From Bacteroidales bacterium OttesenSCG-928-B11 (lineage in GTDB: Bacteria; Bacteroidota; Bacteroidia; Bacteroidales; WCHB1-69): a DNA stretch of 64,000 bases. Position numbers and translations under genes: made by a program. Of this stretch, positions 1 through 64,000 are shown one piece after another. The DNA lies in contig JAJDJJ010000003.1 of assembly GCA_030267125.1 (NCBI GenBank), positions 1 through 64,000 of the forward strand. The letters run 5' to 3'. The notes below the pieces were generated by a model that saw only the letters and a list, made by a program, of their open reading frames with translations, was not told where the DNA came from and ran no database searches. Numbering within the stretch: position 1 is the stretch's first letter; every line of letters begins with the position of its first letter.

Positions 1-139
1 TAGTGCAACCTATGAAACTATAGACAAGGACAAAGATAGCACAAAAAATTTTGTCGATTAGCCGATCTTCAGACAAATTATCAACTCAATACTAACCCAG
101 CTTTCACCCATCCGAACACATTCCTCGCATTGTCAGGAG

Positions 140-379
140 GTGCGGGATCGCTGCGGTGGCGGCTATGTAGAGAAACAAAACACTGTGACTAAGACCTTGA
201 ATAATATGGTTGTTGCGGAAGAAATCAGTCGTTTGAACAAAGGACGATTTTACAAGCCACAAATAGCAAATTTGGGGAACTCCCGGCAGACACTCCTCAA
301 GTTGAACACAACCAAGAGGCTGGCACTGAAATACCCTCCTTCAACTATTGCATTATTCGGTGTTATATTTAGCCCTTAG
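140..379 (+). pseudogene. Possible remnant of an AbiEi/DUF6088-like antitoxin (winged-helix fragment)
   Basis: Translation contains VTKTLNNMVVAEEISRLNKGRFYKPQIANLG, resembling the 'L..L...G.I.RL.KGRFYKP....FG' stretch of AbiEi-like/DUF6088 proteins; short and isolated. Confidence 0.3.
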
Positions 380-399
380 CCCTTCTCTGTCTGCAATAT

Positions 400-670
400 T
401 TGCTAAGATCTATCAGAAATCCGTACTTTGTTAACCGCATATTTTAACCTGCGGAGCAAAATGTCCTGCAAGGACAGCGCACTATTAACCGTATTCTTCA
501 GATTACGGTTAATGATAGAACATCTCCCGTAAAGTCCCGCAGGGGACGATACTTATCTATATAGTTCTTCCCTCAAGTGTCGTTCCTGCGGGACTTGATA
601 GGAGTGGTGCCATCATTTCCTCCGTAGATTAAAATCTACGGTTAATAAAATGTCGTCCTTGCAGGACTTT
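400..670. repeat. Cluster of REP/BIME-like intergenic palindromes
   Basis: ATTAACCGTA (484-493)/TACGGTTAAT (504-513) perfect inverted repeat, CCGTAGATT-aa-AATCTACGG, and repeated GTCC(T/C)GCA(A/G)GGAC-type palindromes. Confidence 0.65.
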
Positions 671-741
671 TATAAGAAATATTTACCGGACAGCAATAAT
701 CGATTTTCAAAGAAGTGTCTTATGTTGTAAAATGTGAAAAC

Positions 742-772
742 AAAAAAAGTGTGGACTCGCCACACTTTTTTT
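742..772 (-). terminator. Rho-independent terminator downstream of lipoprotein gene (symmetrical, could be bidirectional)
   Basis: AAAAAAAGTGTGG-ACTCG-CCACACTTTTTTT perfect stem. Confidence 0.8.
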
Positions 773-794
773 GTTCTTTGAAAGTACAATTTTC

Positions 795-1973
795 TTAAAA
801 CGAATAGCCTGTCCAGAAGAAAGCGCTAGTAGCACAACCACTATTACCGGCTTCTACTTTTACGTTTGGAAATGTATCTTCTCCAAATTTGTATTCGGCA
901 GGATTACTTGTCAATTGATTGGTGATACTGATTGTAGAAGTAGCATCTCCATTTCCCTTTTTATCAGTCATATCTATTATAGCACCTGCGCTTTTAACGC
1001 TTCCGGTACCTTTTACCAATGCATTAATGATATTGGCTTTCGCACCACGGCGAATTTTCAGAACATTGTTCATCTGTTGTGCAGGGTCGCTACTTGCTGC
1101 TAATTTCAGATCAATCGTCATATTTTTAATAGTGAAGTTCGATTGATTTGAATGGTCGGGAAAATTTCCATCAAAGTTGCCGTCGGCTTCCACGCCGCTT
1201 GCATCCGATTCTGTGCTGGAATAACCTGCCGTCCAGATTCCGTAGCAATTTTCGAGCGTTCCATTCCAACCTTGTGTTACATCAAACATGTCGTCGTCAG
1301 AATTTACAACCAACAGGTTTTTTACGTTTACGCTACCGCCGAAAAATTCAACTCCATCATCTGAACCGTGAGGAATGTAAATGTTTTCGATTACGGTTCC
1401 GCTACCAACGCCGTTGAGTGTAAGTCCATTGTGCTCAACATCTGCACTTGAACGCGCTCCGGTATATTCAAGTATCAAGTAAGTGATTGAGCCGGAATTG
1501 TCAGCTGCATTAGTTCCGCCATACGTGTAAGCAGAGTTAATTTCGGTGGAACCGGTTGTTCCGCCTGCGAGCGGTGCACGACCATTAATGATAAGTCCGC
1601 CCCAATCACCTGCTTCCGGTTTGGCTGCATTTGAGGTCATTCTCACAGGTTTTTCAGCCGTTCCTTTGACATTGATTTTACCGCCTTGCAATACGAGAAT
1701 GTAATTGCTAAACCCTTTTTTTGCTTTAATTGTCGTTCCGGCGGGAATGTTCAAAACGCCGCCCTCTTCCACAATTAGCGGACCATCCAATAGATACACA
1801 ACCGAAGCATCGAGGGTTTTGGCGTTTGTTATCGAACCCGATAAGCTATTCTCAGCTACAGGTCCATCCGGGTCATCTCCTTCTTTTCCTTCTTTCTCGC
1901 AAGAGGTTAGTACTACGGAAGCTGTCAATGCGACTGCTCCCAAAAATTGTAAGAAAAATTTGTTCTTTTTCAT
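795..1973 (-). CDS. Lipoprotein with predicted right-handed beta-helix-like repeats, partner of the adjacent TonB-dependent receptor
   Basis: Lipobox VVLTSCEKE; repeated G/N-rich strands (GGLIINGRAPLAGG, HNGLTLNGVGSGTVIENIYIPHGSDDGVEFFGG); 36 bp downstream of the TBDR gene on the same strand. Confidence 0.8.
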   Translation of the reverse strand: MKKNKFFLQFLGAVALTASVVLTSCEKEGKEGDDPDGPVAENSLSGSITNAKTLDASVVYLLDGPLIVEEGGVLNIPAGTTIKAKKGFSNYILVLQGGKINVKGTAEKPVRMTSNAAKPEAGDWGGLIINGRAPLAGGTTGSTEINSAYTYGGTNAADNSGSITYLILEYTGARSSADVEHNGLTLNGVGSGTVIENIYIPHGSDDGVEFFGGSVNVKNLLVVNSDDDMFDVTQGWNGTLENCYGIWTAGYSSTESDASGVEADGNFDGNFPDHSNQSNFTIKNMTIDLKLAASSDPAQQMNNVLKIRRGAKANIINALVKGTGSVKSAGAIIDMTDKKGNGDATSTISITNQLTSNPAEYKFGEDTFPNVKVEAGNSGCATSAFFWTGYSF

Positions 1974-2009
1974 CTCTTTAAAAATTTAATTGTGAATAAA
2001 TGTATTTTG

Positions 2010-4790
2010 TTAAAATTTGTAACTTAATCCAAGACTAAAATCATGTCCTTTCTTAAATTCGTTGAGCGTGATTTTTTCGCCTGACGAACTCTCGCGTGTT
2101 AAGCGATAAGGCAGATTTAGCAGATTGGATGCTTTTATTTTTATAGCGAAATGTTTATTGAATGTATAGGATGCTACAAAATTGAGCGTTGGAACACTTT
2201 CCTCGATAATGTCGTTAAATCCTCCCGCTCCAATAGTATGAATACGGGCACTGAAATAGTTGAACACAAGCGACAGTGCTAAGTTTTGCTCTTTCTTCGT
2301 GAAATTATATGATATATCGGCATTGACGAGGAACGGGGAAGCTCCTTCGAGAGCGCTGTTTCGGACTTCGGTATTGCGAATGTCAAGTTTGAGATTGGTA
2401 TAAATATAGGATGCGCTCAATCCAACCGAAAGGCGGTTTGTTTGTTCCTGTTCGGCTTTGATACGGTTGAAAATATTTTTACGGAATTCCAACTCTACTC
2501 CGCCTACCGTTGCCTTATCGCTGATATTATTGTAGGTAAGCAAGCCGGCGGAGTTGCCTTCATCCACACGACCAATCGGGTTTTGGATATATTTGTAGAA
2601 ACCGGTAAGCGAAAGCAACTCGCTTGGACTTATATAATAATCCCATTTCAAATCCACATTGTAATTGTCCGAAGGCTTCAGATTAGGATTTCCCTGACTT
2701 GCAAAGGAGATATTCACATACTGATAGGGGGAAATTTCCTTCGATTGTGGCAGTGTGTAGGTCTTGCTCGCGCCTAAACGAATGGAGTGTTTATCATTGA
2801 TGTCGTATTTCAAATTGAGGTTCGGCAAGAAATAATTTTTGTCATTTTCTACTGTCCCGGGTGCGACGTGCTGCACTTGATAATCAATATCCATATCCAC
2901 AATATCCATTCTCAAACCGATGCTTCCGCTAAGTTTTTTCAAAAACTGATAAGATGCTTCTGCAAATGCGGAGTGAATATATTTTGTTACATCATAAGTA
3001 TTGGCATCGCCGGTTGTCATACGGAATTTATTATCTGTTAGATTTGCTTGGTTGTACAGGTCGTCTAATTTTACATCCTCTATATTGAAAAATCCGCTTA
3101 CAGCACTAAAGTTATATTCGACTGCTTCGAAATTGGTATTGGAAAAACGACCGACATATCCTATTTTCAGATGATTGTTCTTGGAGCGATTGTTGAATTG
3201 GTACGTCAAGGCGGCTTTTACATTGATGTCATCTTCTGTCAGCGCAGAAAAAAATCGTTTTTGTCGATTGCTTCCGGTCAAGATATAAGAATCTCCATCC
3301 TGTTGAGAGAAATAGTTTTCGCGTCTGTCGGGTTCCAGCAAGCCGGTTATAAGGTTGTACGAAACACCCACATCTAATTTTAATTTCTTAGACAATCCCC
3401 AGTCCGACAATAATTGATTTGTCAATAACATATTATCGTTGGTTTGTTGACGGCGCATAAAACCGATGTATTCGGGACTGTCCTGATGACGTTCGGAATT
3501 ATAGCCCGAATATTCGCCCACATATTGGTGATTGGCATGAACAAGCATGAAATTATACTGTAAACTGTGCTTGCGATTCATGTCGTATCTCAAATTTGCA
3601 AGGATGATTTGGTTGGTGTTTTGCGAATATTTATCGCCCGTTTGGTCTTGCCAAACAGTTCCTGCCGTGTTGGAATTGCGGATAGTCTCTTCTGTAAAAG
3701 AGTAATCGATGTTGTGCGTTACCACCGCAAAAAAGGAAAGTGGGTTTTTATTTTTTCCCAGTTTAAACAACTTACCGCCAGAGATGCCAAAACTGTGATT
3801 CAAAGGTAGCGACACCGTTGAAGGGTCTAAGCTGTTGGGGAAATCAAATTGATTATTTTCAGGTTGTTTTCTGTTGGCAAATCCGAAATAATTGGAGCCG
3901 TCCTGACGGAGAAAACCGCTTGTTCCGATAGCTGCAGTATTTACGCCTGCCGATACATCAACTCCCAACGCATAATCGTCCTCTAATTCTTTAGATGAGA
4001 TATTGATAACGGCACCGCCCACATCGGAATAATCGCCGGCACTGAACACTTTACTTACGCTGATGTTTTTGATAATATCCGTTGTAAAAAAATCCAATGA
4101 AATATTTTTGTATTCCGGGTCTTCGGAGGGAATTGGAAACCCGTTGAGCAGCGTAATATTGTAGCGGTCGCCTAATCCGCGAACAAACACATTCTTCACG
4201 CCCTCCTGTCGAGATACGCCCGAAACTTGCGCCACCGCCGCCTGCGCATCGCCAATTCCTTTGCGTGAAAGTTCATTAGCACCAACGGATTGCGTAGCGA
4301 CTAATGCTCTCTTTTGATCCATTATCAATGCGTTTTCACTTTCTCGATTGACCCGGGTCGTCACCACAACCGTTTTTAAAAGAACCTCATCAGATCTTAA
4401 CGACAACGTAACCTCAGTCTCTTTTCCGGCCTCAACGATCACGCCCTCTTTTTTGAGAGGCAAATAACCAAGATAAGATGTAACTAATATATATGTACCG
4501 GCAGGAACGTCATTAATAATGAAATTTCCACTTAAACTTGCGGCCGCACCAGTGGTAGTACCTTCAATCCTAACAACCGCGCCAATAAGAGGCGCAACGG
4601 TGTTGCTGTCAACAACAACTCCTTTTATCGTACCGGTTTGAGCAAAAATCACCGTACTCATAAAAGCAAAAATTAAGCACACAACTATCCGCAGTAAAAA
4701 TGGATTGCGACTCTCCCCTTTAAAAATTTTCAACTTTAACACATTCATTTTCATTCTCTTTTTCCTTGCTTTTTCACTCTTAATAATCAT
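2010..4790 (-). CDS. TonB-dependent outer-membrane receptor with N-terminal carboxypeptidase-like regulatory domain
   Basis: Signal peptide, GTIKGVVVDSNTVAPLIGAVVRIEGT regulatory domain, plug (GDAQAAVAQVSGVSRQEGVKNVFVRGLGDRYN), C-terminal beta-barrel ending SLGLSYKF. Confidence 0.93.
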   Translation of the reverse strand: MIIKSEKARKKRMKMNVLKLKIFKGESRNPFLLRIVVCLIFAFMSTVIFAQTGTIKGVVVDSNTVAPLIGAVVRIEGTTTGAAASLSGNFIINDVPAGTYILVTSYLGYLPLKKEGVIVEAGKETEVTLSLRSDEVLLKTVVVTTRVNRESENALIMDQKRALVATQSVGANELSRKGIGDAQAAVAQVSGVSRQEGVKNVFVRGLGDRYNITLLNGFPIPSEDPEYKNISLDFFTTDIIKNISVSKVFSAGDYSDVGGAVINISSKELEDDYALGVDVSAGVNTAAIGTSGFLRQDGSNYFGFANRKQPENNQFDFPNSLDPSTVSLPLNHSFGISGGKLFKLGKNKNPLSFFAVVTHNIDYSFTEETIRNSNTAGTVWQDQTGDKYSQNTNQIILANLRYDMNRKHSLQYNFMLVHANHQYVGEYSGYNSERHQDSPEYIGFMRRQQTNDNMLLTNQLLSDWGLSKKLKLDVGVSYNLITGLLEPDRRENYFSQQDGDSYILTGSNRQKRFFSALTEDDINVKAALTYQFNNRSKNNHLKIGYVGRFSNTNFEAVEYNFSAVSGFFNIEDVKLDDLYNQANLTDNKFRMTTGDANTYDVTKYIHSAFAEASYQFLKKLSGSIGLRMDIVDMDIDYQVQHVAPGTVENDKNYFLPNLNLKYDINDKHSIRLGASKTYTLPQSKEISPYQYVNISFASQGNPNLKPSDNYNVDLKWDYYISPSELLSLTGFYKYIQNPIGRVDEGNSAGLLTYNNISDKATVGGVELEFRKNIFNRIKAEQEQTNRLSVGLSASYIYTNLKLDIRNTEVRNSALEGASPFLVNADISYNFTKKEQNLALSLVFNYFSARIHTIGAGGFNDIIEESVPTLNFVASYTFNKHFAIKIKASNLLNLPYRLTRESSSGEKITLNEFKKGHDFSLGLSYKF

Positions 4791-4812
4791 TTCTATTTCT
4801 CATTTATTTTCG

Positions 4813-4875
4813 CGGCAAAAGTAGAATGCGATAGTTACAATGTTTCGTAGGAATTGTTACGGTTTGGATAAGAAT
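4813..4875 (-). promoter_or_regulatory. Promoter with Pho-box-like 11-bp-period repeats and -7 TACTTTTG, upstream of TBDR
   Basis: 63-bp block matching 20317-20379 upstream of pstS at 57 of 63 positions (hand alignment). Confidence 0.75.
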
Positions 4876-5034
4876 GGAGGAGTTGAGAGTAATCTTTATA
4901 CTTTGATAAGTTAACGTTGTTATTGGCAGACGAACAGAAAAATATGATTGACAAATATTGAGGGAGAGATACAGCTTGTTGATATGATTTATCTGAAAAA
5001 AGGATTTATATGCCTGATATATTCATATTTTTAT

Positions 5035-5064
5035 TATCTTTGCAATTGTGTTTAAAAGCACAAT
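5035..5064 (+). promoter_or_regulatory. hipBA promoter with candidate operator
   Basis: -7 TATCTTTG (5035-5042) followed by ATTGTG-N8-CACAAT inverted repeat (5045-5064). Confidence 0.55.
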
Positions 5065-5088
5065 AATCAATGTTTTTAATCTTCAATT

Positions 5089-5406
5089 ATGGATATAGAC
5101 GCAATTATAAATATCTCTCCGGATTCTATCCTAAAAGGAATTGCCCTAAGGGTTAAAGAGAAAAGACTTGAGCAAAATCTTACACAAAAGGCATTCGCCA
5201 AACGTGCAGGCGTTGGGTATGATGCATATCGTACATTTGAGAATACCGGAGATATTACGCTTCGCAATCTTGTTTTGTGTGCCATCGCTTTAGATGATGC
5301 GGATGGTTTTACGGAATTGTTTACAAAAAAATCATATCAAAGCATAGATGAACTATTGAAAGCTCAAGAAGTTAAAAAAAGAAAGAGAGGCTCGCGCAAT
5401 GAATGA
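5089..5406 (+). CDS. hipB: HipB-like XRE-family antitoxin
   Basis: HTH (EQNLTQKAFAKRAGVGYDAYRTFENTGDITLRNLV), directly upstream of and overlapping hipA. Confidence 0.85.
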   Translation: MDIDAIINISPDSILKGIALRVKEKRLEQNLTQKAFAKRAGVGYDAYRTFENTGDITLRNLVLCAIALDDADGFTELFTKKSYQSIDELLKAQEVKKRKRGSRNE

Positions 5407-6484
5407 AGTGAAAGTGATAGAAGTTTTTATGAACGCTGCAAAAGTTGGGCGGATTGCAATGACACCCGATTCTCTTTCTGCTTTTGAGTACGATTCCGAC
5501 TATTTATTATCCGGTAATTCTATTTCTCCATTTTATCTTCCGCTTAAAAAGGAACTGTTTATTGCCAAACGTACTCCCTTTAATGGAAATTTTGGTGTGT
5601 TCGATGATAGCCTTCCTGATGGTTGGGGGAATTTGATTCTCGATAGGTACCTTCAAAGCAAAGGGATTAATCCGCATAAGCTAACTATTCTTCAACGATT
5701 GGCATTAATTGGCAATACCGGACGCGGAGCCTTGGAGTATCGACCGGATTATAGTAAATCTACTGCCGATGAAATTATTAATTTCGATAAATTGGCTAAT
5801 GAAGCGGAAAAGATTCTCACTTCCGATTACGAAGGAGATTCTTTGGATACTTTGTACAAGTATGGAGGGTCTTCGGGTGGAGCAAGACCGAAAGTGTTTG
5901 TCAAAATTGACGGCAAGGAATGGCTTGTCAAGTTTAAAGCGGCAATGGATCCGCCAAATATCGGAGAAATAGAGTATAAGTACTCATTGCTTGCCAAAAA
6001 ATGCGGTATCAAGATGCCTGAAACCAAACTTTTTGAAGGAAAATATTTTGGAGTGGAGCGGTTCGATAGAACACCTGATAGTAAAATCCATACGGTAAGC
6101 GCTGCCGGACTTTTGAATGCGGATTACCGTGTGCCAAGTTTGGATTATGGAGATTTATTGCAATTGTGTCATATCCTTACTAAAAATATGGAAGAAGTGT
6201 ATTCACTTTTCCGCCAGATGGTTTTTAATATCGCCATCAGAAACCGCGATGACCATGCAAAGAATTTTGCATTTCAGTTAATTAATGGAGAATGGAAACT
6301 TTCTCCTGCTTACGACCTTTTGCCGAGCAGCGGATTTAACGGCTTCCACACCACAACGATCAACAACTCCGGCGAACCGACAACTGATGACATAATGGCT
6401 GTTGCTACTAAAGTCGGACTGAATAGGCAGCGAACGATGGAAATAACACAAGAGGTAGAGGAGCTTGTAAAAGAAGACAAATAG
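5399..6484 (+). CDS. hipA: HipA-family serine/threonine kinase toxin
   Basis: HipA features: FGVFDDSLPDGWGNLILDR, GGSSGGARPKVFV, NIAIRNRDDHAKNFAF, SPAYDLLPS. Confidence 0.92.
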   Translation: MNEVKVIEVFMNAAKVGRIAMTPDSLSAFEYDSDYLLSGNSISPFYLPLKKELFIAKRTPFNGNFGVFDDSLPDGWGNLILDRYLQSKGINPHKLTILQRLALIGNTGRGALEYRPDYSKSTADEIINFDKLANEAEKILTSDYEGDSLDTLYKYGGSSGGARPKVFVKIDGKEWLVKFKAAMDPPNIGEIEYKYSLLAKKCGIKMPETKLFEGKYFGVERFDRTPDSKIHTVSAAGLLNADYRVPSLDYGDLLQLCHILTKNMEEVYSLFRQMVFNIAIRNRDDHAKNFAFQLINGEWKLSPAYDLLPSSGFNGFHTTTINNSGEPTTDDIMAVATKVGLNRQRTMEITQEVEELVKEDK

Positions 6485-6561
6485 TGAAATTCAGCGATTT
6501 TGTGAGGAATCTGAATTGCTGAAATGGGTATCTTTGTAGATAGGAAATTTGAAGTAGTAAA

Positions 6562-6578
6562 TGTGTCAATTGGACACA
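6562..6578. promoter_or_regulatory. Palindrome TGTGTC-N5-GACACA between hipA and the R-M controller gene
   Basis: Perfect 6-bp arms in intergenic DNA. Confidence 0.35.
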
Positions 6579-6719
6579 ATATGACAGATAAATGATAAAT
6601 TTTGCGAGTACTCTAATGGGGATTTGAAAGATGTGAAACTTGTAGAAAATGACCAGATTCCTCTTGGAAAATGTTGAAAACTTTTTTGTAGTAAGCAATA
6701 ACAATTAAAGAAAAAATAT

Positions 6720-6741
6720 TACTTTTGACAAAAAATGTCAA
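6720..6741 (+). promoter_or_regulatory. Candidate controller (C-box) operator overlapping the -7 element
   Basis: TACTTTTG (6720-6727) overlapping TTGACA-AAAAA-TGTCAA palindrome (6725-6741). Confidence 0.6.
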
Positions 6742-6766
6742 GTCAAATTATTCAAAACGAAAAAAT

Positions 6767-7081
6767 GTGAGTATTAATCAAACTATAGGCGAAATTCTCA
6801 GAGAGAACAGAGAAAAGAAAGGGCTACTTCTTAGGCAAGTTGCAGCTCTTCTTGATATTGATACCGCTATACTGAGTAAAATAGAACGCGGAGAGAGAAA
6901 AGCGAATAAAGGACTAATAATCAAACTTGCTGAAATTTTAGGTTTAAATAAAGAAGAATTATTAATCCATTATCTGAGCGAGAAAATTGCTTATGAATTG
7001 GTAGATGAGGATGTTGCTTCGCAAACTTTGAAAGTTGCAGAAAAAAGAGTAGAATACCTAAAAGCTCATAAGTCACAATGA
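6767..7081 (+). CDS. XRE-family regulator, probable R-M controller protein (GTG start preferred over the track's TTG at 6725)
   Basis: HTH IGEILRENREKKGLLLRQVAALLDIDTAILSKIERGERKANKGLIIKLAEILG; ATGA overlap with downstream R-M gene. Confidence 0.82.
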   Translation: MSINQTIGEILRENREKKGLLLRQVAALLDIDTAILSKIERGERKANKGLIIKLAEILGLNKEELLIHYLSEKIAYELVDEDVASQTLKVAEKRVEYLKAHKSQ

Positions 7082-10053
7082 ACATAAAACAACTCATAGA
7101 AAAATATCAGTCGGACAGATATTATTATCTGACTAATAAATACAACGAAACACTACTTCGGAGCGATTTCCTTGACCCTTTTTTCGAGTTGTTAGGTTGG
7201 GATATAAAAAACAATGCAGGAAAACCGACCAACGAACGAGAAGTGATTTTGGAAGAAGCATTAAAGGCAAATGCTTCGGAACATTCTAAAAAACCGGATT
7301 ATACATTCCGTTTGTTTTCTGAAAGGAAATTCTTTTTAGAAGCGAAGAAACCATCTGTTTCTATCGAATCAAATAATGATACGGCAAAACAAGTCCGAAG
7401 ATATGGTTTTACCGCCAAATTGAAAATTTCTGTTTTGTCGAATTTTGAATATCTTATAATTTACGACACTTCGGTAAAAGTCGAAAAAGACGATACTTTT
7501 CAGAAAGCTATCATAAAAAAATATCATTATACCGAATATGAAAGCAAGTTTGAAGAAATCAAGAAATTGATAGGAAGAGATTCTGTTTATACAGGTTCTT
7601 TTGATTTAGAATGGAAAAATATTGAGGATAAAATTAATCACTATTCGGTTGATAATCTTTTTCTTACTCAAATAAATGAATGGAGAAAAGCGTTAGGAAC
7701 AGAAATTCATAAAAACGAAGCTGAAATTAACGAGCAACAACTGAACGATATCGTTCAGAGCTATTTGAATCGGATTTTATTTCTACGAGTGTGTGAAGAT
7801 AGAAATTTAGAAGATTATCAAACGCTGTTGAAATTTGCCAATGAAAATGATTTCAAGGCTTTGATTCAAAAATTTCAAGAAGCAGATAAACGATATAATT
7901 CAGGGCTATTCGACCAATTATTAAAAGAGAAAATCATTGAAAACGTAAGTTCTGTATTTTGGTCTATTATCAGGCAATTATATTATCCTGAAAGCCCTTA
8001 TTCATTCAGCGTGTTCTCGTCTGATATATTGGGACGGATTTACGAAATTTTCCTTTCAGAAAGATTAGCTATCAAGAATGGAACAGTTGAGTTGATAAAG
8101 AAACCTGAAAATATAGACAGGGACATTGTAGCTACGCCAACTTTCATTATCACGGATATTTTAAGAAGTACTGTTTTGCCTAAATGCAAGGACAAAACCG
8201 ATGAAGAAATATTGCAGTTAAAATTTGCTGATATTGCGTGCGGTTCAGGAGCTTTTTTGTTGGAACTTTATCAATTACTGAATGATATCCTTGTAGATTA
8301 TTATTTGAAAAACAATAAATCCAAACTTATACAAACCAATATTAACACTTACAAACTTTCATTTGAAACAAAACGAACGCTGTTATTGAATTGTGTTTTT
8401 GGTATTGATAAAGATTTCAATGCGGTAGAAGCCACAAAATTCGGTTTGTTATTGAAATTATTGGAAGGTGAAGATATTAATACAATTAGTAATACAAAAC
8501 CTGTTTTGCCCGACCTTTCCACAACTATCTTTTTCGGAAATAGCTTATTAAATCCTAAACAAGTAGCTAAGGAAAATCAAACAATTATCAATCCTTTTGA
8601 TTTTTCAAAGTTGCGTTTTGATGTGATTGTTGGCAATCCTCCTTATATGAAATCAGAGGATATGAAAAATATCACACCCCTTGAATTACCACTCTATAAA
8701 GAATATTACGAATCCGCTTACAAACAGTTTGACAAATACTTTTTGTTTTTAGAACAAGGTTTGAATCTCCTGACCGAAGACGGCGTTTTAGGATATATTG
8801 TGCCGAGTAAGTTTACAAAAGTTGGGGCAGGAAAAAATCTCCGAAAACTACTTACAGAAAATGAGTATATATATTCAATTGTATCTTTTGGGGCAAATCA
8901 AGTTTTTAACGATAAAACTACTTATACTTGTTTGCTCATATTAAGTAAGAAACAACATGCCACTTTCCAGTATGCCGAAGTCAATAATTTAGAAAAATGG
9001 AAAGTCCGAGAACCTGAATCAATGAAGTTTTCCGAGAAAAAAACTTCCGATTTAACCGATGATGTTTGGATATTGGTTTCTCCCGAATTAACCAACGTTT
9101 ACGATAAAATAGTTACTCAAAGCATAAAGTTAGTAAATTTAGTTGGGGATGAAAATATTTTCAATGGCATACAAACCAGTGCGAACAATATTTATATTTT
9201 CACTCCAACAAAGGAAGATGACAAGTATTATTATTGGGGCGACAACAATCAAATAGAGAAAAACTTTACGAAACCCTATTTTAAAACGTCTTCGGGCGAT
9301 GATAATTTGTACACTTATCGCACCTTTAAACCCAATGCAAGAGTCATTTATCCATACAAAAAGGTCGGCGATAAAGTCGAATTAATATCCTTAATTACAA
9401 TCGAAAAGAAATATCCACATGCTTATGCCTATCTTCAAAAGCATAAAAACAAATTGGATAATCCAAGCAGGGATACAAAACCCATTCCTCAAACAAAAAA
9501 TGAATGGTATAGATATGGAAGACACCAAAGTTTGGACAGTTGCGGATTGTCTTCAAAAATTATTGTTGGAGTTCTTTCTGTTGGCGATAAATATGCCGTT
9601 GATACTCACGGAACATTGATTTCTTCGGGCGGAACAGCAGGTTATTGCGTGGTTGCAGTTCCCGAAAATTCAGACTACTCCATTTATTACATTCAAGCTA
9701 TTCTAAACTCAAAATATTTAGAATGGTTTAGTTCCTTATATGGCGAAGTTTTCAGAGGCGGCTATATTGCGAGAGGGACAAAGGTTTTAACGAATCTTCC
9801 CATTAAGGAAATAGATTTTTCAAATTTACAAGAAAAAGAGCTACACGATAAAATTGTGTCAATACAAAAAGAATTAATTGCAATCCACGATGAAATAGAT
9901 GCAAATGCAGGAAATAAAAGAGTTCTAACACCACTGCAAGGACAATTTCAGCGAGAAAAAGCAGAATTAGATAATACATTAGCCCAATTGTACAATTTAG
10001 GCAACGAAGATTCATTAATCCCTTTAATCAAAGAATTGTATGAAGCTAATTAA
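7078..10053 (+). CDS. Type IIG (Eco57I-like) restriction enzyme/N6-adenine methyltransferase
   Basis: N-terminal nuclease motif KPDYTF..FFLEAKKP, MTase motif I FADIACGSGAFLLELY, motif IV NPPYMKSEDM, C-terminal specificity-like domain. Confidence 0.9.
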   Translation: MNIKQLIEKYQSDRYYYLTNKYNETLLRSDFLDPFFELLGWDIKNNAGKPTNEREVILEEALKANASEHSKKPDYTFRLFSERKFFLEAKKPSVSIESNNDTAKQVRRYGFTAKLKISVLSNFEYLIIYDTSVKVEKDDTFQKAIIKKYHYTEYESKFEEIKKLIGRDSVYTGSFDLEWKNIEDKINHYSVDNLFLTQINEWRKALGTEIHKNEAEINEQQLNDIVQSYLNRILFLRVCEDRNLEDYQTLLKFANENDFKALIQKFQEADKRYNSGLFDQLLKEKIIENVSSVFWSIIRQLYYPESPYSFSVFSSDILGRIYEIFLSERLAIKNGTVELIKKPENIDRDIVATPTFIITDILRSTVLPKCKDKTDEEILQLKFADIACGSGAFLLELYQLLNDILVDYYLKNNKSKLIQTNINTYKLSFETKRTLLLNCVFGIDKDFNAVEATKFGLLLKLLEGEDINTISNTKPVLPDLSTTIFFGNSLLNPKQVAKENQTIINPFDFSKLRFDVIVGNPPYMKSEDMKNITPLELPLYKEYYESAYKQFDKYFLFLEQGLNLLTEDGVLGYIVPSKFTKVGAGKNLRKLLTENEYIYSIVSFGANQVFNDKTTYTCLLILSKKQHATFQYAEVNNLEKWKVREPESMKFSEKKTSDLTDDVWILVSPELTNVYDKIVTQSIKLVNLVGDENIFNGIQTSANNIYIFTPTKEDDKYYYWGDNNQIEKNFTKPYFKTSSGDDNLYTYRTFKPNARVIYPYKKVGDKVELISLITIEKKYPHAYAYLQKHKNKLDNPSRDTKPIPQTKNEWYRYGRHQSLDSCGLSSKIIVGVLSVGDKYAVDTHGTLISSGGTAGYCVVAVPENSDYSIYYIQAILNSKYLEWFSSLYGEVFRGGYIARGTKVLTNLPIKEIDFSNLQEKELHDKIVSIQKELIAIHDEIDANAGNKRVLTPLQGQFQREKAELDNTLAQLYNLGNEDSLIPLIKELYEAN

Positions 10054-11647
10054 AAATGAATCTGCCGAAAAATTGCGAGGCGGTTTTTACACGCCTGAAC
10101 CTATTGCCTCATTCATTCTGAAATGGGGAATTAATGGGAGTGTTGACTATGACATTTTAGAACCAAGTTGCGGCGATGGCGTTTTTTTAGAACAATTGCG
10201 AGAAAGTAATCATAGATTTAATTCCGTTACCGCTATTGAATTTGATGAAATTGAAGCCGAAAAGGCAGAACGTGTAAACTTGAATAACAAAACAGTTATT
10301 AATACCGATTTTCATTTATATTGCAACGAAACAATTCAGCGGTTTGACTTAATTGTTGGAAATCCGCCTTATATCCGCTATCAATATTTCGACAAAGACC
10401 AGCAAATAGAAGCAGATAAGATATTTAATCGGGCAAAATTAAAATATTCAAAACTTACTAATGCGTGGGTTTCTTTTGTTGTTGGTTCAAGTCTACTTCT
10501 CAAAGAAAAAGGGAAAATAGGATTTGTAATTCCTGCCGAACTGCTTCAGGTTTCTTATGCCCAACAACTACGTGAATTTTTAGGGCATTTTTACAACAAA
10601 ATCAATATTATCTCTTTTGAAAAATTGGTTTTTCCTGATATTCAACAGGAAGTTGTTCTTTTGCTTTGCGAGAAAAACGATAGCAATTCGCATTTAATTG
10701 AACACTTAGAACTAAGAAACGCTTCGGATTTAGCAAAATTAGATGTAAATAAGTTAAAAAGCCCAACCAAAAAGATTGATTTCAAATCTAAAAAATGGAC
10801 GTATTATTTTTTGGAACAGGAAGAAATTGATTTTTTGGAGAAAATAGCTTCTGATAAAAACATATCGACTATTGGGAAATATGCTGACGTAGAAGTTGGA
10901 ATTACGACAGGAGCAAATAATTATTTTACGGTTCCATACTCAATAGTGCAATTTTATCAACTTGAAGAATTTGCTAAACCGATGGTTGGCAGAAGCGTTC
11001 AAGTTAACAGCATTGTTTTTACTCAAAAAGATTGGCAGAAAAATGTACAAAGTGAAGCGAAAGCTAATTTATTGGTATTTCCTCCAAAAGAGCAACTGAA
11101 TGGGCGCTTGGGAGTTAAAAGTTATTTGGAATATGGTGAATCTGTCGGGATAAACAAAGGTTACAAAACAGGTATTCGCGATGATTGGTTTGTGATTCCA
11201 TCTATAAAATTATCTGAAGCATTATTTATCCGTAGAAATAATTTGTTCCCTCGTTTGATTTTAAACGAAGCAGGAGCCTACACAACAGATACCATGCACA
11301 GAGTATTTATAAAAGAGCAAACAAATAAGTATGCTTTTATTGCCAGTTTTTATAATTCCCTCTCTTTAGCATTTTCCGAAATTGTAGGAAGAAGCTATGG
11401 CGGCGGCGTCCTCGAATTGATGCCAAGCGAAGCAGAAAAAATCCTTCTTCCCTATTGTGCAGAAAATGAAGAATTGCTTTCTGTCATTGACGGAATGATG
11501 CGTAAAAAGAAAAACATTGATGAAATATTGAAAATCACTAACGATGAGATTCTGAAACATGGATACGGATTTTCGGATAAAGAGATAAAATTTGCGGATA
11601 GTATTTGGAAAAAGCTGTCAGCAAGAAGGTTGAATAGGAATAAATAG
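10040..11647 (+). CDS. Companion N6-adenine DNA methyltransferase (Eco57I/TaqI family)
   Basis: Motif I ILEPSCGDGVFLEQL, motif IV NPPYIRYQYF; overlaps the upstream R-M gene. Confidence 0.88.
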   Translation: MKLIKNESAEKLRGGFYTPEPIASFILKWGINGSVDYDILEPSCGDGVFLEQLRESNHRFNSVTAIEFDEIEAEKAERVNLNNKTVINTDFHLYCNETIQRFDLIVGNPPYIRYQYFDKDQQIEADKIFNRAKLKYSKLTNAWVSFVVGSSLLLKEKGKIGFVIPAELLQVSYAQQLREFLGHFYNKINIISFEKLVFPDIQQEVVLLLCEKNDSNSHLIEHLELRNASDLAKLDVNKLKSPTKKIDFKSKKWTYYFLEQEEIDFLEKIASDKNISTIGKYADVEVGITTGANNYFTVPYSIVQFYQLEEFAKPMVGRSVQVNSIVFTQKDWQKNVQSEAKANLLVFPPKEQLNGRLGVKSYLEYGESVGINKGYKTGIRDDWFVIPSIKLSEALFIRRNNLFPRLILNEAGAYTTDTMHRVFIKEQTNKYAFIASFYNSLSLAFSEIVGRSYGGGVLELMPSEAEKILLPYCAENEELLSVIDGMMRKKKNIDEILKITNDEILKHGYGFSDKEIKFADSIWKKLSARRLNRNK

Positions 11648-11657
11648 AAATAATAAT

Positions 11658-11894
11658 ATGATATCACGCGATCCATCAGAGTACATACGAGGTATTCAAC
11701 AAATTTTAGTTTCGGACAAAAAGAAGATTGGTTTTCTTTTTGGAGCAGGGAGCTCTTTAGCTCGGAAAAATGAGAAATCACTTACCGTTCCTGCAATTGG
11801 TAAAATGACAGCAGAAATTGTTGAAGATATCAGTAAAATGGTTTATGAGTTGTATGGATTGATGGAGGAGGAAATAAGAATAATAACAAGTTAA
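11658..11894 (+). pseudogene. Chimeric fragment: SIR2-like N-terminus joined to a TaqI-type methylase C-terminal tail
   Basis: KKKIGFLFGAGSSLA...LTVPAIGKMT (SIR2 nucleotide-binding start), then KMVYELYGLMEEEIRII, typical of N6-MTase/type IIG C-termini; only 78 aa. Confidence 0.6.
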
Positions 11895-11908
11895 AATCAT
11901 AAAATATT

Positions 11909-13939
11909 ATGCAACAATCAATCAATATCCTAAATTATATTAAAAGCATAAAGATAAATCCCGACGAATATTTATTGCCGTTGCTTGAAGTTGTTGTAAA
12001 TGCTATTCAAAGCATTGAAGACAAAACAGACAATGAAAAAGGACAAATATCAATAAAAGCAATTCGGTCTCCTCTACAAACAATAGAATTTGAAGATGAG
12101 CTTCCTTATAATCCTATAATTGGTTTCGAAGTTTATGATAATGGTGTTGGTTTTATTCAAAGCAGATTTAGTGCTTTTGGAGATGCTTTTACTGATTTTA
12201 ACGCAAAAAAAGGCTGTAAAGGTATTGGAAGATATACAGTTCTTGCTTGCTTTGGAAGTATGGAGGTAAATAGTACTTTTTTTGAAAATGGGAAATGGTA
12301 TAATCGAGCATTTCGATTTGATAACGCAAAGGAAAATAATGGCAATATAAAGGAGACTGACACACAAATATTGAAAACAAAAATTAGTTTGAATAATTAT
12401 AAAAAAGAGTTTATTAGTTATATTACCAAAAATAAAATAGAATTAATTGATATTGCAGAAAATATTATACAGCATTGCTTGTTGTATTTTATCGAAGATG
12501 CAATGCCTGCTATAAAATTATACGATGAGGGGACAAGTAAAAATCCGATTTTTTTAAATGATATTTATCGTAATGTGATAAAATTTGACAGAGAACCTGC
12601 ACAATTAAAAATAGATAATATTGATTCGATTTTCAATTTAAATTATCTCAAAAACTATTCTAATAAAGCACATTCTTTTCATTTATGTGCAAATAAAAGA
12701 GAAGTCGGAAAAAAAACAAATATGTCAAATTTTATCCCTTCATTTGTACAGAGTTTAATTGATGAACAACAAAAGAAATATTATTTATCTATTTATGTAA
12801 CAGGCGACTTTCTTGATGAAAAAGCGAATAATCAAAGAAATGAATTTTCTGTTCCTTTAAAAAAGGAACAGAAAACTGATTTTGACGAAATTTGTCTTAG
12901 TGAACTTTTTGATAATCTGTCGGATAATGTAAGACAAACATATTCTAACTTTATAGAAACAGCAGATAAAGAAAAAAATGAAAGAATACGAAATTACATA
13001 TTAAATGGAAAAACGCCTCGATTAGCATACAAACACTTGCTTAATGTGTCAAATATATTTGATGATATTTACGCAAACATATCAGATGAACGATTAGAAG
13101 CAGAATTAGCTAAAAAGGTTTTTCAATTAGAGCAAAAACGAACAAAGGCGTTTAATAAAGCATTTAATAAAAAGAAGTATGATAAAGAAGAATTTGGTAA
13201 GATTCTTACAGAAGTTTTGCGAGAAGAAGCGGCTTTTTCGCAAGACAAATTAGCCGATTTAATGGTGCGTCGAAAATCTGTAATCAAACTTTTTAAACAA
13301 TATTTGGAATGGCGTAGTGAAGAAAATTATATGTTGGAAGAAGATTTACATAATATAATTTTCACAATGGGAGCAGAGACCGATACAATGCCAATAGACT
13401 ATCATAATTTGTGGCTGTTAGATGAGCGACTTACATTTTATCGCCGTACCAACTCGGATAAGCAATTACGAACAAACAAAGATTTTGATGTGAATAGTCA
13501 AAAAGAACCTGACCTATTGATTTATGATTTCCCATGGGCTTATTCAGATAATCCGAACAATGTTAATTCATTAGTTCTTTTCGAGTTTAAACGACCTGGG
13601 AGAGATATGAATACTACTAAGGATAAAAAATTAGATTCCCAAGTAGAGGGCTATTTTGAGAAATTAATGGAAAGTAAAGCAACAAATGAAAAAGGGCGAA
13701 TTTTAAATGTTCAAGACAATACGGCTAAATTTGGTTATGTTATTTGTGAATTACACAAAGAGTTAGAAGAATATAACATAAAGTATAATTATTTTAAGAA
13801 AACACCTTATGGAACTTTATATAAAATAAACCCAGAATTAAATATGTATATTGAAGTTATGTCTTATCAAACAATGGTTGATTTTGCAGAAAAAAGACAT
13901 GATGCATTTTTCCAGGCATTAGGCATTCATAATTTATGA
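11909..13939 (+). CDS. GHKL ATPase with C-terminal PD-(D/E)XK-like nuclease domain
   Basis: N box EVVVNAIQSIED, G1 DNGVGF, G2 GCKGIGR; C-terminal EPDLLIYDF...SLVLFEFKRPGRD. Confidence 0.8.
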   Translation: MQQSINILNYIKSIKINPDEYLLPLLEVVVNAIQSIEDKTDNEKGQISIKAIRSPLQTIEFEDELPYNPIIGFEVYDNGVGFIQSRFSAFGDAFTDFNAKKGCKGIGRYTVLACFGSMEVNSTFFENGKWYNRAFRFDNAKENNGNIKETDTQILKTKISLNNYKKEFISYITKNKIELIDIAENIIQHCLLYFIEDAMPAIKLYDEGTSKNPIFLNDIYRNVIKFDREPAQLKIDNIDSIFNLNYLKNYSNKAHSFHLCANKREVGKKTNMSNFIPSFVQSLIDEQQKKYYLSIYVTGDFLDEKANNQRNEFSVPLKKEQKTDFDEICLSELFDNLSDNVRQTYSNFIETADKEKNERIRNYILNGKTPRLAYKHLLNVSNIFDDIYANISDERLEAELAKKVFQLEQKRTKAFNKAFNKKKYDKEEFGKILTEVLREEAAFSQDKLADLMVRRKSVIKLFKQYLEWRSEENYMLEEDLHNIIFTMGAETDTMPIDYHNLWLLDERLTFYRRTNSDKQLRTNKDFDVNSQKEPDLLIYDFPWAYSDNPNNVNSLVLFEFKRPGRDMNTTKDKKLDSQVEGYFEKLMESKATNEKGRILNVQDNTAKFGYVICELHKELEEYNIKYNYFKKTPYGTLYKINPELNMYIEVMSYQTMVDFAEKRHDAFFQALGIHNL

Positions 13940-14034
13940 AAGCATTTACAGTAACTGTCAATATAACAGTGACATGATGAGAAAGGAAAATATTACACGG
14001 TGTGTTTTAAGGAAGAAAGTTAGAATCAAAAAAC

Positions 14035-15153
14035 ATGACAACCCATTTCGACGAATATATCCGCCAAGGCGAACCCTCGCAGAGGGAGAAAAGTCAAATT
14101 TGGCAAATTGCGATTGGCCTACAGCAGGTTGATGGCTTAACGCCGTCTGCTTATCTCATTGAAACGGCGAAACAGAATATTGAAGGCGATATCACTATTG
14201 AAGAGGTAAAATATCGTATTGACAGCTATTATAAGCAACAGACAAATAGAAAAACTATCGATGACAATCGTACCGAAGAGGCTGATAAGGTTTCGGCAAA
14301 CATTACCGAGATATTATCGGAAAAGACCTTTACGCTCAGCCTTACAGAACTTCTATCTATTCACAAACGTTTATTTGCCGGCGTTGAAAATATTCAGGTA
14401 AAAGTGGGCAAAATTCGTGATTACAATATCACTAAAAACGAATGGGTGCTGAACGGGAAAACCGTTTTTTATGCCTCTTATGATACGATAAATGCAACTC
14501 TCAATTACGATTTTTCGCAAGAAAAAAAGTTTGATTATAAGGGACTTTCAAAAAGAGAAATAATAGAACATATTGCAAATTTTATTTCGGGATTATGGCA
14601 AATTCATGCTTTTGGAGAGGGGAACACACGTACAATAGCTGTTTTCAGCATTAAATACCTGCGCACATTTGGCTTTGAAATCGAAAACGATATGTTTGCA
14701 AGGCATTCGTGGTATTTTCGAAACGCTCTTGTTCGTGCAAACTACAATGACTACGAACATAATATTTATGCCACTTCAGAATATTTAATGCTATTCTTTG
14801 GCAATCTGTTGCTTGGAGAAAATAACGAATTAAAGAACAGATATTTGCGGATTGACTTAAACGCTAAAATTACAACTGAACCGAAGGAACAAAATCTCAT
14901 AAATACAGGTGGTCAGAAAGAATTGTTGGGTGGTCAGAAAAAGTGGTCAGAAAAAGTGGTCAGATTACTTGAACTTATTGCTGAAAAACCAACCATTACC
15001 CGGAAAGAGCTTTCGGAAGCATTGCAAATCAACCCTTCTGCTGTGCAAAAACATATAGAAAAATTAAAAGAACAAAAAATTATTTCTCGTGTCGGATCGG
15101 ATAAAAAAGGAAGTTGGGTAATCACATCAAAAGAAAATAGAGACAATGAATAG
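14035..15153 (+). CDS. Fic-family protein with C-terminal winged-helix domain
   Basis: Fic motif IHAFGEGNTRT; C-terminal TRKELSEALQINPSAVQKHIEKLKEQKIISRVGSDKKGSWVI. Confidence 0.9.
   Translation: MTTHFDEYIRQGEPSQREKSQIWQIAIGLQQVDGLTPSAYLIETAKQNIEGDITIEEVKYRIDSYYKQQTNRKTIDDNRTEEADKVSANITEILSEKTFTLSLTELLSIHKRLFAGVENIQVKVGKIRDYNITKNEWVLNGKTVFYASYDTINATLNYDFSQEKKFDYKGLSKREIIEHIANFISGLWQIHAFGEGNTRTIAVFSIKYLRTFGFEIENDMFARHSWYFRNALVRANYNDYEHNIYATSEYLMLFFGNLLLGENNELKNRYLRIDLNAKITTEPKEQNLINTGGQKELLGGQKKWSEKVVRLLELIAEKPTITRKELSEALQINPSAVQKHIEKLKEQKIISRVGSDKKGSWVITSKENRDNE
14930..14966 (+). repeat. 13-bp direct repeat inside fic
   Basis: GTGGTCAGAAAAA at 14930-14942 and 14943-14955, then partial copy GTGGTCAGA at 14956; an outlying GTGGTCAGAAA at 14909. 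Confidence 0.8.
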
Positions 15154-15844
15154 TAATAGAAAAATAACAATCATCGCTTTTGACGCAGACGACACTTTAT
15201 GGGTGAACGAACCCTATTTTCAGGAAGCTGAAAAACAGTTTTGTATTTTGCTTGAGAATTATCATTCGCCGCAAATTGTTTCGCAAGAACTTTTTAAAAC
15301 CGAAATGAAGAATCTGCATTCTTACGGATTTGGAATTAAAGGCTTTATACTGTGCATGATTGAAACCGCAAACAGAGTTTCCAACAAAACGGTATCATCG
15401 GATATCATCGATAAAATCATTGAAATCGGTCACGAATTATTACAGAAGCCGATTGAACTTCTCCACGGCGTTCAAGAAACATTGGACGCTTTAAACGGAA
15501 ATTATAAATTAGTAGTTGCCACAAAAGGCGATTTATTAGACCAAGAGAGAAAACTTAAAAAATCGGGATTGGAGCATTATTTCCACCACATTGAAATTAT
15601 GAGCGACAAGAAAGTCAGCGATTACCAAAAGTTGCTTAAACATTTGGACTGCCAACCCGAAAACTTTTTAATGTTGGGCAATTCGATTAAGTCGGATATC
15701 GTACCTGTCTTGGAGTTAGGAGCTTACAGTGCCCACATTCCTTATCATGTAACGTGGACGCACGAACAACAAGAAGATGAACTTAAACACGAGAAATTTA
15801 TTCAATTACAATCAATTGATGAGATATTGAGTTATTTGAGATAG
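15146..15844 (+). CDS. HAD-superfamily hydrolase
   Basis: Motif I FDADDTLW, VATKGD, and MLGNSIKSDIVPVLELGAYSAHIPY. Confidence 0.88.
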   Translation: MNSNRKITIIAFDADDTLWVNEPYFQEAEKQFCILLENYHSPQIVSQELFKTEMKNLHSYGFGIKGFILCMIETANRVSNKTVSSDIIDKIIEIGHELLQKPIELLHGVQETLDALNGNYKLVVATKGDLLDQERKLKKSGLEHYFHHIEIMSDKKVSDYQKLLKHLDCQPENFLMLGNSIKSDIVPVLELGAYSAHIPYHVTWTHEQQEDELKHEKFIQLQSIDEILSYLR

Positions 15845-15848
15845 AAAT

Positions 15849-15905
15849 ATGATAATACGAAGTGTAAAAAAGGAAGATTTAGAATCACTAAAAGCGGTTG
15901 TCAGC
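15849..15905 (+). pseudogene. Truncated N-terminus of a GNAT acetyltransferase
   Basis: MIIRSVKKEDLESLKAVVS is a typical GNAT N-terminus and runs directly into a lipoprotein signal peptide. Confidence 0.5.
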
Positions 15906-16379
15906 ATGAAATTAAAAAAAGCAGCTCTATTTTTGTCAATTTTAATTGTAATCCAAAGCTGTGGTATTACATATAAAAGTTCAGAATTATTTCAAGACAA
16001 AGAATCAGAAGAATTATTTAAACAAGCTCAATCTTATCAAAATAAAGGGCAACTTGACTCCGCTTTAGTGTACTTTGATAAAGCCGATAGCTTGGCGCCA
16101 AATACCGCACTAATTTTACATGAAAGAGGTCTATTAAAAAGTAATATTGGCAAATATGATGACGCTCTTTGTGACATAAACAAATCCATAGAATTGACGA
16201 CAGACCAACGACACAAGGAGATTCGAATATCAAATAGAGCACTGATACACATGGAGATGGGTAATATGACCGAAGCATGTGACGATTGGAGAAACTCAGG
16301 AAAATGGGGAAAAACAATAAACACATATTCATTTACTCGAGGTGCTGTTTGGCTTGGAGAGAAACAATATAAAAAGTAG
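15906..16379 (+). CDS. TPR-repeat lipoprotein (start corrected to internal ATG)
   Basis: MKLKKAALFLSILIVIQSCG signal/lipobox then TPRs (AQSYQNKGQLDSALVYFDKADSLAP). Confidence 0.72.
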   Translation: MKLKKAALFLSILIVIQSCGITYKSSELFQDKESEELFKQAQSYQNKGQLDSALVYFDKADSLAPNTALILHERGLLKSNIGKYDDALCDINKSIELTTDQRHKEIRISNRALIHMEMGNMTEACDDWRNSGKWGKTINTYSFTRGAVWLGEKQYKK

Positions 16380-16416
16380 ATTTATCATATAACATAAAGC
16401 ATTTAAGAAACGAAAA

Positions 16417-17292
16417 ATGAACAATATACTGATAACTGGAGCCACAGGAAATATAGGATTTGAAGTAATCCGATTTTTAACAAAAATTGATTCCCCGAAT
16501 AAGATTATAGTCGGAGTCCGAAATATTGAGAAAGCAAAAAAGAGTTTTACGAAATTTCCCGATTTAGATTATACACACTTTGATTTTGAAGACTTTAACA
16601 CGTTTGATAATGCTCTAAACGAGATAGATACCTTGTTTTTATTGCGACCACCACATATATCAGATGTTGATTCATTTTTCAAGCCCTTGATTTTAAAAAT
16701 CAAAGAAAAAAACATAAAACAAGTGGTTTTTCTATCGGTTCAGGGAGCAGAGAAAAGCAAAGTGATTCCGCATCATAAAATCGAACAATTAATAATAGAA
16801 AATGGATTGGATTTCATTTTCCTTCGACCAAGTTATTTCATGCAAAATCTGACCACAACTCTGATTGGAGATATTAAAACGAAGCGTGAGATCATTTTAC
16901 CCGCCGGGAAAGCAAAATTTAACTGGATTGATATAGAAAATATTGGAGAAGTTGCCGCAATTCTACTTGACAATTTCGGAGATTATAAAAACAATGCCTT
17001 CGAAATTACCGGATTGGAGAACGAAAGTTTTGAGAAAGTTACGGAGTTGATTAATAATACGATCGACAATCCGATTACATATCGGAATGTTAATCCATTT
17101 CATTTTTTTAGGATTAAAAAGCGAGAAGGAGTGGAAAAAGGGATGATTTTCGTAATGATTTTCCTTCACATTCTACCTCGATTTCAAAAAGAACCGATGA
17201 TTTCGGATTTTTATGAACGATTAACGGGCAAAAAACCGACTGATTTAAAAACATTTATAGAGAGGGAGAAGAAACAATTTGAAAGACAATAA
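16417..17292 (+). CDS. NmrA-like NAD(P)-binding Rossmann-fold protein
   Basis: ILITGATGNIGFEVIRFL; FLSVQGAEKSKVIPHHKIEQLI. Confidence 0.88.
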   Translation: MNNILITGATGNIGFEVIRFLTKIDSPNKIIVGVRNIEKAKKSFTKFPDLDYTHFDFEDFNTFDNALNEIDTLFLLRPPHISDVDSFFKPLILKIKEKNIKQVVFLSVQGAEKSKVIPHHKIEQLIIENGLDFIFLRPSYFMQNLTTTLIGDIKTKREIILPAGKAKFNWIDIENIGEVAAILLDNFGDYKNNAFEITGLENESFEKVTELINNTIDNPITYRNVNPFHFFRIKKREGVEKGMIFVMIFLHILPRFQKEPMISDFYERLTGKKPTDLKTFIEREKKQFERQ

Positions 17293-17377
17293 AATTCAAT
17301 ATAGATAAAAACAATATCAAACATGTTCATGGTTGTTCCCAATTTTGTGACCCATGTATTGTATATTTTCAACTCTC

Positions 17378-17547
17378 CACTCTTCTTTTAGAAAGAACTT
17401 CCGCAGTCACACTTATTATCATTGTGATAAGAAACAAAATACAACCCAGCAAAAACAACGATTGATAATGTGCTCTGCCGGCAGGAGCTTCGCCCAATTC
17501 TGCGGCAATAGTCGCCGGAATAGTTCGCACGGGTTGGAAAAGGGAAT
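17378..17547 (-). pseudogene. Decayed duplicate of the 3' end of pstC
   Basis: 17381-17545 is nearly identical to 18061-18225 (3' end of pstC), roughly 11 mismatches by eye, then diverges abruptly. Confidence 0.88.
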
Positions 17548-17599
17548 GTTGGATTATTTGTCAAAAATTTCCAACTGTTATTAAATGACGAATAAATTG

Positions 17600-17642
17600 G
17601 GGAAATAAACCAATGAGTCCTATTTCGGAAACTATTTTGTTA
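17600..17642 (-). pseudogene. Decayed fragment of a pstS 3' end
   Basis: Minus-strand translation NKIVSEIGLIGLFP matches PstS C-terminus QKIVSEIGFIGK. Confidence 0.65.
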
Positions 17643-17689
17643 CAATAAATTCATCTTTTCCCATTGATATTATCCCCCCGTTGGGAATG

Positions 17690-17880
17690 GAGCGTTAGGT
17701 GCTAATCCCGTAGGGATTTAAGCTTGGTAGAAAACATGACACAGCAATGATTTGCATACCGTAGGTATGCCACCTTTTCGAAGATTTTGTTGCATACCTA
17801 CGGCATGCGGTGCTCGGTTGTCGAATGGTTTTCTACCAAGCTTTCATGCCTACGGCATGTCTTCTATCAAACTTTCGACA
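17690..17880. repeat. Complex nested palindromic intergenic repeat (REP-like)
   Basis: AAGCTTGGTAGAAAAC (17720-17735) and GTTTTCTACCAAGCTT (17828-17843), 16-bp perfect inverted arms enclosing GCATACCGTAGGTATGC / GCATACCTACGGCATGC. Confidence 0.85.
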
Positions 17881-17949
17881 CACCTCTTTTACGGAATATT
17901 TATTTGACGAGCATTCGTTTTTTATATCGAACTCGGGTTAATAATAAAA

Positions 17950-17977
17950 AAAACTACAAGATATTTCCTGTAGTTTT
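17950..17977. terminator. Rho-independent terminator
   Basis: AAAACTACA...TGTAGTTTT stem. Confidence 0.6.
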
Positions 17978-18049
17978 CATTTACACATTCTTTCGGACAG
18001 TGTCAAACGACATGCAACTTTATTTGCAAAAGCAAAATAAATACCATTT

Positions 18050-19363
18050 TTAACTCTCAACTCTTCTTTTAGAAAGAATCTCCGCCGTCACGCTTATTAT
18101 CATTGTGATAAGAAACAAAATACAACCGAGTAGAAATAAGGATTGATAATGTGCTCCGCCGGCAGGAGCTTCGCCCAATTCTGCGGCAATAGTCGCCGGA
18201 ATAGTTCGCACGGGTTGGAAAAGCGAATGGGGAATGACAGCAGCGTTTCCCGTAACCATCAATACCGCCATTGTCTCGCCGATTGCTCGTCCGATTCCCA
18301 ACACCACAGCTGTAGAAATTCCCGAAGCGGCGTATGGAATAACCACTTTATAGACCGTTTGCCATTTGGTGGCAGCGAGGGCTAAACTTGCTTCACGCAT
18401 ACTCCGCGGCGTATTTCGCATCGAATCTTCCGCAACGGTAATAATGGTCGGCAATGCCATAATCGCTAAAATCAGACTTCCGGCAAAGGCGGTTTCCCCA
18501 ACAGGGATATCGAAAATCTTTTGGATCAGAGGAACAATAACGACCAATCCGAAAAATCCGTAAACTACCGAAGGAATCCCTGCCAAAAGTTCAATCGTAG
18601 GTTTCATGATTTTCCGAATGCGTTCACTCGCCAATTCCGAAAGATAAATTGCGACACCCAAACCTAAAGGAAGTGCTATCAATATAGCGAAAATACTGAC
18701 CAACAACGTTCCTGCGATAAGCGGCAATATGCCGAATTGAGCCGAAGGAGTTGAGGTGGGCAACCACTCTTTTCCTCCAAAGAAATCGGATATGCTAATA
18801 TTTTCCGAAGGCAAAATCTTTACATTCGGATTTTCCGTTGGAAGATATTCTTCGGGGATATATGCAATAATTCCTTGATTTTGAGTAATAACTTCTCCTA
18901 ATTTTTCAGGAAGTAATTCGTAATTTTCTCCGAATTCCTCTTCATCATAAAGTGAAAAGATATCTTCAAAATGAAACAGCTCTATTAGAAATGGAGAATT
19001 GAGAGTGGAGAATTGAGAATTATCTTCTTCATTCTCCATTCTCAATTCTCCATTCTCAACTTTCCATTGAGTGATTTCCCCGTCAAAAATTTCTTTGATT
19101 TGAAAGGAAGTTAACTGTTCAATATTATTAGAGGCATTGACACAAAGCGCATACCCTTTTTCAACAGCCGGACTTTTAAATAATCCAAATCCTTCTTTGA
19201 ACAGAAAAATGACAATTAATAAAATCGCAAGGCTTGTAATGCCGCCACTGAGAGTAAGTGCTATTCTGGCTAAACGCTCTGTTAATTGAGAATGGAAAAT
19301 TGAGAATGGAGAATGCTTGTTGCTCTTCTTTTTGTGATTATAATTTTTCGAACTTAATTTCAT
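18050..19363 (-). CDS. pstC: Phosphate ABC transporter permease PstC, with in-frame repeat-derived insertions
   Basis: Permease signatures YLSELASERIRKIMKPTIELLAGIPSVVYGFFGLVVI, EASLALAATKWQTVYKVVIPYAASGI; adjacent to pstS. Confidence 0.92.
   Translation of the reverse strand: MKLSSKNYNHKKKSNKHSPFSIFHSQLTERLARIALTLSGGITSLAILLIVIFLFKEGFGLFKSPAVEKGYALCVNASNNIEQLTSFQIKEIFDGEITQWKVENGELRMENEEDNSQFSTLNSPFLIELFHFEDIFSLYDEEEFGENYELLPEKLGEVITQNQGIIAYIPEEYLPTENPNVKILPSENISISDFFGGKEWLPTSTPSAQFGILPLIAGTLLVSIFAILIALPLGLGVAIYLSELASERIRKIMKPTIELLAGIPSVVYGFFGLVVIVPLIQKIFDIPVGETAFAGSLILAIMALPTIITVAEDSMRNTPRSMREASLALAATKWQTVYKVVIPYAASGISTAVVLGIGRAIGETMAVLMVTGNAAVIPHSLFQPVRTIPATIAAELGEAPAGGAHYQSLFLLGCILFLITMIISVTAEILSKRRVES
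18988..19069. repeat. GAATTGAGAATGGAGAATT-type repeat as an inverted pair inside pstC
   Basis: aaatggagaattgagagtggagaattgagaat...attctccattctcaattctccattctcaac. Confidence 0.85.
19281..19319. repeat. Same repeat family in the pstC 5' coding region
   Basis: gttaattgagaatggaaaattgagaatggagaatgc. Confidence 0.8.
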
Positions 19364-19392
19364 GCTCTAACTACTTTACATATTAAAACTGT

Positions 19393-19438
19393 TCTCTCCA
19401 TTTTCAACTCTCAATTCTCAATTCTCAATCCTCAACTA
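19393..19438. repeat. Same repeat family in the pstC-pstS intergenic gap
   Basis: ctctccattttcaactctcaattctcaattctcaatcctcaac. Confidence 0.8.
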
Positions 19439-20263
19439 CTTTCCAATGAATCCTATCTCTGAAACGATCTTCTGTCCTTCGGCAGAAAGAACAAAGTCGA
19501 TAAATGCCTTTACTTTAGCCTCGGATTTTGTATCATAATAATAGTATAATGGTCTGACAATGGGATAAGTTTCGTTTTTTGCATTAGCGATAGACGGTTG
19601 TACAAATGTTTTTCCACCATCATACGAAACATGAATGGCTTTTACGCTTTTATTCAAATAGGCCAATCCCACATAACCAATAGCTCCTTTGGTTTGACTG
19701 ATAGACTGCACAATGGCTCCGGTCGCAGGCATGCTCATGATGCCGGGCATATAGTTTTTCTTGTTCAAAACGCTTTCTTTGAAAAACTCATACGTACCTG
19801 AAGATGTCTCGCGAGAATAAGGAACAATCGCCATATCAGCACCTCCGACTTCTTTCCAGTTTTTGATTTTCCCGGTAAAAATGCCCTCTAATTGTTCACG
19901 GGTAAGATTGGTTACTTTGTTGGTTGGGTGCACAATTACAGCTAAGGCATCATAAGCTACAGTTACTTCTTTTACTGTTTTGCCTTTTTCTTGTAATTTC
20001 TTTTTCTCATCGAATTTTATTTTACGGGAAAGTTGCGCCAAATCGGTAGTTCCTTCCATTAAGGCGGAGATTCCGACGCCGCTTCCGCCACCTGTTACGG
20101 TTACGGTTTTTGAAGGATTCTTTTTCATAAATGCTTCGGCTTCTTTTTGAGAAAGAGGCAACATCGTATCCGAACCCTTGATTTTTTGCGCCTGTATTTC
20201 AAATACTGAAGCTGCTAAAATCATTACAGCTAAAATGGTTGCTTTTAAAATTTGTGTTCTCAT
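19436..20263 (-). CDS. pstS: Phosphate ABC transporter substrate-binding protein PstS
   Basis: KIKGSDTMLPLSQKEAEAFM, GGGSGVGISALMEGTTDLAQLSRKI, SRETSSGTYEFFKE. Confidence 0.94.
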   Translation of the reverse strand: MRTQILKATILAVMILAASVFEIQAQKIKGSDTMLPLSQKEAEAFMKKNPSKTVTVTGGGSGVGISALMEGTTDLAQLSRKIKFDEKKKLQEKGKTVKEVTVAYDALAVIVHPTNKVTNLTREQLEGIFTGKIKNWKEVGGADMAIVPYSRETSSGTYEFFKESVLNKKNYMPGIMSMPATGAIVQSISQTKGAIGYVGLAYLNKSVKAIHVSYDGGKTFVQPSIANAKNETYPIVRPLYYYYDTKSEAKVKAFIDFVLSAEGQKIVSEIGFIGK

Positions 20264-20316
20264 TTTTCTTTAATTTTCTTGTTAATTCTTATTGTGATAT
20301 TGATCATCATTTTTCA

Positions 20317-20379
20317 CGGCAAAAGTAGAATGCGATAGTTACAATATGGCATAGGAATTGTTACCGTTTGGTTAAGAAT
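20317..20379 (-). promoter_or_regulatory. pstS promoter with Pho-box-like half-sites
   Basis: Minus strand CTTAACC-AAAC-GGTAACA-ATTC-CTATGCC-ATAT-TGTAACT then TACTTTTG; TAAC at 11-bp multiples. Confidence 0.75.
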
Positions 20380-20395
20380 AATTTCTCTGTGAAAT

Positions 20396-20812
20396 TTATA
20401 TTGTGTAATCTAAGTATAAATCCCATTCAAATCCTTCGCCCGGATCCGGCAATCCGATGGGGAGCCTCCGGAAAGGTTTGCCCTTGGATACAACACCAAG
20501 CAAGCTGTCGTTTCCAATGAAACCTCCCCATTTCACCAAAGGCAGGAAAGTGGTGTTCTCTTCCCAAATCAGAGGCATGTGGCGGGAACTCACCCAGTAT
20601 CGATCGGCGTCATCCAATGTTTCCTCGTTACTCCTGAATTTTAACGGCGCACCGTGCAATGAAATGGTATCAAGAATTTTTTGCTGTCTGTTAACAACCA
20701 ACATTGTGGCATCGTAACAACCACGCATGTATGTGGCATTAAAACAGAGTAAAATGGGAATAACCGGGGATACAAATATTGCAATTAAGACAAGTGCATT
20801 CAGGTGGGACAA
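20396..20812 (-). CDS. Hypothetical protein with N-terminal hydrophobic segment
   Basis: 138-aa ORF with no recognised family; antisense to a shorter ORF. Confidence 0.5.
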   Translation of the reverse strand: MSHLNALVLIAIFVSPVIPILLCFNATYMRGCYDATMLVVNRQQKILDTISLHGAPLKFRSNEETLDDADRYWVSSRHMPLIWEENTTFLPLVKWGGFIGNDSLLGVVSKGKPFRRLPIGLPDPGEGFEWDLYLDYTI

Positions 20813-20911
20813 ATCAAAAACTTTCCAGGAGTTTTTGATCTACCCTATTCTCATGAGCATATCAATTAATCTTTAATCATTATCTTTGCAGCCGCTAAAA
20901 AAACTCTCTTT

Positions 20912-22414
20912 ATGTTCAGAAGGTTGTATTGGATCATTATCATCGCTCTGTTTGCCGGTCGTTTGGCGGCACAAGAGCCGGTAGATTCAAGCCATTACAA
21001 AATCTTCTATTATCCAAACGGACAAAAATCCAGCGAGGGTCTTCTTATTGATGGGAAACCGGATGGATATTGGAAATCCTACAGCCCGGAAGGCATTTTG
21101 CTTTCGGAAGGAAACCGTAAAAATTTCGAACTGGACAGTACGTGGAAGTTTTATTCAAAAAAAGGGGATATCACACTCATCATCAACTATAAAGCAGGTA
21201 TAAAAAACGGGGAACGAATTGAGTTTCTGCCTGACGAATTTACTGTTGAATATTGGAAAGAAGACACGCTACTTTCACCCGTCATCACCTATTATCCTGA
21301 TTCATCGATCAAAAGGATTACACCTTATAGTGAAGGGAGATTACACGGCATTGAAAAAGAGTACAACCGAGACAGCGTCATCGTTGCCGTAACCACCTAT
21401 TACCGCGGCGTTTTGATTCGCAAGGAATTTATCAACAGAACCGATAATTTCGGTTATAAACAAGGAAATTGGAAATATTTTCGGGAGAATGGGAATCTTT
21501 GTTTAGAGGGCAGTTATCGAAACGATAAAAAACATGGGTTTTTCAAATATTATGATGAAAACGGGGAGTTTGAAAGGATTGAAAAATATGAAAACGACGA
21601 GTTGATTGCCGATGCGGAAGAGACAAAGGTTTTGGATCGCAAGGTCAATTATCACGCCAATGGCCGGCCTAAAATCATAGCCACCTATTATAATGATGTG
21701 CCCGATGGCATCCGGCGGGAGTTCGATACCGCGGGAAATGTAATCCAAGGTTATGTATTTAGCAACGGTGTGCTTCGTTTTGAGGGCGTTACGGATATGA
21801 ATGGCAAAAGGCAAGGCGACTGGAAAGAATACTACCCCACCGGTGAACTTCGCTGGAGTGGGAAATACCGCAACTCGCTGCCAATCGGAGAGTGGAAATT
21901 CCATTTCCAAGATCAAACCATAGAGGTAGTTGGAAGATACAATAACAAAGGCGAGAAAATCGGGGAATGGATATGGCACTATTCAGACGGATCGGTACTA
22001 CGCATTGAAAATTACGAAGTTGGAGAAATGGAAGGGCCTTTTACGGAATATGACGAAGAGGGACGAGTTATTGCCAAAGGGGAATACCTCGGCAATGAGA
22101 AGGAAGGCGAATGGCTTTACCTGCACGGCACTGTAACCGAAAAAGGACGTTATTACGACGGGCAACGCGAGGACATTTGGAAAACATGGTTCCAAGACGG
22201 CACATTAGCTTCGGAAATCTATTATGACGCAGATGTGCCTTCCGGAAAGTTCACCTACTATTGGGAAAATGGAAAAATTAGAATGACAGGAAAATACGAA
22301 GGCGGCGAACCGGCGGGGATTTGGTATAAATATGATGAACAAGGAAACTTGATTCTCTCCGTCGTTTATCGTAATGGGAAAGAATATCAATGGAATAGCT
22401 ACGTAATAGATTAA
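20912..22414 (+). CDS. MORN/YwqK-like repeat protein, exported
   Basis: Tandem 'Y.NG.....G....G.W..Y...G' repeats; signal peptide LFAGRLAAQ. Confidence 0.88.
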   Translation: MFRRLYWIIIIALFAGRLAAQEPVDSSHYKIFYYPNGQKSSEGLLIDGKPDGYWKSYSPEGILLSEGNRKNFELDSTWKFYSKKGDITLIINYKAGIKNGERIEFLPDEFTVEYWKEDTLLSPVITYYPDSSIKRITPYSEGRLHGIEKEYNRDSVIVAVTTYYRGVLIRKEFINRTDNFGYKQGNWKYFRENGNLCLEGSYRNDKKHGFFKYYDENGEFERIEKYENDELIADAEETKVLDRKVNYHANGRPKIIATYYNDVPDGIRREFDTAGNVIQGYVFSNGVLRFEGVTDMNGKRQGDWKEYYPTGELRWSGKYRNSLPIGEWKFHFQDQTIEVVGRYNNKGEKIGEWIWHYSDGSVLRIENYEVGEMEGPFTEYDEEGRVIAKGEYLGNEKEGEWLYLHGTVTEKGRYYDGQREDIWKTWFQDGTLASEIYYDADVPSGKFTYYWENGKIRMTGKYEGGEPAGIWYKYDEQGNLILSVVYRNGKEYQWNSYVID

Positions 22415-22439
22415 AAAAACAGATTTTAAATAACAAATA

Positions 22440-24017
22440 ATGGATATTAAGAAATTAACTTTTCTACTCATAACAACCCTATTTTTAACCTCCACTTTTG
22501 CGCAGAACAATTTACCGGCACCCATACCGCCGGACTCGATTCATCGCCCTTCCGATGCGGACATCTATGAAAACATGTTGATCCGCAACTTGGATAATAT
22601 GATGGAAGAGTGGTATGTGCAACGCGAAGTTACCAATGCACAGAGTGTATTGTGCAAATTGAAAGACGACACCACCTCCGTGGCCAACAACGATTCACTC
22701 TATGCCGTCCGATTGCGTAGCATATCAACCGTTATCCCACTGGCTTACAACGACAAAGTAAAACGCTGGATTGAGCTTTACTCCGAAAAGAGGAAGCGTT
22801 CCTCCTCTGCGATGCTGGGTCTGGCGCAATACTATTTCCCATGGATGAAAGAGATTTTCGACAAATATAATGTTCCTGAAGAGTTAATTTACATGACGAT
22901 TATCGAATCGGCATTGAACCCAAACGCAGTTTCGAAGGCCGGTGCTACCGGCATCTGGCAGTTCATGTACACCACGGGAAAGATGTACGGTTTGGAAGTA
23001 AATACTTTCGTGGATGACCGGCGTGATCCTTACAAAGCCACGGATGCCGCTGCCCGCCACCTTCGCGATCTCTACAACATCTTCAACGATTGGGGGTTGG
23101 CTATCGCCGCTTACAATTGCGGCCCTGCCAACGTACGCAAGGCGATCACCCGCGCAGGAGGTGGGAAACACGACTTTTGGTCGCTATCACGCTTCCTACC
23201 TAAGGAAACGCAAAACTACTTTCCCGCCTACATCGGCGCCTTCTATCTAATGGAATACCACAACCTGCACGGCATCAAACCTGCTAACATCTCTATCCCC
23301 TCCACAGTGGACACGGTGATGGTTGCCAAAGAGCTGCATTTGGAACAACTCTCCACCACGCTGGAACTCAACTACGACGAAGTAAAACTGTTAAACCCCC
23401 AATACAAACGATTAGTGGTACCGGCATTCGCCGAACCTTACCCACTCCGATTAAAAGTCCCCGATATGATCCGTTACATGGAGCTGAAAGATTCTGTGCA
23501 CGCATACAACTACGAGGTCTATTTTTCTCCTTTGAAAGTATACGAAAATCAGTTCACCGGTAAAGAAGACCCTTCGTTGAAGACCGGCAAAATTTACCAC
23601 ACCGTAAAAAAGGGTGAGACACTATCGCGAATCGCCAACGATCATCATCTTTCGGTTTATGAACTGAAAAAAATGAATAAGCTGACCAGCAACACTATCA
23701 AAATCGGACAACGGTTATTGGTTGGTTACAAAGTAATCGAGGAGAAGAAACCCGAAGATAAACCGATGACGGTAGCGGCTGAAAATGAAGCAACATTAGC
23801 CGGTATTACAGCCGATTCGACCACACTTGCTGCTCCATGCGACACCCTGCTCACCAAAATCGAACCCCAAACCACTTACACCGTACAAAAAGGCGACACA
23901 TTCTACAGTATTTCCAAAAAAGTGGGTGTCAGCCCGCAAAGATTAGCCGAATACAACGAGATTACCAATATGAACCAATTGTCAATTGGACAGAAGTTAA
24001 AAATCCCCTTAGATTAG
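22440..24017 (+). CDS. Lytic transglycosylase with two C-terminal LysM domains (MltD-like)
   Basis: SLT motif ESALNPNAVSKAGATGIWQFMYTTGKMYGL; LysM YHTVKKGETLSRIANDHHLS and YTVQKGDTFYSISKKVGVS. Confidence 0.93.
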   Translation: MDIKKLTFLLITTLFLTSTFAQNNLPAPIPPDSIHRPSDADIYENMLIRNLDNMMEEWYVQREVTNAQSVLCKLKDDTTSVANNDSLYAVRLRSISTVIPLAYNDKVKRWIELYSEKRKRSSSAMLGLAQYYFPWMKEIFDKYNVPEELIYMTIIESALNPNAVSKAGATGIWQFMYTTGKMYGLEVNTFVDDRRDPYKATDAAARHLRDLYNIFNDWGLAIAAYNCGPANVRKAITRAGGGKHDFWSLSRFLPKETQNYFPAYIGAFYLMEYHNLHGIKPANISIPSTVDTVMVAKELHLEQLSTTLELNYDEVKLLNPQYKRLVVPAFAEPYPLRLKVPDMIRYMELKDSVHAYNYEVYFSPLKVYENQFTGKEDPSLKTGKIYHTVKKGETLSRIANDHHLSVYELKKMNKLTSNTIKIGQRLLVGYKVIEEKKPEDKPMTVAAENEATLAGITADSTTLAAPCDTLLTKIEPQTTYTVQKGDTFYSISKKVGVSPQRLAEYNEITNMNQLSIGQKLKIPLD

Positions 24018-24020
24018 TTT

Positions 24021-25178
24021 ATGTTATTTAGAGATGTGATGGTTGACGAAAACATCAAAAAGCAATTAATCAACCAAGTAAAGAGCAATAGAATCAGTCA
24101 TGCACAACTTTTCCTCTCACAACCGGGGGGAGAAGGTTTTGCGCTGGCAGTGGCATACGCGCAATACCTGTCTTGCAGCGACAAGCAAGAGCACGACTCC
24201 TGCGGCGTTTGTCCATCCTGCCAAAAGTATATCAAATTAGCCCACCCCGACTTGCATCTCTATTTTCCAAATGCCATCACGAAGGATGTAAAAAAAGATC
24301 CTGATTCCAGGCAATTTACGAAAGAGTTCATCCAGTTCGTGCAAAACAACAATTACCATATCAACCTGGATGATTGGTTATCGCATTTGGATGCGGAGAA
24401 TAAACAGGCATCGATCAACATCCGCGATTGTGTCAACATCATCGAAGAGAACGGAAATCGATCATACGAAGGTGGATATAAGGTGTTCATCCTTTGGATG
24501 GTGGAACGACTTTTCCACTCCGCCGCTCCTAAATTGCTAAAAACGCTGGAGGAACCAGAGAGGAACACGCTTTTTGTCCTCATTTCCGAAAATCCGGACA
24601 AGATCCTAACGACTATACAGTCCCGCGCACAACTCATCAAACTACCCAAACTCTCGGAAGAGATGATTGCGCAACAGTTAATGCAAGAGTATTCCATCAG
24701 TCATGAAGTGGCACGCGATATTGCCGTGCTCAGCGACGGGAATTATCATTTAGCCCTATCGCTTTTCCAAGATCAAGGTGAAATGGGCAAACTGCAGGAT
24801 TACTGCGCAAAATTGCTGGACAGTCTCAACTCCTTTGTCACTACCGCTAACAAAACGCATATCGATTTCATCGGCGTCAATAATGTCTTCCAAGAAATTG
24901 TCGGTGGCGGTCGTGAAAACCAGAAACAGTTCATCGGATATCTCCTATCGCTTTTCCGCAAGATGTTACTCCACAACACCCACAACAACCCCGTCTTGAA
25001 GCTGACCGAAAAAGAGAAAGCGCTGCTTGCCAGTTACGCCAATCTCATCACGCTACGCAACATCACTCCGATCGTCAAAGAGTGTAACGAGGCGATCTAT
25101 CACATCGAGCGCAATGGCAATTCGAACATTATCTTCAATGATTTGTATTTGAAGTTAGCTGAAATTATGAAATCTTAA
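24021..25178 (+). CDS. holB: DNA polymerase III delta-prime subunit
   Basis: RISHAQLFLSQPGGEGFALAVAYAQYLSC, zinc-module cysteines CGVCPSCQK, KLLKTLEEPERNTLFVLIS. Confidence 0.9.
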   Translation: MLFRDVMVDENIKKQLINQVKSNRISHAQLFLSQPGGEGFALAVAYAQYLSCSDKQEHDSCGVCPSCQKYIKLAHPDLHLYFPNAITKDVKKDPDSRQFTKEFIQFVQNNNYHINLDDWLSHLDAENKQASINIRDCVNIIEENGNRSYEGGYKVFILWMVERLFHSAAPKLLKTLEEPERNTLFVLISENPDKILTTIQSRAQLIKLPKLSEEMIAQQLMQEYSISHEVARDIAVLSDGNYHLALSLFQDQGEMGKLQDYCAKLLDSLNSFVTTANKTHIDFIGVNNVFQEIVGGGRENQKQFIGYLLSLFRKMLLHNTHNNPVLKLTEKEKALLASYANLITLRNITPIVKECNEAIYHIERNGNSNIIFNDLYLKLAEIMKS

Positions 25179-25190
25179 AAACTTATAATT

Positions 25191-25757
25191 ATGAAAAGAA
25201 AAACACTTTTATCTATTTTAATTGCTTTTATCGTACTTACGACTTTTTCCTCCTGCAAGGAGGAAGTGCCCCCCATGCTTGGGTATTGGAAGTGCACGGG
25301 TATCGGCGCTAATGTATTGGGAACAAGCACATCAACCATTGGCGAAGACATGCTAAAATACTTCAGTATCAGTTATGCCGGCGTGGGCACTTCAGGCGTT
25401 TACGCCCGTGTTGGCGCTGACGATCTGAACGCTGTTGCTTCGCTGGCAACCTCAACAGGCATTTCCGCTTGGAAAGAGTTCTTGACCACCGGCAAATACA
25501 CTTATGATGCCACAGCCGGAACCATTACCCACACCTCGAAAGGTGAAAGTAAAACTTACAAATACTCCATTTCCAACAACGGCAAGACGTTAAAATTGGT
25601 TGAAGCAAATGATAACGTCGGCTCCTCTTCCGCCTTAAATAGCGCGTTAGACATTCTGAACAACTTGCTTGGCACCGATGCCAACACTACTGTAGGGGTG
25701 GAATATACGTATGAAAAACTGAGCGGTGAAGATGCCTTCAACGCATTGAAACTATAG
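25191..25757 (+). CDS. DUF4923-like lipoprotein
   Basis: Lipobox TFSSCKEE; LGYWKCTGIGANVLGTS. Confidence 0.72.
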   Translation: MKRKTLLSILIAFIVLTTFSSCKEEVPPMLGYWKCTGIGANVLGTSTSTIGEDMLKYFSISYAGVGTSGVYARVGADDLNAVASLATSTGISAWKEFLTTGKYTYDATAGTITHTSKGESKTYKYSISNNGKTLKLVEANDNVGSSSALNSALDILNNLLGTDANTTVGVEYTYEKLSGEDAFNALKL

Positions 25758-25777
25758 GGCATTTCGTTTCGCAACTA

Positions 25778-26950
25778 CTAACCCTTTATCACCGCTATCG
25801 GGCTCAGCTCGGTTCTTATCTTCACTAAATCCTGTTGCAATTCCATCACTTTGGAGATCTCTTTGTATGCCGATGCCGCCTCCTCCAAATCTGATTTTCC
25901 ACGGATGGAGTGGATGATGCCCCGCTCGTCAAGTTTGCGTTTCTCCTCCTCCAAATCTAACTCCCTGACAGCTTTCGCGCGGCTCATCGTCCGGCCGGCG
26001 CCATGCGAGCACGACATAAAGCTCTCGGGATTCCCCAGTCCTTCCACGATGTAGGATTTCGTTCCTTGTGATCCGGGAATAATGCCGATCTCCCCTGTAA
26101 AAGCAGAAGTTGCCCCTTTGCGATGCACAATAACCTTCTCTCCAAAATGCTCCTCCCACGCCGCATAGTTGTGCGCGATATTAATCATCGGTTCATACTC
26201 CACGCCCAATATTTCATGACCCACAACTTCCTGGATACGCTCCATCATCAACTGGCGGTTAGAAAAAGCGAACGAAACACAGTACAGCATCTCTTGATAA
26301 TACTGCTTTGCCGCCTCCGTATTAAAGGGCAGAAAGGCCAGATCCCATTTCGGATCGACGGCGGAATACCAAGAGGCATTCAGATTTTTGGCAACGTTAT
26401 TATAGTGCTCCGCCACTTTCAATCCGATATTGCGACTTCCGGAGTGGATCATAATCCAAAGCATACCCGTTTCATCTTTCTGAAGTTCTATAAAATGATT
26501 CCCGCCTCCAAGCGTGCCGATCTGCTTCAAAGCAGAGTTGTATTGATTTCTCACTATAAAAAGTTTATCAATATCGAAATCTTGCGGCATCCTGCTTTCA
26601 TTCTGCTTTTCTTTATGATGATTGAATCCCAGCGGAACGCGATCTCTCACGCCTTTCATGATCTTCTTTATGATTTCGGGAGAAAGAGTTTTCACTGAAA
26701 CATTGGTCTTCACTGCGCACATTCCACAGCCAATATCCACACCCACGGCATTGGGTATAATTACGCCCTGGGTTGCCAAAACGCCACCGATAGGCATGCC
26801 GTAACCCTGATGTGTATCGGGCATCAGGCAAACATGCTTAAACGCAAAGGGCAGATTTGCCAAGTTCTTAGCTTGTTTGATAGAGCCCTCTTCGGCATCG
26901 TCCAACCACATCTTAATGGGGATTCGTTCAGTTGATATTACTTGTTGCAT
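25778..26950 (-). CDS. rtcB: RtcB-family RNA ligase
   Basis: MPDTHQGYGMPIGGVLA, NAVGVDIGCGMCAV, LGGGNHFIEL, SCSHGAGRTMSR. Confidence 0.95.
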   Translation of the reverse strand: MQQVISTERIPIKMWLDDAEEGSIKQAKNLANLPFAFKHVCLMPDTHQGYGMPIGGVLATQGVIIPNAVGVDIGCGMCAVKTNVSVKTLSPEIIKKIMKGVRDRVPLGFNHHKEKQNESRMPQDFDIDKLFIVRNQYNSALKQIGTLGGGNHFIELQKDETGMLWIMIHSGSRNIGLKVAEHYNNVAKNLNASWYSAVDPKWDLAFLPFNTEAAKQYYQEMLYCVSFAFSNRQLMMERIQEVVGHEILGVEYEPMINIAHNYAAWEEHFGEKVIVHRKGATSAFTGEIGIIPGSQGTKSYIVEGLGNPESFMSCSHGAGRTMSRAKAVRELDLEEEKRKLDERGIIHSIRGKSDLEEAASAYKEISKVMELQQDLVKIRTELSPIAVIKG

Positions 26951-27525
26951 GATGATATATTATACGGCAAATCCTATTTTTCTTTGCTCTTGATTTTTGT
27001 ACAGAAACTCACAATAAAATGCTATTGTTTCACATCGTCTGGCAGATTTTCCCCACATTATTATATTTATTTTTCTAACAACCAATCTATTACATTTATC
27101 TTTTGTATTCCTTTATAACTTGTTTCAGGTTCAACATCGGTAGTGAGTAGAATTCGACGATTAAAATACAAATGTCATCCAAAACCTGTGATTCCGTACA
27201 AGTTTTGGCTAAAAATATTTTTGACTTTCGACCTTTTAATTTCAAGCTGGATTGTCCACAAACTTGCCACAACGGTTTCATACATGCAAAAATACACACT
27301 TTCTACGTCAATGAGAATACAGATAGTCAGTATTTCCCAAAAAAACATTTTTATTTCAGGATGAGAATATTTCTTTGCAAGTAGTGCTGTGGTTTGGCAT
27401 ATCCTTATTTTAGTTTTGCCGCTGAAAAGACACATAAGCAAAACAAGGAGATGTTGCGCCTTTTTATTTCTGAGCAACCGGAAGTGCCGAAAGCCGTAAA
27501 TGTAGGCAGTGGAAAATCAATAATT

Positions 27526-27870
27526 ATGGAAAAAGGTAAAGTTGAAATGTTTATGATCTCTAATGGCAATAAATTTCCGACAGAAAATTTAAAGTCGATT
27601 AAAGAATCTTTAGAAAAAATGAGTGATGATAACGGCGTATTCTTGCACTCCCTATCTTTAAGCTCTCCCACAACCGCATTGGTGTTAGGGATTTTATTTG
27701 GAGCTGACAGGATCTATCTTGGACAGATCGGACTTGGGTTATTCAAAATTGCAACCATGTTTTTCTTGGTGGGTTTACTGTGGTGGTTTATTGACTTGTT
27801 CTCCATTTTAAGGCGGGCAAAAGAACATAATTTTGAGAAATTTAGTAAAATCACCGCTTATAGTCGTTAG
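27526..27870 (+). CDS. TM2-domain protein (start corrected from 27394)
   Basis: MEKGKVEMFMISNGNKFPTENLKSIKESLEKM then TM2-like segment GILFGADRIYLGQIGLGLFKI. Confidence 0.8.
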   Translation: MEKGKVEMFMISNGNKFPTENLKSIKESLEKMSDDNGVFLHSLSLSSPTTALVLGILFGADRIYLGQIGLGLFKIATMFFLVGLLWWFIDLFSILRRAKEHNFEKFSKITAYSR

Positions 27871-28041
27871 CTGTTTTTTGACAGATAGCATAGTAAAAGG
27901 CCTGTAAATATTTTTTTGTGAACTATTTTAACTAATCAAATCTAATATTATATTTGCATGGAAAATTTAGGAAGAAATATCGCAAAAGATATTGCATGAC
28001 TAAACGATTGCAACGATTTACTCACACTAAAAAATAACAAT

Positions 28042-28995
28042 ATGAAAAAAATAGAGAATCTATCAAGCATAATAGGGAAAATTCCAAAAGAGGGAGATAT
28101 AAAAATAAATCCATTAGACACTTCTTATGGGAAACATGAAAATACGCATTCTGACCTGATTGTCAAGTTCTTAAAAGCTGACATAGCATTGGCGCAATCA
28201 TTTTTTAAAATAGTGCTAAAGCAGGAATGGCCTAATGCAGAATTAAAAGTATCAAGAGAAAAAGGACGAATTGATATTTTAATTGAGTATGGGAAGAACG
28301 AATCTATTATCATAGAAAATAAGATTAATGCATCTGATCAACCAAAACAGTTGCAAAATTATCATGAATACACTTTAAATCATAAAGGTACAAAACCACG
28401 TATTTTCTACCTAACTCCTTATGGCACTAATCCAAGTGAAGATTCAAAAGGCGATTTGGAGGTGAAATGCATCAGCTATGAAAATGATATCCTTTCGTGG
28501 TTAGAAGAATTCAAGACAGAGGATCAGGCTCTAAAACATGCTATCCAATTTTATATAGAATTAATTCGTAAAACAATAAACAGAAATAAATATATGACAG
28601 ACATTTTAAAGAAAATTTTCACCGGAGAAAATAACCATGCGAAAGAAGCTATTAATTTGTACTTAGCCATGAATGGCAAGAATTTCTTAGATATTCCGGA
28701 AATAAAAGAGAAATTTGAAAACCTGATATATATCTGCGTTTCAAACAATCATGAACCAGAAGACTGGGCAGATACGAAAGATAACTGCAGAGAATTAAGT
28801 GATCTTGATAATAACATTGATTTTTATATTACAGGGTCATCGATATATGCAGAAAAAAACAATAGTGTGCGTTTGGGAGAAGAGATCCGATGCAATGATC
28901 TTGGCGATGAAAATCTCTGCTATTTATTAGCAGGTGAGACAGAAGATATCCAGAGATGGGTTGATCATATTTACAAAGAAGCAGAGGCAGAATAG
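28042..28995 (+). CDS. PD-(D/E)XK nuclease superfamily protein (PDDEXK_4-like)
   Basis: GRIDILIEYGKNESIIIENKINASDQPKQLQNYHEY catalytic-type motif. Confidence 0.82.
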   Translation: MKKIENLSSIIGKIPKEGDIKINPLDTSYGKHENTHSDLIVKFLKADIALAQSFFKIVLKQEWPNAELKVSREKGRIDILIEYGKNESIIIENKINASDQPKQLQNYHEYTLNHKGTKPRIFYLTPYGTNPSEDSKGDLEVKCISYENDILSWLEEFKTEDQALKHAIQFYIELIRKTINRNKYMTDILKKIFTGENNHAKEAINLYLAMNGKNFLDIPEIKEKFENLIYICVSNNHEPEDWADTKDNCRELSDLDNNIDFYITGSSIYAEKNNSVRLGEEIRCNDLGDENLCYLLAGETEDIQRWVDHIYKEAEAE

Positions 28996-29020
28996 ATCTT
29001 TTTTCAGATAAGAAAAATGA

Positions 29021-29053
29021 AAAAGGGTTGCGAGTTACACTTGCGACCCTTTT
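29021..29053 (+). terminator. Terminator-like hairpin after nuclease gene
   Basis: AAAAGGGTTGCGAG-TTACA-CTTGCGACCCTTTT. Confidence 0.65.
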
Positions 29054-29071
29054 GCTTTTTAAAGCTGACCT

Positions 29072-29106
29072 ATGCCCTATTTTGGCAGAGATGATCTCTA
29101 TTTTTG
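29072..29106 (+). promoter_or_regulatory. Promoter of the 264-aa ORF with WYL-operator-like palindrome
   Basis: ATGCC-CTATTTT-GGCAg (29072-29088), then 10 nt, then TATTTTTG (29099-29106). Confidence 0.6.
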
Positions 29107-29139
29107 CACCAATAAATGTAATTTAAAAAAACTCAAAAA

Positions 29140-29934
29140 ATGCCCTCTTCTTTTAAAAAAGCACAACAATTGTTAGAAAGAATAATGCCGGATAGATCGT
29201 GGCGTTATCACAATCCTGAACTTTCAGAATTTTCGAAAAGGATAGATAAATGTTCCATTTCAGAATTGGAAAATTTAGCCATACAAATTAGCGAATATAA
29301 ATCAGACAGATATTACAAGGGGCTATTGTCTGACCTCGTTTTGAGAAGAAGACGCTGGTTGTTAAACAGAGAGTTTGAAGGCAATGAAATCAATACGAAA
29401 CACTTCATGAGGGTTCTTTCTCTTTTTAAAAAACGGGAAAACCTGCTGCGGAAAAAAGCCGATGAGTTATATGCCGAACTCTGGAAAAAATGGGGAAACG
29501 GGAAAAATGAAAATTTCAGCGACTTCTATATTGAGATTTCATTATCACCACATTACAACTGGGAAAGATCTATTCTCAATTTAAAAAATGATGAAACGAC
29601 GTACAATTATGGGAAGATAGCCGAAATATTAGATGATGTTAATTCCACGGAATCAATATTCTCAAACCGCATTGATTTTGACAGGCAAAAGTTTCATGAA
29701 AATCCATTTACCGATTCTGAAAGAAAATCTATACAGTGCCTTTTATTTTTTGAAGAACCAAGACTTGAAGAACAGCTGTATGCATTTAGAGATGTTCCCG
29801 TCACTTGGGGTTTTCATTGTTTAGTAGATCATACGCATTACGCTGTGCAAGATATTATTCGCATAAATGATATTTGGGGCGAAGTAAGGGTTGGATACCA
29901 GGATATATTTGACCAAAAAGGGAGGCATTTTTGA
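29140..29934 (+). CDS. Hypothetical protein, 264 aa
   Basis: Full-length ORF with promoter; no recognised domain. Confidence 0.7.
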   Translation: MPSSFKKAQQLLERIMPDRSWRYHNPELSEFSKRIDKCSISELENLAIQISEYKSDRYYKGLLSDLVLRRRRWLLNREFEGNEINTKHFMRVLSLFKKRENLLRKKADELYAELWKKWGNGKNENFSDFYIEISLSPHYNWERSILNLKNDETTYNYGKIAEILDDVNSTESIFSNRIDFDRQKFHENPFTDSERKSIQCLLFFEEPRLEEQLYAFRDVPVTWGFHCLVDHTHYAVQDIIRINDIWGEVRVGYQDIFDQKGRHF

Positions 29935-29983
29935 CTATTTCAAATCTTTGCAAAGGTTTTTCCTCATGTAATCAACAAACCCC

Positions 29984-30018
29984 ATGCCGCATTTTGGCAT
30001 AACTATTCCGTATATTTG
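29984..30018 (+). promoter_or_regulatory. Promoter of WYL regulator with the same operator-like palindrome
   Basis: ATGCC-GCATTTT-GGCAT (29984-30000), then 10 nt, then TATATTTG (30011-30018). Confidence 0.65.
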
Positions 30019-30040
30019 CGCAATCATTTAAAAAAATAGT

Positions 30041-30946
30041 ATGGCTAAAGATCTTTTTAATCGCTACATCTGGTTGGTGGACACGATTTACCGAGCTAAG
30101 AGAATTACTTTCGAGGAGATTAATGAGCGTTGGCTCCGCAATGAAATGAGTGAGGGGATTGATCTTCCCTTGCGCACTTTTCACAATCATCGAAAAGCAA
30201 TTGAGGAGATATTCGATATTCTGATAGAGTGTGATAAGCAGGATTCTTATCGCTATTATATTGAAAATGCAGATGATATGGAGAAAGGCAATGTTCGGAA
30301 TTGGCTGCTCAATACGTTTGCGGTCAATAATCTCATCAATGAAAGTCACAAATTGAAATCGCGCATTTTATTCGAGGAGATTCCTTCCGGACGAGAGTAT
30401 CTCACGCCCATTATCGAAGCGATGCGAGACAACCTGACTCTTGAAATCTCTTACAAAAGCTATTGGAGAGAGGAGGCTTATACTTTTAATATTGAACCGT
30501 ATTGCGTGAAAATTTTCAAACAACGGTGGTATTTGCTGGGAAAATCAACCTCCCATGACGAATTGCGGACTTATGGTTTAGACCGGATTCAACATTTGCA
30601 GATTTTAGATATTCCTTTTAAATATCCCAAAGATTTCAACCCTAAAGATTATTATCACCATGCTTTCGGAATCATTACCGATCAGAATATTCAACCTGCT
30701 TTTATTACCGTCAAAGTAAATAAGGGGCAGGTTAACTATCTCAAAGGTTTGCCGTTGCATCATTCTCAAGAGGAGATTGAAGTAGCGGAGGATCATTCGT
30801 TATTCCGGTACTATGTTGCACCGACTTTTGATTTCCTGCAAGCGATTTTAGCTTATGGTGAAAATATGGAAGTCATTTCACCCGCTTTTTTCAGAAGCGA
30901 GGCAAGAGAAATCGCAAAACAGCAGTATCAACACTACAAGAAATAG
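30041..30946 (+). CDS. WYL-domain transcriptional regulator
   Basis: N-terminal wHTH; LEISYKSYWREEAYTFNIEPYCVKIFKQRWYLLGKSTSHDELRTYGLDRIQHLQI. Confidence 0.9.
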   Translation: MAKDLFNRYIWLVDTIYRAKRITFEEINERWLRNEMSEGIDLPLRTFHNHRKAIEEIFDILIECDKQDSYRYYIENADDMEKGNVRNWLLNTFAVNNLINESHKLKSRILFEEIPSGREYLTPIIEAMRDNLTLEISYKSYWREEAYTFNIEPYCVKIFKQRWYLLGKSTSHDELRTYGLDRIQHLQILDIPFKYPKDFNPKDYYHHAFGIITDQNIQPAFITVKVNKGQVNYLKGLPLHHSQEEIEVAEDHSLFRYYVAPTFDFLQAILAYGENMEVISPAFFRSEAREIAKQQYQHYKK

Positions 30947-30959
30947 CACGGTATCAGCA

Positions 30960-31775
30960 CTATAAAAACAGCTCCGGCTCACTTCTTCCCGTGTAGCGCT
31001 GTTCCAGCTCAAGTTTGTGGTAAAGAAAGTTCGGGTCGTCGAAATATTTTGCTCCGACCGGACACTTTTTAATACAGGCGCAACACTTCATGCATGGATC
31101 GGTAATTTTTTCTACATGATCATGGTTTATAGCTCCGAGCGGACATGATTCGGCACAGATTTTACAGTCGAGACAAAGTGAGCGATCGGTATGGGGTTTA
31201 ACTTTTCGAATGTCGATAGGATTTCCCGCGCGATCTCGGGGTTGGTAATAAGGGCGCAGGGGAAGTTGACCGTTTATGCTTACCGGTTCTGTCAAGTCAG
31301 CGCCGGAGATTATCTTCCCCGCAACCTGATCTGCAAAATCACGGGCAATTGCCATATCTTTCTCGTCGGGTCGTCCTTGGGCCAAAATATTAGAGAAAGA
31401 GTGTTCACCAACAAACGCTGCCGCTGCGATTGTCCGGAATCCGTTACGCGACATTATCTCTCGCAGTTCCATAAGAGCATCGTCGTAAGCGCGGTTGCCG
31501 AACAGGACTACCGGTATGGCCAATGCCCCGTTGCCTTGGATAGTGTCGAGGTAATTCAACAGCAGGTTCGGCAACCTGCCGGCTATTACCGGCATCCCGA
31601 AGACTGCAATATGGTTTGTGGTAAACGTTTTCAGACTTTCCCGAGCCGCTTTGGGCGTAAAATTAAATGTATCGACAGGGATGCGCAATGTTTCACCAAT
31701 CCGATGCGCGATAGCCGTGACCACCTTCTCCGTGGTTCCGGTCGGACTGAAATAGATGGCGCAAACATGGCTCAT
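30960..31775 (-). CDS. Flavodoxin/4Fe-4S ferredoxin fusion (EFR1-like), start corrected to M15
   Basis: IYFSPTGTTEKVV flavodoxin start; CLDCKICAESCPLGAI and CMKCCACIKKCPVGAK clusters. Confidence 0.88.
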   Translation of the reverse strand: MSHVCAIYFSPTGTTEKVVTAIAHRIGETLRIPVDTFNFTPKAARESLKTFTTNHIAVFGMPVIAGRLPNLLLNYLDTIQGNGALAIPVVLFGNRAYDDALMELREIMSRNGFRTIAAAAFVGEHSFSNILAQGRPDEKDMAIARDFADQVAGKIISGADLTEPVSINGQLPLRPYYQPRDRAGNPIDIRKVKPHTDRSLCLDCKICAESCPLGAINHDHVEKITDPCMKCCACIKKCPVGAKYFDDPNFLYHKLELEQRYTGRSEPELFL

Positions 31776-31788
31776 TCCCCTACCCCTT

Positions 31789-32163
31789 TTAATTGTGATT
31801 GCATTCGTGACTGTCACCGTGCGCGCGACATAGTTCGCCGGAATCTTTTATTTGCCCTACGACATACAAGGTTAATAATACGTCTATATCGCCTGTGCAG
31901 CCTCTATAAACTGTTATGCCATGATGGGTAAGCACGTTGAAAGCTCCGTCGCCCATATTTCCGGCAAGCATAACGCTTACCCCTTTTTGTTGTAGCACCG
32001 AAGCAATATTGCTTTTGCATCCGCAACCCTGTGGCGACGGCAAAGATTCTTTGTTTATGATATTGCCTGATGCATCAATGGTGTAAATCGTATAACTCTC
32101 GCAATGTCCGAAATGGCTGTCAACCATGTTGCCCTTTGTGGGGATCGCAATTTTCTTTTCCAT
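31789..32163 (-). CDS. NifX/NifB dinitrogenase iron-molybdenum cofactor-like protein
   Basis: IAIPTKGNMVDSHFGHCESYTIYTID; GVSVMLAGNMGDGAFNVLTHHGITVYRGCTGDI. Confidence 0.85.
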   Translation of the reverse strand: MEKKIAIPTKGNMVDSHFGHCESYTIYTIDASGNIINKESLPSPQGCGCKSNIASVLQQKGVSVMLAGNMGDGAFNVLTHHGITVYRGCTGDIDVLLTLYVVGQIKDSGELCRAHGDSHECNHN

Positions 32164-32467
32164 TTTTCTTCTTTAATGATTTGATAATGACACAAATGAT
32201 ATCCAACGAAAAACGTTCTTGTAGTTTCTTTTTCCGTTGGTTTATCTTCATATAGATTTGGCGTGCAAAATTACATACAATAATTTAGAATAGGAGCCAA
32301 ATTCATGCCCGATTTCTCTCCGATCAGTTTCGTTGGCACTAATTTATCCTTTAATCATGTAGTTACTATCTTTTGTTACTACTTGCTCTTCTATGCTGTG
32401 GAATAATATTTGCAGTCACCGCCATCAATACGTTGATTATTTCATGGGTAAAAAAGGGCGATCATCT

Positions 32468-32507
32468 TCCATGCAAATTTCAAATGTTATTTGTATTTTT
32501 GCATGGA
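32468..32507 (+). promoter_or_regulatory. Inverted repeat overlapping the -7 box of the DUF4143 ATPase gene
   Basis: TCCATGCAAA (32468-32477) and TTTGCATGGA (32498-32507), with TATTTTTG entering the right arm. Confidence 0.6.
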
Positions 32508-32522
32508 CAAATAGTGCGTGAT

Positions 32523-33683
32523 ATGTATATACATCGATATCTTGAACCGAGCGTTTTGAAAACGTTGCAAAATTTTCCGGTCACGGCGGTGACAGGTCCT
32601 CGTCAATGTGGAAAGTCAACATTAGTGAAGCATCTTCTGGAAGCGTATCCGGAAAATGTTTATTTAGATTTGGAACGGCCGTCAGATTTGCGGAAATTAG
32701 AAGATGCGGAATGGTTTTTGACATCACAAAAAGGAAAGCTGATTTGCATTGATGAGATTCAACGTCAACCGGAACTGTTCCCGTTAATCAGAAGTTTGGT
32801 TGATGAATGGAACCGACCGGGATGCTTTTTGATTTTGGGTTCCGCTTCGCGGGATTTGCTCAAACAGAGTTCCGAATCTTTGGCCGGAAGAATTTCCTAT
32901 AAAAGGTTAACGCCGTTTCTTTGGGAAGAGTTGGAGAGCGATTATCCTATCGAAAAATATTTTTCCGCAGGTGCATTCCCCCGTAGTTTATTGGCTGCGG
33001 ATAACGAAGTCTCTTTTGAATGGCGCGAAAATTTTATTCCCACATTTTTGGAAAGGGACTTGTTGCAATGGGCAGGTTTCACGCCGATTACCATGCGACG
33101 TTTATGGCAAATGCTGGCTCATGTTAACGGGCAAACGGTCAATTATTCCACATTGGCTAAATCATTGGGTATTACTTCCACTACGGTGAAAAGTTATATC
33201 GACTTATTAGCAGGAACTTACATGATTGAAATTGTGCCACCGTATCTTTCCAATTTGGGTAAAAGATTGGTGAAATCGCCTAAAGTATATATTTCCGATT
33301 CGGGAATTACGGCGGCCTTGCTGGGCTTGCGAAGTTTTGAAGAGTTGTCGGGACATCCGGCATTTGGAGCAATATGGGAGCAAATCGTGTTGTCAAACCT
33401 GAAAGGAATATTCCCCGATGCCGAGTTTTTCTATTACCGGACAACGAACGGTGCGGAGATCGATTTTGTTATGAAAATCCACAACACCATCTTTGCTATT
33501 GAGTGCAAAGCGTCCTACTCTCCCACATTATCCAAAGGGAATTATCTCGCCATCGAGGACATCGCTCCCAAACATACGTTCATCGTAACTCCCTCTCTTA
33601 GAAGCTGGTCAATGAAAGAAGGAATTGACGTGGTGTCGTTGCGGGGTGATGAGAATGTGGGATGGGATATGATAAGGCTATAA
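32523..33683 (+). CDS. AAA+ ATPase with DUF4143 domain (start corrected to M51 of the track ORF)
   Basis: Walker A VTGPRQCGKSTLV, Walker B LICIDEIQRQPEL, C-terminal GAEIDFVMKIHNTIFAIECKAS. Confidence 0.9.
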   Translation: MYIHRYLEPSVLKTLQNFPVTAVTGPRQCGKSTLVKHLLEAYPENVYLDLERPSDLRKLEDAEWFLTSQKGKLICIDEIQRQPELFPLIRSLVDEWNRPGCFLILGSASRDLLKQSSESLAGRISYKRLTPFLWEELESDYPIEKYFSAGAFPRSLLAADNEVSFEWRENFIPTFLERDLLQWAGFTPITMRRLWQMLAHVNGQTVNYSTLAKSLGITSTTVKSYIDLLAGTYMIEIVPPYLSNLGKRLVKSPKVYISDSGITAALLGLRSFEELSGHPAFGAIWEQIVLSNLKGIFPDAEFFYYRTTNGAEIDFVMKIHNTIFAIECKASYSPTLSKGNYLAIEDIAPKHTFIVTPSLRSWSMKEGIDVVSLRGDENVGWDMIRL

Positions 33684-33799
33684 ATTCAGAACTCCTGACT
33701 TCTACCAATTTTTGAAAAACGCAAATGTGCGACATTTTTATTTAGAATAATCCCACGCTAAGAAGCTGATTTTCAAGGTGGAGGTCAGGAGTTCTGAAT
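33684..33799. mobile_element. Candidate small MITE-like element with 23-bp imperfect terminal inverted repeats
   Basis: ATTCAGAACTCCTGACTTCTACC ... GGTGGAGGTCAGGAGTTCTGAAT, 21/23 matched across a ~70-bp core. Confidence 0.45.
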
Positions 33800-33816
33800 C
33801 TATGGCATTTTTTGCA

Positions 33817-33846
33817 ACCCTGCCGTGTCTTAGAGATTGGCAGGGT
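33817..33846. terminator. ACCCTGCC/GGCAGGGT hairpin (terminator or intergenic repeat) between convergent genes
   Basis: Perfect 8-bp arms. Confidence 0.5.
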
Positions 33847-33869
33847 GGGCAGGAAATCGCTTTAAGCTA

Positions 33870-36302
33870 TCAGATGAATAGATTCACATTCGCATTGTCC
33901 GCCCGCTCCATGTAGGAGGCCACGCCACCAATGGTGATGCCATCCAACATCTCTTCCTTTTTCACACCCATGACATCCATCGACATTTGGCAAGCGATAA
34001 ACTCAACTCCTTGTTCAATAGCTTGTTCGCGTAAAGATTCTAACGAGTCAACACCCTTCTGTTTCATGATATGACGCATCATCCGACTGCCGATGCCAAA
34101 CATGTTCATCTTCGACAGCTTTAGTTTCAACGAACTTGACGGCAACATCATGCCAAACATTTTGCCGAATATGTCTTTCTGAACTTTGGGCTTTCTGACT
34201 TTTTTGATCACGTTAAGTCCCCAGAAAGTGAAGAAAATAGATACTTTTTCTCCTGTTGCGGCAGCTCCGTTGGCAAGCACGAAAGTGGCTAAGGCTTTAT
34301 CCAGGTCATCGCTGAACATGATGAAGGTCTTTCCATGACCACCTGATGGGTTTGCTGCCTGTTCCTTTTTGGGAGCGCCTTTTTCAATAACGACCGTATA
34401 TTTCCCTTTCTCGTTTGTGTTTGAAATCATTTTATTTCCTGTCGTATTGCACCAAGCTTGCGCATCGCGAGAAAATCCGGCATCGGTGGCCACAATTTCC
34501 AACTGTTCGCCTTGGCCAATGCTGTCGATAGATTGTTTGAGCCGCAAAATGGGACCGGGGCACTGCAACCCGCAGGCATCCACTTTGAGCGTCTTTGTCG
34601 CTGTATTTTTGTTTTGTTCTATCATCGGATCGTTGTTTATTGGATTATTGTAAATAGGTGCGGTTGCCGCCCAGTAGGTTTTGTATCCGCCTAATACGTT
34701 TTTCACATTGGGATAACCGGACGCCAGCAATATCTTGGTTGCCAGATAGCCCCGTAGTCCTATCGCGCAATAGATGTAAATGCTCTTCTCTTTCGGAATT
34801 TCATCCATTCTTTTGCGTAGTTCATCTAATGGTATGTTTATCGCGTTGGAAGTATGCTCCGTCGAAAATTCATCTTTGGTGCGCACATCCAGCACTACTA
34901 TTTCATCCGGATCTGCATTGTTCAATTCGCGCCATGTGGCGTAGGGCATTGCTCCGCTAAGGATATTGGCGGCCACATAGCCGGCGATGGCAATCGGATC
35001 TTTTGCCGATGAAAACGGGGGAGCGTAGGTATGTTCCACTTTCATCAAATCGTAAATCGTTCCGCCGTTTTTGATCAACAGCGCTATTTGATCGATGCGT
35101 TTATCCACACCGTCATAGCCCACACATTGAGCACCGTAGAGTTTGCCATTGACGGGATCGAAAACAAGTTTCAGACTCAAAGGCAGGGCGTCCGGGTAAT
35201 AGCCGGCATGCGAATTGGAGTGCGTCCATGAGTTGAGATGCGGAATGCCCATCTGTTTCAAACGCTTGGCGGCAAGACCGGTAGAGGCTACGGTTAGATC
35301 GAAAACTTTGGCTATGCTGGTGCCGATAGCGCCTTCGTACTTCTCCTTGTTGCCGAATGTGATATTGTTGGCGGCAATCCATCCTTGGCGGTTTGCCGGA
35401 TTGGCGAGATAATTCAACCACGGTTTACCTGTTAATGGGTGTGGAAACTCAATCGCGTCGCCAACCGCATAGATATCTTTTTCGGATGTCTCTAAATATT
35501 CGTCCACCCAGATACCGCCGGTTTCGCCAATCTTCAATCCCGCTTTCTGCGCCAGCTCAACTTCGGGACGTACTCCGATAGAGAGGATGACCATATCGGC
35601 GCTGAGTGCCTTTCCACATTGAAGCTGAACGCTGATTTGTTCGCCGTTTTTAGAAAATCGCTCAACCGCTTGTTCCAAATAAAGTGAAACCCCTTTTTGC
35701 AAAATATGTTGATGAACGTGCGCCGCCATTGAATAATCGATAGGCGCCATGACATGACTGCCCATTTCGACAATCGAAACATGAGCGCCCGTGTGATGCA
35801 GGTTTTCTGCCATTTCCAATCCGATGAATCCGGCTCCGATCACCACGGCATTTTTAATTTCCTTGCTATCTATATAGTTTTTTATTCTGTCGGTGTCGTT
35901 TACATTGCGAAGCACGAAAATCCCGTCAAGCTCAACTCCTTCCATGCTTGGGCGAACCGGTTTCGCTCCGGGCGAAAGCAATAGTTTGTCGTATGACTCA
36001 GAATATTCCGTTCCGTCTGATTTGCGGATTTTCACAATTTTGGTTTGCGGGTTTATCTCCATCGCTTCATTTTCAACCCGAACATCAACATTAAACCTCG
36101 ATCCAAACGATTGTGGGGTTTGCAAGAATAACTTCTCGCGCTCCTCGATCACTCCGCCTATGTAGTAGGGCAATCCGCAATTAGCATACGAAATATATTC
36201 TCCTTTTTCTAACAGGATAATTTCTGCAGACTCATCGTTTCTCCGTATCCGGGCAGCGGCGGTTGCTCCACCGGCAACTCCCCCTATAATTATGTATTTC
36301 AT
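33870..36302 (-). CDS. Multidomain persulfide/CoA-disulfide-reductase-like protein: FAD oxidoreductase + rhodanese + TusA + DsrE-like
   Basis: GGVAGGATAAARIRR; rhodanese VVLDVRTKDEFSTEHTSNAINIPLDEL..YCAIGLRG; TusA CGLQCPGPILRLKQ; C-terminal DsrE-like domain. Confidence 0.92.
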   Translation of the reverse strand: MKYIIIGGVAGGATAAARIRRNDESAEIILLEKGEYISYANCGLPYYIGGVIEEREKLFLQTPQSFGSRFNVDVRVENEAMEINPQTKIVKIRKSDGTEYSESYDKLLLSPGAKPVRPSMEGVELDGIFVLRNVNDTDRIKNYIDSKEIKNAVVIGAGFIGLEMAENLHHTGAHVSIVEMGSHVMAPIDYSMAAHVHQHILQKGVSLYLEQAVERFSKNGEQISVQLQCGKALSADMVILSIGVRPEVELAQKAGLKIGETGGIWVDEYLETSEKDIYAVGDAIEFPHPLTGKPWLNYLANPANRQGWIAANNITFGNKEKYEGAIGTSIAKVFDLTVASTGLAAKRLKQMGIPHLNSWTHSNSHAGYYPDALPLSLKLVFDPVNGKLYGAQCVGYDGVDKRIDQIALLIKNGGTIYDLMKVEHTYAPPFSSAKDPIAIAGYVAANILSGAMPYATWRELNNADPDEIVVLDVRTKDEFSTEHTSNAINIPLDELRKRMDEIPKEKSIYIYCAIGLRGYLATKILLASGYPNVKNVLGGYKTYWAATAPIYNNPINNDPMIEQNKNTATKTLKVDACGLQCPGPILRLKQSIDSIGQGEQLEIVATDAGFSRDAQAWCNTTGNKMISNTNEKGKYTVVIEKGAPKKEQAANPSGGHGKTFIMFSDDLDKALATFVLANGAAATGEKVSIFFTFWGLNVIKKVRKPKVQKDIFGKMFGMMLPSSSLKLKLSKMNMFGIGSRMMRHIMKQKGVDSLESLREQAIEQGVEFIACQMSMDVMGVKKEEMLDGITIGGVASYMERADNANVNLFI

Positions 36303-36312
36303 AGTTGCTTGT

Positions 36313-36690
36313 TTAAATTTCCTTTATTTTTGAAAGCAATTCAATGATCTCTTCTGAATCGCATTTGATCGACGCAATACACTTTTTGCCCTTGGGCGTC
36401 AGATCAAATAGCATTTGCCGTTTATCTTCTTTGCCGATAATGCGCTCGACCAACTCTTTTTTCTCTGCCGATAGAATTACTTTGGATGCGTTGGATAAGG
36501 TTAGCCCCAACAACTCCGCAATTCTCCCGGAGGTGCATTTCCCTAATGTAGATAACGAACACAAGAGCATCCCTTCGTTCAGCCCAACGCCGAATTTTTT
36601 TTGAAGATTGTCTTCAAAATTGTTAATCATACGATAGATGTCTCTCACGCGGCAAAGCGGTTCGGATTTTCGTTTTTCATCTATATTCAT
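36313..36690 (-). CDS. MarR-family transcriptional regulator
   Basis: Winged helix CTSGRIAELLGLTLSNASKVILSAEKKELVERIIGKEDKRQMLFDLTPKGK. Confidence 0.85.
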   Translation of the reverse strand: MNIDEKRKSEPLCRVRDIYRMINNFEDNLQKKFGVGLNEGMLLCSLSTLGKCTSGRIAELLGLTLSNASKVILSAEKKELVERIIGKEDKRQMLFDLTPKGKKCIASIKCDSEEIIELLSKIKEI

Positions 36691-36703
36691 ATCGTTATAC
36701 TCC

Positions 36704-37090
36704 CTATTTATTCAAAAGTAACTCGTCGATCGCTTGCTTTAATTGATTTTTAGGTATTGCACCTTGGGCCATGTGCGGAGATCCTTCCATCGGGATAAAT
36801 AGAAGGGTAGGGATGGACTGTATTCCGAAAGCGGCGGAGAGTTCCTGTTCTACTTCTGTATTAATTTTATAGATATAGATATCGTTGCTGTATTCAGCGG
36901 CTAACTCTTCCAATACGGGGGCAATCATTTTGCACGGGCCGCACCAATCGGCATAAAAATCAATGAGGGCAGGTTTGTCGCCCAAGTAGTTCCATTCGGT
37001 TGGATTTTCTTCATAATTGGTGATTTTCGTAAGAAAATCGTTTTTGGTAAGTTGAATCGTTTTCATATTATTATTTTTTTGAGGGTGCAA
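36704..37090 (-). CDS. Thioredoxin
   Basis: DFYADWCGPCKMIAPVLEELA. Confidence 0.95.
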   Translation of the reverse strand: MHPQKNNNMKTIQLTKNDFLTKITNYEENPTEWNYLGDKPALIDFYADWCGPCKMIAPVLEELAAEYSNDIYIYKINTEVEQELSAAFGIQSIPTLLFIPMEGSPHMAQGAIPKNQLKQAIDELLLNK

Positions 37091-37092
37091 AG

Positions 37093-37134
37093 ATACAAAT
37101 TATTTTCCAATGGAACAAATATCTATTGGAAAAT
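37093..37134 (-). promoter_or_regulatory. Promoter/operator of thioredoxin-marR-oxidoreductase operon
   Basis: ATTTTCCAAT (37102-37111)/ATTGGAAAAT (37125-37134) perfect 10-bp inverted repeat adjacent to minus-strand TATCTTTG. Confidence 0.65.
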
Positions 37135-37443
37135 TATAAATGCAGGGAATCGAGAATTGAAAAATTGGAACGGGTTATCGGAAACGGTAGCCCGTTTTTT
37201 TTGGAACTACTCACTTCTATTGCAAGAAAGACTAAACACACGAGGGCGCTAAGGTTTTCGCAAAGGAAACAAAGATTTAAAAATCATTTTTCTTTGCGAA
37301 ACTCTGCGTTAAACTTTGCGAAACTTGCGGTTAGAAAAATATATCGCTGAATTTAAAATACTTAGAAAGAGAATGCGAATAGGATTAACAGCAAAACTGT
37401 TATTCTGGAGTAGGGGGTGAGTAGTTTATGCCTTTTCTAAAAA

Positions 37444-37479
37444 AAAATCCTCCCAAAGCGTTGACTTCGGGAGGATTTT
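37444..37479 (-). terminator. Rho-independent terminator downstream of hcp
   Basis: AAAATCCTCCC...GGGAGGATTTT. Confidence 0.85.
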
Positions 37480-37500
37480 CTACGATACGATCTATATGGA

Positions 37501-39138
37501 TTATGATAAGAACATCTTCATATCTTCATCCACTGTCGTAATTCCACCAATTCCGAAATTGTCGATTAATACTTTAGCCACATTTGGCGAAAGGAATCCC
37601 GGCAAGGTCGGCCCTAAATGGATGTTTTTCACGCCTAAAGAGAGTAGAGCCAAAAGAACGATTACCGCTTTTTGCTCGTACCAAGCAATGTTGTACGCGA
37701 TTGGCAATTCATTGATATCATTCAACTCAAACACCTCTTTCAGTTTCAGGGCAATCAGCGCCAATGAGTAGCTGTCGTTACATTGTCCGGCATCCAAAAC
37801 GCGAGGGATCCCGCCAATATCGCCCAACGGCAATTTGTTGTAACGATATTTCGCGCATCCGGCGGTGAGGATAACGGTATCTTTCGGAAGTTTTTCGGCA
37901 AATTCAGTGTAGTAGCTTCTGCTTTTCATACGTCCGTCGCAACCGGCCATCACAAAGAATTTACGGATCGCACCTGATTTCACAGCATCAACCACTTTGT
38001 CTGCCAAGGCAAACACTTGCTCATGAGCAAAACCGCCAACTATTTCTCCGCTTTCGATTTCCGTCGGGGCTTGGCATCTTTTAGCATGCTCAATCAGCTT
38101 AGAGAAATCTTTCGCTTTCCCATCTTTCCGGTCTTCGATGTGTGGAAAACCGCTGAATCCCGCCGCTCCGGTTGTATAAACACGGTCGGAGTATGTTGAA
38201 GTGGAACGGGGCGGAACAATACAGTTTGTGGTGAACAAGATCGGGCCATTGAAAGATTCGAACTCCTCGTTCTGTTTCCACCAAGCGCTTCCGTAGTTGC
38301 CCGCGAAGTGGCTGTATTTCTTGAATGCCGGATAGTAATGAGCCGGAAGCATCTCGCTGTGCGTATAAACATCCACGCCAGTGCCTTCAGTTTGCTCCAG
38401 CAGATCTTGCATATCGCGGAGATCGTGTCCTGAAATCAAGATCGCCGGATTATTGCGCACGCCGATGTTCACCTTTGTAATCTCCGGATTGCCATACGTT
38501 GAAGTATTGGCTTTATCGAGCAACGCCATCGTCTTCACGCCGTATTCACCACATTTAAGAACCAGCGCCGTTAGTTCATCGGCAGAAAGATCTTGCGTGG
38601 TCGCAACCAACGCTTCTTGTATAAAAGTATGGATGCTCTCGTCATCAAAGCCCAAATTCACAGCATGTTCGGCGTAAGCGGCCATCCCTTTCAATCCGTA
38701 AGTGAGCAATTCGCGCAACGAACGAACATCTTCATTTTCGGTTCTGAGAACGCCCACGGTAGCGGCTTTCGCTTCCATCTCTTCTACAGATTTACCGTTC
38801 CAGGTCATGCAATCGCAATCCGCTTTCACATCGCCCACCGTTGCAGCAAGTTTATCACGCAACGCAATCGCTTCCTGAATGCGGGTCACAAAACGCTCTT
38901 TGTCGAAATTGGCATTGGTGATGGTCATAAAGAGCGACTCCATCACGAAATGGTTGATCTCTTCAGACACCGTCATCCCTTTTTTGCGCATCTCTATCGC
39001 GTAACGAGAAATACCTCTTGAAAGGAATAGCAATAGATCTTGCAGATTAGCCACATCAGAAGTTTTACCACAAACTCCTTTTACTGTACAGCCTTTGTTC
39101 ATAGCTGTTTCTTGACATTGAAAACAAAACATGTTCAT
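37501..39138 (-). CDS. hcp: Hydroxylamine reductase / hybrid cluster protein
   Basis: [50 protein letters not shown]. Confidence 0.97.
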
Positions 39139-39191
39139 AATTGTAATTTTTTATGGTTAATAATAACTGTTTCTTTTTAATTTTTTTTTGC

Positions 39192-39515
39192 TTATCTACC
39201 GGGGCGTGGAGCTTTCACAACCAATATCCGGGCTTGTTGTTCCGAATTATTCGCCAGACAATGCATTGTGCCTTTAGGGCTTTCAACGATCGTGTCTTTA
39301 CCAACCGTTATTGTTTTTTCTCCGATGCTGACATCTGGCGTGCCTTCTAATATGTAGAAAAACACATCCACCGGAGTTGTGTGAGGTTTTAGAGATTGCC
39401 CTGCTTGAAGCGTCATGTGTACGGCTTGTGCAGAATCCGTATCATAAATTCTGCGAGCATCCACATTGTGCATGTTTTCTAAAGGCTCGACTTGTTTTAC
39501 TTCTCTTATTTTCAT
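39192..39515 (-). CDS. Cupin-domain protein (start corrected to MKIREVK)
   Basis: VHMTLQAGQSLKPHTTPVDVFFYILEGTPDVSIGEKTITVGKDTIVESPKGTMHCLAN. Confidence 0.85.
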   Translation of the reverse strand: MKIREVKQVEPLENMHNVDARRIYDTDSAQAVHMTLQAGQSLKPHTTPVDVFFYILEGTPDVSIGEKTITVGKDTIVESPKGTMHCLANNSEQQARILVVKAPRPGR

Positions 39516-39650
39516 ACGTTTATATTTTTTTATTTTAAGGTCGTATGTCGCTCGCATGAGGAAAAACAATCATCAACTTGGGTGATTTTTGCATCATGCT
39601 CGGTTCACACGTTTATGTTGTTATTAATCCTAACTAACTTTTACTTAATT

Positions 39651-39688
39651 TCGTAATTCGTAATTGATAATTCGTAATTGATAATTGC
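39651..39688. repeat. Short AT-rich tandem repeat (CGTAATTGATAATT units)
   Basis: tcgtaattcgtaattgataattcgtaattgataattg. Confidence 0.75.
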
Positions 39689-40537
39689 TTATATCCACTT
39701 CTCTTCTATAACATTTCCTTCTATCCCGATGATCACTTTTTTAATCGGTATTTTGCGTGAAGCTTGTTCGGCAGCCATTTTCACCAATTGTAGCAATCCT
39801 CCGCAACAGGGCACTTCCATCATAACGACAGTCAACGTGTTAATGTTCGCCTCATCTATCATGGCGGTGATTTTCTCCACGTAACTCTCTTTGCCACTGT
39901 CTAATTTAGGACAAGCGATAGCCAATGTGTGATTCTTGATAAATCGATCGTGGAAATTCCCGTACGAAAAAGCGGTGCAATCAGCGGCGATGACCACGTC
40001 GGCACGATCAAAATAACCGGACTGCGGATTCAGCAAATGCAGTTGCACCGGCCAGTGTCTCAGCTGTGAAGGCACATCGTTTGTTATACTTGTTGAATTT
40101 TTAGGGGCAAAGGCTCTCGCTCCGCTTCCCGGGCAGGCGTGTGGCTGTTGAAACCCACCGCAGCCCTCTTCTCTCTTTTCCATATTCATATCTATCTCTA
40201 TATTATGTTCTTTTAAATATTGCAAACCTTGTTTTAGAAGTTCCGTTTCGCCATGATCTTTCAAATGATTCAGGTGAGCCAGTATAGTTTTTTCACCTTT
40301 GGGCGCCATTCTTTCCATCACGGCAATCTCGTCATAAGGCTCAGCCTCACGCTCTTCAAGTTCTATCGCGCCTACGGGGCAATCGCCGATACAAGCACCC
40401 AACCCATCGCAATAGAGTTCGCTAATCATTCTGGCTTTCCCGTCAATGAGCTGCAATGCACCTTCGTGGCAACCGCTGACACACAGCCCGCAGCCATTAC
40501 ATTTTTCCTCGTCTATTTTTATGATTGTCCTTTTCAT
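39689..40537 (-). CDS. 4Fe-4S ferredoxin-type iron-sulfur protein associated with hcp
   Basis: CNGCGLCVSGCHEGAL; CDGLGACIGDCPVGAIELEEREAEPYDE. Confidence 0.9.
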   Translation of the reverse strand: MKRTIIKIDEEKCNGCGLCVSGCHEGALQLIDGKARMISELYCDGLGACIGDCPVGAIELEEREAEPYDEIAVMERMAPKGEKTILAHLNHLKDHGETELLKQGLQYLKEHNIEIDMNMEKREEGCGGFQQPHACPGSGARAFAPKNSTSITNDVPSQLRHWPVQLHLLNPQSGYFDRADVVIAADCTAFSYGNFHDRFIKNHTLAIACPKLDSGKESYVEKITAMIDEANINTLTVVMMEVPCCGGLLQLVKMAAEQASRKIPIKKVIIGIEGNVIEEKWI

Positions 40538-40572
40538 TACTCTTTTATTTTTCTGTTTCGATTAATTTTCGG

Positions 40573-40634
40573 CAAAAATATAGCGATAAAAAGAGACAAA
40601 GCGTAACATTTGTTACAGACAGCGTTTATCTTTG
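40573..40634. promoter_or_regulatory. Divergent promoter region with GTAACA-TT-TGTTAC palindrome
   Basis: Palindrome 40603-40616 between minus-strand TATTTTTG (40573-40580) and plus-strand TATCTTTG (40627-40634). Confidence 0.65.
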
Positions 40635-40663
40635 CATTTTTTACAGATAATGACTTTATTCGT

Positions 40664-40924
40664 ATGCAACAATCACATATAGAGAGAGAAAAAAAGACTA
40701 TAGCCTTGATGATTCGCCTCTATTGTCGAAAAAAAGAGAAGAACAGCGAGTTGTGTTCGTTGTGCAGGGAGTTGATTGAATACGCTCATCAGCGACTTGA
40801 TCATTGTCCATTCGGCGAGGCAAAAACGAGCTGTAAAAATTGTGCCATACACTGTTATGTTCCAATAGAACAAAAGAGAATTCGCCAAGTTATGCGCTAT
40901 GGACAAGCGGGGGACAGAGCGTGA
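40664..40924 (+). CDS. YgbA-like nitrous-oxide-stimulated-promoter family protein (start corrected)
   Basis: IEREKKTIALMIRLYCRKKEKNSELCSLCRELIEYAHQRLDHCPFGEAKTSCKNCAIHCYVPIEQKRIRQVMRYGQAGDR. Confidence 0.85.
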   Translation: MQQSHIEREKKTIALMIRLYCRKKEKNSELCSLCRELIEYAHQRLDHCPFGEAKTSCKNCAIHCYVPIEQKRIRQVMRYGQAGDRA

Positions 40925-40986
40925 GTAATTGGTAGCGGACTAAAATTTTAAAAAAACGCTATCTTTGCATATTATAAAAACCTAAT

Positions 40987-42462
40987 ATGATGTTCGAACA
41001 AACTTTTAAAAATATTGACGATATACTTCACAAAGATGCGGGTTGCGGTAGTGAATTGGATTATGTGGAGCAAACCTCTTGGATTTTGTTTCTCAAATAC
41101 TTAGACGATTTGGAGAAAGACCGAGCCACAGCCGCCGAACTCACGGGAAAGACCTATACGCCTATTATCGACAAGGATTATCAATGGACTGTTTGGGCAA
41201 TGCCAAAAGGCAAGGATGGAAAACTCGACCACCACAAAGCGCTCACGGGAGATGATCTTACCGATTTTGTGAACAACAAACTCTTTCCGTATCTCAAAAA
41301 GTTTAAACAGAACGCCGAAAGCGCCGACACTATTGAATACAAAATCGGAGAGATTTTCAGCGAACTAAAAAATCGCATACAAAGTGGCTACAATTTGCGT
41401 GAAGTGATTAACCGCATTGACGAGTTGCGTTTCCGTACCCATGCTGAAAAGCACGAAATGAGTCATTTGTACGAGGACAAAATCAAAAACATGGGAAACG
41501 CGGGACGAAACGGCGGCGAATATTACACACCTCGTCCACTTATCACTACGATTGTAAAAGTGGTCGCCCCTGAAATCGGCGATAAAATTTATGATGGAGC
41601 AGTTGGTAGCGCGGGATTCCTTTGCGAAGCGTTTTCTTATCTAAAAAACCGCCCTTCGGCAGGCTCAAGTAGCGGTTTATCTACAAAAGAAACCGAGATA
41701 TTGCAAAAACGCTCTTTTTATGGCAAAGAGAAAAAATCCTTGGCATACATCATCGGCATTATGAATATGATTTTTCATGGCGTGGAAGCTCCAAACATTA
41801 TTCATACCAACACGCTAGCCGAAAACCTTGCTGATATACAAGAAAAAGACCGCTACGATGTGGTACTTGCCAATCCGCCTTTTGGTGGAAAGGAACGTGC
41901 CGAAGTGCAACAAAACTTCCCGATAAAAACAGGCGAAACCGCTTCGCTCTTTTTGCAACACTTCATGAAAATTCTGAAAGCAGGCGGAAAAGCAGGTGTA
42001 GTAATTAAAAACACCTTTTTGAGTAATACAGACAATGCCACCGTTGCCATACGCAAAACCTTGTTGGAAAGCTGTAATCTGCACACCGTATTGGATTTAC
42101 CCGGCGGAACGTTTACAGGCGCCGGAGTGAAAACGGTCGTTTTGTTTTTTGAAAAAGGAAAACCCACCCAAAATGTTTGGTTTTATCAATTAAACCTCGA
42201 CCGAAATTTGGGCAAAACAAATCCGCTGAACGAAAACGACCTTGCGGAATTTATTGAACTTCAAAAGACTTTTGCAGAAACTGAAAACTCTTGGACGGTT
42301 AATGTCAAAGATATTGACCAAAGCACGTTTGATTTGAGCGTAAAAAACCCCAATAAGAAAGAAGTTGTTCAACTTCGCTCACCACTCGAGATATTGGAAG
42401 AAATAAAAGCATTGGACGAAGAAAGTACGGAAATTCTATTGTCAATAAAAGAGTTGCTATGA
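40987..42462 (+). CDS. hsdM: Type I restriction-modification system DNA methyltransferase HsdM
   Basis: NAGRNGGEYYTPRPLI; motif IV NPPFGGKER. Confidence 0.95.
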   Translation: MMFEQTFKNIDDILHKDAGCGSELDYVEQTSWILFLKYLDDLEKDRATAAELTGKTYTPIIDKDYQWTVWAMPKGKDGKLDHHKALTGDDLTDFVNNKLFPYLKKFKQNAESADTIEYKIGEIFSELKNRIQSGYNLREVINRIDELRFRTHAEKHEMSHLYEDKIKNMGNAGRNGGEYYTPRPLITTIVKVVAPEIGDKIYDGAVGSAGFLCEAFSYLKNRPSAGSSSGLSTKETEILQKRSFYGKEKKSLAYIIGIMNMIFHGVEAPNIIHTNTLAENLADIQEKDRYDVVLANPPFGGKERAEVQQNFPIKTGETASLFLQHFMKILKAGGKAGVVIKNTFLSNTDNATVAIRKTLLESCNLHTVLDLPGGTFTGAGVKTVVLFFEKGKPTQNVWFYQLNLDRNLGKTNPLNENDLAEFIELQKTFAETENSWTVNVKDIDQSTFDLSVKNPNKKEVVQLRSPLEILEEIKALDEESTEILLSIKELL

Positions 42463-43334
42463 AAAACGAAATAATACTATACAGCCCTAATGAGCTTAGC
42501 AAACATATTGAAGTACGACTTGATGAAGATAAAGAAACGCTTTGGCTAACTCAAGAACAAATCGCCCAACTTTTCGAAAGAGATAGAAGCGTAATAACCA
42601 AACATTTGAAAAATATTTTCAAAGAAGAGGAGTTGGACGAAAAAGTGGTTAGTGCATTTTTTGCACTAACCACTCAACACGGAGCCATTAAAGGAAAAAC
42701 ACAGACAATGAAAGTGAAATTTTATAATCTTGACGCTATTTTGTCAGTCGGCTACCGTGTTAATTCCAAACAAGGCACACAGTTTAGAATATGGGCAAAC
42801 AAAATCCTGAAAGACTATTTATTAAAAGGTTATGCCATAAATAACCGAATGAACCGCATTGAGGACAATGTGTCGGCTCTTTCGGAAAAAGTAAACGAGA
42901 TTGACCTGCAAATAAACACACATCTAATTCCCACACAAGGCGTATTTTTCGATGGGCAAGTGTTTGACGCTTACGAATTGGCTTCTAAAATCATTCGCTC
43001 AGCCAAGCAAAGCATAATTTTGATAGATAATTACATAGACGAAACCACATTGATGCATTTATCAAAGAAGAAAAAAGGCGTAAGCGTGTTGTTGCTTACA
43101 AAAAACATAAGCAAACAACTGACCTTGGATATTGAAAAAGCCAGCGAACAATACGGTAATTTCACAGCAAAACCGTTTACCCACAGCCACGACCGTTTTC
43201 TAATTCTCGACCAAAAAGAAATCTATCATCTTGGAGCTTCGCTCAAAGATTTAGGCAGAAAATGGTTTGCTTTCTCTAAAATGGATAAACATTCGGTAAG
43301 CGGTATTATTAACTCAATTTCTGAAATGCTATGA
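42459..43334 (+). CDS. RhuM-family protein with C-terminal PLD-like region
   Basis: EVRLDEDKETLWLTQEQIAQLFERDRSVITKHLKNIF...VGYRVNSKQGTQFRIWANKILKDYLLKGY; C-terminal HDRFLILDQKEIYHLGASLKDLGRKWFAFSKM. Confidence 0.9.
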   Translation: MKNEIILYSPNELSKHIEVRLDEDKETLWLTQEQIAQLFERDRSVITKHLKNIFKEEELDEKVVSAFFALTTQHGAIKGKTQTMKVKFYNLDAILSVGYRVNSKQGTQFRIWANKILKDYLLKGYAINNRMNRIEDNVSALSEKVNEIDLQINTHLIPTQGVFFDGQVFDAYELASKIIRSAKQSIILIDNYIDETTLMHLSKKKKGVSVLLLTKNISKQLTLDIEKASEQYGNFTAKPFTHSHDRFLILDQKEIYHLGASLKDLGRKWFAFSKMDKHSVSGIINSISEML

Positions 43335-44566
43335 TGAAGTGGAAGAGAAAGAAATTAAATGAGTTTTGCGAGTTCAGTAATGGACTTTGGACAGGGAAGA
43401 AACCTCCTTTTCAAACTGTTGGAGTAATAAGAAATACAAATTTCACAAAAGATTGTCTTCTTGATGATAGTGATATCGTTTATTTAGAAGTTGAACAATC
43501 TCAATTTCAAAAAAGGAAATTGCAATACGGTGATATAATTCTTGAAAAGTCAGGTGGTGGACCAAAACAACCTGTTGGAAGAGTTGTGATTTTTGATAAG
43601 ACTGATGGTGATTTTTCATTTAGCAACTTTACTTCTGTAATTAGGATTAAGAATAAAGATGAAGTTGATTTCAACTTTCTACACAGATGTCTATTCTTGG
43701 AATACATTTCAGGTGCTACTGAAAAAATGCAAAGTCATTCGACAGGCATCCGAAATTTGAAATTTGATGAGTATAAAGAAATAGAAATCCCACTTCCCCC
43801 TCTCCCCGAACAACAACGCATTGTTTCCATATTAGATAAAGCCTTTTCGGCTATTGAGCGAAGTCGAAATAATGCCGAACAAAACCTTAAAAATGCAAAA
43901 GAATTGTTTGAGAGTTATTTGCAGGGGATATTTGAGAATGGGAATTGGGAAACGAAAAAGCTAAATGAAATAACTGAAGTAAAAGATGGCACACACGATA
44001 GTCCAAAATATATTAAAGAAGGAATTCCTTTTGTCACTCAAAAGAATATCAAACCTGATGGATTTTCATTTGGTGATACAAAATTCATCACAGAAACAGA
44101 CCACGAAAAGTTTTACAAGCGTTCAAATGTGACTTATGGTGATATTCTAATTTCAATGATTGGAGCAAATAGGGGAATGGCTGCAATAGTAGATGATAAA
44201 AGAGTTTTCAGTATCAAGAATGTTGGCTTGATCAAGTCAAGTGATAACATTAATATGAATTACCTACTTTATTATTTGAAATCTTCAGTAGCAATGAAAT
44301 ATGTTTTGTATATGTCAAATGGTGGAGCACAAGAATTTGTTGGATTGACAGCGTTGAGAAGTTTTCCAATTCCCCTTCCTCCACTTAAAGAACAACAAAC
44401 CATCGTCCACCAATTAGATGCCTTGCGAGCTGAAACACAAAAACTGGAAACGGTGTATCAAAAGAAAATAGCAGATTTGGAGGAACTGAAAAAAAGTATC
44501 TTGCAGAAGGCGTTCAATGGGGAGCTTGTCGAACCTACAGGGGAGTTAAAAATAGAAAAAAAATAA
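43331..44566 (+). CDS. hsdS: Type I restriction specificity subunit HsdS (two TRD halves)
   Basis: IPLPPLPEQQRIVSILDKAF and IPLPPLKEQQTIVHQLDAL; LKKSILQKAFNGEL. Confidence 0.95.
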   Translation: MMKWKRKKLNEFCEFSNGLWTGKKPPFQTVGVIRNTNFTKDCLLDDSDIVYLEVEQSQFQKRKLQYGDIILEKSGGGPKQPVGRVVIFDKTDGDFSFSNFTSVIRIKNKDEVDFNFLHRCLFLEYISGATEKMQSHSTGIRNLKFDEYKEIEIPLPPLPEQQRIVSILDKAFSAIERSRNNAEQNLKNAKELFESYLQGIFENGNWETKKLNEITEVKDGTHDSPKYIKEGIPFVTQKNIKPDGFSFGDTKFITETDHEKFYKRSNVTYGDILISMIGANRGMAAIVDDKRVFSIKNVGLIKSSDNINMNYLLYYLKSSVAMKYVLYMSNGGAQEFVGLTALRSFPIPLPPLKEQQTIVHQLDALRAETQKLETVYQKKIADLEELKKSILQKAFNGELVEPTGELKIEKK

Positions 44567-44570
44567 TTGT

Positions 44571-46406
44571 ATGAAAGTAAAATTAAGTCAAGCCGTTAAA
44601 ATGTTTTTTAGCAGCTCATCACTTGAGATGGTTTACTTAGAAGCTATTGCAAACGCATTAGATGCAAATGCAACGGAGATTGAAATCAAAATATCAATGA
44701 AGGCATTTAATCAATCTGAAACTCTTCAAATCGAAATTTCTGATAATGGCGAAGGTTTAACAGATGAGCGTTACAAGAAATTTTCAAAATTATTCGATGT
44801 TGAAGAAAGCACACACAAAGGCTTAGGGCGATTAGTTTATTTATGCTATTTCGAAGATGTAAAGGTTGTTAGCTATTTTGAAAAAACAAAAAAAAGAACT
44901 TTTAACTTCTCTGATGATTTTGAAGAAGAAAAATTCAAAATAGACAAGGTTGAAGAAAAGGAGTCCGGAACATGTTTTAAAATGACAAACTATACTCTTC
45001 AAAAAATTGCTAAGAATGATTACATCCATCCGAGAAAAATTAAGCAACGGATTTTGGAAGAATTTTATTCAAGACTTTTCCATCTAAAAAAACAAGGATG
45101 TTCGCTTAATATTAAAATAGAATCAATTATTGATGGTAAAAAAATGGTGTCAACGATTGATAGTACAGATATTCCTGAATTTACCGATGTGGAATTAAGC
45201 AGCTCTATTAACCTCATTGATAAATTTATTTTGTATTATTCAATAAAAGAAGTTGACCCACAAGATTCATCTTTGATTGCTGCAATTTCTGTTGATAATA
45301 GGACTGTTAAGGTGGATTTAATTTCAAATGAAAATATGTTGCCTGGCTATGAAATGGTATTTCTGCTCTATTCAGATTTTTTCGTTGGTAAAATTGATGC
45401 AGCAAGGCAAAATTTGACTATTTCTCCACAGGAGTTGAAAGATGTTCAAACCATATTTAGGAAAGAAGTCATTTCTATAATTGAAGCTAAAATACCAAGA
45501 ATTAAAAAGAGGAACAGTGATGTTAAGGCAGGGCTTATTTCAAAATTCCCTCATTTAAGCAGTTATTTTGACACGAATAATATTGGATATATTCCACGAA
45601 ACGAGATTTTGAAAAAAGCACAAAATGAATTTTTCCAAGAGCAAAAAGAAATTTTAGATGCAACATCCTTAAATGATGAGCAATTTGAAAAATCAGTAGA
45701 ATTATCATCAAGAGCATTGACGGAATATATTTTGTTCCGACAATTAACTGTTGAAAAATTAAAAAAATCAACAGACTCTGAGAGTGAAGCTGAGATACAT
45801 AAATTATTTGCTTTAATGCGTAAAGATGGTAGATTTGAAAAGAAAAATTGCATTGATGACATTTATAAAAATAGCGCTTGGCTACTTGATGACAAATACA
45901 TGACTTATGAAACCATACTCAGTGACAGAGAAATGGGTGAACTAATAAAAGAAATAACGGATGATGAAGGTGTTGAAGATGATAATAGACCAGATATGGC
46001 TTTGATATTTTCTAATAATCCTGAAAACAAAAAACCTTTCGATGTTGTAATTGTAGAGTTTAAAAAAAGAGGGATTTCATTAGAAGAAAACATGAAAGTT
46101 GTAACTCAACTTGAAAAACGTGCGCGAAAATTAATGAAACATTACAATAATCAAATTCAAAGAATTTGGTTTTATGGAATTATAGAGTTTAATGAAGAAG
46201 TAGAGATGCAATTAGCAGGAGAATACACTGAATTATATTCTTCTGGGAAAATGTATTATAGAGAAACGAATATAGCGATATCACTTAATCCGAAAATAAC
46301 ATTGCCGATCGGAGTTTTTATATGGGATTTAGATGCTGTAATAAGTGATGCTGATGCTCGCAATTCGACATTCTTGAATTTAGTGAAAAGTAAGTTTATT
46401 CAGTAA
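44571..46406 (+). CDS. GHKL ATPase with C-terminal PD-(D/E)XK-like nuclease domain, in the hsd operon
   Basis: N box EAIANALDANA, G1 DNGEGL, G2 HKGLGR; C-terminal RPDMALIFSNN...FDVVIVEFKKRG. Confidence 0.82.
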   Translation: MKVKLSQAVKMFFSSSSLEMVYLEAIANALDANATEIEIKISMKAFNQSETLQIEISDNGEGLTDERYKKFSKLFDVEESTHKGLGRLVYLCYFEDVKVVSYFEKTKKRTFNFSDDFEEEKFKIDKVEEKESGTCFKMTNYTLQKIAKNDYIHPRKIKQRILEEFYSRLFHLKKQGCSLNIKIESIIDGKKMVSTIDSTDIPEFTDVELSSSINLIDKFILYYSIKEVDPQDSSLIAAISVDNRTVKVDLISNENMLPGYEMVFLLYSDFFVGKIDAARQNLTISPQELKDVQTIFRKEVISIIEAKIPRIKKRNSDVKAGLISKFPHLSSYFDTNNIGYIPRNEILKKAQNEFFQEQKEILDATSLNDEQFEKSVELSSRALTEYILFRQLTVEKLKKSTDSESEAEIHKLFALMRKDGRFEKKNCIDDIYKNSAWLLDDKYMTYETILSDREMGELIKEITDDEGVEDDNRPDMALIFSNNPENKKPFDVVIVEFKKRGISLEENMKVVTQLEKRARKLMKHYNNQIQRIWFYGIIEFNEEVEMQLAGEYTELYSSGKMYYRETNIAISLNPKITLPIGVFIWDLDAVISDADARNSTFLNLVKSKFIQ

Positions 46407-46408
46407 AT

Positions 46409-48772
46409 ATGAACGAAGCAGAAACCAGAGCGGAATTAATCGACCCCAAGCTAAAGGCTTGCGGTTGGGGTGTTGTTGAAGGCTCTAAAGTTCTTCGAGA
46501 ACATGCTATTACTGCGGGAAAAATTCAAACAGGCGGTGGTAGGGGAAAAAGAGAAATCGCCGATTATGTGTTGGTTTACAAAGGAATTAAATTGGCTGTG
46601 ATTGAAGCCAAAAGTGATGAATTGGAAGTTGGCGAAGGTGTAATGCAAGCCAAAAAGTATGCGGAAAAATTAAAATTAGAAACCACATACAGCGCCAACG
46701 GAAAAGAAATTTACCAAATCTGCCTAAAAACAGGCGAAGAAAGTTTGGTAAGCGATTTTCTAACTCCCGAACAACTTTGGGATAAAACTTTTCCTGAGCT
46801 TATCGAAGGAAATGCTTCGGACATTGAGCGTAGTCGAAATACCGAACTATGGCGAGAAAAATTTGCATCAGTACCATTTGAAGACAAAAGCGGAACATGG
46901 CAACTTCGGTATTATCAGGAAATTGCGGTGCAAAAAACAGTCGAAGCAATTGCACAAAACAAAGAACGTATTTTGCTTACCCTTGCCACAGGAACGGGAA
47001 AAACGGCAATCGCTTTTCAAATCGCTTGGAAACTGTTTCAAACCCGCTGGAATTTAAAACGAGACGGCAGCCGCCGTCCAAGAGTTTTATTTTTAGCAGA
47101 CCGTAATATTTTGGCAGACCAAGCCTACAACTCATTTTCGGCATTTCCCGAAGATGCTTTGGTACGGATTAAGCCAAACGAAATAAAGAAAAACGGAAAA
47201 GTTCCGACTAACGGAAGTATTTTCTTTACTATTTTTCAGACCTTTATGTCGGGCATCGACAGAGAAGGAAATCCTTCGCCTTACTTTGGCGAATATCCTG
47301 CCAATTATTTTGATTTTATCATCATCGACGAATGCCACCGAGGTGGAGCCAATGACGAAAGCAATTGGCGGGGAATTTTGGATTACTTTTCTCCCGCAGT
47401 GCAATTGGGTTTGACCGCTACACCAAAACGAAAAGATAATGTGGATACGTATCGCTATTTTGGCGAACCGGTTTACATTTATTCGCTCAAAGAAGGTATC
47501 AACGATGGTTTTTTAACGCCATTCAAAGTAAAACGCATCAAAACAACTTTGGACGATTACCGCTACACTTCGGACGATACCGTTGTAGAAGGCGAAATCG
47601 AAGAAGGCAAACTCTATGAAGAGAAAGACTTTAACCGCACCATTGAAATCGTAGAACGAGAAACCAAGCGGGTGAACATATACTTGGAAGAAGCCAATCA
47701 AAAAGAAAAGGCTATCGTTTTCTGTGCCAATCAAGGTCATGCGGCATTGATTCGAGATTTAATCAATCAAAATGCAAAAAGTAAAGACCCTTTTTACTGT
47801 GTTCGCGTAACCGCCAACGATGGCGAAGAAGGCGAACGATTGTTGAGAGAATTTCAGGATAACGAAAAAATAATTCCTACCATTCTCACAACTTCACAAA
47901 AGCTTTCTACGGGTGTTGATGCACGGAATATTCGCAATATTGTGTTGCTTCGTCCAGTCAATTCGATGATTGAGTTTAAACAAATAGTCGGGCGTGGAAC
48001 CCGTTTGTTTGATGGGAAAGAGTTTTTTACCATTTACGATTTTGTTGATGCGTACAAACATTTTTCCGATCCCGAATGGGACGGAGAACCTTTGGAAAGT
48101 GAGCCGACAGATGTTGTAACCGAACCGAGAGTACCATACGAGCCAAATGAGCCAAAAGAACCGACTAAAATAGAACGCAAACAGAAAATCAAAATCAAAT
48201 TGCGAAATGGAAAAGAAAGAGAAATACAATCAATGATTTCAACTTCTTTTTGGAGTGCAGAAGGCAAGCCTATTTCAGCAGAAGAATTTTTAAATAATCT
48301 GTTTGGCGAGTTACCTAAACTTTTCAAAGATGAAGAAGAATTGCGGAAACTGTGGAGTAATCCCATTACCCGAAAGGTTTTGTTAGAGAATTTGGAATCG
48401 GCAGGTTTCCCGAAAGACGATTTACTGACTTTGCAAAAGTTGGTAGATATGGAAAAGAGCGACTTATATGATGTGTTGGAATACGTTTTCAATGGCGACT
48501 ACATCGCAATGACAAGAGAAGCCAGAGCCAAAGCAGCCGAAGCAACAATCTTTGCCTTACTCAACGACCAACAAAAAGAGTTTATCTCTTTCGTTTTGAG
48601 CAAATACATTGAAACAGGTGTGGACGAGCTCGACCAAGACAAGTTGCCGATTTTGCTCACAAACAAATATCAATCCTTGGAAGACGCAAAAGAAATTTTA
48701 GGCGATGTGGCAAACATCAGCAAGTTGTTTGTAGAATTTCAAGAGCACCTTTATTTAAAAAGAATAGCATGA
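46409..48772 (+). CDS. hsdR: Type I restriction endonuclease subunit HsdR
   Basis: IADYVLVYKGIKLAVIEAKSD nuclease motif; LATGTGKTAIAFQIAW; IIDECHRGG; QIVGRGTRLFDGKEFFTIYDFVD. Confidence 0.95.
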   Translation: MNEAETRAELIDPKLKACGWGVVEGSKVLREHAITAGKIQTGGGRGKREIADYVLVYKGIKLAVIEAKSDELEVGEGVMQAKKYAEKLKLETTYSANGKEIYQICLKTGEESLVSDFLTPEQLWDKTFPELIEGNASDIERSRNTELWREKFASVPFEDKSGTWQLRYYQEIAVQKTVEAIAQNKERILLTLATGTGKTAIAFQIAWKLFQTRWNLKRDGSRRPRVLFLADRNILADQAYNSFSAFPEDALVRIKPNEIKKNGKVPTNGSIFFTIFQTFMSGIDREGNPSPYFGEYPANYFDFIIIDECHRGGANDESNWRGILDYFSPAVQLGLTATPKRKDNVDTYRYFGEPVYIYSLKEGINDGFLTPFKVKRIKTTLDDYRYTSDDTVVEGEIEEGKLYEEKDFNRTIEIVERETKRVNIYLEEANQKEKAIVFCANQGHAALIRDLINQNAKSKDPFYCVRVTANDGEEGERLLREFQDNEKIIPTILTTSQKLSTGVDARNIRNIVLLRPVNSMIEFKQIVGRGTRLFDGKEFFTIYDFVDAYKHFSDPEWDGEPLESEPTDVVTEPRVPYEPNEPKEPTKIERKQKIKIKLRNGKEREIQSMISTSFWSAEGKPISAEEFLNNLFGELPKLFKDEEELRKLWSNPITRKVLLENLESAGFPKDDLLTLQKLVDMEKSDLYDVLEYVFNGDYIAMTREARAKAAEATIFALLNDQQKEFISFVLSKYIETGVDELDQDKLPILLTNKYQSLEDAKEILGDVANISKLFVEFQEHLYLKRIA

Positions 48773-48880
48773 TATAAATATAGAATTAAATATTGTAATC
48801 AAACCGAACTTTTCGGCCGAGCGTTATATGTCACTCTAAAGAAAGCTATGGAATAATGTCTCTGTCGGAAACAGAAATTC

Positions 48881-48933
48881 AAATTATCAAAACTTGCGGA
48901 AAATGGAAGTTTTGATAATTTATAATATCTTTG
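48881..48933 (+). promoter_or_regulatory. Perfect 15-bp inverted repeat and promoter upstream of DUF4143 ATPase
   Basis: AAATTATCAAAACTT (48881-48895)-N11-AAGTTTTGATAATTT (48907-48921), then TATCTTTG (48926-48933). Confidence 0.75.
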
Positions 48934-48937
48934 CACG

Positions 48938-50164
48938 ATGAAGAATTTGATAGAAAGAACAGAATATCTTGATAAACTATGGTCATACAAGGATAAAGAC
49001 ATTATCAAAGTTGTAACTGGTTTACGCCGTTCGGGTAAATCTACGTTGTTAGAATTGTTCAGGAATCATTTATTGAAAAATAACGTAATGCCTGAACAAA
49101 TACAGCTATATAATTTCGAATTGCCTGAAAATTTTCTGAACAAAACATGGGAAACGCTTTATTTTGAAATAAAATCGAAGTTGCAGACAGATAAATCAAA
49201 TTACATTTTTCTCGATGAAATTCAGAATATTGCCAATTTTGAAAAATTAGTTGATGGACTTTATGCAACCGAAAATACAGATGTCTATATCACAGGTTCC
49301 AATGCCAATTTACTATCAAGTGAATTAGCTACTTTATTGAGTGGTAGATATATAGAAGTTTCTATTTTACCTTTTTCTTTCGCCGAATATTTGGAAGCCA
49401 GAAGCATTGATATAAGCAATAAATACTTGAATTACGAAGCATTATTTTATGATTATGTAAACGAAACTTCGTTGCCGAAAGGCGTTGATTTGAGGGAAGA
49501 AGGTTTTGATAAAATTTACGAATACCTTGAAGCTTTGTATACTACAATTATCGAAAAAGATATAACGCAACGATATAAAATCAACGATAAGCGAGCATTT
49601 GGAAATGTCGCTAAATTTTTGGCAGGCAATATCGGCAATCAAGTATCGCCGAGTAGCATTTCAAAAGCATTAAAAGCGGATAATCAAAATATTCACCATG
49701 CCACTGTAGAAAAATTTATTGGGTATTTAGTCGAAAGTTTTGTCTTTTATTGCGTCAATCGTTTCGATGTGAAAGGGAAAAAACAACTGGCTACACAGGA
49801 GAAATATTACTTGGTGGATTTGGGTTTACTAAACATATTGCTTGGCAGAGAAAAAACAGCAGACAGAGGGCATATTCTTGAGAATATTGTATATCTTGAA
49901 CTGCTAAGACGAGGTTGCAAAATCTGGACAGGTGCGCTTCGTAACAGTGAGATTGATTTTGTTGTTAAAAATCGAATAGGAGAAATCGAATATTACCAAG
50001 TTTCGTGGGAAATTTCAAGCACAGAAACTGAAGAACGTGAATTTAGTCCATTGAAAAAAGTGAAAGACAATTATCCTAAATTTCTACTTACGACTGAATC
50101 ATTTCCTCAAAGTAGAGATGGAATAATTCACAGAAATGTATTTGAATGGTTATTAGAGAAATAG
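48938..50164 (+). CDS. AAA+ ATPase with DUF4143 domain
   Basis: VTGLRRSGKSTLLELF, YIFLDEIQN, YITGSNANLLSSELATLLSGRYIEVSILPFSFAEYL, EIDFVVKN. Confidence 0.93.
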   Translation: MKNLIERTEYLDKLWSYKDKDIIKVVTGLRRSGKSTLLELFRNHLLKNNVMPEQIQLYNFELPENFLNKTWETLYFEIKSKLQTDKSNYIFLDEIQNIANFEKLVDGLYATENTDVYITGSNANLLSSELATLLSGRYIEVSILPFSFAEYLEARSIDISNKYLNYEALFYDYVNETSLPKGVDLREEGFDKIYEYLEALYTTIIEKDITQRYKINDKRAFGNVAKFLAGNIGNQVSPSSISKALKADNQNIHHATVEKFIGYLVESFVFYCVNRFDVKGKKQLATQEKYYLVDLGLLNILLGREKTADRGHILENIVYLELLRRGCKIWTGALRNSEIDFVVKNRIGEIEYYQVSWEISSTETEEREFSPLKKVKDNYPKFLLTTESFPQSRDGIIHRNVFEWLLEK

Positions 50165-50194
50165 AATCCAAACAAAATAATATGTAAACAGAAG

Positions 50195-50857
50195 ATGAAC
50201 ACTGACTTACTATTTTTCTGCACCATGTGCCGCGAGAAACCGCTCGAAGAGATTGCCAACCTGAAATGTACGATCAATCATAAAATCAAAACGTACAAAA
50301 AAGGAGAATACATTGCTTGTCAGGGAGATCACATTTCGCACCTCTATATGCTCTCTAAGGGCAAGGTGAAAACAGAGATCATTTCCGAATCCGGATTTAC
50401 AATTTCGGTGGAAGAGATTGAAGCGCCTTATCCGTTGGCGGCCGCATTTCTCTTTTCTGACAACAGTTGCTTCCCGGTGGATGTAATCGCTTTAGAAGAT
50501 TGCGAAATAATCCTGATCAGCAAAGCAGCTATCGAAACCCAAATCGCGAAGTGCTCCGGATTTTTGAAAGGTTTTATGGCTTACATCTCTAATAGCGTGC
50601 AATCTCTGTCGGAAAGGCTGAAGATATTTTCGCAAAAAGGGATCAAAGCCAAAATCGCATACTACATTTTGCGACACGACAAAAAAGGGTCTTTCGAATT
50701 GGGAAGAAGCATTGTTTCGTTGGCCGAATATTTTGGAGTAGAACGCCCGTCGCTGTCAAGAGCTATTTCTGAGATGGTGAAAGATGGAGTTATTGAATAC
50801 GAAAATGGCAAAGGGAAGATTTTGAAATATAATGATCTGAATGAGTTATTAGGATGA
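50195..50857 (+). CDS. Crp/Fnr-family regulator (candidate HcpR-type)
   Basis: cNMP-binding-like domain YKKGEYIACQGDHISHLYMLSKGKVKTEII; C-terminal HTH SLAEYFGVERPSLSRAISEMVKDGVI. Confidence 0.9.
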   Translation: MNTDLLFFCTMCREKPLEEIANLKCTINHKIKTYKKGEYIACQGDHISHLYMLSKGKVKTEIISESGFTISVEEIEAPYPLAAAFLFSDNSCFPVDVIALEDCEIILISKAAIETQIAKCSGFLKGFMAYISNSVQSLSERLKIFSQKGIKAKIAYYILRHDKKGSFELGRSIVSLAEYFGVERPSLSRAISEMVKDGVIEYENGKGKILKYNDLNELLG

Positions 50858-51750
50858 CGAATCCATTATTTCAAGGATATCTATTTTACAATGAACACAT
50901 TAAAACATTGAGAAAAAACAACACTATACAGGAGATACTGGCAAAAGACCATTTTATTGAAATCTTTCGTCTCGAAGATATTGACGAAACCGTTTTCAAT
51001 AATTATCAGCGATACGATTTTTACCAGCTTATTTGGTTTACGAAAATAAGCGGAAACGACCGTTATTTTCTTGACTTCAACGAGCATTTAATTTACAACA
51101 ATCAAATTGTCCTGGTTTTCCCCGGACAAATAGACAAACTGGATATTGAAGGGAATGAAGGGTTTCTTTTTGCTATCCACCCCGATAATTTTTTCCGGAT
51201 TAATCAACGTATGAATTCCGCTTATTTGAACGGATATTTTTCTAACATATTCATTTCACCCGATGCGGAGACGACCGAGTTATTGGAAGTATTTAAAGAT
51301 CTACTGCTACAGGAGTCTAACTCGCTCAACCGGATTCTTTTGAAAGAGATTTACATAGAAGCATTCTTATTCCACATTGTCGATTTTTTCAAAAAAACAG
51401 ACGCTTACAAAAACCAAGTTGATTTTCAGATTCCCCAACTCATGAAATTGATCGACGCCAATTTTATACATCATCGCGAAACGGATTTCTATGCTCAGCA
51501 GATGAATATCAGCTGTAAGAAACTGAATATCATTTCTGTAAAAGGAACTGGAAAAACCGTAAAACAACATCTGCAAGAACGTCTTGTATTGGAAACAAAA
51601 AAAGAGATCCGTCTGAAGGAGAAAAATTTAAAAGAGATCTCTTTTGCTCTCGGGTTTGAAGACCCTGCCTATTTCACTCGTTTTTTTAAAAAACAAACCG
51701 GAATAACCCCTGTTGAATTTCGAGAAAACGAGGAGAATAAGTTCAAGTAA
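50854..51750 (+). CDS. AraC-family transcriptional regulator
   Basis: LKEISFALGFEDPAYFTRFFKKQTGITPVEFRE. Confidence 0.92.
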   Translation: MTNPLFQGYLFYNEHIKTLRKNNTIQEILAKDHFIEIFRLEDIDETVFNNYQRYDFYQLIWFTKISGNDRYFLDFNEHLIYNNQIVLVFPGQIDKLDIEGNEGFLFAIHPDNFFRINQRMNSAYLNGYFSNIFISPDAETTELLEVFKDLLLQESNSLNRILLKEIYIEAFLFHIVDFFKKTDAYKNQVDFQIPQLMKLIDANFIHHRETDFYAQQMNISCKKLNIISVKGTGKTVKQHLQERLVLETKKEIRLKEKNLKEISFALGFEDPAYFTRFFKKQTGITPVEFRENEENKFK

Positions 51751-51752
51751 AA

Positions 51753-51797
51753 GGAGCAAAACTGCAAGGTTGCTCCACCAGATTCTTCCTACTTTTG
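51753..51797 (+). promoter_or_regulatory. Promoter of MFS gene with candidate operator
   Basis: GGAGCAA (51753-51759)/TTGCTCC (51770-51776) inverted repeat and TACTTTTG (51790-51797). Confidence 0.5.
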
Positions 51798-51822
51798 CCG
51801 CTTGCAAAAAAACAACTGAAAC

Positions 51823-53031
51823 ATGAAAGAATTTGGCTTGACTCAGTGGGTGATTATTAGTATTCTTTCTCTTTTAACCGCTCTCGAACCTTTAAGCATA
51901 GACCTTTATTTACCCGGATTCATTCTGATTTCGGAATCGTTCTCCACACCTATTTCTTCGGTACAAATTTCGCTGTCCGCTTTTTTACTGGGATTTGCGC
52001 TCGGGCAGTTATTTTGGGGTCCTCTTGCCGATCGTTTCGGACGTAAAAAACCCATATTGGCATCTTTGGCCATTTTTATAGTTGCCTCAATTGCATGCAT
52101 TTATGCTCATTCTATCGAACAATTTTGGGTATTTCGCTTCATCCAAGCTATCGGCGGATGCGGCGGAGTAGTTATCTCGAGAGCCGTTGTCACCGATTAT
52201 TTTGAAAGCTCGAAAACGTTAAAAATATTTTCACTATTAGCTTTGATCATGGGTGTTGCTCCGATTATCGCTCCTACTATTGGCAACACTGTCATCAATG
52301 CCTTCAGCTGGGAAGGAGCATTTTTCGCCATGCTTTTTTTAGGAGTATTACTATTTTTCCTCACCTTGTTTTTTCTTCCCGAAACACATAGAAACAGCTA
52401 TCCGAAAACAGAAAAGAATGTATTTAAAGGATATTTTGAAATACTAAAAATCCGGAAATTCTTAATTTACTCTATTTTAGGCGGTATCGCTAACGGCGCA
52501 TTGATGATATACGTTGGCAACGGCCCCTTTCTCATCATGGAAAAAGGAGGTTTTTCAAACAACATGTTCAGCCTTATTTTCGGAACAAATGCGCTGGGAT
52601 TGATGATTGCTTCTTCCATTACACCGACATTGCAAAGACAAATTCCAACAGAAAAATTAGTGAAATATGCGTTAACATTTATGTTTGGGGCAAGCATCAT
52701 ATTATTAGGCGCAATGCTTGCAAACACACACATCCACATTATTTTAGCCATTCTATTTTTATATGTTTTCCCTATCGGGATACTGCTCCCCACCACAACC
52801 GAACTTGCCATCACACCTTTTATCGAGAACAGCGGAACCGCTTCCGCACTTTACGGATCTATCCAATTGTCCGTTGCTTTTATCTGTTCGATGGTCTCCA
52901 ACTACATGAGTAACGGCACACTCATCATGGTTGGAACAGCATTTGTCCTTTGCAGCACAATAGGTTTTGCATTAATTTTCACTCGAATAAATTTACCCGA
53001 AAAGAGCAAAATAATGGAAAATCCGATGTAA
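51823..53031 (+). CDS. MFS transporter, Bcr/CflA-like drug efflux
   Basis: LFWGPLADRFGRKKPILASL; 12-TM-like hydrophobic profile. Confidence 0.92.
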   Translation: MKEFGLTQWVIISILSLLTALEPLSIDLYLPGFILISESFSTPISSVQISLSAFLLGFALGQLFWGPLADRFGRKKPILASLAIFIVASIACIYAHSIEQFWVFRFIQAIGGCGGVVISRAVVTDYFESSKTLKIFSLLALIMGVAPIIAPTIGNTVINAFSWEGAFFAMLFLGVLLFFLTLFFLPETHRNSYPKTEKNVFKGYFEILKIRKFLIYSILGGIANGALMIYVGNGPFLIMEKGGFSNNMFSLIFGTNALGLMIASSITPTLQRQIPTEKLVKYALTFMFGASIILLGAMLANTHIHIILAILFLYVFPIGILLPTTTELAITPFIENSGTASALYGSIQLSVAFICSMVSNYMSNGTLIMVGTAFVLCSTIGFALIFTRINLPEKSKIMENPM

Positions 53032-53109
53032 TTTCACATGGAAAATGAAAAAGCAAATCACATCAAGACAAATGCTGTTTGCATGTTTACTTTAAGAATT
53101 TAAGATACA

Positions 53110-53805
53110 CTAAAAAAGAAATCCCAAATTAAAATAATATTGACCTCTTCTTAGGGTTGCAAAATCTCTATAAGGGCCTTGAAATTTATTGATTAAGCCC
53201 CAATCATATCCGGTTTTAATGATGAATTTCTCAAAAAGCACTGTCCCGACACCCAAACCCAATTGCAAGTCAAAGCGGTTGTAGCGCATCTGACCAATCT
53301 CATCAAGCATCCATTCAAGGCCGCCACTTGAAGAGATCTTTCCGGTGTAGTAATCTATCTCGACACTTCCTTTATCCAGAAGCCCTACGGATGAATATTC
53401 CGCTTTACTTTTAAACGACAATCCGATGTCAAATCTTGGACCGGCAAAAGCAAATAATTTAAAATTATCATTAAATCCATACTCATAACTCACATTAAGG
53501 GGAATACTTAAATAATGACTAATCATCTCACTTTTTATCGTTTCTCCCCAAAACGACTCTTTCTCTTGCTTCATCATAAAACTGTAAACCAATCCTGCCT
53601 GCACAGAAATACCGAAATCAATATCGTATTTATAATTCCCGCCAATATTGAATCCGTGCAAATTATTCAACTCATTTCCATAATCACTTTTCATATTGTG
53701 GGGAGAAAACAGATACCCTGCTTCTACTCCTATACCCATTTGCGAATAGCTTTTACTACAAAACAGCAACAAAGACAGTGCCAATAAAAGTGTAATTTTT
53801 TTCAT
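53110..53805 (-). CDS. Outer-membrane beta-barrel protein (PorT-like), start corrected
   Basis: Signal peptide MKKITLLLALSLLLFCSKSYSQ; GVEAGYLFSP..GFNIGGNYKYDIDFGISVQAGLVYSF. Confidence 0.85.
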   Translation of the reverse strand: MKKITLLLALSLLLFCSKSYSQMGIGVEAGYLFSPHNMKSDYGNELNNLHGFNIGGNYKYDIDFGISVQAGLVYSFMMKQEKESFWGETIKSEMISHYLSIPLNVSYEYGFNDNFKLFAFAGPRFDIGLSFKSKAEYSSVGLLDKGSVEIDYYTGKISSSGGLEWMLDEIGQMRYNRFDLQLGLGVGTVLFEKFIIKTGYDWGLINKFQGPYRDFATLRRGQYYFNLGFLF

Positions 53806-53961
53806 AATTCTGTATTTTAATTGATTTTTATAAAAAACAAAAATAGGAAAAAATGGTTCACAATCCATATTTTCCTATTATTAATTAGCAGTTTGAAAAC
53901 CTCCGATTAAAAATCAACAGTCAACTTGCATTTCACGCACAACACCTGCATCTCCAACTAT

Positions 53962-56388
53962 CTATTTCATAACCGTATAACCTACGGCCTCTTTCATTGT
54001 TTCGAAATAATGAAAGCTCAATCCATCCACAAAATTTTCTTTAATATCATCGATATCCTTCTTATTTTCAGTTGAGAGGACGATATCGTATATGCCAGCG
54101 CGTTTGGCGGCTAAGATCTTCTCTTTAATACCACCGACGGGCAACAATTTTCCGCGAAGTGTAATTTCGCCGGTCATTGCGATATTTCCACGCACTTTCT
54201 TCTGTGTAAAAGACGACACTAATGAGGTCAGTATGGTAATTCCCGCCGACGGGCCATCTTTCGGAGTTGCGCCTTCGGGAACATGAACATGCACTTTTGT
54301 AGTTTCAAAAATATCGGGATTGATACTGTAATCCTTTGCGTGCGATTTGATATATTCATAGGCGATTGTAGCGGATTCTTTCATCACATCACCGAGATTT
54401 CCGGTCAGTGTCAGTCCTCCTTTTCCCATGCTAGTAACTGATTCCACGAAGAGGATTTCTCCTCCTACGGGAGTCCAAGCCAAACCGGTGGCCACACCTG
54501 GCACATCGTTATCGATTGAACGTTCTTTTTGGAAGATCGGTGCGCCTAATATCACTTTCAGATCTCCCAGTGTCACCTCCGTTTCTAACACACCGTCTTG
54601 CACATATTTGGCTGCGCGGCTACGGATAATCTTCGCAATAGTCCGATCCAGTGTCCGCACGCCCGATTCCCGCGTATAATCCGACACAATATGCTCAATC
54701 ACCTCATCTGAAAAAACGATACCTTTTTTTTCCATGCCATGTTCACGGAGTTGCTTAGGCACCAAATGCTTTTGGGCTATTTGGATTTTTTCTTCCAACA
54801 AATACCCCGGAATATCAATAATTTCCATACGATCACGGAGTGCGGGATGGATTGAGGAAAGGTCATTGGCTGTGGCAATGAAAAGCACTTTCGAGAGATC
54901 GTAAGGTAATTCCAAATAGTTATCGTGGAATGCGGAGTTCTGTTCGGGATCCAGCACTTCGAGCAGTGCAGCCGAAGGATCTCCTTGCACGTTCATCCCT
55001 AAAACTTTATCAATCTCATCAAGGACAAAGACCGGATTTGACGTTTTTGCTTTGCGCATGTTTTGAATAATCCTGCCGGCCATAGCCCCGATATAGGTTT
55101 TGCGATGCCCGCGAATCTCTGACTCATCGCGTAATCCACCAAGGGAAACGCGGATATACTTGCGATCCAACGCTGCTGCGATCGATTTCCCTAACGAAGT
55201 TTTACCCACTCCAGGAGGGCCGGCCAAGCAAAGTATTGGCGATTTCATGTCACCTTTCAGCTTTAAAATCGCCAAATGTTCAATGATACGTTCTTTCACT
55301 TTCTCCAAGCCAAAGTGATCTTGATCCAGCACTTTGCGGGCGCGTTTCAAGTCGAAATTATCTTTACTGTATTCATTCCAAGGCAAATCCACCATTAATT
55401 CCAGATAGTTCAGCTGAACCGAGAAGTCGGGAGCCATAGGGTTTGTCCGTTCTAATTTTTGCAATTCATTTTCAAATGTCTCGCGAATATCCTTGCTCCA
55501 TTTTTTCTTTTTAGCTTTCTCTTGCAGGTCTTCTATTGCCTTATCAGCCGGCGATCCTCCCAGTTCCTGCTGTATAGTCTTCATCTGTTCATTCAGAAAA
55601 TACTCGCGCTGCTGTTTATCCATTTCTTGCTTGGACTTATGCTGGATCATATTTTTCAGTTCCAATAGCTGTAAGTCTTTATTTAGCAGGCGCAGGATCA
55701 TTTTCGCTCGCAATTCAATATCTTGTGTTTCCAAGATCTCTTGCTTTTCGTTTACACTTGCGGAAAGATTCGATGCCAGATAATTCAACAAAAAGACCGG
55801 CGAGTCCATGTTTTTCAGGGCAAAACTCGTTTCATTTGGAATATTAGGCGACATTTTGATCATGGCAATCGCTGTATCGCGGATAGAGCCGATCAGCGCT
55901 TTAAAGTTTTCCGTCTCCGTAAGAGCAGTGTCGAAGTCGTTGGTTGGATACTCCCTGACTAACGCTTTAAAATAAGGTTCAAGTTGTGTCAGTTCTTCGA
56001 TAGCGAAACGTTTAACACCTTGCACAATAATAGTCACGCTACCATCAGGCATCGACACATGCCGGATGATGCGCGCCAATGTTCCCACAGGATAAAGATC
56101 TTCGATGGTTGGTTCTTCCACCTCTCCTTCGCGCTGCGTTGCCACACCGATCGGATGATTGCTACGCGCATAATCCTGAACCAATTTGATAGAACGATTC
56201 CGTCCCACAGTGATCGGGATTACCATCCCTGGAAAGAGAACAGTATTGCGTAAGGGCAGAATCGGTATTGAATCCGGAAGTAGTTCATCTTTCAGGGCGT
56301 CTTCATCCTCTTTAGAAAAAAGCGGGATGATATTGGCGTCGTTATTCATAAAATCGTTGATGAGAAATTTATCGTCTATAGTATCCAT
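53962..56388 (-). CDS. lon: ATP-dependent protease Lon
   Basis: PILPLRNTVLFPGMVIPI; GPPGVGKTSLGKSIA; catalytic PKDGPSAGITI. Confidence 0.97.
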   Translation of the reverse strand: MDTIDDKFLINDFMNNDANIIPLFSKEDEDALKDELLPDSIPILPLRNTVLFPGMVIPITVGRNRSIKLVQDYARSNHPIGVATQREGEVEEPTIEDLYPVGTLARIIRHVSMPDGSVTIIVQGVKRFAIEELTQLEPYFKALVREYPTNDFDTALTETENFKALIGSIRDTAIAMIKMSPNIPNETSFALKNMDSPVFLLNYLASNLSASVNEKQEILETQDIELRAKMILRLLNKDLQLLELKNMIQHKSKQEMDKQQREYFLNEQMKTIQQELGGSPADKAIEDLQEKAKKKKWSKDIRETFENELQKLERTNPMAPDFSVQLNYLELMVDLPWNEYSKDNFDLKRARKVLDQDHFGLEKVKERIIEHLAILKLKGDMKSPILCLAGPPGVGKTSLGKSIAAALDRKYIRVSLGGLRDESEIRGHRKTYIGAMAGRIIQNMRKAKTSNPVFVLDEIDKVLGMNVQGDPSAALLEVLDPEQNSAFHDNYLELPYDLSKVLFIATANDLSSIHPALRDRMEIIDIPGYLLEEKIQIAQKHLVPKQLREHGMEKKGIVFSDEVIEHIVSDYTRESGVRTLDRTIAKIIRSRAAKYVQDGVLETEVTLGDLKVILGAPIFQKERSIDNDVPGVATGLAWTPVGGEILFVESVTSMGKGGLTLTGNLGDVMKESATIAYEYIKSHAKDYSINPDIFETTKVHVHVPEGATPKDGPSAGITILTSLVSSFTQKKVRGNIAMTGEITLRGKLLPVGGIKEKILAAKRAGIYDIVLSTENKKDIDDIKENFVDGLSFHYFETMKEAVGYTVMK

Positions 56389-56478
56389 AATTATTTTTCT
56401 ATTCGTTTGTTAACAAGTTTCATTGGAACGAGTTCAACGCCTTGTTATTTTTTTCATTCATCCATTAATGCAAACAAA

Positions 56479-56508
56479 TTGAGGCTTCTTTTTTCAAAAA
56501 AGCCTCAA
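56479..56508 (-). terminator. Terminator between rpmE2 and lon
   Basis: TTGAGGCTTCTTTTTTCAAAAAAGCCTCAA. Confidence 0.65.
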
Positions 56509-56533
56509 CAGTATTTTTAAAGTGACTAAATAA

Positions 56534-56803
56534 TTAGTTCTCCTTCTTATTATCAAAATGTCTTGCATATTTGCTGCGGAACTTATCCACGCGACCAGCC
56601 GTATCTACCAGTTTCATTTTTCCTGTGAAGAACGGATGCGACGTATTTGAAATTTCCAATTTGATGAGTGGATATTCTTTCCCATCTTCCCAGGTGATGG
56701 TGTCTTTTGTATTCACTGTTGATTTTGTCAAAAACGCAACTTCGTTAGACATGTCTTTGAAAACCACTGTTCTATACTCTTTAGGATGGATGTCTTTTTT
56801 CAT
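56534..56803 (-). CDS. rpmE2: 50S ribosomal protein L31 type B
   Basis: [19 protein letters not shown]...[28 protein letters not shown]; no zinc-binding cysteines. Confidence 0.95.
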
Positions 56804-56887
56804 TTCTATCTACTTTAAATTTTCGGACTGCAAAAATACATTTTTTTCCTTATGAAACAACGGGGTTAAGAAAATAATTTCCCATCC

Positions 56888-57811
56888 TTATTCATACTCC
56901 TCCATAACCGTATAAATCGGTCTTTTTTTCACTTCATCGAACAGGAAGCCTATATATTCTCCGATTATTCCTATCACCAACAAATTGACGCTAAACATGG
57001 CGCTGATCAAAATAACAATGGTGGTATAACCCGACACCGGGGTATCTACAATCCACATGATTAACGAGTAGACGATCACAATGAGACTAAAAAGACCAAA
57101 TAACGCACTGCTCCACAAGGCAATTTTCAACGGCGCTTTCGACAATGCGGAGACCGCTGAGAACGACAATACGATCAGTTTGAACAAAGAATACTTGCTC
57201 TCGCCGGCGATACGCTTAGGTGCGTCAAATTGAATCTGCGTTTTTTTGAAACCCATGATTTGGATAAATCCGCGTAAAAAACGGGTGCGTTCGCGATAAT
57301 CTGTTTTCAAAACAGCGGCAATTCGTTTGGAGATCATGAAGAAGTCGGAGGCATTCGGTTCTAATTTTTCGTGAATAATCCTGTTGGTCATCCAATAAAA
57401 AAACGAGGAAGTCCATCGTTTCAAAAAACCGGCATCCGCCCTGCTATTCCTCACCATATTGACAATATCAAACCCTTCCGATCTTTTGCACAGCATCTCA
57501 GCTATATAATGTGGAGGGTGCTGCAAATCAGCATCCATACAAACCACAGACTCTCCCCTACTCTTATCGATCCCCGCAATCATCGCCGCTTCATGCCCGA
57601 AGTTTTTTGAAAAATCGACAATAATCACTCGGGCATCTTGCTCCAAAAAACTTTTCAAAATAGACAAACTACCATCTCTGCTGCCATCATTTACAAAAAT
57701 AATTTCGGCAGTCACAGGCAGTTTCGCAAGCTCATCCGACAAAACGGCATAGAATGACGGCAACGATTCTTCTTCGTTATATACTGATACTACAACAGAT
57801 AGGTCAATCAT
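56888..57811 (-). CDS. Family 2 glycosyltransferase (DPM1/GtrB-like), start corrected to M17
   Basis: LSVVVSVYNEEESLPSFY, VCMDADLQHPP, C-terminal TM helices; a TATTTTTG box lies inside the longer ORF start. Confidence 0.92.
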   Translation of the reverse strand: MIDLSVVVSVYNEEESLPSFYAVLSDELAKLPVTAEIIFVNDGSRDGSLSILKSFLEQDARVIIVDFSKNFGHEAAMIAGIDKSRGESVVCMDADLQHPPHYIAEMLCKRSEGFDIVNMVRNSRADAGFLKRWTSSFFYWMTNRIIHEKLEPNASDFFMISKRIAAVLKTDYRERTRFLRGFIQIMGFKKTQIQFDAPKRIAGESKYSLFKLIVLSFSAVSALSKAPLKIALWSSALFGLFSLIVIVYSLIMWIVDTPVSGYTTIVILISAMFSVNLLVIGIIGEYIGFLFDEVKKRPIYTVMEEYE

Positions 57812-57892
57812 CGGCACTATTTTTTTAGGGAAAACAAAAATACATTTTTTAGCAGACAATAAACCCCATCCACTTCTTCTTTTCGCTTATTT

Positions 57893-58894
57893 TTGTTTTC
57901 AAAAACAACAATGCGATTTCGACGATTTTTTCATTCCTTACTTTTAATTATCGCTGCCGCTTCTTGCGCTCAAAACGACCTTCACAAAATCAATGGCAAT
58001 GGATTGGGCACTTATTACCAAATCACCTATATCGGCAAAGATGCGCCGGATTTAAAACCTCAAATCGACTCATTATTACAATATTACTCGCAACAATTCT
58101 CTATTTTCGACACTACTTCCATCGTACACCATCTCAATATCAACAAGACCAATGAAGTCCCTGATGAATTTATCAATTTAATAGAAAAATCATTAGAAAT
58201 CAGCCTGAAAACCGGTGGCGCTTTCGACATAACGATTGCCCCATTAGTCTCCTACTGGGGTTTTGCCCAAGAGGAGTTTACCTCCATCGACAGCGCACAT
58301 ATCGACAGTTTGAGATCTTTTATCGGTTATCAGAATATTATAGTCAGCAACAACGTATTGCTTAAAACGGACGATCGTATCAAACTAAATTTCAATGCAA
58401 TTGCAAAAGGATACATTGTGGATAGAGTAACGGATTTTTTACTTGCGCAAGGATTTAACAATTTTATCGTGGATATTGGCGGGGAGATGTTTTGCATGGG
58501 CGACAAGAATGGCAAACCGTGGCAAGTCGGTATTCAACGCCCCACGAGTGACCGCAATGGGAATTTCGATTCCGCACACATTTTACCGCTTACTAGCAAA
58601 GCAATCGCTACCAGTGGCAACTATCGAAATTACAAAGAGTTGAATGGCGAACGCTACACCCACATCATCAATCCCAAAACAGGATTCCCCGAGAGGAGTT
58701 CACTTCTGAGTGTTTCTGTCATCGCCAACGATTGTGCCACTGCCGATGCCTTAGCCACTGCTTTCATGGTGATGGGGCTGGAAGAATCTACACGGTTCTT
58801 AGAAGCAAACCCGGAGTATGAAGCGCTATTCATTTCTATTGAAGAAGAAGGCTTTAAGATTTCCGGATTTGGCTCCTCTTTTCCATCGCTTTAG
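57893..58894 (+). CDS. apbE: FAD:protein FMN transferase
   Basis: GTYYQITYIGK, FDITIAPLVSYWGF, LNFNAIAKGYIVD, DIGGEMFCMG, YTHIINPKTGFP. Confidence 0.95.
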   Translation: MFSKTTMRFRRFFHSLLLIIAAASCAQNDLHKINGNGLGTYYQITYIGKDAPDLKPQIDSLLQYYSQQFSIFDTTSIVHHLNINKTNEVPDEFINLIEKSLEISLKTGGAFDITIAPLVSYWGFAQEEFTSIDSAHIDSLRSFIGYQNIIVSNNVLLKTDDRIKLNFNAIAKGYIVDRVTDFLLAQGFNNFIVDIGGEMFCMGDKNGKPWQVGIQRPTSDRNGNFDSAHILPLTSKAIATSGNYRNYKELNGERYTHIINPKTGFPERSSLLSVSVIANDCATADALATAFMVMGLEESTRFLEANPEYEALFISIEEEGFKISGFGSSFPSL

Positions 58895-58915
58895 TAAATT
58901 TTTGATTTCCAGTTT

Positions 58916-61900
58916 TTAATTCTTGACGAATTTCTTCACTGCCGCCCCCTGTCCACCGGTAAGTTTGATAAAATAGACACCGGCATTATACTGGGAGATG
59001 TTGACGCTGAAATCTAACTCGCCAATCGCCTCCGCATGAACCACCTGACCTATGATATTCACGATTTCCATTTTCTCAAACGGGAAATCCAACTTCACAT
59101 TCAGTATGTTTTCCGCCGGATTCGGATAAATCAACACTCGGCTTTCCAACTGATAATCATCAGCAAGACTTGTCTCTACAAATTCAACATGGATCGCGTG
59201 GTTAGCCTGCACGTTCCGGAATGTATAGTTATTATTTTCATACTCATCCGGATCTGCTATCACATTGTCAACCATAACCTGACTGATTTTACAACTTGCA
59301 TCCGGAGATAATGTGAAAGTCTGGTTTTGTCCTTCGCTCACAACCACCGTATCCGCAGGCTGAATTGTTCCGTTTGGACCTGAAGTAGCTATAATGATAT
59401 ATGTATTTCGAGCGGTTGTGAAGCTTCCGGTTGCATAACCACTTTCCCTATCATTACTACAAATAGTTTTAACGCGCACATCATAATTTGTGCCCGGAGT
59501 AAGATTGTCAAGTGTGTGGGATGTTTCCGTGAGCGAAAGTTCCAAATAAGTACTTTCCTCGTTTTTCTTGTATTCCAAAACACTTGAGACAGCATTTCCG
59601 GGAAGCGCCCAAGTTATATCTGCAGTAGTTGTTCGTATATCCGTAATTGACAAATCAGCAGGAGCATCACAACCAATATATTCGGTCGTAAACGAGACAC
59701 CCTTGGAGTAATCACTGGTATCGGCAACTCCACAATAGGCTCTCATATAAAATGTATAAGATACACCGGCATCTAAATCTGTCAACATAAAAGGATTGGT
59801 ATTTGCAACGATTTGCGAAGCGGAACCATCGCCCGGAATAAATTCCTCGTCACTATATTCAATAATCCAATGCAGGGGCCTTCCGGCATCTTCCCAGGAA
59901 ATATAAACGGAGTTGCTTGTAATAGTGTCGGTGCTAATATTTTTCGGCGCAGAACAGTCCGGAATTGTGGAAAGTTCAACATCATCTAAGAAAAACATAT
60001 AAGTTGAATTATGCTTAATGGCAATATACCTTCCCGCACCGGTATAGTTATTAAAATATACCGTATGTTCTTCAAAAGTCAAGTATGAGCGCGGAGTTAC
60101 GGTTTGAACCGATTCAAAAGTGGAGATGTCCCTCGGGTTGGTCATCACACCCACTTCAATAGACGCTATAGGTGCGTTGAATCTGGCTTGGAAGGTGAGC
60201 ATCAGATCCGAAACATTAATCGTTTCACCATCTATGCCGGGCAAAACAGCCAGGTTATACGTCGTGGCGGAAGAGCTGAAATAGAGCGAATTAGGAGCTG
60301 AAGTATTATGTGTGTACGAAGGATGCGGCAGATATTCCGTTTGGGATTGATTGTCAGATCGTTGCCAACATTCAGGAAAATAATCAGAACCGGTTATCAG
60401 ACTATCGAAACCTTGAACGTACGGTAAGTCATCGAGAGTCAACGGGTCGCAGGATGCAGTGAAATAATGGGACATTGACCAGTCACCGACAATACCGTCA
60501 TTACAGTCAGCACGGACATATAACAAGTAGTCCGTATTGGGTTGCAGATCTGAAATAGTTACAAAAGTGTCGGTAACAGAGACCGGAGCTGCCAAGTTGG
60601 GATCTTCATTAGGTGCAACAACACATACATCATAGCCGTAGACTCCGGTTATTGAATCCCATGCTACTGTCACGCTATTTTCATATACAGCTGTAATCCG
60701 AATATGTGGCGGGCGGGGACAATCCGGCGCCTCATCTATTTTCAAATCATCAACATAGATGGCATTGCTCTCCGATCCGTACATAATTCTTCCATCCACC
60801 ATAATGGCAATATAGCGTCCCATGCCTCCATACAGTGAAAGTGGGACGGAAAAGAAAGACCAAGTATTCCGTGTCTGAATAGGAAGAAGTTCCACGCGGG
60901 TATAAGTTGAAATATCTTCCGGATCGGTCATTACACCCACTTCAATTTTTCTATCTATATGGGCTGTATAAACAGAGAAGGATATTTCCAATTCTTTGAT
61001 ATTAATTGATGCGTCTATTTTAGGAAGAACGCTGGCCGAATAGCCCGTGCTTCTCGGATTAAAGAAAAGAGAGGCTGTTCCACTAAGATGGGCTGTATTA
61101 TTCACATACGGATAGTTTGTTCCGGAAGACAATCCGGTCCAACAACCTGGATGAACCGTTGATCCTGAACCGTACCTATCGAATCCTTCCGTAAACGGAA
61201 TGGATTTTATATCACTGCAAGGTGTTGTAAAGGTTGCGATTGTAACTTCACTGGTATCATTACCCGAACAAGTCACATAGCCTCTTAGCGTATACGTTGT
61301 GCTGAAATCCAAATTAGTTAGTGTAAAGAAATCGCCAACAGGATTCTCCAATTGTTTCCACACGACATCGCCAGCCGCTTGGTACTCAAAATGCCTGTTT
61401 TCTTGAACTTGCGACGACACATAAAAAATATCGGCTGATTCGGCGGTAATATTATTCGCAATAATATTAGGTTGCATACAGTTAACGACATCGCATCCCA
61501 AATAGAAAATCATGTTTGGGCGCTCATTATAAGTATACCCGGCAGGGGGAGAAGTAATGCTGTATGCAGTACTGCCCGCATCAAAAATGGACATATCTGA
61601 AGTGGTTTTGTGTGCTCTGAAATAGTAATTGTAATTTGATTGGCTTGCCCCCGATTTATCATTAAAACAGATGACCAAATTATCTTGCCCGTTATAAATA
61701 AATGGCGTGTTGAAATTGAAAATGTCTAAAGAAGATGTCCCGTTAAGCGGACCGGAATAGACCAGTTGAAGATTGGTAGCAGCAACCCAATCCGTTGAAT
61801 TTGAAAAATTTGATTTTGTGGTATGCCCCATATAAATATCCACATTATTCTTCGTCGTCATAGGCAGAGAATAACCGTAATTCAAAGCGACCCCGGTAAT

Positions 61901-63982
61901 TGTTGTGCCACCTGAAAATTCACTACTAAGAAAAATGGTCTGGGATATGGAATAGTTTTCATACGTAGTTACCGGAAGTTCAAGATTTTCTTTCGTTCCG
62001 GTATTCATTGACACGTCGCCACCGGTAATACATTCCAGGCTAAACTCTTCCGCATAAGCATAAGCACTAGAATCGCCATCGCAATCGGTTTGTACCCGCA
62101 CTTGATAAGTACCCATATCACTTAATCCGGAAATAACACAGCGGGGTTCCGTTGCAAGGACCGTATTCCATGTGTCTTCATGATCCGCTTTAAACTGTAC
62201 TATGTATTGTATGGGGGAATCTCCCAGTGTGCTAGGCGTCCATTTTACCAAAGCTGAACCATATTGAATATCAGAAACGACAACATCTCTAGCCGGGAAA
62301 CAACTAATATCGTTAGATTCTATAACCACATTATCAATGTAAAATTCATTGTTTTCATTTGTGCCGTTCACTCTAAAAACAAGGTGTCTTCCATCCGAAT
62401 CGTAATCCAAAAAAGAAATGATGCTTTCTTTCCATGCATTAATTCCTTCCGGTATTATGGTCGCATACGTTTCATACGTTGAAATATCATTCGGATCTTT
62501 CATAAACCCAATTTCCAAGGAATGCTCCGCATGAGTACAGTAATAATCAAACACCAAGCGCATGGAAGCAATGTCTTCCAAAATAGTTATTTGCGGAGCA
62601 ACAGCTATATTATATTGTCCCGTTTCCGCATAAAGATACAATGAATTTAATCCGCTATTCGCGTACATGGATGAGAGATGCGGATAGGTGGCGAACGATG
62701 AATTTCTAGTCCAACAATTAGGCAATACACCGGCTCCACTCTCCTCTCTATCAAATGATTCACTATATGGAATGGAAACAAAATCACCACACGAGGTACG
62801 GTAGGTCACTTCGCGCCATTCACTCTCCGTTGTGTCAGCACCCGCGCACAAGGCTTTTATGCGGAAAGTGTAAATTGCATTGCTACTTAAACCGGCAACT
62901 GTATAAGTGGTATCATCTATCGCCGTTTCCGTATTCCACTGCGTTTCACCCTCCGCCTTATATTGCAATTCGAACAGACTTTCGGTTCTGCCTGGTATCC
63001 AACTCACTTTAACACCTTCTTCCGTATCGGAAGCTATACAAATATTAGCCGGCGCACAATCGGTTGTAGCCGAACAATCCGCATAGAATACAATATTGGG
63101 ACGCAAGGCTGCTCTGGTAGAGTGCGCTATAGAAGGAATGGTTACAGAAGGGGGATTATTGAAACTTGGCGGCACAGCAGTGCTATAGTAGTGGAGTGTT
63201 TGATTGGCAGAAGCGGCATGGACTTTAAAAGCAAAATTGCCGGCTCCGGCTGTTCCCGAACTATCCAAGAAACAGACAACCAGATTATTCGTTCCATTAT
63301 ATTGGAAGGCCGTATCAAACATAAAAGTATTTACTCCGGCCGTGCATTTCAGGTTGCCGGAGTAGACCAACTTGATTTGAGGTTCGGCATACCAAGTCGT
63401 ATCGTCGGAAAATGTACTTTCTGTCACATGTCCCAAATATATTTTCACATTGTTTTTCCCATTTGTATTCCCAACACCTAACTCCAAGTCAATACCTCGG
63501 ATTGTGGTTGCTCCTCCCATTTCACTTTGCAGGAAGATACTTTGTGACGAGGAGTAATTACGTCCCGGATAGATCGGAATATACGGATTGGTTGTAGTTC
63601 CCGTATTAAAGAAGACATCTCCGCCTTCCGTGCAGATGGTGGTAAAAGAAGTATGTGCCGTATCCGTGGTCGTTTCATCCAAACATGCGCGATAAACCTT
63701 CACATCATACGTTGTCCTCTCCGTTAATCCGGAAAAGATATAGTTCCTGTTTTCGGTGATGGTATAATTCCAGTTTCCGGTACCTTCTTCCGAAATTCCG
63801 ACATGAAATAAAGAAGAAGAAGTTGCATCCGGCACATCCCAATTCGCAATAGCTGAATTTCCGGCAACTTGGTTTACCGTCAAATTGATTGGATCCAGAC
63901 AAATAAGCGAGGGTCTTATCAGAACATTGTCAATAAACATCTCATTAGCGACATCTTTCCCTTTCACCCTGAAAGCGATCAT
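58916..63982 (-). CDS. Large secreted fibronectin-III/MAM-like repeat protein with T9SS type A sorting domain (5' end beyond the window)
   Basis: C-terminus YPNPAENILNVKLDFPFEKMEIVNIIGQVVHAEAIGELDFSVNISQYNAGVYFIKLTGGQGAAVKKFVKN; tandem FN3 modules. Confidence 0.9.
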   Translation of the reverse strand: MIAFRVKGKDVANEMFIDNVLIRPSLICLDPINLTVNQVAGNSAIANWDVPDATSSSLFHVGISEEGTGNWNYTITENRNYIFSGLTERTTYDVKVYRACLDETTTDTAHTSFTTICTEGGDVFFNTGTTTNPYIPIYPGRNYSSSQSIFLQSEMGGATTIRGIDLELGVGNTNGKNNVKIYLGHVTESTFSDDTTWYAEPQIKLVYSGNLKCTAGVNTFMFDTAFQYNGTNNLVVCFLDSSGTAGAGNFAFKVHAASANQTLHYYSTAVPPSFNNPPSVTIPSIAHSTRAALRPNIVFYADCSATTDCAPANICIASDTEEGVKVSWIPGRTESLFELQYKAEGETQWNTETAIDDTTYTVAGLSSNAIYTFRIKALCAGADTTESEWREVTYRTSCGDFVSIPYSESFDREESGAGVLPNCWTRNSSFATYPHLSSMYANSGLNSLYLYAETGQYNIAVAPQITILEDIASMRLVFDYYCTHAEHSLEIGFMKDPNDISTYETYATIIPEGINAWKESIISFLDYDSDGRHLVFRVNGTNENNEFYIDNVVIESNDISCFPARDVVVSDIQYGSALVKWTPSTLGDSPIQYIVQFKADHEDTWNTVLATEPRCVISGLSDMGTYQVRVQTDCDGDSSAYAYAEEFSLECITGGDVSMNTGTKENLELPVTTYENYSISQTIFLSSEFSGGTTITGVALNYGYSLPMTTKNNVDIYMGHTTKSNFSNSTDWVAATNLQLVYSGPLNGTSSLDIFNFNTPFIYNGQDNLVICFNDKSGASQSNYNYYFRAHKTTSDMSIFDAGSTAYSITSPPAGYTYNERPNMIFYLGCDVVNCMQPNIIANNITAESADIFYVSSQVQENRHFEYQAAGDVVWKQLENPVGDFFTLTNLDFSTTYTLRGYVTCSGNDTSEVTIATFTTPCSDIKSIPFTEGFDRYGSGSTVHPGCWTGLSSGTNYPYVNNTAHLSGTASLFFNPRSTGYSASVLPKIDASINIKELEISFSVYTAHIDRKIEVGVMTDPEDISTYTRVELLPIQTRNTWSFFSVPLSLYGGMGRYIAIMVDGRIMYGSESNAIYVDDLKIDEAPDCPRPPHIRITAVYENSVTVAWDSITGVYGYDVCVVAPNEDPNLAAPVSVTDTFVTISDLQPNTDYLLYVRADCNDGIVGDWSMSHYFTASCDPLTLDDLPYVQGFDSLITGSDYFPECWQRSDNQSQTEYLPHPSYTHNTSAPNSLYFSSSATTYNLAVLPGIDGETINVSDLMLTFQARFNAPIASIEVGVMTNPRDISTFESVQTVTPRSYLTFEEHTVYFNNYTGAGRYIAIKHNSTYMFFLDDVELSTIPDCSAPKNISTDTITSNSVYISWEDAGRPLHWIIEYSDEEFIPGDGSASQIVANTNPFMLTDLDAGVSYTFYMRAYCGVADTSDYSKGVSFTTEYIGCDAPADLSITDIRTTTADITWALPGNAVSSVLEYKKNEESTYLELSLTETSHTLDNLTPGTNYDVRVKTICSNDRESGYATGSFTTARNTYIIIATSGPNGTIQPADTVVVSEGQNQTFTLSPDASCKISQVMVDNVIADPDEYENNNYTFRNVQANHAIHVEFVETSLADDYQLESRVLIYPNPAENILNVKLDFPFEKMEIVNIIGQVVHAEAIGELDFSVNISQYNAGVYFIKLTGGQGAAVKKFVKN

Positions 63983-64000
63983 GCGCGCATTTCCGTCATA

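Follow-up and report, generated by a model that had tools for sequence, protein, structure and literature searches.

Within a window of 64,000 nucleotides (the whole stretch of DNA analysed here, positions 1 to 64,000 of contig JAJDJJ010000003.1 from Bacteroidales bacterium OttesenSCG-928-B11), we studied a gene, here called P0001, that encodes a GHKL ATPase fused to a PD-(D/E)XK nuclease (Table 1). Its reading frame is intact and uninterrupted, and its GC content is 28.9% vs. 39.3% for the window. An initial annotation, made from the sequence alone, had placed the gene behind an Eco57I-like restriction-modification (R-M) pair and ahead of a Fic gene, and PADLOC and Pfam bear out both neighbours. 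The Fic protein ends in a winged helix, and its N-terminus is weakly VbhA-antitoxin-like. With P0001 alone as the query we obtained no match in Pfam-A, NCBIfam, PADLOC or PDB sequences, and a search of PHROGs gave insignificant matches only; reading by hand thus caught what automatic annotation misses.

Between the methyltransferase gene and P0001 lies a short remnant ORF that had been described as a 'SIR2 scar', a description that holds in part: the SIR2-like GFLFGAGSS can be recognized by eye, but the ORF has no Pfam match. The last ~28 residues (ISKMVYELYGLMEEEIRIIT) weakly resemble, by phmmer, the C-termini of longer proteins elsewhere, one of which is of the adenine-methyltransferase type, and this resemblance to the ends of other proteins makes the ORF look less like a pure SIR2 remnant than like the junction left by a deletion. 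The deletion probably removed a SIR2 gene together with further R-M sequence. A plasmid search with the remnant ORF returned nothing informative. The same window also encodes a PDDEXK_4 nuclease-like protein (28042–28995).

P0001 had further been called the second fusion of the same architecture in the window, and this proved correct. The other copy, P0002, presumably the one counted first, is a full-length but divergent relative that the P0001-family HMM detects in its N- and C-terminal halves alike (E=6.5e-27; hhalign 99.8%); the two proteins share 25–30% identity over short stretches only, and the catalytic residues of P0002 are in register with those of P0001. P0002 sits in a type I R-M operon, 4 bp past hsdS and 2 bp ahead of hsdR. 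This operon (40987–48772) contains two inserted genes, P0002 and a RhuM-like gene (42459–43334), the C-terminal half of which looks PLD-like by eye.

Table 1. Features of the P0001 locus, of the encoded protein and of the second fusion gene, in window coordinates. Fractions refer to the alignment of 89 full-length homologues.
Feature	Position	Strand	Basis or remark
Type IIG restriction-modification enzyme	7078..10053	+	PADLOC REase_MTase_IIG, full length; Pfam Eco57I
M.Eco57I-type adenine methyltransferase	10040..11647	+	PADLOC MTase_II, E=4e-202; M_Eco57I_C
Remnant ORF, 78 codons, SIR2-like start	11658..11894	+	Sequence by eye; weak phmmer matches
P0001, GHKL ATPase–PD-(D/E)XK nuclease fusion gene	11909..13939	+	Single ORF, 676 codons (676 aa)
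GHKL (Bergerat) ATPase domain, ~residues 1–174	11909..12430	+	AF2 model; Foldseek
N box EVVVNAIQSIED	11987..12022	+	E27, N31 kept in 89/89
G1 box DNGVGF	12137..12154	+	D77, G79, G81 in 89/89
G2 / ATP-lid region KKGCKGIGR	12206..12232	+	G102, G105, G107, R108 in 89/89
S5-like transducer domain, ~residues 196–325	12494..12883	+	Weak MLH1 profile match; Foldseek alignments
Helical linker / clamp region, ~residues 326–467	12884..13309	+	Long helices in AF2 model
PD-(D/E)XK nuclease domain, C-terminal, ~residues 470–676	13316..13936	+	E-D-ExK; hhalign; Foldseek weak
E477, helix Glu of E-D-ExK	13337..13339	+	89/89
D535 of E-D-ExK	13511..13513	+	88/89, the remaining one E
E559-F-K561 (ExK)	13583..13591	+	E559, K561 each 89/89
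Fic protein, PADLOC candidate family PDC-S72	14035..15153	+	E=2.3e-134, full length
P0002, divergent same-architecture relative between hsdS and hsdR	44571..46406	+	Family HMM; HATPase_c_3 E=1e-8

Domain anatomy and known relatives

All motifs that the initial annotation had named in P0001 were located as it described them, namely EVVVNAIQSIED (residues 27–38), DNGVGF (77–82), KGCKGIGR (101–108), EPDLLIYDF (beginning at residue 533) and LVLFEFKRPGRD (spanning about 559–561). These motifs are not a matter of chance: in an alignment of full-length homologues that span numerous phyla and two domains of life, the ATPase and nuclease residues of Table 1 are identical throughout, apart from a single substitution at D535. 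Since the scan for homologues started from the patterns KG[IV]GR and NLWL[LI]DE, these two stretches (including G105–R108) are partly invariant by selection, which is not so of the other sites. In the ATPase site, E27 presumably serves as the catalytic base and N31 as the Mg ligand.

The AlphaFold2 model, based on a 71-sequence alignment, has a mean pLDDT of 87 and places long helices in the linker (residues 330–365, 393–420 and 426–467). For the N-terminal half, Foldseek returned the ATPase modules of Hsp90/TRAP1/GRP94, GyrB and SMCHD1 (best E 1.4e-11, probability 1.00), and these alignments cover the GHKL domain plus the next domain, the transducer; over the whole query the TM-scores reach only about 0.3, low values of the kind that a multi-domain protein would lead one to expect. 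A profile search added a weak MLH1 match (4p7a, E=0.046) over the ATPase and transducer regions. P0001 thus has the ATPase and transducer fold in common with MORC, MutL, Hsp90 and GyrB, but carries a Shedu-like nuclease in place of a TOPRIM domain or the MutL C-terminus. MORC proper was considered and rejected: its S5 motif GhXhhpXXRhl is absent from both P0001 and P0002 and matches in 1/92 family sequences, which fits paraMORC and not MORC.

The architecture was defined in 2008 as paraMORC3 (Iyer, Abhiman, Aravind), consisting of GHKL and S5 domains and an RE fold with E-D-ExK, with a sporadic occurrence in Proteobacteria and Bacteroidetes, some members standing alone and some accompanied by R-M genes (PMC2292703). 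Set beside this description of architecture and motifs, P0001 matches paraMORC3: it has an N-terminal GHKL domain with all motifs (89/89 sites) and a corresponding fold match, a predicted S5-type transducer after it, to which the MLH1 match points weakly, and a C-terminal E-D-ExK, in what weak evidence suggests is an RE fold. The homologues of P0001, however, extend beyond the published range to archaea, Firmicutes, Actinobacteria, plasmids and phage, and they adjoin more defence types than R-M.

A protein of this kind has been tested against phages. VcSduA, a GHKL plus PD-(D/E)xK protein of the V. cholerae VSP-II WASA, was assigned to DUF4263 and linked to paraMORC3 / Shedu type I-D by its authors; it protects alone against phages, and the E27A and K557A substitutions abolish defence (PMC12137116, 2025). 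P0001 has in common with it the single gene, the GHKL N-terminus and the PD-(D/E)xK C-terminus, and E27/K557 of VcSduA are in register with E27/K561 of P0001 (a Xenorhabdus homologue, L107, has exactly E27/K557). Unlike VcSduA, P0001 has no Pfam SduA_C match and is connected by a profile-profile link only. Judged by architecture and residue register, the two would belong to the same family.

Nuclease affinity and distribution

To place the nuclease, we compared a P0001-family profile (residues 440–676) with one for Shedu SduA_C, made from genomes of the class; hhalign gave a probability of 95% (E 3e-8), whereas ten runs with column-shuffled control profiles did not exceed 3.3%. HSDR_N_2 came second at 88.8%, and Mrr and PDDEXK_4 gave no match; with Shedu the best, a generic PD-(D/E)XK identity was rejected. 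Pfam SduA_C / DUF4263 found no match in P0001 and matched weakly in 2/71 of its homologues (best 0.0016). When the C-terminal domain was modelled alone (pLDDT 84), the leading Foldseek matches were mostly restriction-endonuclease folds (McrC, FokI, AF1548, Can2, EcoO109I; E 0.06 or worse), none of them significant, and a Shedu entry was not found among the top 50 matches. On these sequence comparisons, the nuclease appears closest to Shedu among the profiles tested, and we refer to it as a 'Shedu-like PD-(D/E)XK domain'; the support for filing it formally under Shedu is partial, and because HSDR_N_2 also reaches 88.8%, it may be a separate PD-(D/E)XK branch. The nuclease of classical Shedu SduA (PF14082; PDB 8ti8, 8ps4), in which DNA-end sensing relieves autoinhibition (review PMC12904381), is distantly like that of P0001 (the 95% given above), but the N-terminus is a different one, and V. 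fluvialis carries a true SduA gene and a P0001 homologue side by side as distinct genes.

Full-length relatives occur in 7/395 sampled genomes of the class, its own genome included, and the gene is missing from the four congeners sampled and from almost the whole family. Among GTDB representatives we found 241 related stretches and kept 80 (27–67% identical to P0001), with homologues in Bacteroidota, Firmicutes, Actinobacteria, Proteobacteria, Nitrospira, Riflebacteria and archaea. Homologues are further carried by 55 plasmid records and by a single phage record, vB_RanS_PJN03 (L114, 2485–4509; 34% identity), where the gene lies beside an integrase; the public record mislabels it 'N-acetylmuramoyl-L-alanine amidase'. 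Together, the patchy occurrence, the low GC and the carriage by plasmids and phage are typical of a gene that moves laterally.

Several close homologues sit among ordinary genes, a point against the defence reading. One of these, in Flavobacterium rivuli (L036, 9983–12042), lies amid core genes and is split into frames of 341 and 279 aa, apparently a decayed copy. In the window's own family, a gene for what by eye looks like a caspase-type protease follows a P0001-family gene after 13 bp (L150, 1000–4480). When the Xenorhabdus homologue was compared with E. coli genomes by blastn, nothing informative came up.

Neighbourhoods and the link with restriction-modification

We surveyed 80 homologue loci using mechanical ORFs as gene calls. 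R-M methylase and specificity genes accounted for 18/389 genes within 3 kb vs. 2/276 beyond 6.5 kb (Fisher p=0.004), a conservative control since the distal genes may share the islands. Immediate neighbours matched 425 PADLOC models vs. 12 for the distal genes of the same loci, the first figure being too high because a single HsdS hits a large number of the models. Annotated plasmid contexts include type I R-M, CBASS, HEPN/DUF4365/AAA, TIR and PIN genes, Abi and Fic, and in one case a plasmid homologue stands beside SIR2, an ATPase (SIR2/HerA-like) and a XamI R-M system. The neighbourhoods of the family are defence islands generally, with CBASS, SIR2 plus an ATPase, Abi or phage cargo.

Across these loci we found no constant partner gene. 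A SIR2 partner was rejected, as none stands beside the close homologues and SIR2 lies near one plasmid homologue only; a conserved Shedu partner was likewise rejected, being confined to one locus, in V. fluvialis. In that plasmid (L109, 8610–12004) a true SduA gene overlaps the start of the P0001 homologue by 4 bp, and the pair directly follows a type I R-M operon that carries an inserted AAA ATPase. A fixed system with the type IIG/methyltransferase pair does not hold as the general case, since E. coli, Lysinibacillus and Lactobacillus plasmids carry the pair but no GHKL gene with it. Nor does the family have the constant presence in one type of R-M operon that would mark an R-M subunit.

The initial annotation had proposed a standalone defence effector of restriction islands, and had named a lack of enrichment near defence genes and a loss of catalytic residues in most homologues as outcomes that would speak against it; we found enrichment near defence genes and intact catalytic sites. 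What stands of the proposal is a single gene with conserved sites, no obligate partner and enriched R-M and defence neighbours; a reading of it as new, or as confined to restriction islands, is not borne out.

These neighbourhoods bear on the alternative that P0001 is a PrrC-like accessory or guard of R-M, which would partner with an R-M system or be restrained by it, and would strike upon its inhibition or add a nuclease to it. hsdS lies immediately upstream in 4/67 loci vs. 1/607 genes beyond 3 kb (p=0.0004), with gaps of 5, 9, 13 and 26 bp. GHKL-nucleases directly behind hsdS comprise P0002, set tightly between hsdS and hsdR, together with L029, L030, L063, L078 and Salinivibrio (order R-AAA-M-S-GHKL), and the V. 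fluvialis plasmid has a Shedu gene in between (R-AAA-M-S-Shedu-GHKL). Behind a type IIG–methyltransferase pair stand P0001 itself and a Lachnospiraceae homologue (L105, 3030–11946), which repeats the order HTH–type IIG–methyltransferase–GHKL nuclease of the window with R-M proteins 37% and 42% identical to the window's pair. The authors of 2008 likewise placed most MORC and paraMORC proteins in R-M systems (PMC2292703). On the other hand, R-M lies within 3 kb in just 16/80 loci and is of varying type (I, IIG, III, XamI), many homologues stand by themselves on plasmids or in phages or adjoin defence systems of an unrelated kind, the type IIG/methyltransferase pair is mostly found without a GHKL gene, and VcSduA protects without a partner (PMC12137116). 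We consider such a guard role unlikely. The narrower proposal, that the GHKL-nucleases trailing hsdS or a type IIG–methyltransferase pair are functionally coupled to those particular R-M systems as an ATP-gated back-up nuclease for when restriction is blocked, we regard as quite unlikely. The Lachnospiraceae locus also has an ORC/CDC6-like ATPase after the GHKL nuclease.

Proposed function and meaning

We think it likely that P0001 acts against phages as a one-protein nuclease of the paraMORC3 / GHKL-Shedu kind, working through an ATP-gated clamp, its anti-phage role being suggested by analogy with VcSduA. What the comparisons establish directly is the order of the domains, the invariant catalytic residues, the structural class to which the ATPase module belongs, the setting among defence genes and the patchy occurrence. 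In the mechanism that we infer, which extends to the dimer, the closure of the clamp, its gating by ATP, the DNA substrate and the trigger, two copies would dimerise via the GHKL and S5-like domains, as do MutL, GyrB and Hsp90, and ATP binding would shut the clamp round DNA, or round a phage-typical DNA structure. ATP binding or hydrolysis (E27) would then position or release the PD-(D/E)XK nuclease (E477, D535, E559, K561), which would cut phage DNA. The protein would work without a fixed partner and move as cargo of defence islands, plasmids and prophages.

It is conceivable, though in our judgement very unlikely, that P0001 acts as a toxin-like abortive-infection effector, in which a phage trigger frees the nuclease to destroy host DNA or RNA and not phage DNA. 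The family does adjoin abortive-type systems (CBASS, Abi, Fic), and PD-(D/E)XK effectors can target host nucleic acid (WonB, PMC12137116); however, cultures with VcSduA survived at every multiplicity tested, with growth curves that fit direct restriction and not suicide (PMC12137116), and no antitoxin partner is conserved among the homologue loci. A non-defence role as a MutL-like factor of DNA repair or housekeeping is highly improbable, for although the series of GHKL, S5 and nuclease resembles the endonuclease-bearing MutL and the MLH1 profile matches weakly, the gene is patchy within genus and family and low in GC, and the family is carried by plasmids and phage and enriched beside defence genes.

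P0001, then, is probably a defence effector, and it is a further intact, divergent member of an architecture that has been known since 2008 (paraMORC3) and of which a similar protein was tested against phages in 2025. As Pfam, NCBIfam and PADLOC 2023 miss it and PHROGs yields insignificant matches, pipelines label such a protein 'ATP-binding protein' or worse; a profile made from the 71-sequence alignment would expose a widespread family of GHKL-nucleases and tie it to the phage-tested VcSduA. The recurring site behind hsdS raises a testable question, whether these proteins act solo or as a back-up to restriction, and this repeated tight linkage is the aspect of the family that most deserves experiment.

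Follow-up and report, generated by a model that had tools for sequence, protein, structure and literature searches.

The account of the paraMORC3 family by Iyer, Abhiman and Aravind (2008, PMC2292703) describes, in the part dealing with these proteins, a GHKL ATPase domain combined with an S5-like domain and a C-terminal restriction endonuclease (RE)-fold domain bearing an E-D-ExK signature. By the same description, the family is prevalent in Bacteroidetes and proteobacteria, with a subset being standalone genes whose neighbours are not conserved. A member of this kind with experimentally established anti-phage activity is VcSduA from VSP-II of V. cholerae, a GHKL-type Shedu (type I-D) for which its authors give paraMORC3 as the older label (PMC12137116). 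The E27A and K557A substitutions each abolish its anti-phage activity, and its protection at all MOIs was taken by the authors as direct restriction that spares the host cell (PMC12137116). As for genomic context, type I restriction-modification (R-M) operons are known to house independent defence genes: DarTG2 is embedded between hsdS and hsdR (PMC12255303), and TgvAB and RloF are likewise found in the type I hsdS–hsdR interval (PMC11411939).

Here, we analyzed a gene at positions 44571–46406 of a 64,000-nucleotide stretch of a Bacteroidales genome (the window). This gene probably (a probability of roughly 0.78) codes for a paraMORC3/VcSduA-type anti-phage nuclease that works autonomously and spreads horizontally, inserted in the hsdS–hsdR interval of an EcoAI-like operon. 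The explanation is an ordinary one: the gene adds a further member to an established defence family, and its embedding site is of a kind already described.

Operon organization in the window

Our reading of the ORFs showed an hsdM-rhuM-hsdS-GHKL-hsdR run on the forward strand, in which every ORF is intact and the successive junctions measure −4, −4, +4 and +2 nt, much as the original prediction had it. The genes are as follows:

40987..42462, + strand: hsdM, type I DNA adenine methyltransferase (NPPF at residue 296; Pfam N6_Mtase 2.7e-61)
42459..43334, + strand: rhuM-like gene, PADLOC candidate PDC-S05 (PDC-S05 2.3e-116; Pfam RhuM 3e-21)
43331..44566, + strand: hsdS, specificity subunit (Pfam Methylase_S 2.9e-39)
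44571..46406, + strand: GHKL ATPase/PD-(D/E)XK nuclease, paraMORC3/VcSduA-like, 611 aa (Pfam, alignments, Foldseek)
46409..48772, + strand: hsdR, EcoAI-family restriction/translocase subunit (Pfam EcoEI_R_C/ResIII; IEAK, GTGKT, DECH)

The type I operon itself looks intact, with two specificity-domain stretches in HsdS and an HsdR that scores above the NCBIfam EcoAI cut-off. With the rhuM-like gene between hsdM and hsdS and the GHKL gene between hsdS and hsdR, there are thus two cargo genes in one operon. The rhuM-like PDC-S05 gene (42459–43334) also occurs in locus L123 and partly in loci L124 and L013, and this recurrence therefore points to a second cargo slot. Directly past the operon, at 48938–50164, lies an AT-rich (32.8% GC) gene for an AAA_14/DUF4143 ATPase.

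The physical embedding of the GHKL gene, as predicted, is evident from its flanking junctions of just 4 nt and 2 nt. These junctions would suit a functional accessory subunit of the type I system, namely an ATP-gated clamp nuclease recruited to HsdR-translocated or looped DNA or to HsdMS-bound sites, and acting with or behind HsdR. However, HsdR already carries its own IEAK nuclease motif along with the GTGKT and DECH motor motifs; the phyletic evidence bearing on this reading is taken up below.

Domain architecture of the GHKL protein

Within the 611-aa protein, Pfam detects the GHKL part alone (HATPase_c_3, 1.3e-8), and the nuclease part is named by none of the domain libraries searched. Three regions could be delineated:

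44619..44960, + strand: GHKL ATPase domain, residues 17–130 (Pfam HATPase_c_3 1.3e-8; N-box E24/N28, DNGEG 58–62, HKGLGR 82–87)
44961..45674, + strand: S5-like transducer and helical linker, residues about 131–368, limits approximate (invariant R279; MutL/Hsp90/GyrB matches)
45675..46403, + strand: C-terminal nuclease region, residues 369–611 (E406, D475, E496-x-K498, Q513)

We assessed conservation in an alignment of the window protein with 23 full-length homologues that are 59–84% identical to it. The three GHKL motifs of the original prediction are all present (E24-x3-N28, D58-N-G-E-G62 and H82KGLGR87), giving the complete set of ATP-binding motifs of the paraMORC3 description, and are joined by a near-invariant G133-T resembling the fourth motif. 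Invariant across the 24 sequences are E24, N28, D58, G60, G62, HKG-x-GR, R279, E406, D475, E496, K498 and Q513. A Foldseek search with the AlphaFold model of the whole protein (mean pLDDT 74.5) recovered the anticipated GHKL fold, with the N-terminal half matching MutL, PMS2, Hsp90, GyrB and SMCHD1 (E 1e-9 to 1e-11). The alignments extend over ~340–440 columns to the ATPase-transducer modules of MutL, PMS2, GyrB and Hsp90, which supports an S5 fold after the GHKL domain as in paraMORC3. While these proteins share the N-terminal ATPase-transducer fold with the window protein, their C-terminal effectors differ from its own, and the kinship is at the superfamily level only. A sequence search of the PDB returned just weak MutL/PMS2 matches.

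The C-terminal half displays E406, RPD475 and VE496FK498, with Q513 in the following helix. Alignment to a second subfamily, ~20% identical in the nuclease part, revealed the same E...PD...ExK order there, and hhalign of the two nuclease halves alone gave a score of 39.9 (E 3.5e-5) against a maximum of 20.0 across 30 column shuffles. When the C-terminal region was modelled by itself from a broader alignment (mean pLDDT 76.4, pTM 0.75), the top Foldseek match was the PD-(D/E)XK nuclease McrC. This match is weak (E 0.03) and was set aside as proof of a nuclease fold; the assignment of the REase fold is hence founded on motifs and homology rather than on the model. Thus, the motif part of the predicted PD-(D/E)XK core stands, as an invariant E-D-ExK common to the second subfamily and to the paraMORC3 description, whereas its fold was matched weakly by structural search. 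Conservation across the 24 homologues supports both putative modules, and so does the alignment to the ~20%-identical subfamily with its shared E-D-ExK.

Relationship to paraMORC3, VcSduA and Shedu

Judged by architecture and profile comparison, the window protein belongs with paraMORC3: set against the published family description, it has the same GHKL domain, S5-like transducer and E-D-ExK C-terminus. This upholds the kinship to MutL/MORC-like GHKL families that had been proposed with reference to Iyer et al. (2008). The setting in a type I operon, in contrast, is a context apart from the one given in that description (PMC2292703). A GHKL-nuclease fusion as a fifth type I subunit had been called a non-standard configuration, but such a fusion is already present, partly in standalone form, in the paraMORC3 description of 2008, and VcSduA has already been tested (PMC12137116).

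As in VcSduA, a GHKL ATPase and a C-terminal PD-(D/E)XK domain are combined in a single protein, and the positions of the N-box Glu and the ExK Lys correspond between the two. We traced this relationship through a 672-aa protein from a V. fluvialis plasmid and its relatives, which the window protein matches in hhalign with E 2.4e-13 over an alignment that spans the ExK; the window protein also shows a full-length BLASTP match (E 3e-19) to a 700-aa protein from a Sinorhizobium plasmid. The V. fluvialis family has E27 and E554-x-K556, and because these lie near the reported E27 and K557, it is, going by architecture and residue numbering, probably the family of VcSduA. The window protein shows full-length remote kinship to a family of near-identical residue numbering. 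The differences are that its nuclease part is only ~20% identical to that VcSduA-numbered family, that it lacks a DUF4263/SduA_C match, and that VcSduA adjoins GrwAB whereas the window gene lies inside a type I operon.

We did not file the window protein under Shedu (SduA). A Pfam search at E<1 yielded no match to DUF4263/SduA_C (PF14082) in the window protein, and a direct hhalign comparison of its family with SduA_C proteins gave no match (prob 0.3–1.2). The V. fluvialis family reaches the Shedu SduA_C (prob 72, E 3.3e-5), providing an indirect link. PADLOC has no model for the window protein or for five of its relatives; phage records contain no match to it, and plasmid records hold relatives at 21–29% identity and none closer. 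A full-text literature search combining type I restriction-modification, GHKL and hsdS returned no match. On the V. fluvialis plasmid (L104, 1–5812), the order is hsdM-hsdS-Shedu-GHKL/nuclease, with two PD-(D/E)XK-type defence genes adjacent to each other behind hsdS, which is a further type I association.

The hsdS–hsdR interval in related operons

The constant presence across related operons that marks a core type I subunit was not seen for the GHKL gene: none of the ten readable hsdS–hsdR intervals of operons with a related HsdR contains it. The interval is instead a variable cargo site. Five of the ten are empty (3, 6, 13, 14 and 22 nt), two of these being in one genome of the window's genus, and three are occupied by a RAYT-type Y1 transposase gene (confirmed by Pfam in L119 and L122, by resemblance in L120). 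In L123, a 196-aa ORF with no Pfam match occupies the interval after hsdM-rhuM-hsdS, and in L124 there is a cassette that includes a DUF5131 protein. This interval repeatedly contains RAYT (Y1_Tnp) genes (L119, L120, L122, L001 and L003), which may help open it. The published cases of DarTG2, TgvAB and RloF, interpreted as guilt-by-embedding, represent the same interval with other cargo, the cargo of the window being a GHKL-nuclease. The embedding is also less unusual than the original prediction had it, as defence genes between hsdS and hsdR were already on record (PMC12255303, PMC11411939).

Distribution and mobility of the family

Most of the full-length homologues (59–84% identity) lie away from type I genes, in settings identified mostly by eye from sequence: beside rpoB (L021), beside integrases (L015, with an integrase-like gene and an IS), on prophage-like contigs (L012 in prophage-like DNA), beside unrelated methylases, or as solo copies (L008, L016 and L023). 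R-M genes or their remnants adjoin nine of the 24 proteins in our tree (the window, L001, L002, L003, L004, L006, L009, L011 and L019), a share not corrected for background, as the query from which the scan started was itself embedded in a type I operon; the count includes the window and the L002 remnant. These R-M neighbours are of mixed kinds, including type I, EcoRI-type methylase, Type ISP and Eco57I-like. In L004, the gene lies within an unrelated type I operon in the order hsdM-GHKL-hsdS.

Among 395 sampled genomes of the phylum, two have a full-length match, with the window's own genome not counted; the gene occurs in none of the 24 other genomes of the same genus or family and in one of 16 from the same order. 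Homologues are nevertheless found in MAGs of Fibrobacterota, Ignavibacteriota, Acidobacteriota and Pseudomonadota, and two viral contigs (L057 and L058) carry the gene amid phage-like genes. Its GC content is 30.4%, whereas hsdM has 41.7% and hsdR 40.6%; in 11 of 11 loci checked, the gene is AT-richer than its flanks. We consider the gene mobile because of this sporadic distribution, the viral contigs, the spread across phyla and the low GC.

Sporadic distribution and low GC would also fit a passenger without present function that was caught as a transient insertion. Against this, the ORF is intact with invariant catalytic residues, the divergence of the homologues indicates that purifying selection is strong (dN/dS ~0.05, though with dS saturated), and in L002 the ORF is intact among decayed neighbours (see below); a mere passenger is hence highly improbable.

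A clade retaining the hsd neighbourhood

In the tree of 24 proteins, the window protein groups with those of L001, L002 and L003 in a supported clade (100/99) that extends across phyla. hsdR sequence lies beside the GHKL gene in all three of these loci, and hsdS sequence lies upstream in L002 and L003. Since this neighbourhood is shared across phyla, the placement was inherited or transferred as a block and is no one-off accident. The original prediction had named the gene being missing here in every related locus as a refutation, which is not what these loci display.

The state of the operon varies within the clade. L002 (2900–5300) retains a C-terminal hsdS remnant with an in-frame stop, followed by an intact 614-aa GHKL ORF and, 3′ of it, an hsdR fragment of the first ~85 codons that is interrupted by a frameshift and a stop. 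The R-M operon died here while the GHKL reading frame was kept, which makes L002 a natural experiment on a cargo gene that outlasts its host operon. In L001 and L003, the GHKL gene is followed by a short stub from the beginning of hsdR, a RAYT gene and then a complete hsdR (L001: stub 1916–1986, complete hsdR at 4413, repeats accompanying the RAYT gene; L003: stub at about 3173–3245, read by eye and below the BLAST cut-off, complete hsdR at 4239). This arrangement is a partial hsdR duplication. L001 also codes for a protein with Bro-N and Fic domains (3078–4004), further cargo between the GHKL gene and hsdR.

The existence of one supported clade with adjoining hsdS/hsdR sequence in different phyla, together with the hsdM-GHKL-hsdS order of L004, speaks for the accessory type I subunit raised above. 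The ten related operons without the gene, the homologues that mostly have no hsd genes and the retention of the gene in L002 despite hsdS/hsdR decay speak against it, and we regard it as unlikely. The fifth type I subunit of the original prediction is ruled out as the best reading by the empty sites, the solo copies and the L002 remnant. Across the GHKL family at large there is no dependence on hsd placement, and it is from the predominance of homologues without type I neighbours, the ten operons and L002 that we deduce independence from R-M. The shared neighbourhood of the clade could reflect cooperation: at somewhat longer odds than the accessory subunit, its GHKL-nucleases might be facultative type I partners, with HsdR translocation or stalled HsdMS loading the clamp. 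If true, such a clamp would cut DNA otherwise spared by phage anti-restriction.

Functional implications

Anticodon nucleases such as PrrC or RloC are embedded in type I operons. This precedent, and the co-regulation that embedding gives, would be compatible with an abortive-infection or anti-restriction sensor that stays silent while the type I system works and kills the cell by DNA or RNA cleavage upon its inhibition by a phage, as in PrrC/RloC. However, the GHKL family is also found without R-M, and VcSduA protects at all MOIs with the host cell preserved (PMC12137116), leaving little probability for such a sensor.

For the preferred reading, an autonomous mobile anti-phage nuclease, ATP binding would dimerize the GHKL–S5 module, forming a MutL/Hsp90-like clamp that sits on DNA or a phage-derived complex. 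Cutting by the C-terminal E-D-ExK nuclease would be licensed when ATP is bound or hydrolysed. With these predicted ATPase and nuclease activities, infecting DNA would be restricted independently of HsdM/S/R. By analogy to VcSduA, the function is likely to be anti-phage, and the MOI-independent protection by that protein suggests direct restriction of phage DNA. The operon placement would serve shared expression: putative co-transcription with the hsd genes, probably with coupled translation, would provide a second layer of defence atop classical restriction.

The locus thus provides a clear added case of the hsdS–hsdR cargo site, which may be empty or hold a RAYT-type transposase, a DUF5131 cassette or a GHKL-nuclease. 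It also sets a subfamily centred on Bacteroidota, which both PADLOC and the Pfam Shedu model miss, beside an experimentally proven anti-phage protein.
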